A DNA stretch of 64,000 nt from Saccharomycodes ludwigii (Eukaryota; Ascomycota; Saccharomycetes; Saccharomycodales; Saccharomycodaceae): contig NC_060202.1 of the NCBI RefSeq assembly GCF_020623625.1, forward strand, positions 310,001 to 374,000, read 5' to 3'. The notes under the pieces were generated by a model. The model was not told the origin of the DNA and did no database searches. It saw only the letters and a program-made list of their open reading frames with translations. How positions within the stretch are numbered: position 1 is the first letter of the stretch; each line of letters begins with the position of its first letter. Of the stretch, positions 1-64,000 are shown piece by piece. Position numbers and translations under genes: made by a program.

Positions 1-83
1 CAACGGAAGAAGAAGAAGAAGAAGAAGAAGAAGAAGAAGAAGAAGAAGAAGAAGAAGAAGAAGAAGAAGAAGAAGAGCACTAA
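1..83 (+). CDS. Possible C-terminal end of a truncated gene (poly-Glu tail)
   Basis: One plus-strand frame runs in from the window edge as a GAA repeat. It codes for about 24 glutamates followed by His and a TAA stop at 81-83, 43 bases before the convergent 3' end of SYF2. In S. cerevisiae the neighbour of SYF2 (YGR129W) is YGR130C, which is also convergent with it, so a homologue of that eisosome-associated protein would fit here. The alternative is that this is only a GAA microsatellite with a chance stop. No non-repeat coding sequence is visible, so the call is weak. Confidence 0.3.
   Translation, partial: TEEEEEEEEEEEEEEEEEEEEEEEEH
6..77. repeat. (GAA)n microsatellite
   Basis: About 23 uninterrupted GAA units, ending in GAG CAC TAA. 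It may be coding (poly-Glu) in one frame. Confidence 0.95.
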
Positions 84-126
84 CTTACTCATTTATTCTG
101 TCCCTATTTATTAGTATTATAACTGT

Positions 127-750
127 TTACGTATAATTTTTATACTCTCTATCTAACTTTTCATTAAATTGTTTATTCTTAATGTTGATGTACCCACCAT
201 AATTTGTATTATTGTACTCTGTTTGTAAACTTCTAGCAATCTCTTTAGCTCTTTTATTGTATCTTTTTTTTGAACTTGTTATCAATCTGTTTGCCAAATC
301 TTGAAGTTTTGCTCTATCATCATGTACCAAAATACCGCTCTCCGTGTATTCAATTGCACTATTTCCAGTCTTGGTTTTATCTAACATTGTTTTATCATTA
401 TATGGTAGATCACTAATGTCTCTATCATATGTATTTTTTGCTAAAATATCATAGTTTTGATAGTTAACATTATTATCTACATCGCCTAATCCTTTTAACC
501 TTTTATTTACTTTTAAGTTACTCTTGGTTTCCCAGTATTCATAGTCTCGTATTGTATAATAAAAAGCATTTTTACCCCCTTTTCCACGATTTTGTATATC
601 ACTATTATCCTCAGAATTCATTCGTATTGGCTGGTTAAAAGTAATTTTATCGTTAATAAGTTTTTCTTCCTCTTTTCGCATGTTTAACCTAATATTGACA
701 TGTCTTTTCTTCAATTCACGTAATTTGTCTCTATATTGTTTTGAGTTCAT
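127..750 (-). CDS. SYF2: SYF2, pre-mRNA splicing factor
   Basis: This is a 207-residue protein, close to the 215 residues of S. cerevisiae Syf2, a component of the Prp19-associated complex (NTC) that acts in spliceosome activation in the nucleus. What identifies it is the family core: an aromatic block near residues 62-74 (NAFYYTIRDYEYWE), a D-x-LAK-x-TYDRD segment near 100-112, a Lys/Arg-rich SKKRY helix near 160, and the diagnostic C-terminal stretch KNKQFNEKLDRE. The N-terminus is a basic coiled coil (LRELKKRHVNIRLNMRKEE). The ATG at 750 gives a full-length protein. It is divergent from UTP8 with a 520 bp shared promoter, as in S. cerevisiae (YGR129W/YGR128C). No oddities are seen. Confidence 0.93.
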   Translation of the reverse strand: MNSKQYRDKLRELKKRHVNIRLNMRKEEEKLINDKITFNQPIRMNSEDNSDIQNRGKGGKNAFYYTIRDYEYWETKSNLKVNKRLKGLGDVDNNVNYQNYDILAKNTYDRDISDLPYNDKTMLDKTKTGNSAIEYTESGILVHDDRAKLQDLANRLITSSKKRYNKRAKEIARSLQTEYNNTNYGGYINIKNKQFNEKLDREYKNYT

Positions 751-1270
751 TTTTGGATTATAAATACTATCACTTTTATATATATATATATAACCCTTTT
801 CCTATTCAGTTGTTACGTAATTTAAACTGATTGTTGACAAATAAAAATAACGACAACTTTTTAGAAGAAGGACATTATTAATTTAAATATAGAATAAACC
901 ATATGATTACAAAGTTATTAATTGTATGAACCTGATTTAAATTATTTACAATTATAGAATTCAGTTTATTGATTAAAATGTAAACTGCATATTTTTTATA
1001 ATCCGGGTACTTTTTTTTCTTAAGTAGTCGTTTCTTTTTTTTATTTTTTTTTTATTTTATTTTTTTTTTTAATTTTTTTTTTTTTAAAAGCAAAAAAATT
1101 TTTTTCCTTTTCTCAAATCACCTTTTGGCCATTTCAAAAGATAATGCCCAACTTGATACTTGTATATTCCAACTAACCATAGGAGATTATCACATTTCTG
1201 GTAACAACAAACAGTTAAAAAAAAAATAGAATATATATATATATATATATATATACAAATACATATATCT
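751..1270. promoter_or_regulatory. Divergent SYF2/UTP8 promoter region
   Basis: This is a 520 bp intergenic region. It holds a short TA repeat near 779-792, a long interrupted poly-T zone at about 1012-1086, an A7/T7 junction near 1094-1107 that resembles the RRPE element of ribosome-biogenesis promoters, and an (AT)12 run at 1231-1255. That run ends only 16 bases before the UTP8 start codon. I see no gene in it. Confidence 0.6.
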
Positions 1271-3463
1271 ATGACCTGCTCAATTTCGCAATCATTTAGG
1301 ATAGCTGCATTACCTAAAATAGCTTCCTTAAACAACTTTTCCAAACAAACTACATATTTGCAGTTGACAGAATCCTCTCCAGTCACTGAAAAGTCAAATT
1401 TTATAAATATTGGTATTAGTGGTTCATCTTTATCCCAGTTTATTATCAATCCCACCCCAAAATTAGTTTTCAATCATTCTATCCCTTCAACAAATACGGT
1501 TACTGCATTTGATGTCTTGGAAATAGAAGATCAGCCGGAACATGTAGATGAACAAACGGATGGTACGATCAATTCTAATGTATCAGCAAGAGAATACTGG
1601 GTTTATGGACTATTGGCCAATAATAAAGTGTCTACTTTGAACTTTTTCACACGTACTTTGAACAATAACAGTACTAGCGATGGAGTTGAACCGGATAGCA
1701 GTAACAATACTACTACCAAAGTTACCACCTTAAAGGTGGACAGTAAAATTGTGGATTTAAAAATTTTAAATAAAAATTCCACCATAATTTTGATCGTTTT
1801 TGATAATGGGTTAATTCAATTAAGAGATTTGAAAAATATACAAAAGATTGTATATTCTATTGATACTTTATATGAGTGTTTTAATTATTCCGCCTTTTTT
1901 GTGGAGAATGATAAGACTTACCTATTTACTTTATCCCGTTTGAAACCAGAAAAAAATAATAGCAGTAATACTGGTATTGTTTACAAGTTATTCAATATTG
2001 ATTGCACTCACCATACAATTATAGAACTAAATACTATAGTGATAGAAGATTTTAATATAATTGAGGAAATCAACAAAAAGTTTTATAACAATGGAAAATA
2101 TTATCAATTGAATAGTTCTGACAAAGCCATTGAGATTTATCAATTACCAAATTTTCAATTTAAAGCTAAAATTGATGTTTCTAATATTTTTCTTGATATT
2201 TACCAAGGGAGTAACCAAGAAGAGGGTAAGCAAGAAGATATTACCAAAAAGATATCATTCAAACCAGTTGCCTCAAGTAGATGTTTATTGACCGTGAAAA
2301 ATGAAATTTTCTTGTTGGATTTACAACACCAAACTCTTTTAACTAAAAGGGAATTGAGTGGGAATATTGAAACTTTTCAAATCTTGCAAGCCGGTGTAAT
2401 TTCTGGTTCTTCCAAATCAAGTGATTCAAATACTATTGCATTGGGTGTTTCGACGAAACATGGTTCCAATCCTTCTTCATATTTAGATATTGTTAACATT
2501 AATGTTGGCAACGGTTCTTTAAGAGAATCTTTGGGGAAGAGTTTTTCTTTGAAAAGAAAAGAGTCATGCGGTGATAAATTTGCGTCTTTAATGTGTCCAC
2601 TCTTTCAAGATACAAACGGTAAAGATGAAAAGGATTCTGTTTTGGTTGATTTTAATAAAGCCTTAAAAGCGTTGGGTAACTTAACTAATGATCCATCTAA
2701 GTTTGATGAAACCTTTTTCCAAGTTTTAAAAATTAACCAAAATGGCTATTATATGGAAGACACAGATAGATTCATCAATAACCCGAAGTTTATTTCTGAA
2801 TTGGTTGATACAGTTTTAAATAGTTTTATTGCCAAAAAAATAAGTACCAAAAGTTTTACATATTTATTAACACATCCATACTTTCCCAGAACCAAAACAA
2901 TTGGTTTACTAGATAGATTGAGATTTGATTCCAGGTTATTTAAACAGTGCATTGTAACATGCCCTGGGTTAAAGTTAGACGAATTATTGGAGGAACTATT
3001 CACTATTAAAAATGACGAATTATTATTGGACTTATCATTAAGAATATTACAAGATTTTAGTAAAGATGAGATTATTAAGAGCATAAAACAGGTTAGTAGG
3101 GTGACTATAACCAATTTTTTGGAATTTATCATAAAGAGAACAGACAGTACAGCTGAAGAAGAAGAAGAAGAAGAAGAGGATGATGATGTTGATATTAGTA
3201 AAGACAAGTTAAAGGCTATGCCACAGTTATTACAATTTTTATCATTATGTTTGGATTCTTTTGATATATTTCAATTAGAATTGAGCTTTTTGCTTAAATT
3301 GAATAAATTTATCACCGAAGAAATTAGCTTAGTCGAAACCAACAATGATCTATTGAACTTATTGAGTAATAATGATAAACTAACAAATAAATCGGCATTT
3401 ACATTTACAAAAGAGTATAAAAATGATGTTGTTGAATATTTTGTAGAAACTTTAAAGTATTAA
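1271..3463 (+). CDS. UTP8: UTP8, t-UTP subunit of the SSU processome
   Basis: The protein has 730 residues against 713 for S. cerevisiae Utp8, which is part of the UTPA/t-UTP complex that binds 35S pre-rRNA in the nucleolus and has also been linked to tRNA export. The N-terminus is close to the yeast protein: SQSFRIAALPKIASLNNFS at residues 6-24, then a GISGSSLSQFIINPTPKL segment near 48-65. The first half looks like a beta-propeller and the second half is helical. An acidic run of Glu and Asp lies at about 624-638, encoded by a GAA/GAT repeat. The start codon follows an AT repeat directly. The order SYF2-UTP8, divergent, is conserved with S. cerevisiae YGR129W/YGR128C. Confidence 0.9.
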   Translation: MTCSISQSFRIAALPKIASLNNFSKQTTYLQLTESSPVTEKSNFINIGISGSSLSQFIINPTPKLVFNHSIPSTNTVTAFDVLEIEDQPEHVDEQTDGTINSNVSAREYWVYGLLANNKVSTLNFFTRTLNNNSTSDGVEPDSSNNTTTKVTTLKVDSKIVDLKILNKNSTIILIVFDNGLIQLRDLKNIQKIVYSIDTLYECFNYSAFFVENDKTYLFTLSRLKPEKNNSSNTGIVYKLFNIDCTHHTIIELNTIVIEDFNIIEEINKKFYNNGKYYQLNSSDKAIEIYQLPNFQFKAKIDVSNIFLDIYQGSNQEEGKQEDITKKISFKPVASSRCLLTVKNEIFLLDLQHQTLLTKRELSGNIETFQILQAGVISGSSKSSDSNTIALGVSTKHGSNPSSYLDIVNINVGNGSLRESLGKSFSLKRKESCGDKFASLMCPLFQDTNGKDEKDSVLVDFNKALKALGNLTNDPSKFDETFFQVLKINQNGYYMEDTDRFINNPKFISELVDTVLNSFIAKKISTKSFTYLLTHPYFPRTKTIGLLDRLRFDSRLFKQCIVTCPGLKLDELLEELFTIKNDELLLDLSLRILQDFSKDEIIKSIKQVSRVTITNFLEFIIKRTDSTAEEEEEEEEDDDVDISKDKLKAMPQLLQFLSLCLDSFDIFQLELSFLLKLNKFITEEISLVETNNDLLNLLSNNDKLTNKSAFTFTKEYKNDVVEYFVETLKY

Positions 3464-3524
3464 AACGTACATACATATTTTATATATTTTATATCTTGTA
3501 TTTTAACAAATATTTATATATATA

Positions 3525-3556
<32 letters not shown>

Positions 3557-3729
3557 CTATTATTTATTTTTCTCTCTACAAAAAAGAATGGAAAAAAAAA
3601 AAAAAAAAAATTTTTTTCTCCTATTACGGTAAACTATTTAAATAACGGCTAAATCTCAATATAATTTCTATACAACCAACTTGTTGTTTTTGACAATATA
3701 TCGAGATATAAATACAAGACAAATTTAAT
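3464..3729. other. UTP8-hydrolase intergenic region
   Basis: Holds a T26 tract near 3531-3556 and an A19/T7 junction near 3592-3617. No gene is seen. Confidence 0.5.
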
Positions 3730-4659
3730 ATGTTCAAAACTGTTTTGACAGAAAAAAAAGAACTTGTTAATATTTTCCATTATACACCATCGATTGTCAA
3801 TGGTAATACACCTTTGGTAATTTTTGTTCCTGGTAATCCTGGTATCATAAATTTTTACTCAAATTTTTTGAGAAGTTTAGTTGAAAAATATCCAAAGTAT
3901 GAAATATATGGCTTATCCCATCGAGGATTTACTGGTGGTGATAGTAACTTTGGTGAATTGTATGATTTAAATCAACAAGTAGAGAACACAAGATTCTTAC
4001 TAAGCAATATACTGAATGATAGAAAGGGGGCTAATGATAATAATAATACACAAAGACCTCTAATATTAATGGGTCATTCGATGGGATGTTATGTCTTACA
4101 AAAAAATATCATTGAAAATTACCAATTAAATTATAAAAAAATAATTTTTTTTATGCCAACTATTGTCGACATTCATAAAAGTGAAGCTGGTTCCAAATTA
4201 AACTTGGTTTTCAAAATATTGCCTGCTTTCTATTTATTAGTTGGCGGACTTGTCACATTAGCTATTAATTGGCTTAAATTAGGCTGGGTCTTCCAAATAA
4301 TTAGCAAAAAGTTTTACGAAGGATATGTAATTCAGAATCAAATCTATGATTTTATTACGTCTTCATATTTTACTAAACAGGCTTTATATTTAGCTAAGCA
4401 TGAAATGAATCAAATTCGTGATCAGTGGAAAGATCAACACATCTTTAAGAATATCATAATTGGTAATAACAAAGATATTTTTGAAATGTGGTTCGCTGGA
4501 AAGGACCAGTGGGTCCATAACAATACTAGAGAACAACTTTTAAAATATTATTGGGGAAACGCTAAAAATGGCAACTATTACATATGTGATAAAGTAGAAC
4601 ATTCATTTCCATTGCGTGAAAAATACATAGAATATATCATTGATAGGTTGACTCTGTGA
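3730..4659 (+). CDS. Lipid-droplet alpha/beta hydrolase (YPR147C/LDAH-like)
   Basis: A 309-residue protein that matches the lipid-droplet-associated hydrolase family; S. cerevisiae YPR147C is about 304 residues and is reported to act on triacylglycerol and short-chain esters. Visible hallmarks are the oxyanion region VIFVPGNPG near 30-38, the nucleophile elbow GHSMG at 115-119 with Ser117, a probable catalytic Asp in AGKDQWVHN near 256-264, and a catalytic His in VEHSFPLR near 289. A hydrophobic segment at about 165-190 (LPAFYLLVGGLVTLAINWLKL) probably mediates droplet or ER attachment. Its 3' end overlaps the convergent TANGO2-like gene by 23 bases. It sits among YGR12x homologues although its S. 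cerevisiae homologue is on chromosome XVI, as expected for an unduplicated ancestral order. Confidence 0.88.
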   Translation: MFKTVLTEKKELVNIFHYTPSIVNGNTPLVIFVPGNPGIINFYSNFLRSLVEKYPKYEIYGLSHRGFTGGDSNFGELYDLNQQVENTRFLLSNILNDRKGANDNNNTQRPLILMGHSMGCYVLQKNIIENYQLNYKKIIFFMPTIVDIHKSEAGSKLNLVFKILPAFYLLVGGLVTLAINWLKLGWVFQIISKKFYEGYVIQNQIYDFITSSYFTKQALYLAKHEMNQIRDQWKDQHIFKNIIIGNNKDIFEMWFAGKDQWVHNNTREQLLKYYWGNAKNGNYYICDKVEHSFPLREKYIEYIIDRLTL

Positions 4660-5581
4660 ATATTAAGTCTGCATTATTTTTTTCTACATTATCCCTTTCA
4701 ACATATGTTATATCCCCCGTTTTTCTAGAAACCGTAATCACTATTGTGGTCCTAGTACCGTAATCGATTATAGTTGGATCATCTTCATTTTTCACTTTAA
4801 GTGGTGGTATGAAAATAGAATTGCGGACAAGGGCCTTGCATTCTTTGGAAGTAAGGATATTTCTGTGATCAGGTAACGTCGTTCGTGTAGCAATTTCATA
4901 ACATTTTTCTATAATATTGTCAGTTTTAGTATTACGCAATTCATCAAGTGCGTCTTGTCCCAATTTAATTTTGGGCCAGTCTTTTATATTCTCCGAATAT
5001 TTGTTGTTTGTTATAACAAATGTGGTATCGTTAGTGCTATTTATCTTATAATGTTTTAGTTCCTCTGTTAAATTAGTATCTGTATGGGTTGCATCACTTT
5101 TAAGGGATAAAATATTTAAGTCGCATTTATTGCGGGATAGATCGCCATAGACTAAATTAAATGGTCTGGTTTTGATGATATCAGGGTATGTATTAAGCCA
5201 ATCGGCCTTGGAACTTAGTTTATCACTATTACCATTCCCATTATTCTTATTGTTGTTATTATCATTTAACAAACATATCAATGGTAAAATACCTCTTGAT
5301 AACAAGCCTTTATTGTGCTGTTTATTATCGTTTGGATTATTTTCTAACTCTTGTATATTTAAAACAATTGAAAAAACTTTGGTATCCAGATTTATACCTA
5401 ACCATGTACCACCACTCAGTTCATCAACGGGACACAAAACCCTAGCGGGGCTATTATTATAGGTATTTTTCAAATTTCTTACAGCTGTTCTTTCTGCCTT
5501 TCTCTGGTAAACTTCATCTCGATTTGAAATTAGAATTAATGAATAATCTGGATGATCCGTTAAACCTAATAGTATGCACAT
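4637..5581 (-). CDS. TANGO2/NRDE family protein (YGR127W-like)
   Basis: A 314-residue protein, against about 312 for S. cerevisiae YGR127W. Family marks are the N-terminal MCILLG start (the second residue, Cys, is typical of the Ntn-hydrolase-like fold of this family), the name-giving NRDE box in SNRDEVYQR at about 19-27, and SGGTWLGIN near 56-64. The C-terminal TVVITVSRKTGDITYVERD-type strand pair is also typical. TANGO2 proteins are implicated in heme and lipid metabolite handling; the yeast protein is not well characterised. It is convergent with the hydrolase gene and the two coding regions overlap by 23 bp at their 3' ends. The ATG at 5581 is the only start that keeps the Cys2 motif. Confidence 0.88.
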   Translation of the reverse strand: MCILLGLTDHPDYSLILISNRDEVYQRKAERTAVRNLKNTYNNSPARVLCPVDELSGGTWLGINLDTKVFSIVLNIQELENNPNDNKQHNKGLLSRGILPLICLLNDNNNNKNNGNGNSDKLSSKADWLNTYPDIIKTRPFNLVYGDLSRNKCDLNILSLKSDATHTDTNLTEELKHYKINSTNDTTFVITNNKYSENIKDWPKIKLGQDALDELRNTKTDNIIEKCYEIATRTTLPDHRNILTSKECKALVRNSIFIPPLKVKNEDDPTIIDYGTRTTIVITVSRKTGDITYVERDNVEKNNADLIFTESTYQ

Positions 5582-5962
5582 TCTTACTGAAGGTTATGTG
5601 TTTCTTGGTTAGGGAGTTTATTGTATATTACAAAGGAGTATTTATAAACTCTGGATGAGAAAAAAAAAAAAAAGAGAAGGCGTAAATCATTAGACTTTTT
5701 CATAATAAGCACAAGCATAGTGATTTAGTATTTGAAAAAAAAAAAAAATATATATATATATATGTAATTATCATTATTATTATTATTGATCTTTTGTTTT
5801 TTGTGTGTTTTTTCTTTTTTTTTTTCTTTTTTTTTTTTAATATTTGTTCGAGAGTCCGAGAGCGCTGGTTTCGGATCAAACTTGTATATTACCCTATTTT
5901 AGGGTTTATAATTTTGTTCATTTATGTACCGACGGACTATGTCAAAACCAGATTCGGTATTG

Positions 5963-5993
<31 letters not shown>

Positions 5994-6180
5994 CTTTCAA
6001 AACTAAACAAAAATATTTGTCATTTGTTAAGATATAAAATAAGGCATTTAGTAAATAACAACTATCTAAGATACAAATAAGTTAATGACAATATTAATTA
6101 TAATGTAAATTATGTGTGTAATAATATAAAAAAACAAAAAAATTCTTTTAAATTTGGGATTAAAAAAAAATCCACCGTAT
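5582..6180. other. Promoter of the TANGO2-like gene with Tbf1-like inverted pair
   Basis: A 599 bp gap between two minus-strand genes. It carries poly-T tracts at about 5814-5839 and 5967-5993, a TA repeat at 5749-5762, and a less AT-rich core at 5850-5965. The core holds an inverted TCCGA/TCGGA pair and an ACCCTA-ttt-TAGGGT hairpin. The frames open across it are poly-Phe from T tracts and are not taken as genes. Confidence 0.5.
5891..5906. promoter_or_regulatory. Tbf1-type site, inverted ACCCTA/TAGGGT
   Basis: ACCCTA at 5891-5896, three T, then TAGGGT at 5900-5905. The right half extends to TTAGGGTT, which matches the known AACCCTAA Tbf1 site. It lies about 310 bp upstream of the TANGO2-like gene. 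Binding is inferred from the motif alone. Confidence 0.4.
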
Positions 6181-7035
6181 TCATGGCATGAAACTGTCCA
6201 AGAACTTCCTAAAACCGTGATGATGTTTTTGTTCTTGATACTTTTCAATTTCTTTTTTATTTCTTTCAACAACTTTTTCTATTTGTTCTTCGTTTATACC
6301 CTTAGGTATATGGCTTTCCTGCTTGATAGAAATTTGATCTTCATCGCCCAAATCATTATCATACATTAAACCGTCAATATCAGTGTTAATAGAGGATTGA
6401 GGGGTAGTAGAAGTGGTGACTCTATTTAACCCTTCGATAGTCTTCATCTTAACTAGTCCAGTTTTTGTCTCTAATTGATATTCTTCTGGAAATATTTCAT
6501 TGTTGCTTCCGTGTGACAAAGTTTCTTGCAATGGATCCAATTCCGCTTTGTTTAAATTTAACCCACTTTTAGCTAAACTTTCCTTTGTTTCCACATTACC
6601 CTTAATGGCATTATGTGAAATGATTTTATCCAATTTATTAGAGTCTAATTCTTTATTTTGCAACTTTTCCTCATCATCGCCACCATCATAAGCCTCCGGT
6701 TGTTCACTTAATTCTTCGTCTAAATCGGACAACGAGCTTATACTTGAATCAATACTCGAAGCGTCATCATCATCATCATCATTATTATTTTCCTCCTCCT
6801 TTTGTGGTTGAGAATCTGTATGTCCAGTAGTTGTAAGCTTCTTTTTCCCCTTATTTTTCCTGTCAGTATTGGTTTTAGCAGCAGGAGTCAAAGTAACGGA
6901 AGGAATATTTTTTGTTGTAGGGGTAGCGACAGAAGCATCAACAGGAGTAATGTCACCATTACCTTCAATTTCTGTGTTTCTGGCAGTGTTATTTGCAGTG
7001 TTTCTAGCAGTAGCAGCGTCGATAGATTCGCTCAT
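6181..7035 (-). CDS. Uncharacterised acidic protein (YGR126W position)
   Basis: This is a 284-residue protein that I do not recognise from sequence. It lies exactly where S. cerevisiae has YGR126W, between the YGR127W and YGR125W homologues and in the same orientation, so it is probably the positional equivalent. The first 100 residues are Asn/Thr/Ala-rich and probably disordered. A Ser/Asp block near 88-115 (SSIDSSISSLSDLDEE) is a good casein-kinase-2-like acidic target. The more conserved-looking part is 160-284: DPLQETLSHGSNNEIFPEEY, a TGLVKMKTIEGLNRVTT segment, and a basic helical C-terminus ending GFRKFLDSFMP. There is no signal peptide or membrane segment. It is a real gene by length, codon use and synteny; its function is unknown. 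Confidence 0.75.
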   Translation of the reverse strand: MSESIDAATARNTANNTARNTEIEGNGDITPVDASVATPTTKNIPSVTLTPAAKTNTDRKNKGKKKLTTTGHTDSQPQKEEENNNDDDDDDASSIDSSISSLSDLDEELSEQPEAYDGGDDEEKLQNKELDSNKLDKIISHNAIKGNVETKESLAKSGLNLNKAELDPLQETLSHGSNNEIFPEEYQLETKTGLVKMKTIEGLNRVTTSTTPQSSINTDIDGLMYDNDLGDEDQISIKQESHIPKGINEEQIEKVVERNKKEIEKYQEQKHHHGFRKFLDSFMP

Positions 7036-7076
7036 TTTTAATCTTGGTTAAATTAATTTAAATTTTTTCTTTTTTA

Positions 7077-7109
<33 letters not shown>

Positions 7110-7659
7110 CGTGTATGTGTTTTGACAAATTATTAAATTTGTGTCAGATATGGTGTATGTAATCTAATATAGTAGTGTTTGTATATTATTATTTGTTTAG
7201 CAAATAAGTTTAGATATATGTACAGGTAAGTACTTGATAGAGTTATATATCAAGTATGGTATAAAATGAAAAAAAAAGAAGAAAAAGGAAAGATCAAATT
7301 GTAAGTGACAGTTGTGAAAGTATTAAAGTTGAGTTTTTTTTTTTTTTTTTTTTTATTTTAATATTGTATTTTGATGTGATATTCTGCGTGTGTTATTTAT
7401 ATTGGATAGGGGCAGAAGTATAAGAAAGAAAATCTTTGTTTTGATGTTATTTTTTTTTATATTTTCAAACCAAACAAAATTAATAAAAAAAATAAAAAAA
7501 AAAAAAAAAAAGGGGGAGGCATTTTTTTTTTTTTTTCTTTTTTTTCTTTTTTCTTTTCTTTAAATATATATATATATATATTAACAATTATTTAAAACAA
7601 GATAAATAAAATTAAAAGTTGCATTATTATACACTATACTACAACCGTATCGTCTCCTA
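7036..7659. other. Intergenic region with TA/TG microsatellite and homopolymer tracts
   Basis: A 624 bp gap upstream of the acidic-protein gene and downstream of VSB1. It has a (TA)11(TG)5 compound microsatellite at about 7077-7110, T20 near 7335-7354, A/T tracts at 7496-7511 and 7523-7534, and (TA)8 near 7566-7581. No gene is seen. Confidence 0.6.
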
Positions 7660-10600
7660 TCAGCTACTAATCAATGAATACCTTAACAACTTCTTATATC
7701 TGTATTGATTTAATGCACTAATAACTAAGACCAATTCAGTGAATAATTCTATATCCTCTTTCTTCAACTTATTCAATCGTTCCTTATCAACAATCCATAT
7801 AACACACTCAGTTTCACAACGAACACACTCTAAATAATCCTTCATTTCCTCAGTGTTATTATACCCATTTATAATTTTCCCATAGCATGTTTTGCTGGCT
7901 ATGGTTTCATAAATATTACAACGATCATTACTCTTTGGGTCATTCATATTGCCATTGCCCATTATGTAATAACTAATTTTCATTAATCCGCTTTCCACCA
8001 CAAATAATATGTTGTCATGATTGGGCATCTCATAATTTGGTGGCAACTTCTCACGTGTGAAATAATTAGTGACTTTTTCCCATTTTTGATGTTCCTCCTC
8101 AGTTTCAGGGTTAATGGATATGAATTTTTTCAAACTTACTAAAAACAATGGTAGAAATGGTTTTGATTTGAATCTATTGTTCAATTTAGTGTTTTCCTGT
8201 TGTTCGTTGTTAAATAGTACTTTAGCCACATTAACAAATTGGCTGTTACGTGGTGTAGACGATATCATCATTGTTGATTGAGAGGGAACAGACAATTTGC
8301 GCGTTTGATTCTTTGTTTGTTGTTGTTGTTGTTGTTGAAATAATAACAAGTTTTTCTGTTGTTGTTGCTTCATTCTATGCTTCTTCCTTTTTTCTAACAA
8401 GACTTTATATTGCATCAAAAACTGATTTTCACACCACTCCAATGCACTATTCAAATCATGGAACAATTCAATGCCCTGCAATAAACCAACCTTGTTAAAA
8501 ACATTATAAATATGGTCCGTTTCTTGAATAGAGGAGACAATTAAACGAATATTTTTCGTATCAACAAATCTTCTAATTCTGTTGAACCCTTCAGCAGCAC
8601 TATAATCTATATTGTCTGCGTTGATATTCTTAAAATCTAAAATCAAATATTTAATTTTTCTTTGAGTCTTTAGCATGTTATCAATTTTCTCTTCAATCGA
8701 GATAATGGTTCCGAAAAACAACAAATTTTGTAATTTCAAAACATAGATTTGTTCACCAATTTCATTTAACAATTCTGTTTGCAAATAATCTCTATTAACT
8801 GTTGAATGAGCAATTTTGCCGTCATATTCGCCATTGACTGTTTTCAACTTGGTGGAATCAATTAGAAACGAAAAACAAGCTATTAATATACCAACAATAA
8901 TTCCCAGAACAAAATCAAAGACACCCATAGTAAGTACAATGATTAATATGGTCAGGTATTCGAAATTTTTTAATTTCCCCCATGTGTCAAATAATGATTC
9001 CTTTAATAGTTCGTACCCTAACAAAAAGATTAACGAGCCTACGATGCAAATGGGGATCAAAGAAATGATTACTGGACCAATGCACATAACGATAAATGTA
9101 GCGATGGCTAGGTAAAACCCGGCAAACCCTGAATCCCCAGCCCCTGCTCTAATAAACAAAACACTATTAGTATAAACCAAATAATTTTCAATAGAGCCTA
9201 AAATACCACTGATGAAGTTGGAATAGCCATGTGCAATCAATTCCTTGTCAACATCATATTTATCAATATTCAGAGACATTGCCAACGCTGGCACGTTGAT
9301 CGGGACGTGTAATATTCCAAAAAAAGTTAATGCTAACATGGTGGGAATATTTGAGAATATCAAATCCCAGTGAACCAATTTGAAATTGTATAGTTTGTAA
9401 AAATCAAACCAATTTTCCCTTTTCCCTGCAAGTGGGAAAATCCAGCCCTCGTCTCTTAGATTTGAGAGCGATAAGCTGGGAACCAAAACAACAATGAAAT
9501 GAAACAAAAACAATGTAATAATATAGAACAGTGGCAACACCAAGCTTGAATTATTAAACCGATGTTGGATAAAAATTAATAAAACGGTTAGAATAATGGG
9601 CAATAATAATTTTGACAAATTGCTGAAATCCAAAATCAAAAAATGGACCAAGAAATCCCAAGAATATTTAAATTTGGCAATCCTGGTGCTTACTTCTATT
9701 CCAGTTATGATAAGAAAATACCCAACACCACCAATGCACCCGATCAAAATGTGGCGTGGGAAAAATCCGACAATCTTACCTAATCTTAACTTACCCAAGG
9801 TATAAAAAGTCATACCAGTGAAAATGGAACTAATTGCATAACATACAATTGTGGTAGAAATAATTTCGTTTTGGTGCTCCATTTCGTTACCTGTAGCAAA
9901 ACTGGACATGATATTGATAGCCATGGTATGGAAAAATGGGGTGATTTCAATCATTTCACTACCAATACCAGATCTGAAAACACTTAATCCTGACGAATAC
10001 GTCAATTGAGAAATAATACAAGAAACATAAAATATAGACAATCCAGCTGGACCCAAATGACTGAAAACAGGTTCTGTGATAGGGAAAATGATCATACCAT
10101 AAGATAATGCATCCAAAATATTCAATAGTAATCCCAGAATGACAGCTGGCGTATAACGAACAATATCTTGGAAGAAGACTCCAGGATTTCTTAAGTATGC
10201 TTTGTTGTTGGTGGTGGTGGTGGTGGTGGCAACAACGGTATCATTATGGGAATCCATCGAACCATAATTGTTAGCAGAAGACAACATAGATAAGTTGGAT
10301 GAGGACTGTGGTGATAAAAACGATGAAGAATCATATATACTACCCTCTTGGGAAATGGAAGGGACTAAGCCGTATTCTTCATCAAGTGCGTTATCATAGT
10401 CTGTTTGATAGGAAGGATAATCATTTTCTAGTATAGCTTCCGCTTCATCTTCCGCTTCTATTTGTTCGATATTATTAGAATCGTCAATTTCATAACCTTT
10501 ATTTTTTTGTTCTTCCTCTTCTTCAAATGCATTGGATAACGCCACGGTCTGTTTGTGTAGCATGTTAGAGGCGTGGATTTTTTTATTCTCTAGATTATTG

Positions 10601-10800
10601 GTTATAGGCAAGCTAAAATTGCTATTAATATTCTTGGGGCTATTTTTGTTATAAATCATAGGAAAATCTAAACCATTATTACTGCCGTTGTTTTTAGTGT
10701 AACCGAGACTGCTAGGATCACTGTTATTAGCTGTATTTAAATATGAGGGTTGGGAAAAACTACCGACATATGACCTACCTAAAAATGAAGATATTTCTGG

Positions 10801-10857
<57 letters not shown>

Positions 10858-10941
10858 ACCATTGTTATTTATAAATATAGTATTCCTGTGAGAATTAGAC
10901 CCATGGCTATTGCGATTGTTATATCCGCTAGTGCTACTCAT
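7660..10941 (-). CDS. VSB1: VSB1, vacuolar SulP-family transporter (YGR125W)
   Basis: A 1093-residue protein, against 1036 in S. cerevisiae YGR125W/Vsb1, which is needed for vacuolar storage of basic amino acids such as arginine. Order of parts: a disordered N-terminus with a poly-Asn run (about 28-46) and acidic blocks to residue 245; a SulP-type membrane core from about 255 (QDIVRYTPAVILGLLLNILDALSYG) to about 700 with 10-12 hydrophobic segments; a STAS domain at about 725-860 (LILDFKNINADNIDYSAAEG); a Gln/Lys-rich linker with poly-Gln near 880-900; and a cyclic-nucleotide-binding-like fold near 965-1080 (NILFVVESGLMKISYY). The STAS plus cNMP-like tail distinguishes it from the plasma-membrane sulfate permeases. 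It is the same neighbour of ASN as in S. cerevisiae (YGR125W-YGR124W), though here two extra genes lie between them. Confidence 0.9.
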
Positions 10942-11982
10942 GGTGTTAATTATTTATTCGGGTAGTTTACGTGGTTTTATTATAACTATAGCCTTTAAGA
11001 TTATTGTATATTTTATTATTAATAATATGTAATTTGTATGGATAAAAAAATGTTTGATTGTTAATTATTTTTATTCATTTATTTATATATAATTTTTTAT
11101 ATAAACTCAGTTGTAATTTCTCATTTATTTAACTACCAGTATCATCGCTATAGTTTACTCTAACTGTAATTAATAAGCTTAAGAAACATCAATTTTTTTT
11201 TTTTTTTTTTCGCTTTAGCGATAGTGGTTTTAAATAGGGAGAAAAGTACCTTTAACGCACATAATGAGAAAAAAAAAAAAAAAAAAAATCAAAGCTAAGA
11301 AAAGCTGTATGATAAATTATCACGTTTTATAAGGGAAAAAAAAAAGACAAAGAGAGAAATATTCAGATAAAATGAAAGATACGGCCAACGAGCTGATGAA
11401 TTATTTATCTTTAAAAGAAAATGATAACAAGTAAGAATAATGCACAAAAATGAAAAAATGCCGTGTTTGTTCTTTTTCTTTTCGATTTTTTATTGTAGTT
11501 ACGAAGAAATGATTCTTTTAAATTGTTTGCTGCTTATCTTTTCCCACAGTTTACCATTGGAAAATTTGACTGGAAGCAAAATAAAAATAAAAATAAAAAT
11601 AAAGATTAACTGATAATTAATTCTTTTTTTTTTTTTTTTTTTTTTTTGTGTTGAGGTGAGGGTTTATAATCGCAGAAGAAATAAAAAGTGTGGAAATAAG
11701 AACAAAATGCTGCTTTTCGAATAGGAAAAAAAAAAAAAATATACATTCCTTAAAATATAAAATTGGATTCTAAATAAACCACAACTATTTTCTTATGGCC
11801 GAAACAGTGATCTTACCGAAATACGAAAATAACCTTTTTTTTTTTTTTTTTATCATGAGAAATTATAGCATGACAAATCCAAAAGTTTATACTAGGTATT
11901 TGTAAAGTAACAAGGAGATGTATAAACACTAGATTGATAAAAAAAAAAAAAAAAAAATACTTTTTAGGCAAACATTACACGG

Positions 11983-12012
11983 GAAATCTAACGAGAAATC
12001 TAACGAGAAATC
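11983..12012. repeat. 12-bp tandem repeat, 2.5 copies
   Basis: GAAATCTAACGA occurs at 11983-11994 and 11995-12006, followed by GAAATC. It is noncoding and its function is unknown. Confidence 0.85.
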
Positions 12013-12423
12013 AAGAATATTAGCGGACTCTGCTAACCATAATCTAGAGACAATAATTAATAAAGCAATGTGCAATTTATATTATTATTCAAAGTGTTTA
12101 TTCTATTAACTTGGAACTGATAATAAATAATTTTTTTTTTTTTTAAAATATCTGCTTAGAATAGAACAAAAAAAAAAAAAAAAATACTAAAAGACGCCCA
12201 AATGGATAAAAGCTTTATATTTATATTAGCGTTTGTAGCTTTTCAACTATAAGGGTTTATATACTCATATCGTGCAAGTATTAAAAATAAAGAAAAGCAA
12301 AGGGGAAAGGGGATAAAGATTATTACGTTGAATATGTATTGCATAAGCTTCAATTTACACCTTCTTCTCCCCTCTTTTTTTCCAACGTAGATTTAGTTAT
12401 ATATATATATATGACTATATAGA

Positions 12424-12431
12424 TCCACGGA
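12424..12431. promoter_or_regulatory. PDRE-like site TCCACGGA
   Basis: TCCACGGA is the reverse complement of TCCGTGGA, a known variant of the Pdr1/Pdr3 element. It is 864 bp upstream of orphan 1. It belongs to a group with 14238, 14360 and 15344. Confidence 0.35.
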
Positions 12432-13245
12432 AATAAAAGTTTTAATATACGTATATATAAATATATACTTCTTTTTTTTTTGTGTCTGGTGTATATTAAA
12501 GTTTCTTATAGAAATTAAACCACGGACAATAAAAGCATACGGCTTAAACTTTTTTTTTTTTTTTCTCGTAATGATTTACGCTTATAGATCTAGTGAGAAA
12601 ATAGTCTTTGGTAACAAATAAACAATCGTTAATAATAATATATATAATAAACGATAACAGTAAACTTTATATCCGAACAATAAAAAGAAAAAAAGAAAGA
12701 GAAAAAATTCTGACTAAAGTATTGATTATATCCATTATATTATTACCGTTATTAAACATTTAAATAAATTGTTTTTCGAGAAAAAGAAGAAAAAAGAAAA
12801 ATTAATTAATATATATATATTAATAAAATAAACGAACACACTTATAATTGGCTATTATTTCTTTTATTATTATATCTTTAAAAATCAATCAAACTTTAGG
12901 CTCAGAATCATTTTTACTGAAAACTTTATATAGTTCTATTTTTTTTTTTTTTTTTATTTTTTTATACGGAGCTCCGTATTAACTTAAATATGTATAAACA
13001 CAAAAATAATAATATATCCTAACAATATACGAAACATAGGAACGAAGTCTCGTCGCATTATATTTAAGAAATTTCGGTTAATGTCTTAATCATATTAACA
13101 ATATCATTATAATAATAAATCATTTTGGCTATTTTAAAGTATAATAAATTTAATTAAGTGGATTAAAAAAACATTTTATATAAATATCAAAAGAGCCATA
13201 TAAAGTAAAAAGGAAAAAGAGGAAAAAAAAAAAAAAAAAAAAAAA

Positions 13246-13281
<36 letters not shown>

Positions 13282-13294
13282 AAAATAAAAAACA

Positions 13295-14104
13295 ATGACT
13301 TTTTTTAAAAAAATATTTGGCAGAAATAATTTTATAATTGTGATACTAGATAAAATAAAACAAATATTAGAGGGGACTCATCCTCAAGGTACTGACAATA
13401 CTAATACTTGTACTGTAGGTGATGATATTACTACTGCTACTACCGCCGCCAGCACCAACACCACTACTAATGATAGTAGAAAAAAAATGCTACCCCATTC
13501 ATGGTCATCACCATCATCTTCACTGCTACAAAAGAAACTAACTAATAATAATAAGAATTATCAGTTTGACAGTGATGTGGAATTGCTTAGGTTAGAAAAA
13601 GAATTAAAGAAAAAGAAAATTATAACTAAACAAGATTTGGTTGAATACAATATTAAATTAACGGAGATTTATAGAAACAAAAACAAAAGCACAAGTTCGC
13701 GTAGTGTTACAACTACTACAAATACAACTGCTGTGAGTAGAAAATCATCAATAATAACAGGTATTAGTAACACTAGTGGTATAAGCAATAGAAGTTATAG
13801 TACTGGTGGTTCTACTATGAGTAAAAAAAGTATTAATAATTATCATAACAAAAACTATAAAATAGTAACGCAACCAATGAGGGGGGAATTAAAAGATACA
13901 ATCAGGGAAGAGGAAGAACGACAACAAGAGGGTAATAATAGTATTAACACAGTTCTGACACCTACAATATCACAAGATGTAATGGATAATGGTAAGAGCA
14001 GAACTAATGCTACTGTCGCACCCACTGGCTTCGCTACAGATAATTTGTTTGTTAAAGTTTCTAATATAGGAAATATAGATAAAGCATTTATTATACCGGT
14101 ATAA
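13295..14104 (+). CDS. Orphan small gene 1, shares KKIITK-DL-YNIK motif with its neighbour
   Basis: A 269-residue protein I cannot assign. The N-terminus MTFFKKIFGRNNFIIVILDKI is amphipathic to hydrophobic and could associate with a membrane. The rest is mostly Ser/Thr/Asn-rich and likely disordered. Its one ordered-looking part is residues 91-128: DSDVELLRLEKELKK followed by KKIITKQDLVEYNIKLT at 107-123. The next gene downstream has the same motif with 13 of 17 residues identical (KKIITKNDLIQYNIKKT), also preceded by D-V-E-L. The C-terminus ends in a hydrophobic AFIIPV. Together they look like a diverged tandem pair that is not at this place in S. cerevisiae (between the YGR125W and YGR124W homologues). 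Upstream is a TA repeat and A-tract directly before the ATG. Function is unknown. Confidence 0.65.
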   Translation: MTFFKKIFGRNNFIIVILDKIKQILEGTHPQGTDNTNTCTVGDDITTATTAASTNTTTNDSRKKMLPHSWSSPSSSLLQKKLTNNNKNYQFDSDVELLRLEKELKKKKIITKQDLVEYNIKLTEIYRNKNKSTSSRSVTTTTNTTAVSRKSSIITGISNTSGISNRSYSTGGSTMSKKSINNYHNKNYKIVTQPMRGELKDTIREEEERQQEGNNSINTVLTPTISQDVMDNGKSRTNATVAPTGFATDNLFVKVSNIGNIDKAFIIPV

Positions 14105-14187
14105 ATAAACAACTAACTACTAAATATAACAAATACACTTTTATTAATATTTTTATCGAATCTTAAATGCATAGTTTTTTAGCAAAC

Positions 14188-14224
<37 letters not shown>

Positions 14225-14237
14225 AGGTATCCATATT

Positions 14238-14245
14238 TCCGTGGA
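14238..14245. promoter_or_regulatory. PDRE-like site TCCGTGGA
   Basis: An exact match to a PDRE variant known from drug-resistance promoters of S. cerevisiae. It sits inside a short inverted repeat (TATCCA...TGGATA), 437 bp upstream of orphan 2. Confidence 0.4.
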
Positions 14246-14292
14246 TATATTATAATAGGGATGGTGCGGGGCCGGGCGGAGTAGCCTTTTTA

Positions 14293-14336
<44 letters not shown>

Positions 14337-14359
14337 CTCGATTGTAATAAAGTTACAAG

Positions 14360-14367
14360 TCCGCGGA
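14360..14367. promoter_or_regulatory. PDRE consensus site TCCGCGGA
   Basis: The perfect palindromic consensus of the Pdr1/Pdr3 pleiotropic drug response element, 315 bp upstream of orphan 2. Such a GC-rich 8-mer is rare in this AT-rich sequence. Regulator identity is inferred. Confidence 0.5.
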
Positions 14368-14681
14368 TGCCATTATTATTATTATTATTATTATTATTAT
14401 AATAAAAAAGAATTAATATGGATCCCCTCTTCCATCCCAATAATTATAACTAAAGTTATGTAATCTGACTAATAACCGAAATAATGAGTGTTGTATGAAT
14501 TTTTTCTTTATAAAAAAAAAAAAAGTATTATTAATACAACATATATATATATATATATATATAACAACTAGTTATTATTACAAACTTTCAAAAAGAAAAA
14601 TAATCTAATCTTATTTTCTTTCTTTGTTTTTTTCTTAATCCATTAGAGAAAAAAAAGTGTAGAACTAATGTAAAAATACAG

Positions 14682-14725
14682 ATGTTTGCTAACAATATAA
14701 CTACAACTTCTCTATTTAATAGACC

Positions 14726-14756
<31 letters not shown>

Positions 14757-15179
14757 AATAACAACAACAACAATAATAATAATAATACTTACTCTTTAAT
14801 GGACAAGATTAAATCCAGAATTATAATACCATATGTTTCTAGTGATAAAATTAAAAATGGTTACAAGAATGGAGGTTTCTTATTTCTAAAAACAAAACGT
14901 TTAATTGCTAATACCAAAAAGAAAAATCCTAATAGTGCCAATAATGATAAAGAAATTAATATATTTGATGTAGATGTGGAATTAAAACAAAAAAAAATAA
15001 TAACAAAAAATGACTTAATTCAATATAACATTAAAAAAACAGGTCTTATAAAAAAAAATGATACCGTCCATATTAGCAACGGAACAGCTAAAAATAACGT
15101 TAATGGTGATGCAAATGAACATTTTAATGCTCATAATACTGATAGAAATGTATGGCTATATGATAAATATGTTTTTTAA
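14682..15179 (+). CDS. Orphan small gene 2, paralogue-like partner of orphan 1
   Basis: A 165-residue protein that I do not recognise. Residues 16-35 are almost pure Asn, encoded by AAT/AAC repeats at about 14727-14784. A short basic segment follows (SLMDKIKSRIIIP at 38-50, then TKRLIANTKKK). The key part is IFDVDVELKQKKIITKNDLIQYNIKKT at about 94-120, whose last 17 residues match orphan 1 at 13 positions. The C-terminus is polar and ends in WLYDKYVF. There is no signal peptide or clear membrane segment. The start at 14682 is the first ATG of the frame; translation could also start at the Met at residue 40. The same strand, adjacency and shared motif suggest an old tandem duplication followed by fast divergence outside the motif. 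Confidence 0.6.
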
Positions 15180-15654
15180 TTAAAATAAGTATTTGCATTG
15201 TTTTGTTTTAGTAGGGTTCAATTGCAGTTTTTAATTCATCGATAGAAAAAAAAAAAAAAAAAGAATATTATCATATTACTTCCCGTTGTCGCCGAAATAA
15301 CGAACAGGCTATAACCGGTTCAAGATATCCAACCGTTTTACGCTCCACGGACGTATTAAGCCACTTCCTTTAAATCCATAATTATTTTTACCCGTGCTTT
15401 TAATTTTTTTTTTCTTTTTTTATAATTGTCTCTTTTTATTCAAAAAATTATTTAAAAAATTTATAAACGCAAGTAAGGAAGAAGCAAAAAAAAAAAAAAA
15501 AAAATAAATAAATAAATAAAAAAAAAACTCATACCATTTATTTATCAACTATAAACAAAACAAAAAAAGAAAAAAAAAAAAAAAAAAAGAAAAAAGGTAC
15601 ATATATACATACATATAGTTATTTCTCCACTTATATACTCAACAATAAATCAAA
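15180..15654. other. Convergent spacer between orphan 2 and ASN
   Basis: 475 bp with A17-A18 tracts (15246, 15486, 15570), a (AAAT)n patch near 15503, a PDRE-like TCCACGGA at 15344-15351, and a Reb1-like TTACCCG at 15388-15394. Regulatory motifs in a 3'-3' spacer are unusual. No gene is seen. Confidence 0.55.
15344..15351. promoter_or_regulatory. PDRE-like site TCCACGGA
   Basis: The fourth member of the 8-bp group around the orphan pair, 165 bp beyond the stop of orphan 2. It is followed by a Reb1-like TTACCCG at 15388. Confidence 0.3.
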
Positions 15655-17364
15655 TTAATTGTCAATATGTTTAGCATGAATCTTAGCATATCTACCAGAT
15701 GGATCAGCATGACAACCCCAGTCAGCCTTTGGAATCCATCTCATAACTGTAGCAGCAGCAGCCTTTTGTGGGTAAATAGCATCAAATTTCAATCTGTACC
15801 AGTAAGCTTCTTTAGTTGTTGGAATGTCATTGCCCCATTCAGGTTTTGGATTAGCTAATTGCTCGTCAGAAATAGCCTTTTCAGCATAATCCTTCAAAGC
15901 ATCAATCCAAGAATAACCAACACCATCACTAAATTGTTCCTTCTGTCTCCATAAGATTTCTTCCGGTAAATATGGTTTAACATCAGGTTCATCTGTGGTG
16001 TCAAATGCCTTTCTCAAAATGTATTTCTCAATTCTATCCTTGGTAATCATTTTTTCCTTTGGATCAATGTTCATACAAACTTGTAAAAATTCCTTATCCA
16101 AAAATGGAACACGTGCTTCCAAACCCCAAGCCAAGGTGGATTTATTGGCTCTTAAACAATCACTCAAGTGCAAGTTTTTAACTCTCTTGACACTTTCAGT
16201 GTGAAATTCAGCAGCATTTGGAGCTTGAGCAAAATATAGATAGCCCCCAAATATTTCATCACTACCTTCACCACTTAAAACCATCTTGACACCTTGAGCC
16301 TTAATCTTTCTACTCAACAAAAACATTGGAGTAGAGGCTCTGATGGTAGTCACATCATAAGTTTCTAAATGATAAATAACATCGTCTAAAGCATCTAAAC
16401 CTTCCTGTACAGAAAATGTATGTTCGTGGTGAATGGAATTAATAAACTTAGCAACTTTACGAGCAGCTTTCAAATCTGGAGCATTTGGCAAACCAATAGC
16501 AAAAGAATGCAACTTGGCAAAACCAGAAGTGTGTAAGTGACCTTGATCATCCACACCTGCTAATCTCTTACCACCAACAATTTCATCATCTGGATTGGTG
16601 TCAGCATTGGCAGTTTCTCTGGCAGCAATAGAAGCAATTAAAGAGCTATCTAAACCACCACTTAATAAAACACCATATGGAACTTCTGCCATTAATCTCT
16701 TACGAACAGCCTTTTCCAATGTTGTCCTAATCAACTTGTAGTCAACTGGGTTATGTGGAATTCTATTTTCATCTATCCAATCTGGAGAAAAGTAACGAGT
16801 GGTCTTATCGGTAGCTGAATCATAAACATGGCCCGGAGGAAATGATATAATATTGTCACAATCATCAACTAAACATTTCAATTCACTAGCGAAATAAACA
16901 GTCTTAGGACTAGCACTAGATCTACCCATGTATAGTGTGTTGACACCAATAGGATCTCTAGCAGCAACAATACGATCTTTAACACTATCATAAAGAACCC
17001 AAGCAAACATACCATCCAAGTATTTTGGTGCATCGATATCATATTTTTCGTACAATGGAATAATAGGTTCACAGTCAGAAGCTGTCTTGAATGGGTAATC
17101 AGCAAACTTTTCCCTCAATTGAATATGATTGTAGATTTCACCGTTGACAGTTAAAGATAAAGTTTCATCTTTGTTAGTAATTGGTTGAGCACCGGTATCT
17201 AAACCAACAATAGCCAATCTTTCATGGACCAAAATAGTATTTTTTTTAACAAAGTTACCACTCCAATCTGGACCTCTGTGTCTAATTCTTTTGGCTAATT
17301 GCAAAGCCCTTGGTTTATATTCTTCAACATGTTGTTTGTTGTAACAAGCAAAAATACCACACAT
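15655..17364 (-). CDS. ASN1: Asparagine synthetase (glutamine-hydrolysing)
   Basis: A 569-residue protein; S. cerevisiae Asn1/Asn2 are 572. It makes asparagine from aspartate, glutamine and ATP in the cytosol. The start MCGIFACYN exposes the catalytic Cys2 of the class-II glutaminase domain (about 1-200), with the RHRGPDWSG and VNGEIYNH motifs. The synthetase domain follows with the PP-loop [11 protein letters not shown] at about 236-246 and the [15 protein letters not shown] segment near 367. S. cerevisiae has two copies, ASN1 (YPR145W) and ASN2 (YGR124W), one from each duplicated block; only one is seen here, next to both VSB1 and NOC4 homologues, so it represents the pre-duplication gene. 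A Gcn4-type TGAGTCA lies 241 bp upstream. Coding bias is strong, as for a highly expressed gene. Confidence 0.97.
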
Positions 17365-19051
17365 CTTGTATGTTCTATATTTTCAAAAAATTTTAAGTTT
17401 TTTTCCTTTCTTTTCTTATGATGTCGAACAATATTTAATTAATTATGTGAAAAAATAATGATAAAAAAAAGGAAGGAAGAAAGATAAAGAAAAAATATTA
17501 ATAGTTGCAAAGGCAAACGTTTATATACATGCAACGATCGAAAAGATAATAGTAATTAATTGAAGTGAATGTTACAAACTATAAAATAGAAAGGAAAAGT
17601 AAAATGAGTCAAAAAAAAAAGAAAAAAAAAATTTTTTTTCTTTAAAAAAAACGGAAAATGTAATAATTGCAAGAATGAAAAAAAAAAATTTTTTTTTTTC
17701 ACTTAATCTGCAAATCGCGGAAAAAAAAAGAACTGGAAACAGCTAGAAAAACAAAGATTGTGCAGAATGTTATCGATAAAAAAAGAAGAAAAAAAAAAAA
17801 AAAAAGAAAAAACTTTTTTTTACTAAATAGGGATTTATTTTTAAAACTAATAACGATTAATCTATTTTGGTCAACTTAAACGTTTCCCAGGTGTAAGATC
17901 ACCGAGCAAGTTTTTTTTGTTTTTGTTTTTTACCATTAGGTTCCCCTCTAATATAGTTTTACTTTGAAGGTCCAATTATAATTAATGTACACCAAATGGA
18001 AAAATAATAATAAAAATAAAGAACAATACATTACATACAAAGAGAATATACATCTTTATAATTTCAAATCTGTAGATGTAGAAACAAATCTAACAAATTT
18101 CAAACTGAAATTATGCCACCTTCTAGATGTTTCACATTTTACTTGTTTTACCTGGTGGTAATCAACTACTAAAAACCTCGAAAATATAACCTTCCATTAA
18201 GTTTAAAAAAAAAAAAAAAAAAAAAAAAGAATCAGAATGTTCTAAATAAAGTGTCCCATTGAAAAAACAATCTTTTATAATATAAAAGATGTAACAAGAT
18301 CAAAAGTTTCTGCGCGGGCACCACATTCTCCATTAAAACCCAATACTATCTGTACTGGTGAATTGTTCGATTTAAAAATAATCGCAAATAATTTCATCAA
18401 CTTCTTTTATAAAACTTGGAAGGTCATATTGGTTTTTTATGACTTTTTAATACTGTACAACAAAAACTACATGAATAATACATAAGATACGTTAAAAAAA
18501 AAATTAAAAATGGAAATGATATGAAATGAGAAATTCTTATATAGAAACCAACTAAAAAAAAAAAAAAACAAAAAATAACATTTTTTTTGTTTTTAATCAA
18601 TATATTTAAAATTTGGCCTAACAAAATAAATAAATTATAGTTTTACACATTTTCAAAAAAGTAGGGCTTTTTTTTAAAAAAAAAAAAAATTAAAATAAAA
18701 AAATAAATAAATTATTCAACAATTTGGTCTTGTATTCCAGTACCTCAACGGACTAATCATAATTCGGAACCATTTTCCGATATGTTAATGAAATATTTAA
18801 AAAAATAAAAATAAAAAATCCCGTTTCTTTTTTTTTTTTTTATTTTTTTTTTTTTTTTTGTTTAAAAATAAAATATTTTTAACACTTTGGCTTTGGTAAA
18901 ACGGGAAAATAAAATAAACACACATATATATACATATATATATAAAATGCCATTTGTATATCACTTCAAAGCAATTTCAAGTTTAGTCCTGAAACTTACC
19001 TATTATCTTTACACACAATACAACAACTAATACCAACAATTCACTTACCAA
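17365..19051. promoter_or_regulatory. Divergent ASN/NOC4 promoter region, 1.7 kb
   Basis: A long divergent spacer. It holds a Gcn4 site at 17605, two A-tract/T-tract junctions resembling RRPE (17622-17639 and 17680-17699), A18 near 17792, A24 near 18206, and TA repeats near 18922-18942 just before NOC4. Short frames such as a 19-codon ORF at about 18113 have no support as genes. The length is more than a simple promoter pair needs, but I see no gene. Confidence 0.55.
17605..17611. promoter_or_regulatory. Gcn4 site TGAGTCA
   Basis: A perfect Gcn4 consensus, 241 bp upstream of the ASN start codon. It fits the known general amino-acid control of asparagine synthetase genes in S. cerevisiae. Confidence 0.6.
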
Positions 19052-20734
19052 ATGTCACTTCCCACCATTAACAAAGAAGAAATTAAAGGTCTTATAACAT
19101 CAATATACCAAGATAAAAAAAATTATAATAACATAGTCAAATTATTAAATATTTACTCCAAATATCCTCCAGAATCCTTTATTGATGAACAAGACGGTAA
19201 TTTACAGACAATTAGATATCTAACCTTAAATTTATTTAAAATTTTTAAAAAATTAGCTGAATTAAATCTTTTATCTGGTGCTGGCTCTACTGCAAATAGC
19301 AACGAGAAAATTTTGATCCAATGGTGTAGAAAAAATTATGAATTGTATAAATCAAAAATCTTATTGGATTATATGACTCAAATAAAGGTTGCTAATTCTT
19401 TAAGTTTAGATTGCTTGGATATTTATATGAATTGTATTGAATTGGAATCTATTTATTTTAGTTCCAAAAGAGGTTTGCCATATTTCCCCAATAGGACGCT
19501 ACAAAAATTAATTAGCCGCTTACTATTTACAGGAAATAAGGGAAATGATTTAGCATATATTCTTGATGAATTTGCTGATAAATATTATAAAAAATATGTT
19601 GATGTTCAATTTTATTTTCAAAATGAATTTAATAATCTTATCACCGATGGTACATATCCTCCTGAAAAAAATAATAATTTGGTAAAGTTTTGGATTAAGT
19701 TAATGAATCATGACAATCATTATGATAGTGATGACTGTGATTTGGAAATTTTAGTACCACATCCACCATCGATTATGGAAAATGAACACAAGTTTAAAGA
19801 TTTCGTGGAAAATAATTGGTTGTTTATTTTATCTAAAGTAACTAGGCCTGATCAATACAAAATCATTTTGTTAATTTTGCATAAAAGAATTATTCCACAT
19901 TTCAATACGCCGTCCAAGCTTATGGATTTCTTAACTGAATCATATAACTTACAGTATGTTGTTGATGATGATGATGATGATGATGATGATAATCATAGTG
20001 ATAATAACCATAATAACAACGGAAGTATTGTTATCCCATTATTAGCCTTAAACGGGTTGTTTGAATTAATGAAAAATTATAATTTGGAATATCCTAATTT
20101 TTACTTCAAGTTATATCAGTTATTTACTCCAGATATGATGCATGTTAAGTATAGATCCAGATTTTTAAGATTAAGTGATATTTTTTTAAGTTCAACACAT
20201 TTAAGTGCACAACTAGTGGCTTCTTTTATTAAGAAAATGGCAAGACTAACAGTAAATGCTTCTACTAGTGCAATTATTTCCATTATTCCATTTATTTATA
20301 ATTTATTGAAAAAACATCCAACTTGTATGATCATGTTGCATGATCCACAATATATTAAAACACCAGGTAATGTCTTTAGTACCAATGTAAAGAAAATGGA
20401 ATACATAGACTCTTTTGATAATGATGAAAAAGACCCAGAATCTACAAACGCTATTGAATCCTCATTATGGGAATTAGAAACTTTAATGCATCATTATCAT
20501 CCCAATGTGGCTAGTTTAGCCAAAATTTTTAAGAATCCGTTTAGAAAATATAGTTATAATTTAGAGGATTTCTTGGATTGGAATTATGATACCTTATTAA
20601 AAGCTGAATTAAAGAGAAGTTTAAAGATACTTCCAGCATTAAATCATGAATTTACTAGTAATGGTAGTAATAGTGCTGATCATAAGAAAAAGTATACTGT
20701 TTTTGATGATTTTGTTCAAAACGTTGCTTTCTAG
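19052..20734 (+). CDS. NOC4: NOC4, small-subunit nucleolar export complex protein
   Basis: A 560-residue protein; S. cerevisiae Noc4 (YPR144C) is 552. With Nop14 it acts in maturation and export of the 40S subunit. The diagnostic part is the C-terminal CBF/Mak21 domain at about 330-530: LNGLFELMKNYNLEYPNFYFKLY, then SRFLRLSDIFLSSTHLSAQLVASFIKKMARL, then SSLWELETLMHHYHPNVASLAKIF. The N-terminal half is helical and divergent. A GAT repeat codes for an Asp run at about 308-316. Adjacent to ASN in divergent orientation, it matches S. cerevisiae YPR144C-YPR145W. The ATG at 19052 is the first in frame, in an A/C-rich leader. Confidence 0.92.
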   Translation: MSLPTINKEEIKGLITSIYQDKKNYNNIVKLLNIYSKYPPESFIDEQDGNLQTIRYLTLNLFKIFKKLAELNLLSGAGSTANSNEKILIQWCRKNYELYKSKILLDYMTQIKVANSLSLDCLDIYMNCIELESIYFSSKRGLPYFPNRTLQKLISRLLFTGNKGNDLAYILDEFADKYYKKYVDVQFYFQNEFNNLITDGTYPPEKNNNLVKFWIKLMNHDNHYDSDDCDLEILVPHPPSIMENEHKFKDFVENNWLFILSKVTRPDQYKIILLILHKRIIPHFNTPSKLMDFLTESYNLQYVVDDDDDDDDDNHSDNNHNNNGSIVIPLLALNGLFELMKNYNLEYPNFYFKLYQLFTPDMMHVKYRSRFLRLSDIFLSSTHLSAQLVASFIKKMARLTVNASTSAIISIIPFIYNLLKKHPTCMIMLHDPQYIKTPGNVFSTNVKKMEYIDSFDNDEKDPESTNAIESSLWELETLMHHYHPNVASLAKIFKNPFRKYSYNLEDFLDWNYDTLLKAELKRSLKILPALNHEFTSNGSNSADHKKKYTVFDDFVQNVAF

Positions 20735-21170
20735 TGGTGCATATACATATATATATATATAATGTTATAACAGGATTCTTTTTATATAAACTAATTTTTT
20801 TTTATCAATCTAATTATGATATGTCAGTTATATTTACTAGCTTTAGCACTTATTGCAAAATTAGAAAAGGAAAAGAAGAAATTACTTATTCGGTTTTCTT
20901 TTTTCCCCCCTTTGAACCGAAAACTTGTATGAATAAAGTCTATAGATAATAAATTGCGTGCTAAAAACAAAAAAAAATAAAAAAAAAATAAAAAAAAAAA
21001 ATATTTTTTTTCCATTTCATTCCTTCTTTCTTTTTTTTTCAGTTTGAACAATTTCCTTACATTTATTATTTTTTTTTTTTCCATGGCAATATAACATAAC
21101 ATACACAGCTACTATTTATATAAAAATTAAGGAAAAAGAAGAAAAGAAATAATAATTCAGTATAGAAATA
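20735..21170. other. NOC4-PPT1 spacer
   Basis: 436 bp between co-oriented genes. It has a TA repeat at 20746-20761 and A-rich and T-rich tracts at 20969-21010 and 21070-21081. No gene is seen. Confidence 0.5.
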
Positions 21171-22796
21171 ATGGAAAAGTTATCACCAGAACAACAAAAA
21201 GCAGCCCTGGAATACAAAGAAAAAGGTAATGAATGTTTTAAGAAGAAACAATACCACCCAGCTGTCAGCTTTTATGATTTAGCAATTAAAAGTGATCCAA
21301 CGCAGTCTATATTCTATAGTAATGCTGCATTTTGCCATTTAAAACTAGAGGCCTATCAACTAGCATTAAATAATTGTGATAAAGCTATTTCAATAGATAA
21401 TCGCAATGTGAAGGCTTATTATAGACGTGCTTTAAGTTATATTGGTTTGATGGAATACTCAAAAGCTAAAAAAGATTTTAAAATCGTATTGAAATTTAAG
21501 CCTAAAGATGATGCGGCTCTACGAGGAGTAGCTTTGGTTGATAGAATGATTTTCCAAGCCAATTTTGAAAAGGCTTTGGGTGCTGATGACGATAATGGTG
21601 ATTCAAATTCTAATGGTATGCGCAGATTATGTGAAACTGTTTTACTAAGTAGTTTTGATGGTAATTCGGATATCACTAACTATAATGGTCAAGAATTAGT
21701 TCTAGAACATGTAACACCAGAGAACGGAGGTGAGTACGGAAATATTGAAGTCACCAACATGAGTCAAGAGTTCATTTCATTCATGGTTAATGAACTTTTT
21801 TTGAAGGGCAAAAAAATACCCAAGAAGTATGCTGCCGGTATTATATCCCATGTTGATTCTATCGTGAGAAAAGAGCCTACTCTACTAGAAATAAGCAATG
21901 CAGATAATCCCGAAGTGAAAATCACCGTAGTTGGTGATACCCATGGTCAATTTTATGATGTGTTGAATTTATTCCATAAATTTGGTAAGGTTAAGCAAAA
22001 TCACATCTATATTTTCAATGGAGATTTTGTTGATCGTGGTTCATGGTCCTGTGAGGTTGCTTTGCTATTATACTGTTTGAAAATATTGTATCCTGAACAT
22101 ATTTATATAATAAGAGGTAACCATGAAACCGATAATATGAACAAAGTTTATGGTTTTGAAGATGAGTGTAAATTTAAATATTCTACCAGGATTTTCGAAA
22201 TGTTTAGCGAAAGTTTTGAAAGTTTGCCTTTATGCTGTGTTATTAATCAAAATTATATTGTCATGCATGGTGGGTTAGGCCATGATCCTGAGGTTACTCT
22301 CGATGATATCAGGAAAATCAATAGGTTTAAGCAACCACCAAGAGAGGGCATATTCATGGAATTGTTATGGTCAGACCCACGTGCTTTGGACGGTTTGGGT
22401 CCATCCCAACGTGGTCTAGGTTATGCTTTTGGTCCCGATATTACTGCTGCATTTTTAAAGAAAAACGGTTTACGCAAAGTCTTTAGATCACATGAAGTTA
22501 GATCTGGTGGTGTGTCTTACGAGCATAACAACAAACTAATTACTATTTTCAGTGCGCCAAATTATTGTGACAGTGAGAATAACCTCGGTGGTGTTATTCA
22601 TGTTGTGCCAGGTAGAGGTAGCACAGAGCCTGTAAAGTGTGTTTCCGACGAAAAAACCTTTATGCCTTTTGGAGAAACAACCAGTGGTGTCATTTGTAAT
22701 GATGATGCAGATTTGGCTGTTGAAGTTTTTAAAGCTGTGAAACATCCAGACTTGAAGCCTATGGCTTATTGTAAAAATGGTGGATTGGGCTTTTAA
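21171..22796 (+). CDS. PPT1: PPT1, TPR-containing serine/threonine phosphatase (PP5)
   Basis: A 541-residue protein; S. cerevisiae Ppt1 is 513. It dephosphorylates Hsp90 and binds it through its TPR domain. Three TPR motifs lie at about 10-125 (AALEYKEKGNECFKKKQYHPA is the first). The PPP catalytic core runs from about 245 with all metal and phosphate motifs: GDTHGQ at 254, GDFVDRG at 283, RGNHE near 315, HGG near 364, and the SAPNYCD loop near 460. A linker at about 140-160 is longer and more acidic (DDDNGDSNSNG) than usual and accounts for the extra length. In S. cerevisiae it is YGR123C, next to ASN2; here NOC4 lies between them. Confidence 0.96.
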   Translation: MEKLSPEQQKAALEYKEKGNECFKKKQYHPAVSFYDLAIKSDPTQSIFYSNAAFCHLKLEAYQLALNNCDKAISIDNRNVKAYYRRALSYIGLMEYSKAKKDFKIVLKFKPKDDAALRGVALVDRMIFQANFEKALGADDDNGDSNSNGMRRLCETVLLSSFDGNSDITNYNGQELVLEHVTPENGGEYGNIEVTNMSQEFISFMVNELFLKGKKIPKKYAAGIISHVDSIVRKEPTLLEISNADNPEVKITVVGDTHGQFYDVLNLFHKFGKVKQNHIYIFNGDFVDRGSWSCEVALLLYCLKILYPEHIYIIRGNHETDNMNKVYGFEDECKFKYSTRIFEMFSESFESLPLCCVINQNYIVMHGGLGHDPEVTLDDIRKINRFKQPPREGIFMELLWSDPRALDGLGPSQRGLGYAFGPDITAAFLKKNGLRKVFRSHEVRSGGVSYEHNNKLITIFSAPNYCDSENNLGGVIHVVPGRGSTEPVKCVSDEKTFMPFGETTSGVICNDDADLAVEVFKAVKHPDLKPMAYCKNGGLGF

Positions 22797-23166
22797 AGCG
22801 GGAAATTTATATCAGAAATGGTTTGCTATTGGCACACCATTATTTGTAATTATGTAATATTAATTTCCTTTTTTCTTTCTTTTTCTTTTTCTTTTTTTTT
22901 TTGTTTTAAATGTAAAGATAAATATAATAGTAGTTATTATTTGCTTGTTAGGAATACTTCAATATTTGTATCAAACTCTTTTAGACGCTTTATCTTTTAA
23001 TTAACAGTATAAGCCGTTTATATATAGTATCAAATGTATTTTTGTACGAAAAACGTTTTTACCTTTTTTTTGACTTTTTTTGACTTTTTTACTTTTTTTT
23101 AATTTTTATTTTTTTATTTTTTTATTTTTTTATTTTTTTATTTTTTAAACAACTAATATCACATCC

Positions 23167-23205
<39 letters not shown>

Positions 23206-23279
23206 CTATTTTGCAACAACATCCACATCGTTGATCATTTTTAATCTATCAAAAAAATCATCACTAGTACACATACAAA
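22797..23279. repeat. PPT1-KAP104 spacer with (T7A)n minisatellite and T32 tract
   Basis: 483 bp. A repeat of about seven T followed by A runs at roughly 23090-23146, and T32 lies at 23171-23202. Both are about 80-190 bp upstream of KAP104 and are probably nucleosome-excluding promoter tracts. No gene is seen. Confidence 0.6.
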
Positions 23280-26102
23280 ATGGTATCCACCTGGTCTCCA
23301 GATCTTAATAATGTTCAACAATTATGCGAGATTTTACAAAATTCAATGAGCCCTAACCATGAATTACGTACACAATCTATGCAATTATTAGACTCATTTA
23401 AAGAACAACCAGAATTTTTGAATTATCTATGTTATATTTTGTTACTAGAAGGAAAAGATCCCACTATTAGTGCCACTGCTGGTTTATTATTAAAAAATTG
23501 TCTATTGTTACCTCTTGATAATAATAATAATAATAATGTTATGAATAATCATGGCTTGGTTTTAGACGATTATATTAAATTGAATATTATCAAAGGGTTG
23601 TCTCCAGCTTATCCTAAATTGGTTACTAATATCACAGGGATTGTAATCACTACCCTTTTTTCTACCTATTTTGCCAGATCGCACAGAGATGATCCATTGG
23701 GGTTACAGTTGTTACTTAATCTACTAACATTAGTAAAAACTGAAAAAAATGAGGCTAGTATTAAAGCATTATCAAAAATTATGGAAGATGCCGCTCAGTT
23801 TTTTCAATTACCTTGGACCGTTGAGGAGGTTAAACCTATTGAAGTATTAATACAGACCTTCTTGGAGTTTATCAGTCTAGATGCTTATTCTGATTCCTTT
23901 ATTATTAGAAGTGAAACTATTAAATGTTTAAATTGTATTATTCCATTAAACTCGCAGTTTTTTATTGTTCAATTAGATTTTTTTTTACAAAGTATTTTTA
24001 CTTTGGCTACCAACGATTCGAATGATAAAGTTAGAGAGCAAATTTGCATTACTTTTACTACGTTATTAGACTTTAGGCCAGATAAATTAATCGATAATTT
24101 ACAAGGCATTATTCAATTTGTTTTGCATTTAATTAATAATAGCTCTATTGAGGGTAATAAATCTCGTGTTGGTCTAGAAGCTTGTGAGTTTTTATTGAGT
24201 TTGAGTAACAATTCACATATTCCGGAAATTTTAATTAAGCCATATTTACCAAGTATTATTCCAGCGTTGATTACACACATGTGTTTCGATGAAGAGGAAA
24301 TATTAATTGTTGATTCACTAAATGATGAGGATGATTCCGGTGTTCCTGATAAAGATGAAGATATTAAACCACTAATTTCATCAGCTACCAAGTCAAAAGC
24401 AAGACCCAACGAAGAGGAAGAGGATGATGATGATAATGATGTTGGTACAGACGGAGATGAAATCGATACTTCTTGGAGCTTGAGGAAGTGTAGTGCAGCC
24501 ACTTTGGATTCTTTGACCAACTTGTTACCACAAGATGTTATCAAAATTTCATACCCCTTATTACGTCAACATTTGGCATCTGAGAAATGGTATGTTCGTG
24601 AAGCAACCATCTTAGCGCTAGGTGCAATGGCCGAAGGTGGTATAAAATATGCATCAGACCAATTATCCATCATAATTCCCTTTTTGGTTGAGGAATTAAA
24701 AGACCACTGGTACCCAGTTCGTAAAATGTCGTGTTGGACACTAAGTAGATTTTCTCCCTGGATATATAGTGATAATACAGAATTCCTATTGCCAGTATTA
24801 GAACCTATTTTAAACAATGTATTGTTCGACAAAAGGAAATGTGTTCAGCAAGCAGCAATAAGTTGTGTTGCTTATTTTATTGATAATGCAGATTATGAGA
24901 TTGTTTCGACACTCTTGTATAATGAATTGTTATCTACTTTTACTAAGTGCTTTACTACATATCAAAAAAGAAATATGTTTGTTTTATATGATGCTATTGG
25001 ATCCCTTGCCGAAAAAGTTGAATTTGATGAAAGAGCAATGTCTACTGTTATCCCACCACTTTTGAATAAATGGAACGTTGTAACTGATACTGACAAAGAA
25101 CTATGGCCATTATTGGAATGTCTATCTTATGTTATTATATCATTAGGAGAATTTTTTTTACCATTGGCACCTCAAGTTTTTTCCAGAGTCTGGTTTATAT
25201 TATGTAACTGTGTGGAATTGGAAGCTAGATCTCAACAAGACCCTACTGTCGTGGTTCCTGAAAAGGATTTTGAAATTACATCCTTGGATTTCATAGATGG
25301 ACTAATTCAAGGCTTAAATAGCTCGATTGAAAACACGTTAATATTTGCCCAAGCATCGCCTAATATTTTTGATGTTTTATTGGAGGTGTTAAAAGATCCA
25401 ACCCATGAGGTTAGACAAAGTGCATTTGCTTTATTAGGTGATGTAGCATATTATTACACGGATAAATTGCAGCCATATCAAGATCAGCCATATAAGGACT
25501 ATTTACCTAAATTCCTAGCTGTTATTGGAAACGAAATTATGCATAATGATGAACTTGATAGCGTGGGTGCAGTTAATTCTTTGAATAATGCTATCTGGGC
25601 ATTGGGTTTAATTAGCGAAAGAATTGATTTGCAAGAGTACATAATTGATTTATCTCGTGTGGTTTTAGATTTGTTTTTAGGTGGTGGTGATGGTGTTAAT
25701 GATAATACTGCGATTGCTGTGCATATATCCATTGTGGAAAATTTAGCAGTATGTATTGGTAGAATGGGTATTCACCATCCAGAAATCTTTAGTACTAATG
25801 ATTCTCCCTTTTGTTCGATAAACGCTATTGAAAAATGGTGCGATTCTTGTATTGACATTCCAGATCCCGAGGAGAAAACGGTGTGCTATCATGGGTTCAT
25901 TAGGATTATGAATTTAATAGACCGTACCAAGATTAGAATGAATTGTATTATATTGAAAAAAATGTTAAAAGGATTGATGGAAAATGTTGACCTTAAAGCA
26001 ATCAATCAGGATTTGTATGGGTTTTTGATAAATAATTCAGAACTTGTTTCTCAATTGAATACCAATTCTCCTGAATACCAATTTGTAGCACAGATTATGT
26101 AA
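23280..26102 (+). CDS. KAP104: KAP104, karyopherin beta-2 (transportin)
   Basis: A 940-residue protein; S. cerevisiae Kap104 is 918. It imports mRNA-binding proteins such as Nab2 and Hrp1 that carry PY-NLS signals. The N-terminus (LLQNSMSP-type start, PEFLNYLCYILLLEGKDP near 45) and the TGIVITTLFSTYFA and IKALSKIMEDAAQFFQL segments near 120-180 match Kap104 closely. HEAT repeats run through the whole length. The acidic H8 loop that releases cargo on Ran-GTP binding is at about 335-400 and ends at the DTSWSLRKCSAATLD helix. The C-terminal repeats hold the PY-NLS contact helices, including KDFEITSLDFIDGLIQGL near 661. In S. cerevisiae it is YBR017C. It begins the second syntenic block. Confidence 0.95.
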   Translation: MVSTWSPDLNNVQQLCEILQNSMSPNHELRTQSMQLLDSFKEQPEFLNYLCYILLLEGKDPTISATAGLLLKNCLLLPLDNNNNNNVMNNHGLVLDDYIKLNIIKGLSPAYPKLVTNITGIVITTLFSTYFARSHRDDPLGLQLLLNLLTLVKTEKNEASIKALSKIMEDAAQFFQLPWTVEEVKPIEVLIQTFLEFISLDAYSDSFIIRSETIKCLNCIIPLNSQFFIVQLDFFLQSIFTLATNDSNDKVREQICITFTTLLDFRPDKLIDNLQGIIQFVLHLINNSSIEGNKSRVGLEACEFLLSLSNNSHIPEILIKPYLPSIIPALITHMCFDEEEILIVDSLNDEDDSGVPDKDEDIKPLISSATKSKARPNEEEEDDDDNDVGTDGDEIDTSWSLRKCSAATLDSLTNLLPQDVIKISYPLLRQHLASEKWYVREATILALGAMAEGGIKYASDQLSIIIPFLVEELKDHWYPVRKMSCWTLSRFSPWIYSDNTEFLLPVLEPILNNVLFDKRKCVQQAAISCVAYFIDNADYEIVSTLLYNELLSTFTKCFTTYQKRNMFVLYDAIGSLAEKVEFDERAMSTVIPPLLNKWNVVTDTDKELWPLLECLSYVIISLGEFFLPLAPQVFSRVWFILCNCVELEARSQQDPTVVVPEKDFEITSLDFIDGLIQGLNSSIENTLIFAQASPNIFDVLLEVLKDPTHEVRQSAFALLGDVAYYYTDKLQPYQDQPYKDYLPKFLAVIGNEIMHNDELDSVGAVNSLNNAIWALGLISERIDLQEYIIDLSRVVLDLFLGGGDGVNDNTAIAVHISIVENLAVCIGRMGIHHPEIFSTNDSPFCSINAIEKWCDSCIDIPDPEEKTVCYHGFIRIMNLIDRTKIRMNCIILKKMLKGLMENVDLKAINQDLYGFLINNSELVSQLNTNSPEYQFVAQIM

Positions 26103-26279
26103 GTCAGAAATATTATTAGTAGTACTAATAATACTTATCATTGTTATTATTGTTATCGCGTTAGTGCTAATATAGCTTTTATATTTGTTATAAATAAGTA
26201 GATATTTTATTTAAAGATTAAAAGTGATTAATATCAGAATCTCACATTTAAATGAGCTAGAGAATGTTTAGTAGCTGTT

Positions 26280-26290
26280 CACGTGACTCA
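26280..26290. promoter_or_regulatory. Overlapping Cbf1 and Gcn4 sites, CACGTGACTCA
   Basis: CACGTG at 26280-26285 (in the context TTCACGTGA) shares two bases with TGACTCA at 26284-26290. It is 178 bp after the KAP104 stop and 910 bp before DAL1. The target gene is unclear. Confidence 0.4.
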
Positions 26291-26886
26291 GTTTGTTTGG
26301 ATCTCTCTTTCTCTTACTCATTTTTTTTTGTATGGTTTCTATAAGAGCGCGAATTCTCGGAAATCTCCGTCCATTTTTTTTTTTTTTTTTTTTAGTATAA
26401 AAAGGGTAATTTTTTCTTATCGAAAAGGAAACGTGTATGCGGTAACCATTCAAAATTCAAATATATGTCAACATTGTAGAATGAACTTGCTTATTATTAA
26501 AGGTAATTTTTATTTTGTGTGAAATCATTACTTGGAAGAAGTACTTTTATTGGTTGAACTAGGAAAAGTCAAAAAATAAATATTATTGGCAAAAAAAAAA
26601 AAAAAAAAAAAAAAAACTGTCATTGGCAATTGTCAGCAACATTGCCGGCGAAAATTACCATATACAAGATGTTTTTTTTTTTTTTTTTTGATCTTGACAA
26701 TAGAGCAAAAAAAAACTATCGTTAGCAATGGGCACTATTTATAAATTTAATTAAAAAAACTTTATTCATAGAATAACGGTACAATGCTTGTTTTATATTC
26801 AATTAAGGAAAACGACTTAAAGTAAAGTTTAAAATAAAAATATTGACGATTGAAAGAAACTGGGAAAGTGGTAACTTTTATGATTT

Positions 26887-26920
26887 TTGCGTTTTTTTTT
26901 TTGCGTTTTTCTGCGTTTTT
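26887..26920. promoter_or_regulatory. Three TGCGTTTTT repeats, Dal82 UIS-like
   Basis: TTGCGTT occurs at 26887-26893 and 26901-26907, and TGCGTT at 26912-26917, about 280-310 bp upstream of DAL1. The known allophanate-response element (UIS-ALL, bound by Dal82) has the core ATTGCGTT, so two exact 7-mers and one 6-mer match. Confidence 0.5.
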
Positions 26921-26986
26921 AATTTTTAGTTTTTTTTCTATGTAACAATTTTTTTTTAATAAAGTCTAAAAGATTTTATTATCAAG

Positions 26987-27018
<32 letters not shown>

Positions 27019-27199
27019 ATATTATATAAAGAGAAAATCCTTACCTGATCAATAATAGTTACATAGCTTTATGTTTGTTTTTTTGTTTTCCCTTTCCTCC
27101 TTTTTGTTATCAAAATCTTTCTATTTTCCGTAATCAGATATCATATTAATATTAAATATAAATTAAACCAAAAAAAAAAATATCAAGCCAAGATATATA

Positions 27200-28831
27200 A
27201 TGTTTTCAAACCTAAAGGCCATCAGTTCAAATAAATGTGTTGTAGAAGGGAAAGTTCAACCTTGCACAATAATTTATTCTATAGAAACAGGAAAATTTGT
27301 TAAAATATTCCCAGGTGAAATCTTATATAATAAAGATCCTAGGTTATCACAAGTTTCAGAGTATGTAAACGTGTCGCCATACGTTATTTTGCCAGGGTTA
27401 GTAGATTCACATGTTCATTTAAACGAGCCAGGTAGAACAGAGTGGGAGGGTTTTGAAACAGGCACCAAGGCCGCTAGTTCTGGTGGTGTTACAACAGTAA
27501 TTGATATGCCGTTGAATGCAATTCCACCAACCACCACTTTACAAAATTTCAAGGTTAAATTGGACGCAGCGGAAAACCAGTTATGGTGTGATGTTGGGTT
27601 TTGGGGCGGCTTAGTTCCTGGTAATTTAAAAGATTTAAAACTCTTAATTAAAGCAGGTGTTAGAGGTTTTAAAGGGTTTTTGATGGATTCAGGTGTTGCT
27701 GAGTTTCCTGCTATAGATAAATTATATATAGCAGATGCATTGAAAGAATTACAAGATGAAAAGACCATGCTTATGTTTCATGCTGAACTGCAAACTCCGG
27801 ACAACAAGCATACAATTTATACTGGTAGTGATTATAGCAATAATGATTTGTGTACTGTCGATTCGCCTATTGAAAAAAGTTTAGGTTTATCTACCTGCTT
27901 GTCTCCAATTCAGCCTACTTCTGGTGAGATATCGGACCAAGTCAATTTTACAAATACTCTTGATACAAATTTTAAACAAGATACTATAACCCCCCTTGGA
28001 TTGGCACAAGAAGAAGATGATACGTTGGCTAATGTTGATCCAGCTGACTACAAATATTTCCTAATGTCAAGGCCAGATAATTTTGAGACAGATGCATTAA
28101 ATTTGGTGCTTAGTTGTTTAAGAAAACAAATTATAAATTATGGTAAATCCACGCCAGTTCACATTGTCCATATGGCCTCTGAACATGCTATACCAATATT
28201 GGCCAGAGCAAAAAACGTGGAAAATTTACCAATTACTGCCGAAACTTGTTTCCACTATCTAAGTTTAGCCTCCGAAAAAATACCTAATGGAAGTACTTTC
28301 TATAAATGTTGTCCTCCGTTAAGAACTGAAAAAAACAGACTAGGATTATGGAAAGGCTTACGTGATGGTGTAATTACTTCTGTTGTCAGCGATCACAGCC
28401 CATGTACACCAGAATTAAAAAATTTGGAGAAGGGTGATTTTTTTAGTGCATGGGGTGGAATTTCTTCAGTTGGTCTGGGATTGCCCCTAATATACACGAT
28501 GGGGACATATAGTCTAACACCGGCAATTAGCTTGCCAGAGATCGTTCAATGGTGTTGCGAGAATACTGCTATTCAGGTAGGGTTAGAAAACATCAAGGGT
28601 TTCATTAAAGAAGGGCATGATGCCGATTTCATAGTGTGGGATGAATGTAAAAAACAAGTCATTAGAAATGATAATGTTTATTTTAAAAATAAATTGACTG
28701 CATTCAACGGGTTTGAAGTCAAGAGTTGTGTTTTGAAAACCTTTGTTAGAGGTCAACTAGTCTTCAGCCATGAAACTGGGCATTCTACCAAACCTTTGGG
28801 TAAGAAAATCTTAGAACCAAGAACTACATAA
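27200..28831 (+). CDS. DAL1: DAL1, allantoinase
   Basis: This gene encodes a 543-residue protein; S. cerevisiae Dal1 is 460. It opens the hydantoin ring of allantoin to allantoate, the first step of allantoin use as nitrogen source. It is a cyclic amidohydrolase: the metal-binding DSHVHLNEPGRTEWEG lies at about 70-85, the lysine expected to be carboxylated lies in RGFKGFLMDSG near 155-165, and further metal ligands are in MFHAEL near 193, HIVHMASEHA near 320-329 and SDHSPC near 397. Extra length comes from a poorly conserved acidic insert at about 197-285, after the FHAEL motif. The gene is alone, between KAP104 and ERP3, with no other DAL gene beside it. GATA and UIS-like elements upstream fit nitrogen control. 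Confidence 0.95.
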   Translation: MFSNLKAISSNKCVVEGKVQPCTIIYSIETGKFVKIFPGEILYNKDPRLSQVSEYVNVSPYVILPGLVDSHVHLNEPGRTEWEGFETGTKAASSGGVTTVIDMPLNAIPPTTTLQNFKVKLDAAENQLWCDVGFWGGLVPGNLKDLKLLIKAGVRGFKGFLMDSGVAEFPAIDKLYIADALKELQDEKTMLMFHAELQTPDNKHTIYTGSDYSNNDLCTVDSPIEKSLGLSTCLSPIQPTSGEISDQVNFTNTLDTNFKQDTITPLGLAQEEDDTLANVDPADYKYFLMSRPDNFETDALNLVLSCLRKQIINYGKSTPVHIVHMASEHAIPILARAKNVENLPITAETCFHYLSLASEKIPNGSTFYKCCPPLRTEKNRLGLWKGLRDGVITSVVSDHSPCTPELKNLEKGDFFSAWGGISSVGLGLPLIYTMGTYSLTPAISLPEIVQWCCENTAIQVGLENIKGFIKEGHDADFIVWDECKKQVIRNDNVYFKNKLTAFNGFEVKSCVLKTFVRGQLVFSHETGHSTKPLGKKILEPRTT

Positions 28832-28862
28832 ATTTATAAAATAGTAATATAATGTATAATAT

Positions 28863-29540
28863 TCAAACTCTATGTTTTCTGGATCTATTGAATAAAAATT
28901 TTAACATTAATATTTGGCCTATTCCAATGGCAATTGTCAGGAAAATAGAATAAATGGAAAACCAAAAAACTCTTTTTGTTGTTGAACGAACAGTATAATT
29001 GTTTCTCTTGGTTCTTGTCTTGTAATACTCCAAATTTCGTTCTAATAGGCTTAATTGGCGCTCTATATCATCCAACATATCCCATAATTTGGTCTCTTGT
29101 TGTTCATTTTCTAAATTATTTAAAAGCTTATTTCTTTCCATATTTTTCAATTTAGTTTGTTCTGTTTCTTTCATGTGCTGACATGTATAGCTAACATCAA
29201 AATCAATGATTTTCCCCAATCCCTTTTTACTTGATTCAAAACAAAATTTATATTCGCCCTTAAACTCCGCATTGAAAAACCATTCACCTTGTCTTTCGTG
29301 AGTTCTGGAAATCAATTTTACACCATCAGGTCCAAATATCTCATAATTTATATCATAATCACCTTCTTCACCATGCTGAACGGCGAAGTAATAATCTATC
29401 TGGCAGTCAATGCTTGGGGTTAATGTGTATAAACATTCTCTATCTAACAATTCAAATGTGACTGGAGATGGTAAAACCGTTGCTACATGTAGTATGGCTG
29501 TGTGTAATAGCAGTGCAAAGATATTCTTTTTGAAGTACAT
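28863..29540 (-). CDS. ERP3: ERP3, p24 family cargo receptor
   Basis: A 225-residue protein, the length of S. cerevisiae Erp3 (YDL018C), which is the neighbour of CDC7 there too. p24 proteins cycle in COPII and COPI vesicles between ER and Golgi. There is a signal peptide at 1-24, a GOLD domain at about 25-120 with the conserved Cys pair (REC near 35 and FCFES near 99), a coiled coil at about 130-175, a membrane helix at about 188-210 and a short cytosolic tail NRSRKHRV. Synteny decides for ERP3 among the Erp paralogues. The mRNA leader is odd: ten consecutive C lie immediately before the ATG. Confidence 0.88.
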   Translation of the reverse strand: MYFKKNIFALLLHTAILHVATVLPSPVTFELLDRECLYTLTPSIDCQIDYYFAVQHGEEGDYDINYEIFGPDGVKLISRTHERQGEWFFNAEFKGEYKFCFESSKKGLGKIIDFDVSYTCQHMKETEQTKLKNMERNKLLNNLENEQQETKLWDMLDDIERQLSLLERNLEYYKTRTKRNNYTVRSTTKRVFWFSIYSIFLTIAIGIGQILMLKFLFNRSRKHRV

Positions 29541-30027
29541 GGGGGGGGGGAGGAGGAGGGGTACGATGTTTATTTATACCTTGATGAGAAAAAGAAAAAG
29601 AAAAAAAACTGTAGCTTTAAAGGCCTAAGTGAATGTATTGTATGAAGAATAAACGACAAATATGCATATGTATATATTGTTCATATTTACTGATTAAAAT
29701 TTTACTACTTGCTAAAAAAAATACGCGTTAAAAATATTTTTTTTTTTTTTTTTAAAGTTTTCCAAAACATCAAAAAAACCAAAAAGAAAAAAAACATTGC
29801 TTCAAAAATAAATAACTCATTGCTAATTCTAGTTTACATTATAAGTTGTTTTTTTTTTTTTTTTGCTGAGAGAAAAAGAGACATTATAAAAGATTTTCTA
29901 CATATTTGAATTTAATTGTTATTTAAATTCAATAATTAAGAGGAAACAGTAGCCTGTTTACTTAAGTCATATATTAAAAAATTTGTTCCAATTTGTGACT
30001 TAATAAGTTTCACACAATAGAACAACA
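29541..30027. promoter_or_regulatory. Divergent ERP3/CDC7 promoter
   Basis: 487 bp. It starts with a G10 run and AGGAGGAGGGG at 29541-29561 at the ERP3 start, and has an MCB element at 29723. T17-T18 tracts lie near 29737 and 29849, and a palindromic ATTTAAATTCAAT region near 29920. No gene is seen. Confidence 0.6.
29723..29728. promoter_or_regulatory. MCB element ACGCGT
   Basis: An exact MluI cell-cycle box between ERP3 and CDC7, 300 bp upstream of the CDC7 ATG. MCB sites bind MBF (Mbp1/Swi6) and mark G1/S genes in S. cerevisiae. Confidence 0.45.
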
Positions 30028-32019
30028 ATGGATCATGAAGACAGTACATCACTAATTATTACAGATGAAAAAATAATTAAACGAGTTAATAGTGACATAG
30101 ATATAGACACTACTCTACCTTTAAAAAAAAAGCTGAAAAAGGAAAACGACGAATCTTTATTAGCAAACGAGGAAAACACTGATGATGTTTCTGCCTTAAA
30201 TAATGATAATAATAATGAAACGATATGTGCTAACTCACCTGGAAAAGTTAACTTTACTTCACCAGAAGTAGCTATTAAAAGGGCTGATACTACTAATACT
30301 AATACTAATACCAATACATCTAAAATAAACGTCAATCTAAATGAAAAAATCAGCAAACACGTTGTAATGAATACACCATCTAAAAAATTGCAGGCGGTTA
30401 ATTTTTTGAAAACTCCCTCAAGCAAAACAGAAAAACTGGACGAACAATCATTATTAGGATGTAGTCACAATAAATTTAAAAATAGTCAACATGATGATGA
30501 TTATGTATTTGATGAAAACATTCCTAAAGATATTATTGAAGAAATGACTCTTTTATTAGACACATTTCCTGGACTAGATGTTAGATATAAACTATTGGAC
30601 AAAATTGGTGAAGGTACCTTTTCCTCCGTTTACAAAGCCAGAGACAAAAAATTACAACCACAGCATATGCTAAAATCACCATTAAAACACCACTTTTGGA
30701 GTTCTAAACACCATTATGTTGCCCTAAAGAGAATCTATGTTACTTCGTCGCCACAGAGAATTTACAACGAGTTAAATCTATTGTATACTTTGTCTAAATG
30801 TCCTAGAATCGCACCTTTGTATGACGCAATACGTTATCAAGACCAAATCATTGCTGTGTTACCATATTATCCTCATGAGGATTTTAGAACGTTTTATAGA
30901 ATATTACCAATAAAGGGAATCAAAAAATACATGTTTGAATTATTAGAAGCCTTAAAATTCATTCATTCAAAAGGTGTGATACATAGAGATATAAAACCTA
31001 CAAACTTCCTATACAATACAAGATTGGGGAAAGGCGTATTGGTAGATTTCGGACTAGCAGAATTAGAATACGATGCACAGGATACTTTTAGAAACACTCA
31101 ATATTGTCCATGTGTGGAAAAAAGAAATGATCATATCTGTAACATTAGCACTGGTAGTGCTGGTGTTAATAAATCGTTCAAATCGGTTATAAATATATCA
31201 GGTGATTTGACCAAGGGCTATCCTAAACATGATACACGTAGAGGAAGAAGAGCTAATAGAGCAGGGACCAGAGGATTTAGAGCACCGGAAGTTCTATTAA
31301 AGTGTTCTAAGCAAACTACGAAAATAGATATCTGGTCATGCGGTGTTATATTATTATGTTTTTTAGCCAGGAGGTTTCCTATGTTTCAAAGTTTGGATGA
31401 TATAGATTCGTTATTGGAACTATGTTGTATCTTTGGTTACAAAGAATTGAAGAAGTGTGCAGAGTTACATGGATTGGGTGTAAATATTAGTAGCAACTTA
31501 AATGGGATAACTGAAGATGGTATTAAAGGTGGATTAAAAGAATATGTCAGGAGTTTGTTATTACAAGAAACTGAGGTGGGTACCTTACCCTCATATAGTG
31601 CTGCATTTGAAACATTGGATTTTTTGGATAATGAGAGTAGCCCCTCTCTGGTTTCTGGTGGGTCATTAAAATCAAACGATCATAGTATTAATGTACATAA
31701 TGACAAGGAAGAAATGGAAGATGCTGATAATGTTGAAGATCCTAATATTTTGAAGCATAAACAAGAATATTATAGTGATCATTTTTGGTGTTTTTTATTG
31801 TTAGAAAAATGTTTCGATTGGAATTATCACAACAGACCTAGTGCAGATGATTTACTGAAAAATATATTTTTTGATGAGTTAAACAATTTCCCCTCACCTG
31901 CTAAAAAAGGAAATACTGATGTTTGTGATAAAGCACATTGTAATAGTAGCAATGAAAACACTGACACCAGTGAAGGTACAGAGGAAGAAAGCTGTGGTAC
32001 TAAAAGTACTTTGACTTAG
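30028..32019 (+). CDS. CDC7: CDC7, DDK catalytic subunit
   Basis: A 663-residue protein; S. cerevisiae Cdc7 is 507. With Dbf4 it phosphorylates Mcm2-7 to fire origins. Kinase motifs: glycine loop GEGTFSSV near 193-200, VALK lysine near 231, IHRDIKPTNF near 317, DFGLAE near 338, and APE near 418. Cdc7-type inserts interrupt the kinase: kinase insert 2 lies between DFG and APE (about 345-410, with RRGRRANRAGTRGFRAPE at the end), and kinase insert 3 lies near 455-585 before the final lobe DWNYHNRPSADDLL. The N-terminal 180 residues are Asn/Asp/Lys-rich and disordered, much longer than in S. cerevisiae. Its neighbours on both sides (ERP3, TSC13) match YDL018C and YDL015C. Confidence 0.95.
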   Translation: MDHEDSTSLIITDEKIIKRVNSDIDIDTTLPLKKKLKKENDESLLANEENTDDVSALNNDNNNETICANSPGKVNFTSPEVAIKRADTTNTNTNTNTSKINVNLNEKISKHVVMNTPSKKLQAVNFLKTPSSKTEKLDEQSLLGCSHNKFKNSQHDDDYVFDENIPKDIIEEMTLLLDTFPGLDVRYKLLDKIGEGTFSSVYKARDKKLQPQHMLKSPLKHHFWSSKHHYVALKRIYVTSSPQRIYNELNLLYTLSKCPRIAPLYDAIRYQDQIIAVLPYYPHEDFRTFYRILPIKGIKKYMFELLEALKFIHSKGVIHRDIKPTNFLYNTRLGKGVLVDFGLAELEYDAQDTFRNTQYCPCVEKRNDHICNISTGSAGVNKSFKSVINISGDLTKGYPKHDTRRGRRANRAGTRGFRAPEVLLKCSKQTTKIDIWSCGVILLCFLARRFPMFQSLDDIDSLLELCCIFGYKELKKCAELHGLGVNISSNLNGITEDGIKGGLKEYVRSLLLQETEVGTLPSYSAAFETLDFLDNESSPSLVSGGSLKSNDHSINVHNDKEEMEDADNVEDPNILKHKQEYYSDHFWCFLLLEKCFDWNYHNRPSADDLLKNIFFDELNNFPSPAKKGNTDVCDKAHCNSSNENTDTSEGTEEESCGTKSTLT

Positions 32020-32237
32020 AGGGGAAGGGAGGAACTCTTTTATTTGCATTTCTGCTCTCATTTTTTAGCATTATTAACTATAACGGTATTAAAAATTATT
32101 GTGCATCCAATTATTACATAGGATATATTTACATAAAAATAAATAGGTGCATGAGATTGTATACACGCAAAACAATATAATAATTAAAAGAACAAAAAAA
32201 AAAAAAAAAAAAAAAAAAAAAGGAAAAGCTTTACCAT
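32020..32237. other. CDC7-TSC13 convergent spacer
   Basis: 218 bp between convergent stops, with A30 near 32192-32221. No gene is seen. Confidence 0.5.
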
Positions 32238-33173
32238 TCAGAAGATAAAAGGAATCAAAAATTTTCTGTTTGTACCGTATTTTTCATTTTTCTTCATGGC
32301 CCATAAATACATTTGAACGGTGGCAACAATTAAAAATATCAAACTAAAGACGTTTAATTTGAAAATTAATGTAAACCAAACCCAAGATAAAATTTCAAAA
32401 GTATAATTTGGAGCAACTAATAACTTGAAAATACCATCATCGATTGGAATTCTCTTTTTCATGTTACCTTTGGACTTTTGGATTTCACCCCATCTACGCA
32501 ATTTCAAATGTGTCTGGAAATTTTGAAATTCACAGAATGCAAACAAACCAACTAACAAATTTAAATTATTCAATTTTAAAATATTGTACACTTTGAAAAC
32601 AGTAGTCTCAGGAATACAAAATCCAATACCAAAGTAGCCCAAACCAATCAACCCGTTCAATACCCAATAATGAAAAGAGTTTTTGAAAACATTGAAGAAT
32701 GGCATAGTATTGTTGGAGAATTTGTGTATGAAAAGGGTTTCTAATATTCTTTTGACAAAATGTAACGTGTTCAATGTGTATACCAATTTGTTCAAAGCAG
32801 GGTTGTAGTAATCCCTGTTAATAATTGAATTTGTACATCCATTAGGATTTTGGGCTATTAAATATAATAAAGTGTGGATGAGAATTGGGCCGGTGTATTC
32901 AATCATAAAAACCAAACTCCAAGAAATTTGTGGACCTAAATCTTTAACATATAATGTAACGGAAGAAGAATCCTTTAATAAATCTAGTAATTGAGGAGTG
33001 TCTAATGTAACCTGTTTGTCATTTTTTAGACAAGTTAATCTTAATCTATTAATATCAATGTTTTTATTTTTTTCAGAAACTATAGAAACAATTTTATCAA
33101 CAGATTCAATTGGTTCTTCGATAGTAACTTCCTTTAAAGATTTGGAACGCGGTTTAACAGTAATCATAACCAT
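32238..33173 (-). CDS. TSC13: TSC13, very-long-chain trans-2-enoyl-CoA reductase
   Basis: A 311-residue protein; S. cerevisiae Tsc13 is 310. It catalyses the last reduction of each cycle of fatty-acid elongation to very long chains in the ER membrane. The first 80 residues form a ubiquitin-like domain (ITVKPRSKSLKEVTIEEP). The membrane part starts at LGPQISWSLVFMIEYTGPILIHTLLY (about 78-103). FHYWVLNGLIGLGYFG near 166 and APNYTFEILSWVWFT near 255-269 carry conserved catalytic-region residues. The C-terminus NRKFLIPFIF is nearly that of the yeast enzyme. It is convergent with CDC7 and divergent from NOP1, as in S. cerevisiae YDL017W-YDL015C-YDL014W. Confidence 0.96.
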   Translation of the reverse strand: MVMITVKPRSKSLKEVTIEEPIESVDKIVSIVSEKNKNIDINRLRLTCLKNDKQVTLDTPQLLDLLKDSSSVTLYVKDLGPQISWSLVFMIEYTGPILIHTLLYLIAQNPNGCTNSIINRDYYNPALNKLVYTLNTLHFVKRILETLFIHKFSNNTMPFFNVFKNSFHYWVLNGLIGLGYFGIGFCIPETTVFKVYNILKLNNLNLLVGLFAFCEFQNFQTHLKLRRWGEIQKSKGNMKKRIPIDDGIFKLLVAPNYTFEILSWVWFTLIFKLNVFSLIFLIVATVQMYLWAMKKNEKYGTNRKFLIPFIF

Positions 33174-34072
33174 TGTGTGTGTAGCAAAAAACTTGAAGAC
33201 TTATGATCTGATTCAAATTGTTTTTGCTTTTTTTTTTTTGTTGTTTTTTGTGACAAAAGGAAGAAAGAAAACTATTAGGGAATAAGCATGCAGTTGAGTT
33301 GTAAAGTGCCCCAAAGATTAAAGTAAAAGTTACGAAAATAGGAGAAATTTTAATTTTTTTTTTTTTTTTTTTTTGATTTAAAAAAAAAATGTCATTGGTT
33401 TAAAAATTTTTCTTGTAATTTTTCGGATATACGGATATAGTTAAACTCGTATATCTGAACCAAGATATAGGGTAACCATTCGGGTAACGGATAGCATGTA
33501 ATTCGGATTAATTATATAACTTTTTTTTTTTTTTTTTGTTTTCCACGTTTCTTTTTTTCTTACTTTTTTTGTATTTTGAAAAAAATAAAATATAAAAAAA
33601 AAAATATAAAAAAATAAGCAAAAAAGCGAATTACTCTACGTAACTTTCTGTAATGTAAAAAAAAAAAGAAAAAAAAAAAAAAAAAAAAAGATTTTTGGCA
33701 AAACAAAAAAGAAAAAAATTTTTTTTTTCATAATATAGTTTTAAGTAATCAATTGAATTAGACTTTTTTTTTTTTTACTTTTCTTTTTTTTCTAATTGAT
33801 GTCTAGTTTAGAAATTAGTATTCGGGCAGTAACTTCTCAATTTAGAACCACAATTTCATTTCTTTTTATCAGATAATTTCTTTTTTCCAATATCTGAAGA
33901 ATAAAAGCAAGAGAAAGTTTTAAGTTGGTAATATTACTTTATATAACCAAGAAAAAAGAAAAAAATAATTAGCATAAAATTATTATAATATTAGATAAAC
34001 TAATTGGTTTGTTTCCCTTTTTTGATATTAGACTTTTCATAAACACAACTATTAATACAACAATAATAAGCA
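33174..34072. promoter_or_regulatory. Divergent TSC13/NOP1 promoter
   Basis: 899 bp. It contains a Reb1 site CGGGTAA at 33481-33487, repeated GGATA half-palindromes at 33423-33450, T16-T18 tracts near 33356 and 33522, A20 near 33670, and an A7/T10 junction near 33712-33728 resembling the RRPE element of ribosome-biogenesis genes. No gene is seen. Confidence 0.6.
33481..33487. promoter_or_regulatory. Reb1-type site CGGGTAA
   Basis: Reads CGGGTAACGG; the consensus for the general regulatory factor Reb1 is CGGGTAA. It is 308 bp from the TSC13 start and 586 bp from the NOP1 start. Confidence 0.45.
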
Positions 34073-35026
34073 ATGTCATTTAGACCAGGTTCAAGAGGCG
34101 GTCGTGGTGGTTCTAGAGGTGGTTCCAGAGGCGGTTTTAGAGGCGGTCGTGGTGGTTCTAGAGGTGGTGCTAGAGGCGGTTTTAGAGGTGGTGCTAGAGG
34201 TGGTGCCAGAGGTGGTTCCAGAGGTGGTGCCAGGGGTGGTGCTAGAGGTGGTTCCAGAGGCGGACGTGGTGGTGCTAGAGGTGGTGCTAAAGGTGGTGCT
34301 AAAGTTGTGATTGAACCACACAAACATGCAGGTGTTTACATTGCTCGTGGTAAAGAAGATTTGTTGGTTACCAAGAATATGGCACCAGGTGATAGTGTTT
34401 ACGGTGAAAAAAGAATTACTGTTGAAGAACCAAGCAAAGAAGAAGGTCAACCTGCCACAAAGGTTGAATACCGTGTTTGGAATCCTTTTAGATCTAAATT
34501 GGCTGCTGGTATTATGGGTGGTTTAGACGAAATTTTCATGGGACCAGGTAAGAAGGTTTTATATTTAGGTGCTGCCAGTGGTACTTCTGTTTCCCATGTT
34601 AGCGATATTGTTGGACCAGAAGGTTTGGTATATGCCGTTGAATTTTCTCATAGACCGGGTAGAGAATTGATTTCCATGGCTAAGAAGAGACCAAATATTA
34701 TTCCTATTATCGAAGATGCCAGACACCCACAAAAATACAGGATGTTGGTTGGTATGGTTGATTGTGTATTTGCTGATGTCGCCCAACCAGATCAAGCTCG
34801 TATTATTGCTTTAAACGCTCACATGTTTTTAAAAGACCAAGGTGGTGTTGTTATATCTATTAAGGCTAACTGTATCGATTCCACTGTAGATGCAGAAACT
34901 GTTTTTGCTAGAGAAGTTCAAAAATTAAGAGAGGAAAAAATTAAACCATTAGAACAATTGACTTTGGAGCCATATGAAAGAGATCATTGTATTGTCGTTG
35001 GTAAATACATGAGGGGTGGATTGTAA
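34073..35026 (+). CDS. NOP1: NOP1, fibrillarin rRNA 2'-O-methyltransferase
   Basis: A 317-residue protein; S. cerevisiae Nop1 is 327. It is the methyltransferase of box C/D snoRNPs in the nucleolus. Residues 5-80 form a GAR domain of RGG and RGA repeats that are targets of arginine methylation. The catalytic domain runs from about 85: the SAM-binding motif [18 protein letters not shown] near 164-181, [12 protein letters not shown] near 190, and [11 protein letters not shown] near 261 with the catalytic-tetrad lysine. The GAR repeat is strongly biased to GGT/AGA codons and is nearly tandem at DNA level, which is why antisense frames are open there. Order TSC13-NOP1-SLX5 matches YDL015C-YDL014W-YDL013W. 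Confidence 0.97.
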
Positions 35027-35093
35027 ATTATTTTATCATAAAAAAGACAGAAATTGAAAAGTTTTTTTTTTTTTTAGAAAAAAAGTAGTTTTA

Positions 35094-35132
<39 letters not shown>

Positions 35133-35853
35133 TTTGTTTTTATATATATATATTTTTTATTTTATAATAATTATATTATCGTACTTTCGCCATTGTAGTT
35201 TTTATTAGATATCAAATAATATGCTCTTTGCAGTTGTAATTGTTTGATTTGATTTGTTGTAATATAGAAAAAAAAAAAAAACTTTTGATTGATGGTATTT
35301 TATATTTAGATTTATCGTATTAAATTTTTGTTTTTTTTTTGTGTGTGTTCCGAAAATTACGAGGACAATGTAGACACACGGATTACACAGGGTAAAGTAA
35401 GTGGCAAAAAAAAAAAATAAAAATAAAAAAAAAAACAGACAAATAAGGAAATCTTTTATTTGGTCACTTTGTTAATATAGAAATGTTTGGGTTTTTTGAG
35501 GTTTTTAATATTTTAATTTTTTTTAAGTGCAAAAGGAAAATAAAGATATAGAAAAGAAAAGGAAAAAAGTTGTTTTACATTTTAGCTTTGCTATTCATTA
35601 AATTTTGAAACTAATACAAAAAAAAAAAAAAAAAAAAAATAAGTAAATCAATAGTGATAATAAAAAATTATTATATACGCATATTTATGCTTTCTTCTTC
35701 CTTTTTTTTTTAAAAAAAAAAAAAAAAAAAACGATTCAGTACTATTATATACCGAAAGGGTTGCTAAATCCATTAACCTTGTAAAAATTTATGGTAACAT
35801 AAAATATTAAACTAATATCCAAGACACAATAAGGAACATTTGCTGAAAATACA
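35027..35853. other. NOP1-SLX5 spacer
   Basis: 827 bp with a TA repeat at 35099-35124, further TA and T tracts to 35155, A20 near 35619, and an A18 run near 35714. A TTCCGAAAA at 35348 was examined as a possible CDEIII and rejected. No gene is seen. Confidence 0.55.
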
Positions 35854-38265
35854 ATGTCAGAAATTAATAGTTATAATTTGCAACCCTTAAAAGAGGACCA
35901 AAGACCGCAAATGACAGAAGCTTCCAACCCCGATACTAACAGTACTGTAGATACAGTTTATACGACCGAACAGAACAACGAAAATATAGAATTAATCACA
36001 TTGGCCGATGAAGAAAAAAGTAATACTATCAGTGACAACAAAATTAAGAAGAGACGTAAATTGGATTTTAGAGGTAGAAAAGGCAAAAGAGATTCAGTTG
36101 GATTATTCGTACGAGACACGCCAGATGGTACAAACGCATTACATGCAGATGCTGTTGATTCAAATGATGAGATTGAATTTGTGGGAGAGGTTTTCGTTCA
36201 CGAAACCAACAAAACTAATTGTGATGGTAATGACAACATTATTAATGGTGAAATACCTTATGTTGATTTAGAGGATCCAGGCGTTCAAGTAACACAAGAT
36301 ACCCATGCTGGCACTACTACTGTTCCTATTGATACGGATACTACAACAGATTCTATCAACAATGCTTCCAGTAATGACATAGAAGTTTTGGAAGTTGGCG
36401 AAACCCAGTTAGAGACCCGGTCAGAAACTAATACTAGGCAAGATGCTAATACTAGGCAAGATGCTAATGACATTCACCACTTCACAATACATTTACCTGG
36501 TGGAAGAAACATGCATGTTTATGATCCAACTTATCAAGGAATAGATAGAGCGTCATTTGAAAGTCAACTTTTGTTTGATTATCAAGGGGATGGGATCCCC
36601 GCTACTATTACCCCTACTGGTAATAATAGTAATCGAGACCCTGCATATTTGGAATTTCGGAGGCGAAGAAGGTTTGATAGGCAAAGACAAAGAAACATAA
36701 GTAACATGAATCATGTTGCATTAAGAGCCACTGCAAGTGTATATAATCCAATTGCTGTTGATAACGGTATTGGTACTATATCCATTACAAACGGTACTGA
36801 TGGTGATCATGATGATCATGATGATGTGCAAGTCACAAGTGCAAGACATATTCTTGCGGAAACACAATCTGTTTCTACAGAAAATTTGCCTTTAGATGTT
36901 CGTAGGATGCGTTCGGAATTAGAGACCAGGAGGAGAATGGAACACATGCAAGAAAGACAAAGGAGACAGGAACAGTCAACTATGAGTGTAATAGAAGATA
37001 CTGAAACCACACGTGAATTTAATGAACTCAAAATTATGTTGGAAAGATACCCTGAGGGCTTGAGAGCTTTATTCGAAACATGCGAAAGTTTGAATATGTT
37101 TACAAATAAAATGAAGGACTATATACCCGCAGCTGCTACTGGTACTATAAGTAAATTACAAAATCTATATATTCGATATAGAAGTTTCAAAGGAAGGTTT
37201 AGAATCACTGCCTATCAGCGAGAACAAGAACGTGGAAATAACAGCATTAATGGGCGTGGTGGCATAGTGAGAAGAAATGCTGGAAGAGGCAGAAATGGCG
37301 CGCAAACTAATGTTACAAGTGGCGCTATTGGCTATGATGAAGACAGTATGGAATACGGTATGTTATATAGGATGCGTATGAATATGACCAGATTATTATT
37401 TGGCCGAGATGTGTTGCCACCCTTTAGAATGTTTTCCAGTTCGAGTGGTGAAGGGATGGGCAGTCGTTCCCTAAACAACGAACGTGGTGGTGGTGGTGAT
37501 GGTGGTGATGATGATGATGATGATAATGAAAGTGATGGTTATGGATTTAGAAGAAGTGAAGGCGGCTTTTTTGGTGGGCGCAGTGAAGAAGAAGAGACTC
37601 AAAATATTATTAATATGATTCAGAGGCGCGAAGAGAGAGAAAGAGATCATCAAAGAAGTAGATTTGAAAATGCTACTAAACATTTTAAAGAACAAATATT
37701 AAAAAAAGCACGAGAAGTACCTATTGGATATAGTTGTTCTTTTGATACAAAACCACAGCTGGTTGCAGAAAAAGTTATACCTAACACTAAGTGTGATAAT
37801 GGTGATGCTACTGCGCAGGGATTTAGTGTTGAAAAAGTATTAGTTATAGATGAAGACTCGGTATCGAACAATTTAGTGGAAGTGCCGATTTGTGTTTTGT
37901 GTGGGGCTGAATTTGGTAAAGGTATACCGGATGATTTTAAGGGTAAAAGATTAACAGATGTTAGTTTTGAACACTTGGTAGATGAGTATGAAGTGCCGTG
38001 CCCTTACCAAACGTTAAGTAAGCCAACACAAATTGATAGGGTCACTTCTAGAAGATGTTTTGTTGCAACGTGTGGGCATACATATTGTGGAAGATGTGTT
38101 TTGAGGATACAGCATGCCAAGAATTTAAGTGCTTCCAAGAAGAGATCTATGCATAGATTTAAGGGGCCCTCTAATCCAAATATTTACGGACCTAAAAGGT
38201 GTGTTGCTGAAAACTGTAAAATTCATTTACATAAAAAGGGTGTATTTCAGGAAATGTTTCTATAG
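35854..38265 (+). CDS. SLX5: SLX5, SUMO-targeted ubiquitin ligase subunit
   Basis: An 803-residue protein; S. cerevisiae Slx5 is 619. With Slx8 it ubiquitinates SUMO-modified proteins in the nucleus. The N-terminal half has several hydrophobic-acidic SUMO-interaction motifs: IELITLADEE near 45, DEIEFVGEVF near 108, YVDLEDP near 134 and DIEVLEVGE near 174. The middle is Arg- and Asn-rich, with a Gly/Asp stretch near 548-566. The C-terminus is a degenerate RING at about 678-790, with paired Cys CVLCGAEF and then ATCGHTYCGRCVLRIQ, and a final cysteine pair in KRCVAENCKIHLH. The S. cerevisiae homologue YDL013W has the same two neighbours. Confidence 0.88.
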   Translation: MSEINSYNLQPLKEDQRPQMTEASNPDTNSTVDTVYTTEQNNENIELITLADEEKSNTISDNKIKKRRKLDFRGRKGKRDSVGLFVRDTPDGTNALHADAVDSNDEIEFVGEVFVHETNKTNCDGNDNIINGEIPYVDLEDPGVQVTQDTHAGTTTVPIDTDTTTDSINNASSNDIEVLEVGETQLETRSETNTRQDANTRQDANDIHHFTIHLPGGRNMHVYDPTYQGIDRASFESQLLFDYQGDGIPATITPTGNNSNRDPAYLEFRRRRRFDRQRQRNISNMNHVALRATASVYNPIAVDNGIGTISITNGTDGDHDDHDDVQVTSARHILAETQSVSTENLPLDVRRMRSELETRRRMEHMQERQRRQEQSTMSVIEDTETTREFNELKIMLERYPEGLRALFETCESLNMFTNKMKDYIPAAATGTISKLQNLYIRYRSFKGRFRITAYQREQERGNNSINGRGGIVRRNAGRGRNGAQTNVTSGAIGYDEDSMEYGMLYRMRMNMTRLLFGRDVLPPFRMFSSSSGEGMGSRSLNNERGGGGDGGDDDDDDNESDGYGFRRSEGGFFGGRSEEEETQNIINMIQRREERERDHQRSRFENATKHFKEQILKKAREVPIGYSCSFDTKPQLVAEKVIPNTKCDNGDATAQGFSVEKVLVIDEDSVSNNLVEVPICVLCGAEFGKGIPDDFKGKRLTDVSFEHLVDEYEVPCPYQTLSKPTQIDRVTSRRCFVATCGHTYCGRCVLRIQHAKNLSASKKRSMHRFKGPSNPNIYGPKRCVAENCKIHLHKKGVFQEMFL

Positions 38266-38708
38266 AGAAAAGAAAAATAATACTAAAAAGGACACATATA
38301 TTGGCCAAAAGGGACACTTCTAAGGTCATTAGAATATAGAGAGGTTTCAGCAATTTTTTTTTTTTTTTCTTTTTGTCTTTACAGGGTATACGATTTAAAT
38401 CATTTAAATATATTTTAACTATTATATAGAATATTTTGTTATATATAAAATTATAATAGTGCAAATATAGAAAGAACAACAATATATGTACGTTTCTTCC
38501 TTCTTTTTGTCTCTAGTTTTGTTTTTTGATTTTTTTCTAAGCCACAGTCTTTATGAGATTGAGATTGAGAAAGGAAAAAGAAAAAGAAAAACTAAAGCAT
38601 CATGTAGGGATGAAAATAATAATAATACAATGTCTAACTTAGACATTTGAAAGAAGGAAGAAAGGAGCAAATATCTTTTAACTTTATTTATAGTGTTTTG
38701 TATTTTGA
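38266..38708. other. SLX5-CYSTM convergent spacer
   Basis: 443 bp. It has T16 near 38354 and a GA-rich patch at 38550-38590 (GAGATTGAGATTGAG). No gene is seen. Confidence 0.5.
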
Positions 38709-38942
38709 TCAAAATAACATATCTAAAGTACAACAAACACACATGGCAGCCAAACATCCAGTTAAACAATCATCGTTATTATTCGTTGGAGCAGGTTGTT
38801 GGACATAAATAGGTTGTTGGGCGGGACGTTGTTGATAGTTATTTTGTTGTTGTTGTGGTGGTGGTGGAGCAGCAGCAGGTCTTGAATAAGCTTGTTGCTG
38901 GGGTGGTGCAGCAGCTGGCCTTGAATATTCCGGATAACCCAT
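38709..38942 (-). CDS. CYSTM tail-anchored protein A (YDL012C/YBR016W-like)
   Basis: A 77-residue protein. The first 55 residues are Pro/Gln/Tyr-rich with a repeated YSRPAAAPP. The last 21 residues are the CYSTM module: NDDCLTGCLAAMCVCCTLDMLF, a cysteine-rich tail helix. The S. cerevisiae homologues YDL012C and YBR016W are small tail-anchored plasma-membrane proteins and a duplicate pair from the genome duplication. CYSTM proteins are linked to stress tolerance. This copy keeps the full Cys set (five Cys). It is too short for many gene finders but is certain from the tail. It is between SLX5 and GRX6/7, as YDL012C is in S. cerevisiae. Confidence 0.9.
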   Translation of the reverse strand: MGYPEYSRPAAAPPQQQAYSRPAAAPPPPQQQQNNYQQRPAQQPIYVQQPAPTNNNDDCLTGCLAAMCVCCTLDMLF

Positions 38943-39466
38943 GATAACTAGTTTTTAGGCTATTTTGCTTTATATATATATGTGTGTGTGTGTATTCTTA
39001 CTCTGTTAATATCTATATACATTTAAAAGGGATAATAATAGTATAAATAAAAAGCATTAACTGTCCTTTTTGTTTTTCTTTTTTTTTTTTAAAGTTTTTA
39101 AAAGCTAATCGAAAGTAAAAAGGTAAACAAAAAAGAAAGCAGCCGCTTAAATAGGCAGCAACTTTTGTTTATTTCTAGTCCGGACAATCCATAAATCAAG
39201 TGGAAATTTCGGACTTCAAATCAATAAATAAATCATAGAAAATAACAAAATAGTAAATGAGAGATACCTGCCTAAGGTTAAAGTTTATATAAAATCAAAT
39301 AGCTATTAGTAATAATATATATAGATAGGTGTATATATATAAATAAAAGTATAAAAGTGTATGCCCTAAAATGAAAAAAAAAAAAATAAAATAAAACAAA
39401 TATACACTATATAGGAATTTCTTAAACATATAAAAATATATTTTCAAAGGTGATAAATCATTAAAA
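38943..39466. other. Spacer between the CYSTM genes
   Basis: 524 bp with a TA/TG repeat at 38972-38993, T10/A runs near 39080, and an A-rich stretch near 39374. It includes the promoter of CYSTM A. No gene is seen. Confidence 0.5.
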
Positions 39467-39814
39467 TCAAAATAATAAACCAATAGATAAAGCCATACAC
39501 ATGGCAGCTAAACAAGCAGTTATGCAATCTTCATTATTATGTGTAGGAGCTTGTTGTTGAACATATATAGGTTGCTGTGCCTGTTGATGTCCTTGGTGCT
39601 GATAGTATCCTTGCGGTTGGTATGATTGTCCTTGTGGTGGATATGAGTTTTGTTGCTGTTGAGTATAATTAGTTCTAACATTGTTGCTATTATGATTATG
39701 ATGTTGCTGTGTAGTTGAGTAGTAACTTGGTGGTGGGGCGGCTGGCCTTTCCGTTGTACTTCCTTTATAATAATCTGCAGCAAGTGTGTCTTGGTTTTTA
39801 CCTGAGGTACCCAT
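39467..39814 (-). CDS. CYSTM tail-anchored protein B, tandem paralogue
   Basis: A 115-residue protein directly upstream of CYSTM A on the same strand. The N-terminus is Gln/Tyr/Pro/His-rich (YPPQGQSYQPQGYYQHQGHQ), followed by a shared linker QQPIYVQQ-APT-NN that is the same in copy A. The tail is EDCITACLAAMCMALSIGLLF. Compared with copy A the CVCC cluster is replaced by CMAL, so two of the cysteines are gone while hydrophobicity is kept. The shared linker and tail show a tandem duplication independent of the YDL012C/YBR016W pair of S. cerevisiae. A different membrane or palmitoylation behaviour is likely. Confidence 0.85.
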   Translation of the reverse strand: MGTSGKNQDTLAADYYKGSTTERPAAPPPSYYSTTQQHHNHNSNNVRTNYTQQQQNSYPPQGQSYQPQGYYQHQGHQQAQQPIYVQQQAPTHNNEDCITACLAAMCMALSIGLLF

Positions 39815-40252
39815 AGTTTTTTGTTTGTTTTTTTTTTATTATTATAGTATGTTATTAGTAGTATTCTAATTATTTGACTGGTTTAAGCTATACGTTTCTT
39901 ATAGAATATGCAACTAAGTAAAAGGGCACCTCCTATTTATTACGTAACTTTGATTATAAAGAAAAAAGGGAAAAATAAATGAATAAATAAATAAATCGTT
40001 CGAAAAATTGTTTTTTTTTTTAGTTCGGGATTGTTGCAATTCGGTTTAAATTTAAGCTTTTCTTTTTTTTTTTCTTTTTTCTTTTTTCTTTTTTCTTTTC
40101 CTTTTGCCTTTCCAGCTTTTTTCGTCTCATAGCAATATTTTTTTTTCCTAACTTGAATAAAAATAACTTTTCCCAATCAATCATACCAATAAGGATAACA
40201 AAAGCATTAAAAAAAAAAAAAATTAAATACGTATATTTATAAGAACTGTATA
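39815..40252. promoter_or_regulatory. Divergent CYSTM B/GRX promoter
   Basis: 438 bp with poly-T/CT tracts at 40058-40107, (AAAT)n at 39975-39995, and A13 near 40209. No gene is seen. Confidence 0.5.
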
Positions 40253-40972
40253 ATGTTGAATAAGAAAAATATTAGAATTTTATCAATAACTGCATTGTTA
40301 TTGGTGGTTATATACTTATTGTTATCCTCCTCGGTTACAAATTCTATAATCAACAACGGTGAAGCTGATGTTGCCAGGCAACAAGCAACTGGTAAAACAA
40401 AGACAAGTAAGAACTTGGTCAATTTGGAGAATGTTGAAGATCCAGAAAAAGTTCAACAAAAGTTTGAAGAACAACAAAAGGAACTTGATCATGAAGTAGA
40501 AGAGATTCAGAAATTAAAAGATCAATTAAAAACTCAAGAAGAAAGAATAGAAGAGTTAGAAGAATACACTCCTGGATCTACTACTGAAACGTCATATGAT
40601 GCTAACACTGAATATAACCAGTTAATTTTAAAGTATCCAGTAATTATATTTTCAAAAAGCTACTGTCCATACTCTAAAAGTTTAAAGGAGTTGTTAGTTG
40701 GAAAAGGGGAATATATCTTTGATCCTAAACCACAAATCATTGAATTGGATTTAGTTGAACATGGTAGTGAATTGCAAGAAGTTGTTGGTAAATTAACCGG
40801 CAGAACAACAGTTCCTAATTTGATTATAAATGGAATTAGCAGGGGTGGGAATGATGAGATACAATTGTTAGAAAAAGAAGGAGGTTTATTTGATAAATTA
40901 AAAGAGTGGGGTGGTGTTGAAGTTCAAATCAGTAGCAGCGTTTCTAATGAGGCTGGTGTTAATAATATTTGA
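40253..40972 (+). CDS. GRX6: GRX6/GRX7-type monothiol glutaredoxin of the secretory pathway
   Basis: A 239-residue protein; S. cerevisiae Grx6 is 231 and Grx7 is 203. It is a type II membrane glutaredoxin of the ER/Golgi lumen. The signal anchor is at about 7-27 (IRILSITALLLVVIYLLLSS). A coiled coil at about 62-105 (KVQQKFEEQQKELDHEVEEIQKLKDQL) is typical for Grx6 and is related to its oligomerisation. The glutaredoxin domain starts near 120 with active site CPYS (Cys138), then TVPNLIINGISRGGNDEI, which holds the cis-Pro and glutathione contacts. CPYS is the Grx7 form while the coiled coil is the Grx6 form, consistent with an unduplicated ancestor of YDL010W and YBR014C. Confidence 0.92.
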   Translation: MLNKKNIRILSITALLLVVIYLLLSSSVTNSIINNGEADVARQQATGKTKTSKNLVNLENVEDPEKVQQKFEEQQKELDHEVEEIQKLKDQLKTQEERIEELEEYTPGSTTETSYDANTEYNQLILKYPVIIFSKSYCPYSKSLKELLVGKGEYIFDPKPQIIELDLVEHGSELQEVVGKLTGRTTVPNLIINGISRGGNDEIQLLEKEGGLFDKLKEWGGVEVQISSSVSNEAGVNNI

Positions 40973-41342
40973 GTAGTTTAGTATTGTGAAACATGCGGGT
41001 AAGGAAACGAACGCTTAAAAAAAAAGAAAAGAAAAGAAATTAACAGAAAAAAGTTGTTTTTTTTTTTATTTTTTATATTTAAATATATATTTTTAGATTT
41101 GCTGACAAGATCTTTAACCGACTCAACGGACTTGTTACCTTTTACATATATATATAATATTACATATATATATGCATATGTAATTTTTTTTATTTTTTAC
41201 TTTTTCACTCTTTTTTTTTTTTTACTCTTTTTTTTTTCTTCTTGTTATATCTTATGAACAATTTAACTATAATATTCTTTATTTCCAGCAAGTGAAAAAA
41301 AAAAAAAAAAACATATTATACACTAAAAAGTAAATAGCAACC
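40973..41342. promoter_or_regulatory. GRX-secretory protein spacer with Reb1 site
   Basis: 370 bp. A Reb1-type CGGGTAA lies at 40996-41002, directly after the GRX stop. It could act in transcription termination (Reb1 roadblock) or as a promoter site for the next gene. T tracts and TA repeats occur at 41057-41245. Confidence 0.5.
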
Positions 41343-42416
41343 ATGCATAGTGGTACTTCATCCGTTAATAGGAAAAATAACCTCCTTCCATCTTTTCTAC
41401 TCGTGTTTTTCATATATATTCCTTTTCTGTTCATTTGCACCACAAGAGTAATCCATGCAACACCAATTCGTTATAACAAAAGATTAACACCTGATCAGAT
41501 AGAGGCCCAGGCTTTGTTAGATTCAGAAAATGAATTAGATATAGAGGATGTAGGTGTTCCTAAAAATGATGGGCCTGATAATAGTGGATTAAAGACCCTG
41601 AATTCGGAGGATGACTTTGTAAATAAGAATAATGATGCTGTCACCAATGAAGCTCTAGATGACCTTTACATTCATTTGGAAGGACGCTCTGATTGTTTCC
41701 AAGTTATATTGTTAAGTAAGCCAAAAACACAACAAGATACAGATGAGTATGCTTTGAGTGAAGAAAAACTAGCATTGATTAATAAATTAGCTGATAAGTT
41801 ATACTACAGTAGAATACTTCTACCCGCACAGGTCGAAGCTAGTAATTCTAAACAGGGTCTACTAGATTATCTGTTTGATTTTGAAAAAAGCTATAATGAG
41901 GAAGAAACACAATCTGAAGAAGATTTGATGAGGCAGGCGCAATTAGATAGAGATTTGGAGGAAAATGATGGTATTGATAGAGACATGTTATTAAGAGTAG
42001 ATGTACAAGATAGTAGCAATAGTAACACGGCTACTACAACTAATTTTAATATCGCTCGCTCTTCTTATATTACTTCGAGCGGCATGTGGGTATTGTTTCC
42101 GGATTTTGAATCAGCTAATGTTAAAAGTGGTTCAAATGAAAACGTTGCTTACTATGTTAAAGGGTTGAGAAATGGGAAATTATCTCTAACTCTGGATGTT
42201 CAAGAAGCTACTAGGGGATTTAATATCAAAAATGGGTGTATTCAATATTTAGGTACTGGTAATTTGGTTGTTCTCTATGAAAATGATGTTGATGAATATT
42301 ATATTGTTTCGAGCACTATAAATGTTCATAGAAATGATAATAGGTTCACTGTAATTGATGAAGTTTGTTTAACCGCATTTGATTATGTGAATTATGAATT
42401 CATATTAGATTCTTGA
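41343..42416 (+). CDS. Unrecognised secretory-pathway protein
   Basis: A 357-residue protein that I do not recognise. Residues about 14-40 (LPSFLLVFFIYIPFLFICTTRVIHA) form a signal peptide or signal anchor, followed by a basic RYNKRLTP segment (KR near 47-48 is a possible Kex2 site). The middle (50-235) is acidic and likely disordered, with a conserved-looking piece LDDLYIHLEGRSDCFQVILLSK near 105-126. The C-terminal 110 residues look like an ordered beta-rich domain: SSGMWVLFPDFES, VAYYVKGLRNGKLSLTLDV, NGCIQYLGTGNLVVLYE, and a final VCLTAFDYVNYEFILDS. There are three Cys after the signal. It could be an ER quality-control or cell-wall protein. Coding character is clear; function is unknown. 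Confidence 0.7.
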   Translation: MHSGTSSVNRKNNLLPSFLLVFFIYIPFLFICTTRVIHATPIRYNKRLTPDQIEAQALLDSENELDIEDVGVPKNDGPDNSGLKTLNSEDDFVNKNNDAVTNEALDDLYIHLEGRSDCFQVILLSKPKTQQDTDEYALSEEKLALINKLADKLYYSRILLPAQVEASNSKQGLLDYLFDFEKSYNEEETQSEEDLMRQAQLDRDLEENDGIDRDMLLRVDVQDSSNSNTATTTNFNIARSSYITSSGMWVLFPDFESANVKSGSNENVAYYVKGLRNGKLSLTLDVQEATRGFNIKNGCIQYLGTGNLVVLYENDVDEYYIVSSTINVHRNDNRFTVIDEVCLTAFDYVNYEFILDS

Positions 42417-42835
42417 AGGGTATAAGAATTGATGAATGGGAGGGTAATATATTTTATTTTGTTTTATTATTTCGTACGGTTTTTGTCTTGCGATGTCTTT
42501 TTATTTTTTTTTTCTTTTATTTTTTTTGGCTGTAAAAAAAAAAAGGACAGATGGAGGGAAAAGTGGAGTAAAACACAGTTTTAAATAGCGCGGATTGCAA
42601 TCTCCATAAAAAAGTTAAAAATGGCATCAGTTGGAATTCTTTCCCCTTTTTTCCCATTTTTTTGGTTCTTCGTTTTGCCACTTTTCTTTATTATTACAAA
42701 TCCATATAAATATATATAAACGGTTTGGTTTAATAATCACAATTCAATTCTATACCTCAACCCATCTTTTCTATCATAATAAATAAAATAAATTAAAATA
42801 AAATAAAAGGGAAGCCGTCCTTTCTCTTCCAAACA
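42417..42835. other. Spacer upstream of ETR1
   Basis: 419 bp with T tracts near 42498-42528, A10 near 42535, a TATATAAA at 42712-42719 about 117 bp before ETR1, and an (AAAAT)n stretch at 42779-42808. No gene is seen. Confidence 0.5.
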
Positions 42836-43954
42836 ATGTCTGCTAAAAAAGGTGTTTCTAAACTATTTAAATCTCTGATCTACTCTAAGCATAGTGTGGA
42901 GGATTGTACTCAAGTGTTAAGCTTGCACTCATATTCTCCTGTTTTAACCCCTTCTTCTATTATTTTAAAAACATTGGCTTTCCCAATTAATCCAAGCGAT
43001 ATTAACCAATTGCAAGGTGTGTACCCATCAACACCGGAAAAAACATTGGATTACCAAACTGGCGATGTACCAAGTGCAATTGCAGGCAATGAAGGTGTAT
43101 TTGAAATTGTAGATATACCTGCCAGTTCCACCAGTAAATTGAAAAAGGGTGACTGGGTCATTCCATTAAAGGCAAATTTTGGAACTTGGTCTACCTACCG
43201 CACTTGTACCGATCCAGATGATCTAATTAAAGTTAACGGTTTAGACTTGTACACAGCTGCTACCATTGGTGTTAATGGATGTACCGCATGGCAACTAATT
43301 CATAACCATATTTCAAAATGGAAAAATGATAATTCAGAATGGATTGTCACCAATGCGGGAACTTCCCAAGTTGCCAAATTAGTAACCCAAATTGCCTCTT
43401 TTTTGAAAATAAATACCTTAAGTGTAATTAGAGATCGTGATAATTTCGACCAAGTAGCTGACGTTTTGAAGAAAGAATATGGAGCTACACACGTTATTAG
43501 TGAATCTCAAAATATGGATAAAACCTATAACAAGGAAACCTTGCCCTCTATAATCGGTAAAAATCCAGATTTCAGATTGGCCTTAAATAGTGTTGGAGGC
43601 AAATCAAGTACTGCTATTGCTAGAAAATTAAAAAAAAACGGTGTTATGTTAACCTATGGTGGAATGAGTAAGCAGCCTGTTATTTTGCCAACTTCTTTAT
43701 TGATCTTTAAAAACATTCAATGTCTAGGTTTTTGGGTCACTGAAAATGGTAAACAAAACCCTCAAAGTAAAGTCGATGCTATAGAAAAATTGCTTCCATT
43801 GTATACTGAAGGGATTATCAAATCACCAAAAAACGATTTAAATATCTTGGAATGGGACATTAGTGGTGGAATGACAGATGGTACAGCTTTACAATTAATC
43901 AAAGATGGGATTACTAAGAAGGGTAAAAAGAATTTAATAGTTTTGAAACATTGA
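42836..43954 (+). CDS. ETR1: ETR1, mitochondrial 2-enoyl thioester reductase
   Basis: A 372-residue protein; S. cerevisiae Etr1 (YBR026C) is 380. It is the NADPH-dependent last enzyme of mitochondrial fatty-acid synthesis (type II), needed for lipoic acid and respiration. The first 20 residues are basic and Ser-rich without acids (MSAKKGVSKLFKSLIYSKHS), fitting a matrix presequence. The MDR-type GroES-like domain has LAFPINPSDINQLQGVYP near 43-60 with the catalytic-region Tyr. The nucleotide-binding domain has TNAGTSQVAKLV near 172, and GFWVTENGK near 302 is typical of ETR1/MECR. No intron is seen. Confidence 0.95.
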   Translation: MSAKKGVSKLFKSLIYSKHSVEDCTQVLSLHSYSPVLTPSSIILKTLAFPINPSDINQLQGVYPSTPEKTLDYQTGDVPSAIAGNEGVFEIVDIPASSTSKLKKGDWVIPLKANFGTWSTYRTCTDPDDLIKVNGLDLYTAATIGVNGCTAWQLIHNHISKWKNDNSEWIVTNAGTSQVAKLVTQIASFLKINTLSVIRDRDNFDQVADVLKKEYGATHVISESQNMDKTYNKETLPSIIGKNPDFRLALNSVGGKSSTAIARKLKKNGVMLTYGGMSKQPVILPTSLLIFKNIQCLGFWVTENGKQNPQSKVDAIEKLLPLYTEGIIKSPKNDLNILEWDISGGMTDGTALQLIKDGITKKGKKNLIVLKH

Positions 43955-44098
43955 TCTATTTTCTTGAAAACATACAGATATATATGTATATATAATTGAT
44001 AGCTTTATTTATTTATATACTTAACAAACAAACAAACAAACAAAAAAAAAAAAAAAAAAAATAATAATAAATAAAAAATCTAACATTGCTAATTCCCA
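43955..44098. other. ETR1-DMT convergent spacer
   Basis: 144 bp with a (CAAA)4 A20 run near 44027-44061. No gene is seen. Confidence 0.5.
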
Positions 44099-46348
44099 TC
44101 AATAATATGTTCTTTTTTTATATGTGCAACACATCCAACATAACCCAATAGCCAAAAATAGATAACCAGCAGCTTCGCCCTTGGTTACAACAATAACGTT
44201 AGTTGTATTGTTATTAAAGATCCATTCTACAATTGCAGTACACAAAATATTTCCCAAACATATCGTAGAGGCATAACCTGCAGATTCATACAAAGTTAAC
44301 TGTATTATCGCAATGATAAATGGTAAATAGCCAAACAAAATAGAAAAAATCAATTTAGGATCCAGTAATATATGCGAGGGACTACTAATGTTGGCTGCAC
44401 CAGTGTCAGCTGCATCTGATCCTGAGGTTGCAGACTTGATGCCTTGATTATAATGATATCTTATAAGCAGTAATAAACCTAAACTTATAAAATTTACCAA
44501 GCCTATAATACTTGCTTGTAATGATAATAATATATTCTGCCATATCTTCCTTACATGTCTAGAATGCATACTGCCTACAGTGCCGCCAGAACATGTACTA
44601 ATAGAAGTGGTATGTGTCATCAGATCGTTATCGTTAGCACGCATTGGCAATGAAAATCGCTCTCTATCCCCATTATTAGAAATAAATATGGGCAAGCCAT
44701 TGAAAATTCTTTTATTTTTCTTTTCCAAAACAACGATTTGCGGATAAATATATTTGAACCATATAACACAGCAAGGACCAATAGTCAAACATCCTAGCCC
44801 AGATATCAAACATCCTGCCAAACGATCGAAAACATATGGATCAATAGCATCATTCAAACTACCCGTTCCTTGTCCTTGTGACGTTATGATAACAACGCTG
44901 ATTATGCAAAAACAGATACCTGCAAAATCCAACCATATCTGACGTAATGATGACGAAGGATTCGCTATAACAGAGGGACGGTGACTGCTACTATTGTTAT
45001 TACGATTCACAGAAGATGTTTTCAATCTTGCGATGCCTGTAAAGGCAAATAACAAATTACAAATTTCAAAAACACTCAAGTTAGACATAATTGATAAATC
45101 GCTCAACGGAATTGAAGGTAGCGCAATAAAAATGCAATAGGTCGCAGCAGACATTAAAAGAGATATAGTCAGCGATCTTATAATTTGGAAACTATTCAAA
45201 ATTGCAAACTTGCTTGGAGTTGTGACGGCATCTGGAGTATTCACATGATCTGTATCATTATTGTCACTAGTGCTGCTATTAATAGTAGTACTAGTATCAT
45301 TATTACTAGTGTCGTTGTTATTAACATTACTACTATTACCGTTAATGGTGGTGGTGGTGGTGGCAGCAACAGCAACAATATTACTAGGACTATTACCGCC
45401 AGTATTGCTATTGGCAAAAACAACATCACCATTATTGTTTTTAACAAGATTTTCTTCGTTGTTCGTAACAGTCTCGCTCAGCTTACTATAATGATTGATT
45501 AACATATGCAAAGTTTCTCTACTTTTTCTATCAGTGGTTTTTGATAATTGCTCCTCCAGAGCACGAAGATGAGCAAAAGAAGCGCTATTGCCCAAAGAAC
45601 TGCTTCCTTGTTCCAGAATTGGTAATTCTGAAGTTCTACTTTGATGTGCAGTTGTTGTTAAATTACCAGTATTGTTAAATATGGTCTCAGTATTAGCATT
45701 CGAAGCACTTAATCCGTCCTCTTCAATTATTTGTTCATCAATGTTATGTTCGTCACTATTTTCTCTACCCACGACTTCAGTTATCACAGCGGGCTGTGCA
45801 TGCTCCATAGCAACATTGCTGTTAAGAGTGGCTGTATGAATATTAGCATATCTTTCGCTACTTTGCAAATCGTCTAATTGTTGTGGACTACCCTGTCTTG
45901 ATAAAAATTCATTTTCCGATAAGTTCGAATTGGTATCCGTGATGGTAGTGCTGGAATCACTTCTGTTCCTTTTTTGGACATTTTTAAAAACTGGTATCCT
46001 GTGTAAATGCAAGCACAACATAAATTGAACGTTGGGGGAAATACGGTACTTTAAACAATTATATAATTGCATGATAGGAAAAATCAATAGCCAAGATGAT
46101 TGGAATAGAAATGTCATGTATAAAGGGTCATGCAATACTTTTAACGGTTTTATATCATTAGCATGTAAAGGTTTGGTATTAGGATCCCCTGAAGCCACTT
46201 TGGAATTGATATTAGTAGTGACTGCAGCAGTACCCGTAGCATTTTTTTTTTCGACACTGATAGACGAAACATAACTTAAATAAAGTAGTTTAAGCATAAA
46301 AGCGTAGCTAAACACAGCTAAAAACCATAATAATCTTGATTTAAACAT
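44099..46348 (-). CDS. DMT-like ten-TM membrane protein with long central loop
   Basis: A 749-residue protein I cannot name. I count about ten hydrophobic segments: about 6-28, 85-108, 392-415, 420-438, 470-492, 508-535, 598-625, 662-688, 692-712 and 722-742. The pairing and spacing resemble the drug/metabolite transporter (DMT/EamA, SLC35F) fold; FEICNLLFAFTGI followed by IWLDFAGICFCIISVVIIT, and STICLGNILCTAIVEWIF followed by AAGYLFLAIGLC, look like the repeated TM pairs of that family. Between TM2 and TM3 lies a 280-residue Ser/Thr/Asn-rich loop, with (GGT)n-coded and Asn-rich parts, which is unusual for the family. The gene is convergent with ETR1. A substrate cannot be predicted. Confidence 0.65.
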   Translation of the reverse strand: MFKSRLLWFLAVFSYAFMLKLLYLSYVSSISVEKKNATGTAAVTTNINSKVASGDPNTKPLHANDIKPLKVLHDPLYMTFLFQSSWLLIFPIMQLYNCLKYRISPNVQFMLCLHLHRIPVFKNVQKRNRSDSSTTITDTNSNLSENEFLSRQGSPQQLDDLQSSERYANIHTATLNSNVAMEHAQPAVITEVVGRENSDEHNIDEQIIEEDGLSASNANTETIFNNTGNLTTTAHQSRTSELPILEQGSSSLGNSASFAHLRALEEQLSKTTDRKSRETLHMLINHYSKLSETVTNNEENLVKNNNGDVVFANSNTGGNSPSNIVAVAATTTTTINGNSSNVNNNDTSNNDTSTTINSSTSDNNDTDHVNTPDAVTTPSKFAILNSFQIIRSLTISLLMSAATYCIFIALPSIPLSDLSIMSNLSVFEICNLLFAFTGIARLKTSSVNRNNNSSSHRPSVIANPSSSLRQIWLDFAGICFCIISVVIITSQGQGTGSLNDAIDPYVFDRLAGCLISGLGCLTIGPCCVIWFKYIYPQIVVLEKKNKRIFNGLPIFISNNGDRERFSLPMRANDNDLMTHTTSISTCSGGTVGSMHSRHVRKIWQNILLSLQASIIGLVNFISLGLLLLIRYHYNQGIKSATSGSDAADTGAANISSPSHILLDPKLIFSILFGYLPFIIAIIQLTLYESAGYASTICLGNILCTAIVEWIFNNNTTNVIVVTKGEAAGYLFLAIGLCWMCCTYKKRTYY

Positions 46349-47039
46349 ATTTGGCTTTGTAACTTTTTTTTTTTTTAAAATTTTTTTAAAAAAAATTTTT
46401 TTCTTTTTTTCCTAATGAAAACACCTGTTGTAGATGTGTACTTGGGCGTGTTAAAGCTTTGTGAGAAATATAGGATTATTTCCTAAAATAACTCTTGTTA
46501 GTATTGTCGTATGTTACTGATATTATGATATGTGATTTATGTCTTGCCGTTTTTTTATTTATGTTAAATTTTTTTTTTTTTTTTGGTAATTTTTTTCTTT
46601 CTTTCTTTCTTTCTCTCTCTTTTATAAAATAAAATTTTATTTTATTTTAATTTGTTTAAGTGGTATTATTTATCTATTTAAATAATTACACTTTCTCCTT
46701 CTTTATAAATTTTCTTATTTTTTTAATTACCAATAAAAATTCGTAATTAGCAATATAATTCTTGGCTATCTGGAAAAAAGGGTATTCTACGCGCATGTCT
46801 ATGCATGGCGTATGTGAGTTTGGTGGTGGTATTTTATTTCCATTTTTTTTTCTTTAAACGGGAAAAATAAGGTAAATGTGTGGTGCGTGTTTCTCTGTGG
46901 AAGAAAAGATCCGTGTATTTATAAAGTATGATAAAAATACAAGCCTTAAAAAAGTATTGAAAAAATAACAAAAAATAAAAAAAAAAACGTTTATTTCCCA
47001 CGGATTTCACTTTGCCACCATGAAAACTATCCGAACGCG
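46349..47039. other. Spacer upstream of the DMT-like gene
   Basis: 691 bp after the TPT1 stop. It has T and A runs at 46365-46407, a (TTTC)n(TC)n microsatellite at 46594-46620, an AT-rich near-palindrome TAAAATAAAATTTTATTTTA at 46624-46643, and MCB-like ACGCGT at 47035-47040 overlapping the end of TPT1. No gene is seen. Confidence 0.5.
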
Positions 47040-47810
47040 TCAATGTCCGCTATCGGGTATAACAGGCACAAACGAATTATCCACAACCAATAATTTAATA
47101 CCATGTTCTTTGCAAAGTTGGATTAACTCTTGCTGTTTCTTCTCCACCACTCCGCCTTGTGGTCCAGTATTGCTTTCTTTATTAACCATATACACAATCT
47201 TTTCAAAATAATCAATCGGTATGTTATCTTCAACTAGAAACACGTTATTAACACTCCTATATATGGTAATACCACCATCTTTCATCATTCTATGGAAATT
47301 TAAGTATATGAAAATTTCAGTATTATATCTCATACCGCTTATAACATACTTATCTTTTCCTATAATCCCTGGGCTTAAGTGGATATGGTTCCGATTCATT
47401 CTGCTTAACCCATAACAAGATTTCAATATTAAAATAATATTCTTTAAGGAAGTCCCATGGATCAAACTGTCGTACGGATAATCATTTATTTTAACCAAAA
47501 TTTTATCGTTCTCTATGCTCTTTATCGAATGACCCTGTGTGGCCCTAATCTTGTATTCCTCTAATAAAATACCGTCGTCATTCTCAAGTCGTTCCAATTG
47601 AAACCTTTGCTTGTCATTTGTGGCTACGATTCTGATAATATCCTGTTTTGTGGCTTTATGGCTTTTTAATCTATTATGTTGTAAAAGCTCATTTAGTAAA
47701 ACATATCCATCAGTTCCAATGTTTAATTGTTCTTTTATGGCGCCATGTCTTAATAAATATGATAATGCCTTTGATATCAATATGTCACGTTTCTTATTAC
47801 TATCAGTCAT
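47040..47810 (-). CDS. TPT1: TPT1, tRNA 2'-phosphotransferase
   Basis: A 256-residue protein; S. cerevisiae Tpt1 (YOL102C) is 230. It removes the splice-junction 2'-phosphate from ligated tRNAs, transferring it to NAD to give ADP-ribose 1''-2''-cyclic phosphate. Motifs: SKALSYLLRHGA at about 13-24 with the catalytic Arg21-His22 pair, DGYVLLNELL near 34-43, KQRFQL near 72, IRATQGHS near 92-99, HGT near 118, and the MRYNTEIFIYLN block near 160. The C-terminus ends VPVIPDSGH. Its 5' neighbour is MZM1. In S. cerevisiae the two lie in sister blocks (YOL102C and YDR493W), so their adjacency here is ancestral order. Confidence 0.95.
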   Translation of the reverse strand: MTDSNKKRDILISKALSYLLRHGAIKEQLNIGTDGYVLLNELLQHNRLKSHKATKQDIIRIVATNDKQRFQLERLENDDGILLEEYKIRATQGHSIKSIENDKILVKINDYPYDSLIHGTSLKNIILILKSCYGLSRMNRNHIHLSPGIIGKDKYVISGMRYNTEIFIYLNFHRMMKDGGITIYRSVNNVFLVEDNIPIDYFEKIVYMVNKESNTGPQGGVVEKKQQELIQLCKEHGIKLLVVDNSFVPVIPDSGH

Positions 47811-48078
47811 CTTTTCTTTTCTTTTCTTTTTTCTTTTCTTTTCTTTTTTCTTTTTTTTTTTTTTTTCACTGTATAATATATATTTTTATCTCCTTTTTTG
47901 TGAGTATAATTTGCAATACTTTTGGGAGAAGAGGAGGAAATGTGCTTTACATTTTTCATATTTTTTTCTTTTTCAATAAAAAATAATAAATTTTTAAAAG
48001 GAAAAAGAAAAAATTTGAACATTCAGATGAAAAAATATTAGAAGTATACAATCTAGTGTTAAATCTCTTATTAAGAAT

Positions 48079-48117
<39 letters not shown>

Positions 48118-48200
48118 ACAAAATGTATTTACAAGGGGTACACACAAGTGTATCTATATTACGCTATTTATCCTTTCATTATTGGTTTTCAATATAATCA
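47811..48200. other. TPT1-MZM1 spacer with A36 tract
   Basis: 390 bp between two minus-strand genes: (TTTTC)n repeats at 47814-47850, T15 near 47852-47866, and A36 at 48080-48115. Poly-Lys and poly-Phe frames here are tract artefacts. No gene is seen. Confidence 0.6.
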
Positions 48201-48599
48201 TCACTGTTTATATAAATTCTTGCCACCACCACAACAACCACCTCCTTCAGCAGCTAGAGCTCTCTTGGTTTTTTTTATACTTTCGTTATCACCCAATTCG
48301 GTCTCCTTATGAATATTCAAATGATATCTAACTTTTCCACTGGTATCCTTATCCTTTTTTACACCTTGAACAATATTCCTTCTTAAAAATAAAGCAACAT
48401 CATTCAAATGCTTGATTTGTTTCTCCACTGTTACTGGTTTTGGAATGTTTAAATCCTTAGGTGGATTCAACATTCCCTCTTTCATTTTTTTCCTAGATGC
48501 AACTAGCAACATCTTATCTGGACCAAAAGCGATTCTAGTGGCTCTTAAACCATTTCTATAGGCATTTAATGCTTGTCTTTTTAATTCCTGTGATAACAT
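48201..48599 (-). CDS. MZM1: MZM1, LYR-motif complex III assembly factor
   Basis: A 132-residue protein; S. cerevisiae Mzm1 (YDR493W) is 123. It is a matrix chaperone that stabilises the Rieske protein Rip1 before insertion into the bc1 complex. The LYR-like tripeptide is in QALNAYRNGLRATRIAFGPD at about 9-28. Further matches are MKEGMLNPP near 39-47, IKHLNDVALFLRRNIVQG near 62-79, and the family-typical RYHLNIHKETELGDNE near 91-106. The C-terminus has an added GGGCCGGG, absent as far as I recall from the S. cerevisiae protein and possibly metal-binding or just low-complexity. No cleavable presequence is obvious. Confidence 0.93.
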   Translation of the reverse strand: MLSQELKRQALNAYRNGLRATRIAFGPDKMLLVASRKKMKEGMLNPPKDLNIPKPVTVEKQIKHLNDVALFLRRNIVQGVKKDKDTSGKVRYHLNIHKETELGDNESIKKTKRALAAEGGGCCGGGKNLYKQ

Positions 48600-49260
48600 A
48601 TCTGTAATTGAGGGTGTCTAGTTAAATTTTTCTAAAGTTAAATGGTCCTTGTCAGTTTAAAACAGTTAACGTAGTATGCACTTCACTTGATGGTAAAAAC
48701 AAAATTCAACAACAGCCTCAGCTTTTGTTGTATAAGCTTATAGAAAATATATACATATTTGAAGAATAAAGATAAATTGCTGATATATAAAAAAAAAAAA
48801 GAAAAAAAGAAAAAGAAAAAAAAAATAAATCATTGTACCATAAAATTCATATCACTTTCAACGTGAATACAAACACATAGTAAAAATATTACTTATTAGT
48901 AAAATATGCCTGTTATGTCGAAAAGGGGAAAATATACTGTAAGGCCGGGTTAGTAAACCGGCTTAATATTTTATTACTTAAATCAAAACAAATGTGATAA
49001 TTTGCTGCTTTTCCATCTACTTTTAATTAATAAAACTATAACTTATATTATTAACAACCAATTTCATAATAGAGTTATTTCTCGGCTGTTCCATTTATAT
49101 CTTTGATTTGAGGTTGTCATTATAGTACACATTGATTATTTGAGGTATCTCGATCTGAAACATATTCTACCTCAAATAGGAGTGTCATCCTATTGTTATT
49201 ACTGCGTTTCATATGAACTGTATTTATGGTAATCTTCCTTTTTCTTAACTTCAATAGCAA
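48600..49260. other. MZM1 promoter and tRNA-Cys 5' flank
   Basis: 661 bp. It holds A-rich tracts near 48790-48825, an imperfect hairpin GCCGGGTT-agta-AACCGGC at about 48944-48962, and less AT-biased sequence from 49030 to 49200. The last part reads neither as a recognisable LTR nor as a gene. Confidence 0.45.
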
Positions 49261-49332
49261 GCTCGTATGGCGCAGTGGTAGCGCAGCAGATTGCAAATCT
49301 GTTGGTCCTTAGTTCAAATCTGAGTGCGAGCT
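49261..49332 (+). tRNA. tRNA-Cys (GCA)
   Basis: A 72-nt intronless tRNA. The acceptor stem GCTCGTA pairs with TGCGAGC (49325-49331, one G-U). The D arm is GCGC-AGTGGTA-GCGC. The anticodon arm GCAGA-TTGCAAA-TCTGT carries GCA, and the T arm CTTAG-TTCAAAT-CTGAG includes the B box. The discriminator base 49332 is T, the universal identity base for cysteine tRNA. The A box TGGCGCAGTGG is canonical, and a T6 run at 49337-49342 serves as Pol III terminator. It is almost the same as the S. cerevisiae tRNA-Cys. Confidence 0.98.
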
Positions 49333-50026
49333 TTAATTTTTTATTTTTTTGGTCCTTACTCAAATGCAGTAATAACACTTCTACGTAATAATTCCTTGTA
49401 ACAATTCCTTGTAGCAAATAATATTTAAGCTGAAAAAAAAAAGGTCAACACAGGGCGTTCCTCTCCTCTCCCCTCTACTAAAGGGATTATACCGCCAGCA
49501 CCACTCACGACCCTTCTAATATCCAAAAGAATCCCAGAAACCTCATCATAAAAAGTTCTATCCACACCTCATACATCTAAATAAGACTCTTTTTTTTTTT
49601 TTAAAAACTATACATAAACTTTTTATTTTTAAAAAAAATTTTCGTCAATATACATCAAAGATATTAAAAGTAAAAAAATAAAATTATAAAAATATTAATA
49701 CCCTCAATCATTAAAATAAAAACATAAATTAAACGAGAATAACCCATAATTGGTATCAACACCTTAAACTATATTAGCAACACTGAAATTCTCAATTTTT
49801 ATCAATGCACGTGAACTTCCTTATCACAATCCTAAAAAAATAATAAGTTAATCTTGCAAATAAAAAAAAAAATGGATTTACAAAACAAATGGATTAATCC
49901 AAGCTAGACTCGGCACAACTTAATGTAATGCAAAAATTAGAAAGTTTAGGAAAAGGAAGTAAAACAGAAATAATAAAACTTCAATAAAATAAACGCGCTA
50001 AAAAAAACTCAGTTTATAGTGATCTT
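49333..50026. other. tRNA 3' flank and PIR A downstream region
   Basis: 694 bp. It holds the Pol III terminator T6 at 49337, a CT-rich patch near 49450-49480, T13 near 49590, and a CACGTG E-box at 49808-49813 with no obvious target, as it lies downstream of the PIR gene. No gene is seen. Confidence 0.5.
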
Positions 50027-51727
50027 CTAACAACTAACCAAGTCAACAACTTCCAAGTAAACTGGCTTACATTGGTCACCAATGTTTTCATCGTACAAGT
50101 TGTAAAAGTCACCAGACAAACATTGGTAGAAAACATCTTCAGTACCAATAGCCAAATTACCTTCTGGAGTAATAGACCAACCATCAGCGTAAATGGCACC
50201 AGCTTGTGGTGGTGGGCCATCAAATTGGAATTGTCTGTTAGCAACGATAGAACCAATTCTACCCTTACCATCTCTCAAGACACTGTCCTTCAAAGTCATA
50301 GACAAAGTACCGTTGTTGAAACAGGATTCAGCAGTAACTGGGTCAGATGAAACAGCTTCATCGTTGGTAGAAGAAGCAGTGGAAGAAGCAGTGGAACTAG
50401 TAGAAGAGGTGACAGAAGCTGAACCAGAAGCAGTGGAAGCAGCAGCAGAGCTAGATGGGGCTAAAGTAGTGGTAGATCTAGTAGAGGCTTGGACTTGACC
50501 GTCAGTAATTTGAGAGGCAGCAGCGGCTGTAGATTTAGCAGTGGTGGTAGCAGCTTGAACTTGACCATCTGTGATTTGAGAAGCAGCGGCGGCAGTAGAT
50601 TTAGCGGTAGTAGTGGTAGCTTGAACTTGACCATCGCTAATTTGAGAAACAGCAGCAGCAGTAGATTTAGCTGTAGTGGTAGCAGCTTGAACTTGACCAT
50701 CAGTGATTTGGGAAACAGCAGCGGCTGTAGACTTAGCAGCAGTGGTGGTGGTAGTAGCGGCTTGAACTTGACCATCAGTGATTTGGGAAACAGCAGCGGC
50801 TGTAGACTTAGCAGCAGTGGTGGTGGTAGTAGCGGCTTGAACTTGACCATCAGTGATTTGAGAAACAGCAGCGGCAGTAGACTTAGCAGCTGATGTGGTG
50901 GTGGTGGTGGCTTGGACTTGACCATCACCAATTTGAGAAACAACAGCCAAAGTAGCTTGCAAGGTAGCTTTACCTGTAGAAGCTTGAACTTGGCCATCAG
51001 TTATTTGAGAGACAACAGCAATACTGGTCTTTTCAATAGAGGTGGTGGTGGTGGTAGCAGCTTGAACTTGACCATCGGTTATTTGGGAAACAGCAGCGGC
51101 TGTAGACTTAGCTGTAGTGGTGGTGGTGGTAGCAGCTTGAACTTGACCATCAGTTATTTGAGAAACGGCGGCAGCAGTAGATTTAGCTGTGGTGGTGGTG
51201 GTGGTAGCAGCTTGAACTTGACCATCAGTTATTTGAGAGACAGCAGCGGCTGTAGATTTAGCAGCTGTAGATTTAGCTGTGGTGGTGGTGGTGGTAGCAG
51301 CTTGAACTTGACCATCAGTTATTTGGGAAACAGCAGCGGCTGTAGACTTAGCTGTAGTGGTGGTAGTAGCAGCTTGAACTTGACCATCAGTTATTTGAGA
51401 GACAGCAGCGGCTGTAGATTTAGCAGCTGAAGTTGTAGCAGTAGTAGCTTGGATTTGGCCGTCGCCTATTTGAGAAACAGCTTGAACATCCCTCTTAGCC
51501 TTAGTAGAAGAAGTGGGCTTAGCTGAACTAGAACTAGCATAATAAGAGGCATAGGAACCTGTGGTAATTGGAACAACAGCAACCCCAAAAGTGGAGGCAT
51601 AATCAGTAACACCACCGGTGTAGGTAGCATTTGGAGTTAAAGTGGACCAGTTGTCCTTGCTTGGAACATAAGCAGCCATAGAGCTGGCAGCTAAAGTAGC
51701 AATAATAGCAGAAACTTTGTATTGCAT
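50027..51727 (-). CDS. PIR cell-wall protein A, 14 repeats
   Basis: A 566-residue protein with internal repeats (PIR1/PIR3/HSP150/CIS3 family), linked to beta-1,3-glucan by an alkali-sensitive ester through a Gln of the repeat. Order: signal peptide 1-18, propeptide ending in a Kex2 site KAKR near 79, then 14 PIR repeats, mostly [10 protein letters not shown] (the usual form is [10 protein letters not shown]) separated by Thr/Ala/Lys spacers ([12 protein letters not shown]). A Ser/Ala/Thr stretch follows, and then the C-terminal four-Cys domain, spaced C-66-C-16-C-12-C, ending DLVSC. It is divergent from PIR B across 5.4 kb. A CTAAAAATAG (Rlm1) site is 643 bp upstream. The GC content and codon bias are higher than in most neighbours, as in highly expressed genes. 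Confidence 0.95.
50500..51480 (-). repeat. PIR A tandem repeats, 14 units of about 66-90 bp
   Basis: Units of about 22-30 codons with near-identical DNA for the [10 protein letters not shown] part and Ala-Ala-Val. Units 9 and 10 are almost identical, as are units 4 and 5. One unit (the third) has an internal AAKSTAA duplication. Confidence 0.9.
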
Positions 51728-52170
51728 TATTTAAATTATGTAAAAATCTATAGTGAACGTGGGTTGTCTAAAATTAAAAAACCTATTTCTTGATTTCTTT
51801 GGTATTTTGAGATTATTTAATTTAAAATGGTTTAAAATTGGAAGACTGTTAAGTAAAACTTTTTGGATAAGAAAATTAAATATATTCTGAAAATTTTTAA
51901 AGTGGAGGCAAAAAAAAAAAGAAAAAAAATTATATAGGTTTCATCTTTATATACTCGTAAATTTTATTTTAACTATTTTTTTAGGGTGAATGAAATGTTA
52001 AAATTTTACCACAACATATATATTTTATTTTTTTTTTTCTTGAATGTTCTTGAAGTTTTTTTTAGATCCATATTGGTAAATTAATAATACTTTATTATAC
52101 AAACTTTGTTAAGATTTTGTATTATTTTTTTTTTATTCATTTCTTTTTTTTTTTTTCTTTTTATTTACAC

Positions 52171-52201
<31 letters not shown>

Positions 52202-52369
52202 TGTTTATTTATTTTTATTGTTTGTTTGTTTGTTGTTTCTTTTTGTTTGTTAAACAAATTGTTATTGCTTTTTAACCATTTGCTAATTACCCATACAATT
52301 CGGTAAGATTTTACTGTGGGTCGCTGTACTTTTTTTTAGTCAACTCTTTTTTTTTTTCAAGGTGTGTTA

Positions 52370-52379
52370 CTAAAAATAG
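52370..52379. promoter_or_regulatory. Rlm1/MEF2 site CTAAAAATAG
   Basis: An exact CTA(W4)TAG match, 643 bp upstream of the PIR A start codon. Rlm1 is the MADS-box factor of the cell-wall-integrity MAPK pathway, which controls PIR genes in S. cerevisiae. Confidence 0.5.
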
Positions 52380-53077
52380 ATCGAGTTGTTTTTTTTTTTT
52401 TTTTCTTTTTTCAAAAAAATTGAAAAAGTGTAATATGAAACTATTAGAAATTATTTCCCAATATAGTAAAACCACTTATTTGTGGTTTCTAAATTTAGAA
52501 TCTACAGGCTTAAAAACTCATTTTTTTACCTATTTTTTCCTAATAAGGAAATATAATCGGCATGTGTGGGATCAATTTTATATCTATGAGCTAATAATGT
52601 GTGTTTTTATAAGGGAATATAATACGTACTAAATATTGTATACACGCCTGCCTAAATCTTTAGATTTTTACTCCTTTTTTTTTTCTCTCCATCTTAGTTA
52701 GTACTTATTACGTTTTTTGAGTGAATATCTGAACCAAAAAAAAAAAAAAAAAATTAATAATAATAATTACCTAATTAATTGATTAATTAAATGTGTATTT
52801 ATCATTTTTATGATCGTGCTGTTATCGTTGATAAATACTAATTAAGTTGTATTTACTTGTATTAGTAGCATGCACCAATAAACACACTTCTATTTACTAT
52901 TGCTAAAAAAAAAAAAAAAAAAAAAAAAGGTAATTCGCTATTATGAACCACACTCGGTTATAAGGTGTGATCCTTACCCACCACAAAGGGTAATAATAAT
53001 GAAGCTTATGTTTATAAGTAAACAAGTTATTACTCCATTTTGTACAGAATTATCCCATTTAACTATTAATTTCATCC

Positions 53078-53098
53078 CTGATGGTTTCCTACCATCAG
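53078..53098. other. Perfect 8-bp hairpin, five-base loop
   Basis: CTGATGGT-TTCCT-ACCATCAG. It lies at the end of a stretch (52929-53110) with other short stems and unusually balanced composition. A noncoding RNA is possible but not shown. Confidence 0.5.
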
Positions 53099-53159
53099 AT
53101 CATTTCTTTTGGTAATAAAAAGAAAGAATTTTTTTCTTCTGAATTTGATTTTGCGTTCT

Positions 53160-53175
53160 CCCCCCCCCCCCCCCC
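53160..53175. repeat. C16 homopolymer
   Basis: Sixteen C in a row in DNA where almost all homopolymers are A or T. It is followed by TTCTAG. Confidence 0.9.
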
Positions 53176-53246
53176 TTCTAGCAAAAAAAAATACAAAATC
53201 TTCCTCAAAAATAGGAAGGATCTAAAAAATAGGACATAAAAAAAAA

Positions 53247-53254
53247 CACGAAAA
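53247..53254. promoter_or_regulatory. SCB element CACGAAAA
   Basis: An exact Swi4/Swi6 cell-cycle box (CRCGAAA) on the plus strand. It is the first of a group within 1.7 kb. Confidence 0.45.
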
Positions 53255-53390
53255 ATGCGTAAAAACTTTCGCTTACAAAATAGGAACGGTTGAAATGTCT
53301 AGTTTTTGTAACGAAAAAAAAGGCATTAATTGATTAATTATATTACTATTTTAGGAAAGTTAAATGTTATAGTTGCATAATGGAATCAAG

Positions 53391-53409
53391 ACCCTAATTT
53401 TCGCGAAAA
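53391..53409. promoter_or_regulatory. Tbf1-like ACCCTAA next to palindromic SCB TTTTCGCGAAAA
   Basis: ACCCTAA at 53391-53397 is followed directly by the 12-bp perfect palindrome TTTTCGCGAAAA at 53398-53409, which reads as CGCGAAAA (SCB) on both strands. Confidence 0.45.
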
Positions 53410-54147
53410 CGCTTCGATTATTATAATCTTCTTCTACATAGACGATATAGAACAGTATTTACCATCCAAGTTTTTAAAGTCGGATTAAGCCATTAATAAA
53501 CTTTTCTTTTTTTTTTTTTTTTTTTTTTAATACTTGGAGAAATAATTTTCTTTTATTTGGACCCGTATTAGTATAAAGATTTTGCCTCATAATTTATTGA
53601 TTGACTATTTGTAGTACTAACTAAGCATTTATACACGTAAACCATCATTCATTTATTAAATAATACTAATTTATAAAAAAAAAAAAAAGAACTTGACAAT
53701 GGTTTACCAAATTAACGTTTATCAAATAGAACTTTGCAATGCATGTATAAATCAGCCAAAAGTTATCAACTGTTTCGAGTTGTCTTTGTCTATATTTTTT
53801 TTTTTTTCTATTTGCTTTTTTTAGAATGACAAAAGAAAATGATCCCTAGATGTTTAATCTATGCATTCGTGCATTAGTAAGAGACTGATAATTTATAAAA
53901 AGATATCTTGATTATTATATAATCTCTATGTAAGAATGGCTAGCTTTATAATGTCTACAACAATGGTTCTACAAATATAAATGAACAATGCAAAGCACCT
54001 TGGATATTTAGGATCTTTTTATCACAAGTAATCCGGATACAAAAGAATGGTCGATTTCGCACTTTATCTGGCTGGAGCTGCATTAAAAGGTTAGATAACC
54101 TTAAAATTATGTTTATTTTCTTTTTAGAAAATATAAAGATATGAAGA

Positions 54148-54155
54148 CGCGAAAA
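54148..54155. promoter_or_regulatory. SCB/MCB hybrid CGCGAAAA
   Basis: It sits in AGACGCGAAAA. The same 11-mer recurs at 54866-54876. Confidence 0.4.
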
Positions 54156-54281
54156 AAAAAAAAAAGAATAAAAAATAAAAAATCTGTAAAGGGAAATATA
54201 AATTAAAAATAGAAATAAAGATATACATCTAGATCAAACGCTGTACGTAAAAATACACAATAATTTTAAACATTGTTTATT

Positions 54282-54312
<31 letters not shown>

Positions 54313-54868
54313 CTTTAAATGCATTTAAAAATCAATATATATTTTAAAAAAAAAAGTCAGCTTTTATATATAAACAAAGATGTTTTATATTAAGAAAAAA
54401 AAAAAAGAGAAAAAAACTTATATTTTGAACATTTTGAGATTCGTCCTTCCACCCCAATCAGAAATCACGTCACTTGCCACTGATTGATTTTCATGATAGT
54501 TTTCTTCAGTTACAACTCTGCATTCCTGAACATATCACTCATCATTGCTTGAATTATTTTGATTCTAAAGATGTGCAACTTCTGAACCTCAGGGAACCTA
54601 GGAGGTTAAAAGCACCGTACAAAACCCAAACAATTTCAAGTTGTAACCACAAAAGTCTAAACCACCTAGCGATTGATCAATTACGTTACCTTTTATTATT
54701 ATTAACGTTTTAAGAGATAAATATAAACCTTTTGTATTACTTTGATTGTTTTACTTTTTTTTTTTTCATCAAGACCTTGCAGGGTGATTATTTTATTAAT
54801 GATTAGAACATAATCATGATTCAAATTTTCTTTGTTTTGCCAAGATCGTGATCAATAAAAATATGAGA

Positions 54869-54876
54869 CGCGAAAA
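54869..54876. promoter_or_regulatory. SCB/MCB hybrid CGCGAAAA
   Basis: The second copy of AGACGCGAAAA, 721 bp from the first. Confidence 0.4.
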
Positions 54877-56190
54877 CAAAAAAAAAAAAAAATATACACA
54901 TCATCCTCGCTCCTCTTTTGCATATACGATTTGGACGGGGGGCGAAGTTATTTACGGATTCTAATTGCGTTCAAAAAAGCCACAAATTTCGCCCAAATAA
55001 GGAGAGTTAGATTTCAGAACCGAAGAATAAAAGGGGAAGATATTATTTGTACAGATCCTTTGTTAAAAAAAATTTATTTTTTTTTTCTTACACTTAATCA
55101 ACATTATTGTCAAAGTTCAATCAAAAAATAGTACAATTAAACCCAATCTCGTGATTTGAATACCATTTAAAAAAGGATTAAATTAAAACAGGGGGGAGGG
55201 GATTCAATTAAAATGCAAAGCAAAGCAAAGCATGAGATGCTCAGTTAATTGGACAATTACAATTTAAACTTTTTTGTTTAACTTAAACTAACACAAAATA
55301 CTTTTAAAAAGGGGAAATGTGGTAAGTGAAATCGAATTAATATTCACTATCCAAATTTCAAAATAGCGTGGAAAAGTGGAAATTAAATTAAACTTTCCCC
55401 GTGTTTTAACCGACAAAAATGTTGAAAGAAACCAGTTTTTGTTCTGGTATGGATTCTTGCTCGAATGGGTTTTGGTTTTTCAACCAACTTATTCATTTTT
55501 GACTTCATGGTTGGAATAATGTAAGAAAAGTATAAACCCAAGAGTGCACAGGCGAATCTTGAAAAGAAATATGAACTGACATAACTTCATATCAGTTATT
55601 TTTCCATCAGCCTTGAAATCTTCGTAAGTTTTCTATATATATATATATATTACTTACTCTTAGGGTAAGTCATTATTTCACACATTATAGTGGCCGTAAT
55701 TATCAAAAAAAAAAAAAAATTAATAAATAAATAACAAGCAACCCCCAAAAGCACAGCAACTATTAAAGTAATATCGAATTTATCGAGAATAGTAGGAGAG
55801 CAGCTTTTGTTTAAGAAACACTTAAAACATTATCTATATTAAGACTATTTTTATTTTGTGCAAAAATGAGCCATCTCCCTCGAAGAATTTATTGCTAAGA
55901 GCATTTTTATGTTGAATGCTTTAAGGATTCTTTTTTTTTTTTTTTTTTTTTTTTTTTCCATTTCACTATTTTACCCGTTTGGCGTTTTAAATGTATAAAG
56001 AAAAATGCTGTAATGTGCAATAAACGTGTTGTGTGATAAACGTGCTTTAAAAAAAAAAAAAGTTTTATTATTAGCAGCGTGATAATAGAGTTAAAAAAAG
56101 ATCAAAACATAAAATAGCAATTATTTTAACACAACACAGCAGTAACAATTTCAGTTATTTCTGCTGTATACAAATAATAATTATTCTGAC

Positions 56191-56915
56191 ACCAGCATTT
56201 ATCAAATAAAAGAAACTTTTTCTCTTTTTTTTAAGCAAAATAACCCTGCCTTGTTACATAGAAATGGTAATAAAATGCTTTTTTGTATATTTTCCGATGG
56301 TTTTCGTGATACTCTTTTTAATTTCTTTTCTTTTTTTTTTGGGAGTTTCAAATAAAATGTGTATGACAGCCATCTTCTACTTAAAATGACAGTAAAAAGC
56401 ACATGAATATTTAATTAAAAAGGAAAAAAAAGGGAAGAAAAAAAAAGCCAGCAATAATAACAAAAAAAAAATAAAAATAAAAATAAAACTTTAATAGCGA
56501 TGATACTAAAAATAAACACAAAAAAAGCCTTAATAAAATAGCTTTGTCTACGAGAAGTTTTATTGTAATAATGCTGAACTTCTATAATTAATTATCTAAC
56601 TAAAAAAAAAAATTTTTTTTTTCATCCTTTGCTTGTCTTTCTGTCTTATGGAATCGCCTGAGAGAGATATGGAGAGTGCTAAAAATTAGCATTATATAGA
56701 AAGAAGAAGAAAATAAGATCCAGCCATTGTGGCTTAATTATCACCCACAAAGATATACTAATTGATTTATTTGTCACAGCAATTGACTGCTAAAGTTCAG
56801 CAAATAAAAAATTGTCTTTATTTTTTTCTAGATTAGTGCGATTTCGTCAAAGGTTTAGCGAAAAATAATAATAATTATTATTATTACTTTTCAATTTACA
56901 TATTATCACCAGCAA
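56191..56915. promoter_or_regulatory. CCAGC cluster (Ace2/Swi5-like)
   Basis: ACCAGCA at 56191-56197, AGCCAGCAA at 56446-56454 (full RRCCAGCR), TCCAGCC near 56722, and ACCAGCAA at 56908-56915. All are in the same orientation, 250-970 bp upstream of PIR B. Confidence 0.4.
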
Positions 56916-56977
56916 TATCAAAATAATAGGTCAAATTTAGTGAATAATATCGATAACCAACTTTTAGTAGAAAAAAG

Positions 56978-57011
<34 letters not shown>

Positions 57012-57013
<2 letters not shown>

Positions 57014-57018
57014 TATAA
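57012..57018 (+). promoter_or_regulatory. TATA box of PIR B
   Basis: TATATAA, directly after an A33 tract (56978-57010) and 145 bp upstream of the ATG. This is typical of a strongly regulated yeast gene. Confidence 0.6.
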
Positions 57019-57162
57019 GTGAGGATGGTTTTTACTCAATTGATAATTTAGATTGGTTTCTTTTTATCAAATATAATAAAAATATAAAAAACATCAAACA
57101 ATCAAGTTAAAGTTATAACAAACAAAAACAACCAAACCAACAATCAAACTATTATATCAAAA

Positions 57163-58344
57163 ATGCAATTCAAGAAAAACGCTATTACTGCCTCATTAGT
57201 CGCTACTTCCATGGCTGCCTATGTTCCAAGTGGAGACAATTGGACTACCTTGACTCCAACTGCTACTTACAGTGGTGGTATCTCTAATTATGCTTCTACC
57301 TTTGGTATCGCTGTTATTCCAATTACCACTGGTTCTTTGGCTGCCACTTCTACCTCTGCCTCTGTTGCTACTTCTTCTACTAAGGCTAAGAGAGATGTTC
57401 AAGCTATTTCCCAAATCGGTGATGGTCAAATCCAAGCTACTACTACTACCACACCTGCTGCTAAATCTACTGCCGCTGCTGTTTCTCAAATCGGTGACGG
57501 TCAAATCCAAGCTACTACTACTACCACCCCTGCTGCTAAATCTACTGCCGCTGCTGTTTCTCAAATCGGTGACGGTCAAATCCAAGCTACTACTACTACC
57601 ACCCCTGCCGCTAAAGCTACTGCTGCCGCTGTTTCTCAAATCGGTGATGGTCAAATCCAAGCTACTACTACTACCACCCCTGCTGCTAAAGCTACTGCTG
57701 CCGCTGTTTCTCAAATCGGTGACGGTCAAATCCAAGCTACTACTACTACCACCCCTGCTGCTAAATCTACTGCCGCTGCTGTTTCCCAAATCGGTGATGG
57801 TCAAATCCAAGCTACCACTTTAACAACTAAAGCTAAATCTACTGCCGCCGCTGCTTCTCAAATAACTGACGGTCAAGTCCAAGCTACTACCAATACTAAT
57901 ACTGCTACAACTGAAACAACTGGTCCATCTAGTGCTTCATCCTTGACTACCTCTTTCACCTCATCTATTACCCCTACCGGTTCTACTACTACTTTAGCTC
58001 CAGCCACCACTACTGCTTCCAACTCTACTGACCCAGTTGAAGCCCAAGCTTGCAAAACCAACGGTACTTTGTCCATGACCTTGAACGATGGTATTTTAAA
58101 GGATTCTAAAGACAGAATCGGTTCTATTGTTGCTAACAGACAATTCCAATTCGACGGTCCACCACAAGCCGGTGCTATTTATGCTAAGGGTTGGTCTATT
58201 ACTCAAGAAGGTAATTTGGCTATTGGTACTGAAGATGTTTTCTACCAATGTTTGTCTGGTGACTTTTACAACTTGTACGATGAACGTATTGGTGGCCAAT
58301 GTAAGGCTGTCCATTTGGAAGTTATTGACTTGGTTTCTTGTTAG
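57163..58344 (+). CDS. PIR cell-wall protein B, 7 repeats
   Basis: A 393-residue PIR protein with the same plan as PIR A: signal peptide 1-18, a propeptide of similar sequence, a Kex2 site KAKR near 75, seven repeats, a Ser/Thr linker and a four-Cys domain. Six repeats use the classical [12 protein letters not shown]; only the last has [12 protein letters not shown], the form dominant in PIR A. The spacers also differ ([11 protein letters not shown]). Cys spacing is C-65-C-16-C-12-C, one residue shorter than in PIR A because GPPQAG replaces GPPPQAG. The C-terminal 100 residues are otherwise nearly identical. It is followed by JJJ2-like and MCD4, matching the S. cerevisiae neighbourhoods of HSP150/CIS3 (YJL) and PIR1/PIR3 (YKL). 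Confidence 0.95.
57400..57890 (+). repeat. PIR B tandem repeats, 7 units of about 75 bp
   Basis: 25-codon units, nearly identical at DNA level in units 2-5. Units 3 and 4 share a Ser-to-Ala change (AAKATAA), indicating recent unit duplication. Confidence 0.9.
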
Positions 58345-58843
58345 TTACTTTTATTTTCCTAAGTTTTTCTTTTTCTAGGGAGCATTGTACGTTAGTTCTT
58401 TTTTTATGATCTCTTTATTTTGATTAAAGGATTAGTTATCGTTTTTACTTTTTTTTTATATACATGGACTTTATAACAATTATATATATTTTATGTAATG
58501 GACACTCAACAATTACAATTTTAAAATTTTATTCAATATCTTTTTTTGTCGCTATAAAACTTGACTACATGCCTCTTGGACTTGATTAACAGTTTGTAAA
58601 AGATAGGGTTAAAAAAATTCACATCGAGTTTCGGAGAAAAAAAAGGTTTTTTCTTTATTTTTTTTTTTTTTTTTTTTTTTTTGTGTTTGACATGTGTGCA
58701 TCTTTTTTTTTTTTTTTTTTGCTGTAAAACAAATATTATTATAAAATTGTATCGCATAACTAAATATATAAATGAAAAAAAAAAAAAAAAGAGAAAAAGA
58801 GGTGAAGGGAACATAAAAACATACGAAAAATATTGATAACAAC
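58345..58843. other. PIR B-JJJ2 spacer
   Basis: 499 bp with T24 near 58658, T18 near 58703, and A16 near 58775. No gene is seen; antisense frames are tract artefacts. Confidence 0.5.
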
Positions 58844-60285
58844 ATGGGTACCGAGTTGGACCCAACAACATATTATTCATTGCTAGGTTTAGAAAGTAAA
58901 AGTTCGGAAGCAGAAATAAGAAAATCATATATCAAATTGGCCAGGAAATTGCATCCAGATAAATCAAGATCGCAGCATGATGAAAACATATTTAAATTGG
59001 TTACACATGCCCATTCTATATTAATAGATGTAACTCAAAGAAGGTTGTATGATTTTGAGTTAAAGAAAAAGGGATTATATTATTATAACTCGGAAATTTA
59101 TTCATCCAGTAAAGTTGGTTATAAAATAACGTCTGAAAAAAAAAAAAAAAAAACAAAAATCGAACTTCCACCACGATAAATTTGGATAATAAATTTAAAG
59201 AGCCTAGAAGAAACAATGCTTATGACCAACAGCCATATGGCTTTGGTTTGGAATCTTGTAATAAGCCCAACCCGAAAGATGATATAAAAAAAAGTGAGAA
59301 ATTAGAAATACCTATATTTAAAGAATTTAGAAAGCAGCAAGTAAAACAGGAAGTCTCTAAGACTGAAAAATTGGAGGAGGAAAAACCAGCACATATACAA
59401 CGAAACAGTGACTATTCGCCTAATACCGGAGTTGGCACTGGGAAACGAGAGATTCCGAATACTGAAGAAATGTCTGAATATGGTGTACTTAAAAATGGAG
59501 CCAAAAAAATCAAGATTAACAAAGAAAGGATGGACAATGTATCAACTTTAAATGGCATAAAACAAAATGGAAATCATACACCTTTAAAAGAGGATCTTGA
59601 TCGGACATTTATTGCACATCGTTCACCTGCAGAAACTGCTGTAGAATATGATAAACAAAATCAGATTGCGGGCACAACTGAAAACCATAATATCAACAGC
59701 GGTAACAATGATAGACATATTAACCTGAGTGATATGGCTAAACAGTTGCCTGATGAAGAGAAAAATTATGACATGCGTAGAGTCGCTGAAGCTTTAAATT
59801 TATATCCAAATAAAAAACAAAAAGTGGAAGAAACCCATTCTAGGTTTTCTTCAGAGAGGTCTTTTGATATTTTATCACAACCTGTTAATAAACCCTTGCC
59901 AAAATATTACAAACCTAAAATTCTAAATTTAGCAACCATGAATGTAATACCTTTGGAAAGCATTGTTTCTAGGATTCCAGCCAAACCTGTTAAACCCATG
60001 CATAGAAGTATGGAAAGCCTAGAGAATTATAAGATGGCTGTACAATCTTATATTTTAACATTAAGCATATTAAGATTTGATCTTAGTTGTATTTTGCAAC
60101 AGAGAATCCAACATGATAAAGAATATTTGGAAAATGGTACTATATTACGTATAGAAAACACTTCGCTTTATTTTAATGTGAAAAGTTACGATTCAAAGAT
60201 ATGTAGCTTACTAACGGAGTTGAATAATATGGAAATGAGAGTATTGGAAGAATTTCATTCCGTTCTTCAGGTACCGACAATATAA
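58844..60285 (+). CDS. JJJ2: JJJ2-like J-domain protein, frame broken in an A18 run
   Basis: One gene appears as two frames. The first (58844-59179) gives a J domain at about 8-75 with the HPD triad in LARKLHPDKSRS, and stops soon after a poly-Lys run. The second continues without stops from that same run to 60285, about 380 residues. Its C-terminal domain (IPAKPVKPMHRSMESLENYKMAVQSYI onward) is helical. The frames differ by one base, and the switch lies at A18, 59136-59153; A19 or A16 would join them. S. cerevisiae Jjj2 (YJL162C) is a 583-residue Hsp40 next to the HSP150/CIS3 region, which supports this identity. A sequencing error, strain polymorphism or true loss cannot be separated here. 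J proteins stimulate Hsp70 ATPase; the partner is unknown. Confidence 0.75.
59136..59153. repeat. A18 homopolymer inside a coding region
   Basis: It codes for Lys in either frame and is the site of the apparent frame change in the JJJ2-like gene. Confidence 0.9.
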
Positions 60286-60662
60286 TAACAGAAGTTTTTT
60301 TTTTTTTTTTTATTTTTTATTTTTGTTTCCCTGATTAGTTTAGTTTGGTTTGTAAAATATTTTTTTTAATATAAATGATTATTTACATTAATTATGCAAT
60401 CCATATCTTGGAATTTATATATTGACACACATATGTGCTTGTATAATAAAGCCTCTGCTACAAAAAAAAAAAAAAAAAAAAAAATAACTTTCGGGTCGAG
60501 CACGTGAACAATTAGATTTTATTTCAGTTTTTGAATAGTAAGAAAAAAAGAAAAGAAAAAAGAAAAGAAAAAAAAAAAATAGCTTTTACGTTATTTATTA
60601 AAGATTTTATTTATCTTTTTGACCTTTACTGTTTTATGTCAAACTTTCTTATTTTTTCCCTC

Positions 60663-60696
<34 letters not shown>

Positions 60697-60798
60697 ACAA
60701 AACAAAACGGAAAAAGGATCTATTAATCTATATCATCCACATACCTTTGTTATTACCAATTGAGAAAGCTTACCAAATCAGATTCATAGGTAAACAAA
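60286..60798. promoter_or_regulatory. MCD4 upstream region
   Basis: 513 bp with T18 near 60296, A23 near 60462, a CACGTG at 60501, and purine tracts (AAAAG)n at 60540-60578 and 60664-60712. No gene is seen. Confidence 0.55.
60501..60506. promoter_or_regulatory. E-box CACGTG (Cbf1/Pho4/Ino2-4 type)
   Basis: Reads GAGCACGTGAAC, 298 bp upstream of MCD4. Bases around the core fit Cbf1 or Pho4 about equally. Confidence 0.4.
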
Positions 60799-63636
60799 AT
60801 GTGGAGTAAACACAGATTAATACTTATCATACTTGGCGTACTTTTCCACTTATTCTACTTATGGTCGATTTTTGATATTTATTTTGTTTCTCCGCTAGTT
60901 CATGGCATGAAACATTATCCAAGTGCCCCAAATGCACCAGCAAAACGTCTATTTTTAATTGTAGGTGATGGTTTACGTGCAGATACCACTTTTGAAAAAA
61001 TTAACTACCCAAATATGAGAGATTCCCAATATTTAGCGCCATTTATTAGATCAATTGCGTTAAACAATGGCACTTGGGGTATTTCTCATACAAGAATGCC
61101 AACGGAATCTAGGCCAGGGCATGTTGCTATGATTGCTGGTTTTTATGAAGATGTTAGCGCAGTCACCAAAGGTTGGAAGGAAAATCCAGTCGATTTTGAC
61201 AGTGTTTTCAACCAATCAACTCACACATATTCGTTTGGGTCCCCAGATATTCTACCGATGTTCAAAGAAGGTGCAAGTGGTCCAAATAAAGTTGATGCAT
61301 GGATGTATGGACATGAGTTTGAGGATTTCACCCAATCCTCAATTGAATTAGATGCTTATGTTTTCAGAAATTTATACCAATTATTTGACAATTCCACCAA
61401 AAATGCAAGTTTGAACAAAGAAATCCACCAAAATGGTAACGTTTTCTTTTTGCATTTATTAGGTTGTGATACCGCAGGTCATACAGCTAGACCTTATTCT
61501 AAGGAATATTATGACAATGTTAAATATATTGATACACAAATTTCACAATTAGTTTCAAGAGTACGCGATTTTTTCAAGGACGACGATACTGCCTTTGTTT
61601 TTACCGCTGATCATGGCATGAGTGCTTTTGGTTCACATGGTGATGGGCACCCAAACAATACAAGGACACCTTTGGTGGCTTGGGGGTCCGGTGTAAGTGG
61701 GCCGGTTGTTAATAAACATCCAGAACTGGCTTTATCAGATAGTTATACGGGCAGCTGGGAATTACATAGTGTGGAAAGGCATGATGTCAATCAGGCAGAT
61801 ATCACTGCTTTAATGTCTTATTTAATTGGCACAAACTTTCCAAGCAATTCTGTTGGTGAGTTACCTTTGCCTTATCTAGACGCTAGCGATGATATCAAGT
61901 TGCATTCTCTGTATAACAATGCACGTGAAATTTTAGAGCAATACATTGTAAAAGAAAAAGAGGTTATTGGATCCCAATTTGTTTATAAGGAGTATTATAA
62001 ATTTGCCAAAAAACATTATACTGAGTATTTGAAAGAAATCGAAGCACTTATTGCCAATGCTGAAGACAGCCTTGAAACCATTAAATTGACTGAAGAACTT
62101 ATGAAAGTTACACTAGAAGGTTTGAACTATTTGACCACATACAATTGGAGGTTCATTAGAACGATAGTTACTTTGGGTTTTATTGGTTGGATTGTTTATT
62201 CTTTCATCATTTTTTTAAGATTATTCATTTTATCTAAGAGATACGAAGATGGTATATCTAAATCGACTTTTACAATTTTCACAGTATTGTCGATGCTATT
62301 AAATTATATTTTGTACTACCAAAGATCGCCCTTCAACTTCTACATGTATTTGTTGTTTCCAATTATTTTTTGGAGTAGGATTTTTTCTGAAAGAAAAATT
62401 TTAATCGATGGCGTAAAAGAATTTTTGAAAGGGTTATCTGTTTTTAAAAAAACCATAATATTGTTGTCCATTTTAGGTTTTTATGAAGGCATTGTTTATG
62501 GATTCAGTCAACGCTGGGTTTTCACGTTGATTTTTATTATTCTGGCCTTTTATCCAATCACGTGTGGTATATATAACACTAAAACCAATTTGTTATGGAT
62601 TTATACAAGTGTATGCTTATCTATTTTTACGTTGCTTGACGCCGTCAAAATTGAAAATTTAAATCAAATCCTAGTATCTGGTATGTTGATTTTGGTTAGT
62701 GCAAGTTACGGATTATATTCGGTTCGTAACTTGGTTAACGATTACACTTTTTGTGTAATTGGGATGCAAATTTCTTTGGTGGTTGTCATGCTACTTATCA
62801 CAAATGAAATTGTTATTTCATTACAATTAAAAGAAGGTTTGCCCTTTGATAAACAAATCGCTGCATGGGGTACTTTCATTATTTCTCTAATTTTTTTCCC
62901 ATTTTTGCATTATATTAAACCCTGTAACAACTACAAAGTTAGAATGTTAATTATTTATGTAACATTTGCACCAGCTTTTATTATTTTGACTATTTCGTTT
63001 GAAACATTTTTCTACTTTTTTTTCTCAATGTATTTGTTTCAATGGATTGAGATTGAAACTAAGATTATGCAACTCACTTCTAAAAGTAATGCTTCGCATG
63101 TCAATTATTTACAGTTGTTGAGAGTCAGTGTTATTGGATTTTTCCTATTGCAAATAGCATTTTTTGGCACTGGAAATGTAGCATCAATATCATCATTTTC
63201 CTTGGATTCCGTTTTCCGATTAATGCCAATTTTTAATCCATTTTCCATGGGGGCTTTACTAATGCTGAAGCTATTGGTTCCATATATTTTATTATCTGCT
63301 GCGTTGGGCATATTAAACTTGAAATTACATATTAGAGATTACACCATTTCTTCTTTGATTATATCTACTAGTGATATACTATCATTAAACTTCTTTTATC
63401 TTTTGAAAACAGAAGGTAGTTGGTTGGATATTGGGGTTACTATATCTAATTATTGTTTAGCTATTTTATCATCGCTATTTATGATTATAGTCGAAATTAT
63501 TAGTCATTATTTACTTAAGCATGTAGAAATTCCAAAGGATGAAGCTATATCAAACGTAATTGAAAAAACTGTTTCTGGCGATAATAAGAAAAAGAAAAAG
63601 AAAAACAATTCAAAGAAAACAACCAAAGGGGATTAA
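60799..63636 (+). CDS. MCD4: MCD4, GPI ethanolamine phosphate transferase 1
   Basis: A 945-residue protein; S. cerevisiae Mcd4 (YKL165C) is 919. It adds ethanolamine phosphate to the first mannose of GPI precursors in the ER. A signal anchor lies at about 7-28. The luminal alkaline-phosphatase-like domain has the metal and nucleophile motifs: VGDGLRADTTF at about 54-64, MPTESRPGHVAMIAGFYED near 98-116, GCDTAGHTARPYSKEY near 221-236, and DHGMSAFGSHGDGHPNN near 271-287. From about 450 to 920 there are some fourteen membrane helices. The C-terminus has a Lys-rich tail (KKKKKKNNSKKTTKGD), plausible as an ER-retention or cytosolic signal. It sits downstream of JJJ2 and PIR B; in S. cerevisiae MCD4 is next to PIR1. 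Confidence 0.97.
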   Translation: MWSKHRLILIILGVLFHLFYLWSIFDIYFVSPLVHGMKHYPSAPNAPAKRLFLIVGDGLRADTTFEKINYPNMRDSQYLAPFIRSIALNNGTWGISHTRMPTESRPGHVAMIAGFYEDVSAVTKGWKENPVDFDSVFNQSTHTYSFGSPDILPMFKEGASGPNKVDAWMYGHEFEDFTQSSIELDAYVFRNLYQLFDNSTKNASLNKEIHQNGNVFFLHLLGCDTAGHTARPYSKEYYDNVKYIDTQISQLVSRVRDFFKDDDTAFVFTADHGMSAFGSHGDGHPNNTRTPLVAWGSGVSGPVVNKHPELALSDSYTGSWELHSVERHDVNQADITALMSYLIGTNFPSNSVGELPLPYLDASDDIKLHSLYNNAREILEQYIVKEKEVIGSQFVYKEYYKFAKKHYTEYLKEIEALIANAEDSLETIKLTEELMKVTLEGLNYLTTYNWRFIRTIVTLGFIGWIVYSFIIFLRLFILSKRYEDGISKSTFTIFTVLSMLLNYILYYQRSPFNFYMYLLFPIIFWSRIFSERKILIDGVKEFLKGLSVFKKTIILLSILGFYEGIVYGFSQRWVFTLIFIILAFYPITCGIYNTKTNLLWIYTSVCLSIFTLLDAVKIENLNQILVSGMLILVSASYGLYSVRNLVNDYTFCVIGMQISLVVVMLLITNEIVISLQLKEGLPFDKQIAAWGTFIISLIFFPFLHYIKPCNNYKVRMLIIYVTFAPAFIILTISFETFFYFFFSMYLFQWIEIETKIMQLTSKSNASHVNYLQLLRVSVIGFFLLQIAFFGTGNVASISSFSLDSVFRLMPIFNPFSMGALLMLKLLVPYILLSAALGILNLKLHIRDYTISSLIISTSDILSLNFFYLLKTEGSWLDIGVTISNYCLAILSSLFMIIVEIISHYLLKHVEIPKDEAISNVIEKTVSGDNKKKKKKNNSKKTTKGD

Positions 63637-64000
63637 TTAAAAAAGTTTTGAAAATATCTAGTTTTTTTATTTATATATATGTAATTTTTTTTTTGTAATT
63701 TTATGGTAAGAGTTGTTACTGATGAGATTTTTTTATTATAAAATCGTTATGGTATATTCATTGAAAAAGAAAGGGTTTTGCTATTTACTTTTAATTTTAA
63801 TTTTAATTTTAATTTTTTTTTTTCTTTGGAAAACGCCAAGATAAACTAACAAATTCTAAGGATAACAAATATTATCATGAAATTTGACTTTTTATATTTG
63901 TGAGTATATTTAAAATAGTGGTCTAAAACTATCATTAATCTTAACCTGTGTGTAAAATAGCCGTTTGATTAATAAGCTTTGGTTCCTCAGTCCAGCCTGT
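63637..64000. other. MCD4 downstream region to window end
   Basis: 364 bp with a (TTTTAA)n repeat at 63789-63812 (poly-A signal or efficiency-like sequence) and a T10 run. No gene is seen before the window ends. Confidence 0.5.

Follow-up and report, generated by a model that had tools for sequence, protein, structure and literature searches.

The interval between a VSB1-type transporter gene (7660-10941, minus strand; Pfam sulfate permease plus STAS) and an asparagine synthetase gene (ASN; 15655-17364, minus strand) of Saccharomycodes ludwigii holds two small open reading frames on the plus strand. ORF1 (13295-14104) encodes 269 residues and is rich in Thr, Asn, Ser and Lys, and ORF2 (14682-15179) encodes 165 residues and is Asn-rich (25% N). 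ORF2 and the ASN gene are convergent, the latter having its 3' end at 15655. The two ORFs were read as coding from their length and codon score. ORFs reached at most 123 aa in 500 dinucleotide-preserving shuffles of the VSB1-ASN interval, and ORF1 and ORF2 both exceed this length. The codon score set the statistics of 19 other ORFs of the window (the whole 64-kb stretch of DNA that was analysed) against those of intergenic DNA. It was +0.39 bits per codon for ORF1 and +0.25 bits per codon for ORF2 in the proposed frames, and it was negative in the 5 other frames of each. A preliminary description of this DNA had placed two small same-strand genes between VSB1 and ASN; both ORFs are as it stated, and ORF1 and ORF2 are probably real genes.

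A 98-aa ORF that lies between them (14167-14463) had a negative codon score in 6/6 frames and was set aside as non-coding. A plus-strand scan of 12901-15700 for six 5' splice-site words found GTATGA at 14493 and GTATGG at 15150. Because neither of these lies within ORF1, there is no ORF1-ORF2 intron join of those types, and a single spliced gene made from both ORFs is ruled out for introns of the six word types. A short G+C-rich stretch (GATGGTGCGGGGCCGGGCGGAGTAGCC, 14260-14286) was observed upstream of ORF2, in DNA of otherwise 21% G+C.

Pfam assigned families to 9/10 of the flanking proteins: SYF2, Utp8, lipid-droplet hydrolase, TANGO2, sulfate permease plus STAS, asparagine synthase, CBF/Mak21, PPP5-type phosphatase and HEAT-repeat. 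We take the CBF/Mak21 flank to be NOC4 and the PPP5-type phosphatase flank to be PPT1. The tenth, a 284-aa ORF at 6181-7035 (minus strand), had no Pfam family at E <= 1e-5, and it sits where we would expect YGR126W. The yeast names and the order of the flanks presumably fit a pre-WGD arrangement, and we understand S. cerevisiae to hold these flanks on two post-duplication tracks, YGR123-129 and YPR144-147. Elsewhere in the window, 50027-51727 (minus strand) and 57163-58344 (plus strand) each encode a cell-wall-like protein that has many AVSQI(G/T)DGQ(I/V)QA repeats, presumably of the PIR type.

The block shared by ORF1 and ORF2

The preliminary description had reported a shared 17-residue motif at residues 107-123 of ORF1 and 104-120 of ORF2 with 13/17 residues identical, and these coordinates and this identity were exact. 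The conserved unit is ELKxKKIITKxDLxxYNIKxT, in which 16/21 residues are identical in register; it covers residues 103-123 of ORF1 (ELKKKKIITKQDLVEYNIKLT; 13601-13663, plus strand) and residues 100-120 of ORF2 (ELKQKKIITKNDLIQYNIKKT; 14979-15041, plus strand). The D-V-E-L described ahead of the motif is indeed present in both proteins, but it is out of register between them: at residues 94-97 of ORF1 its start precedes KKIITK by 13 residues, and at residues 98-101 of ORF2 by 6. Upstream of the motif the alignment pairs KELK of ORF1 with VELK of ORF2, and their common part is E-L-K.

BLASTP of ORF1 against ORF2 gave one significant piece in all, an ungapped 36-residue stretch around the block with 17/36 residues identical (E = 1e-8 for a single pair), and the remaining pieces had E >= 1.0. 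The Smith-Waterman score of the two proteins was 105, and the best score among 6,000 shuffles of ORF2 (3 x 2,000, within windows of 10, within windows of 20 and over the whole length) was 90. A search of the organism's own genome with a 38-aa motif query gave E = 1.2e-5. ORF2 scored 127 against VSB1, above its 105 against ORF1, and we put this down to Asn runs. With a similarity above that of shuffles and significant by BLASTP, the shared motif is real. Chance similarity of two Lys/Asn-rich frames is so improbable that it was rejected, for although both ORFs are AT-rich and biased in composition, 0/6,000 shuffles reached the score, those within 10-residue windows included, and the codons differ at residues that agree.

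Over the 21-codon block, pS was 0.84 and pN was 0.13. Within the motif, 8/13 shared residues are encoded by different codons. When the 16 base differences of the block were placed at random, 16/21 residues were kept in 1/20,000 trials. The differences at codon positions 1, 2 and 3 numbered 5, 1 and 10, respectively, giving a modest third-position excess (10/16, P = 0.016). Because the block was chosen for its similarity, all these contrasts are inflated towards constraint. The pattern fits amino-acid-level constraint, in line with the earlier suggestion that the motif is under selection. Since 8 of the 13 shared residues have differing codons, the pair would be an old duplicate maintained at the protein level; the silent differences in the block are near saturation, and so they also point to an old duplication. 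The plain reading of these comparisons is that the genes duplicated long ago, not recently, and that selection on the protein has maintained the block. Outside the block the pair appears, from its sequence, to have diverged almost beyond recognition. ORF1 and ORF2 thus have the features of tandem fast-evolving paralogues, being adjacent and on the same strand, with similarity above chance and with diverged silent sites.

Predicted structure and relatives

AlphaFold2, run for ORF2 with a two-row alignment, gave a model with a mean pLDDT of 47, in which 129/165 residues were below 50. In the model, residues 94-103 and 109-122 form helices joined by a short turn, and the mean pLDDT was 83 for residues 101-110 and 77 for residues 111-120. 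The motif as modelled is thus a hairpin. It had been described beforehand as a short helix; its helical nature agrees with the ORF2 model, but the model has a helix-turn-helix hairpin and not a single helix. The one usable modelled segment of ORF2 is this predicted two-helix hairpin over the block, and the prediction applies to ORF2 only. By charge-hydropathy, ORF1 was barely on the disordered side (0.423 vs a boundary of 0.431), and ORF2 was clearly on the disordered side (0.385 vs a boundary of 0.439). Residues 11-29 of ORF1 (13325-13381, plus strand) cover its two most amphipathic 18-residue windows, with a helical moment of 0.44, and could possibly form a membrane-facing helix.

The own genome (12.5 Mb in 8 contigs, with the window in contig C3) was searched for a third copy, and none was found with ORF1 or the 38-aa motif as query, the matches being the two genes alone. 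ORF2 as query gave five extra weak matches (E 0.22 to 3.7). Further paralogues, which had been proposed as support for a family, were therefore not forthcoming, as no third copy in the genome was convincing, and "family" here means the ORF1/ORF2 pair.

Searches of Pfam and NCBIfam with both proteins, and of PDB with ORF2 and the motif, gave no convincing relative, which agrees with the initial view that the motif belongs to no known family. The sub-threshold Pfam matches were a glue-protein family (E 0.0027; 17.9 bits, cut-off 31) and MUCL1 (E 5.8) for ORF1, Sec62 (E 0.58) and Gti1_Pac2 (E 2.7) for ORF2, and Ski_Sno_DHD (E 0.12) for the ORF2 block. NCBIfam returned one match (E 1.3). The PDB queries were ORF2, a 38-aa stretch of ORF1 and a two-row profile, with whole ORF1 left out, and the best match of ORF2 was ribosomal protein S11 (E 0.48). 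Profile scans returned 596 pattern matches in viral contigs and 594 in bacterial and archaeal contigs, and 0 were confirmed by tblastn; this absence is as expected for a yeast gene. A text search of the literature with six motif peptides gave no match.

Two known systems bear some likeness to the block. A gamma-glutamyltranspeptidase (PDB 2nqo, "IITKEDLASYNVK") is like the motif in the pattern I-I-T-K-x-D-L-x-x-Y-N-(I/V)-K. The match was weak (E = 0.027 with the two-row profile, E = 0.27 with the single sequence), and it differs in that ~23 residues of a 376-residue bacterial chain align and nothing else of the enzyme does. Neither the ORF1 nor the ORF2 protein had a Pfam match to the enzyme domain. 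We judge this likeness to be convergent use of a capped helix. Short helical hairpins of the SHOCT type consist of a helix, an Ile-Ile-Thr turn and a second helix, and this layout is as in the modelled block. With whole proteins or 44-aa blocks, Pfam listed no SHOCT match at E <= 10, under scan filters that remove most matches above E ~0.1.

Origin of the pair

We understand YPR145C-A of S. cerevisiae to adjoin ASN1 and to be convergent with it, on the YPR144-147 track, and we take it to be a small protein of 78 aa and of unknown function. Its place and strand relative to ASN would be as for ORF2, with the ASN1 side being our assumption, and the likeness is positional only; it differs in that YPR145C-A is a single, shorter gene and ORF1 and ORF2 are a pair. 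A published table gives YPR145C-A as a minus-strand gene at 824922 of chr16 (PMC3289889). Because of this entry, taken together with the position assumed above, the absence of an S. cerevisiae gene here, as claimed in the preliminary description, is doubtful.

Our preferred reading, to which we assign a probability of about one half, is that ORF1 and ORF2 are old tandem paralogues encoding small, largely disordered, fast-changing proteins around one conserved two-helix hairpin. Judging by position, the ancestral ASN-VSB1 interval would have contained a small gene to which the pair goes back, and S. cerevisiae YPR145C-A may be a remnant of that ancestral small gene.

Another reading has its mechanism in common with this one and differs in origin. 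YPR145C-A and its unrecognised orthologues could be one general Saccharomycetaceae gene that evolves beyond recognition and that was tandem-duplicated in Saccharomycodes, in which case the gene would not be lineage-specific. The minus-strand entry on chr16 and the assumed convergence with ASN1, which parallels that of ORF2 with ASN, argue for such a gene, as does the agreement of the flanking genes (by Pfam and our own assignments) with a pre-WGD order. The likeness to YPR145C-A is, however, one of place and strand, and we entertain this origin tentatively, as a real possibility.

Somewhat more doubtful is an origin of the pair as new genes specific to Saccharomycodes or Saccharomycodaceae, which would have arisen from non-coding DNA and then been duplicated; this is where the lineage-specific pair of the preliminary description would lead. 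The G+C content of ORF2 (22%) is the same as that of intergenic DNA, and the family and structure searches returned no convincing relative, both of which are consistent with new genes. However, the G+C content of ORF1 is 31%, and the near-saturation of silent differences in the block suggests that the duplication is old. Moreover, Pfam, NCBIfam and PDB contain few yeast orphans, and Sd. ludwigii was the sole yeast genome searched. In the available text of the paper on Sd. ludwigii UTAD17, 389 predicted genes are without a UniProt match (PMC7903802). Unrecognised genes are common in Sd. ludwigii, and the pair is probably a rather unexceptional instance of the familiar fast-evolving orphan gene.

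TCCGYGGA words and a possible role of the hairpin

The 64-kb window has four TCCGYGGA places, and all of them are in one 2.9-kb stretch (12424-15351). One word lies between VSB1 and ORF1 (TCCACGGA, 12424-12431, within TCCACGGAAATA), two lie upstream of ORF2 (TCCGTGGA, 14238-14245, in reverse complement within TCCACGGAAATA; and TCCGCGGA, 14360-14367), and one lies between the 3' ends of ORF2 and ASN (TCCACGGA, 15344-15351). There were 5 strand matches in the window against 0.53 expected, and 0/100 shuffles reached as many. The word was not enriched genome-wide, because its 101 strand matches compared with 143 for a reversed control. Among the places listed for 12.5 Mb, 92 were distinct, with one strand match outside the listing. 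The genome has 6 copies of the 12-mer TCCACGGAAATA, 2 of them in the VSB1-ASN interval. Among fetched loci, an ORF of 120 aa or more contained the word in 25/34 of one set, in which two places were counted twice and two loci came from the VSB1-ASN interval, and in 12/20 of another. A run of five TCCGTGGA words with exact 12-base spacing was seen on contig C7 (305592-305647); it is denser than the VSB1-ASN cluster and is perhaps a tandem repeat.

We take TCCGYGGA to resemble Pdr1-type elements. The interval could on that basis serve a zinc-cluster activator, presumably of the Pdr1/Yrr1 type, as a binding platform, with the two proteins as the activator's stress-induced targets, and we consider this improbable. 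Clusters of four words in 2.9 kb would be expected ~1.5e-4 times, and the repeated 12-mer would also speak for a platform; the motif was, however, picked after seeing the sequence and is below its reversed control in the genome, and with the wider TCCRYGGA (4 matches in the window, 1.24 expected) 4/100 window shuffles reached the observed 4. Ten genes beside words, from nine intergenic loci (six others, L020, L022, L036, L039, L045 and L047, were left out), included by Pfam 1 ABC transporter, which would suit a platform, but the others were mixed: 8 matched families with unrelated functions, one of which (BAR_3) was under its cut-off, and 1 was without a family. One word of the cluster, moreover, lies between two 3' ends. 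The nearest listed TCCGYGGA place was ~30 kb from any of five PDR_CDR domain matches, which mark PDR-type transporters, and by this distance membership in a Pdr1-type (PDRE) regulon was not found. Very doubtful, and less probable still, is a Saccharomycodes-specific two-gene module in which twin disordered proteins carry one hairpin outside all known families for a shared partner and are co-induced by a zinc-cluster factor through the TCCGYGGA cluster. The available text of the UTAD17 paper does not mention Pdr1, Pdr3, Yrr1 or Stb5 (PMC7903802).

If the two genes are old tandem paralogues, as we prefer, their proteins would be mostly disordered and would keep one helical docking hairpin, ELKxKKIITKxDLxxYNIKxT. 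That the hairpin serves as a docking module is plausible by analogy. Its T-x-x-D helix cap, together with the second helix's L/Y/I face, would be packed onto both the first helix and a partner protein, and the disordered arms may act as tethers. If this reading is right, the pair would be a clean example of yeast protein divergence with one 21-residue hairpin retained. As a short probe, the block could then also bring to light overlooked orthologues of YPR145C-A and of similar small genes, whose homology escapes ordinary searches.
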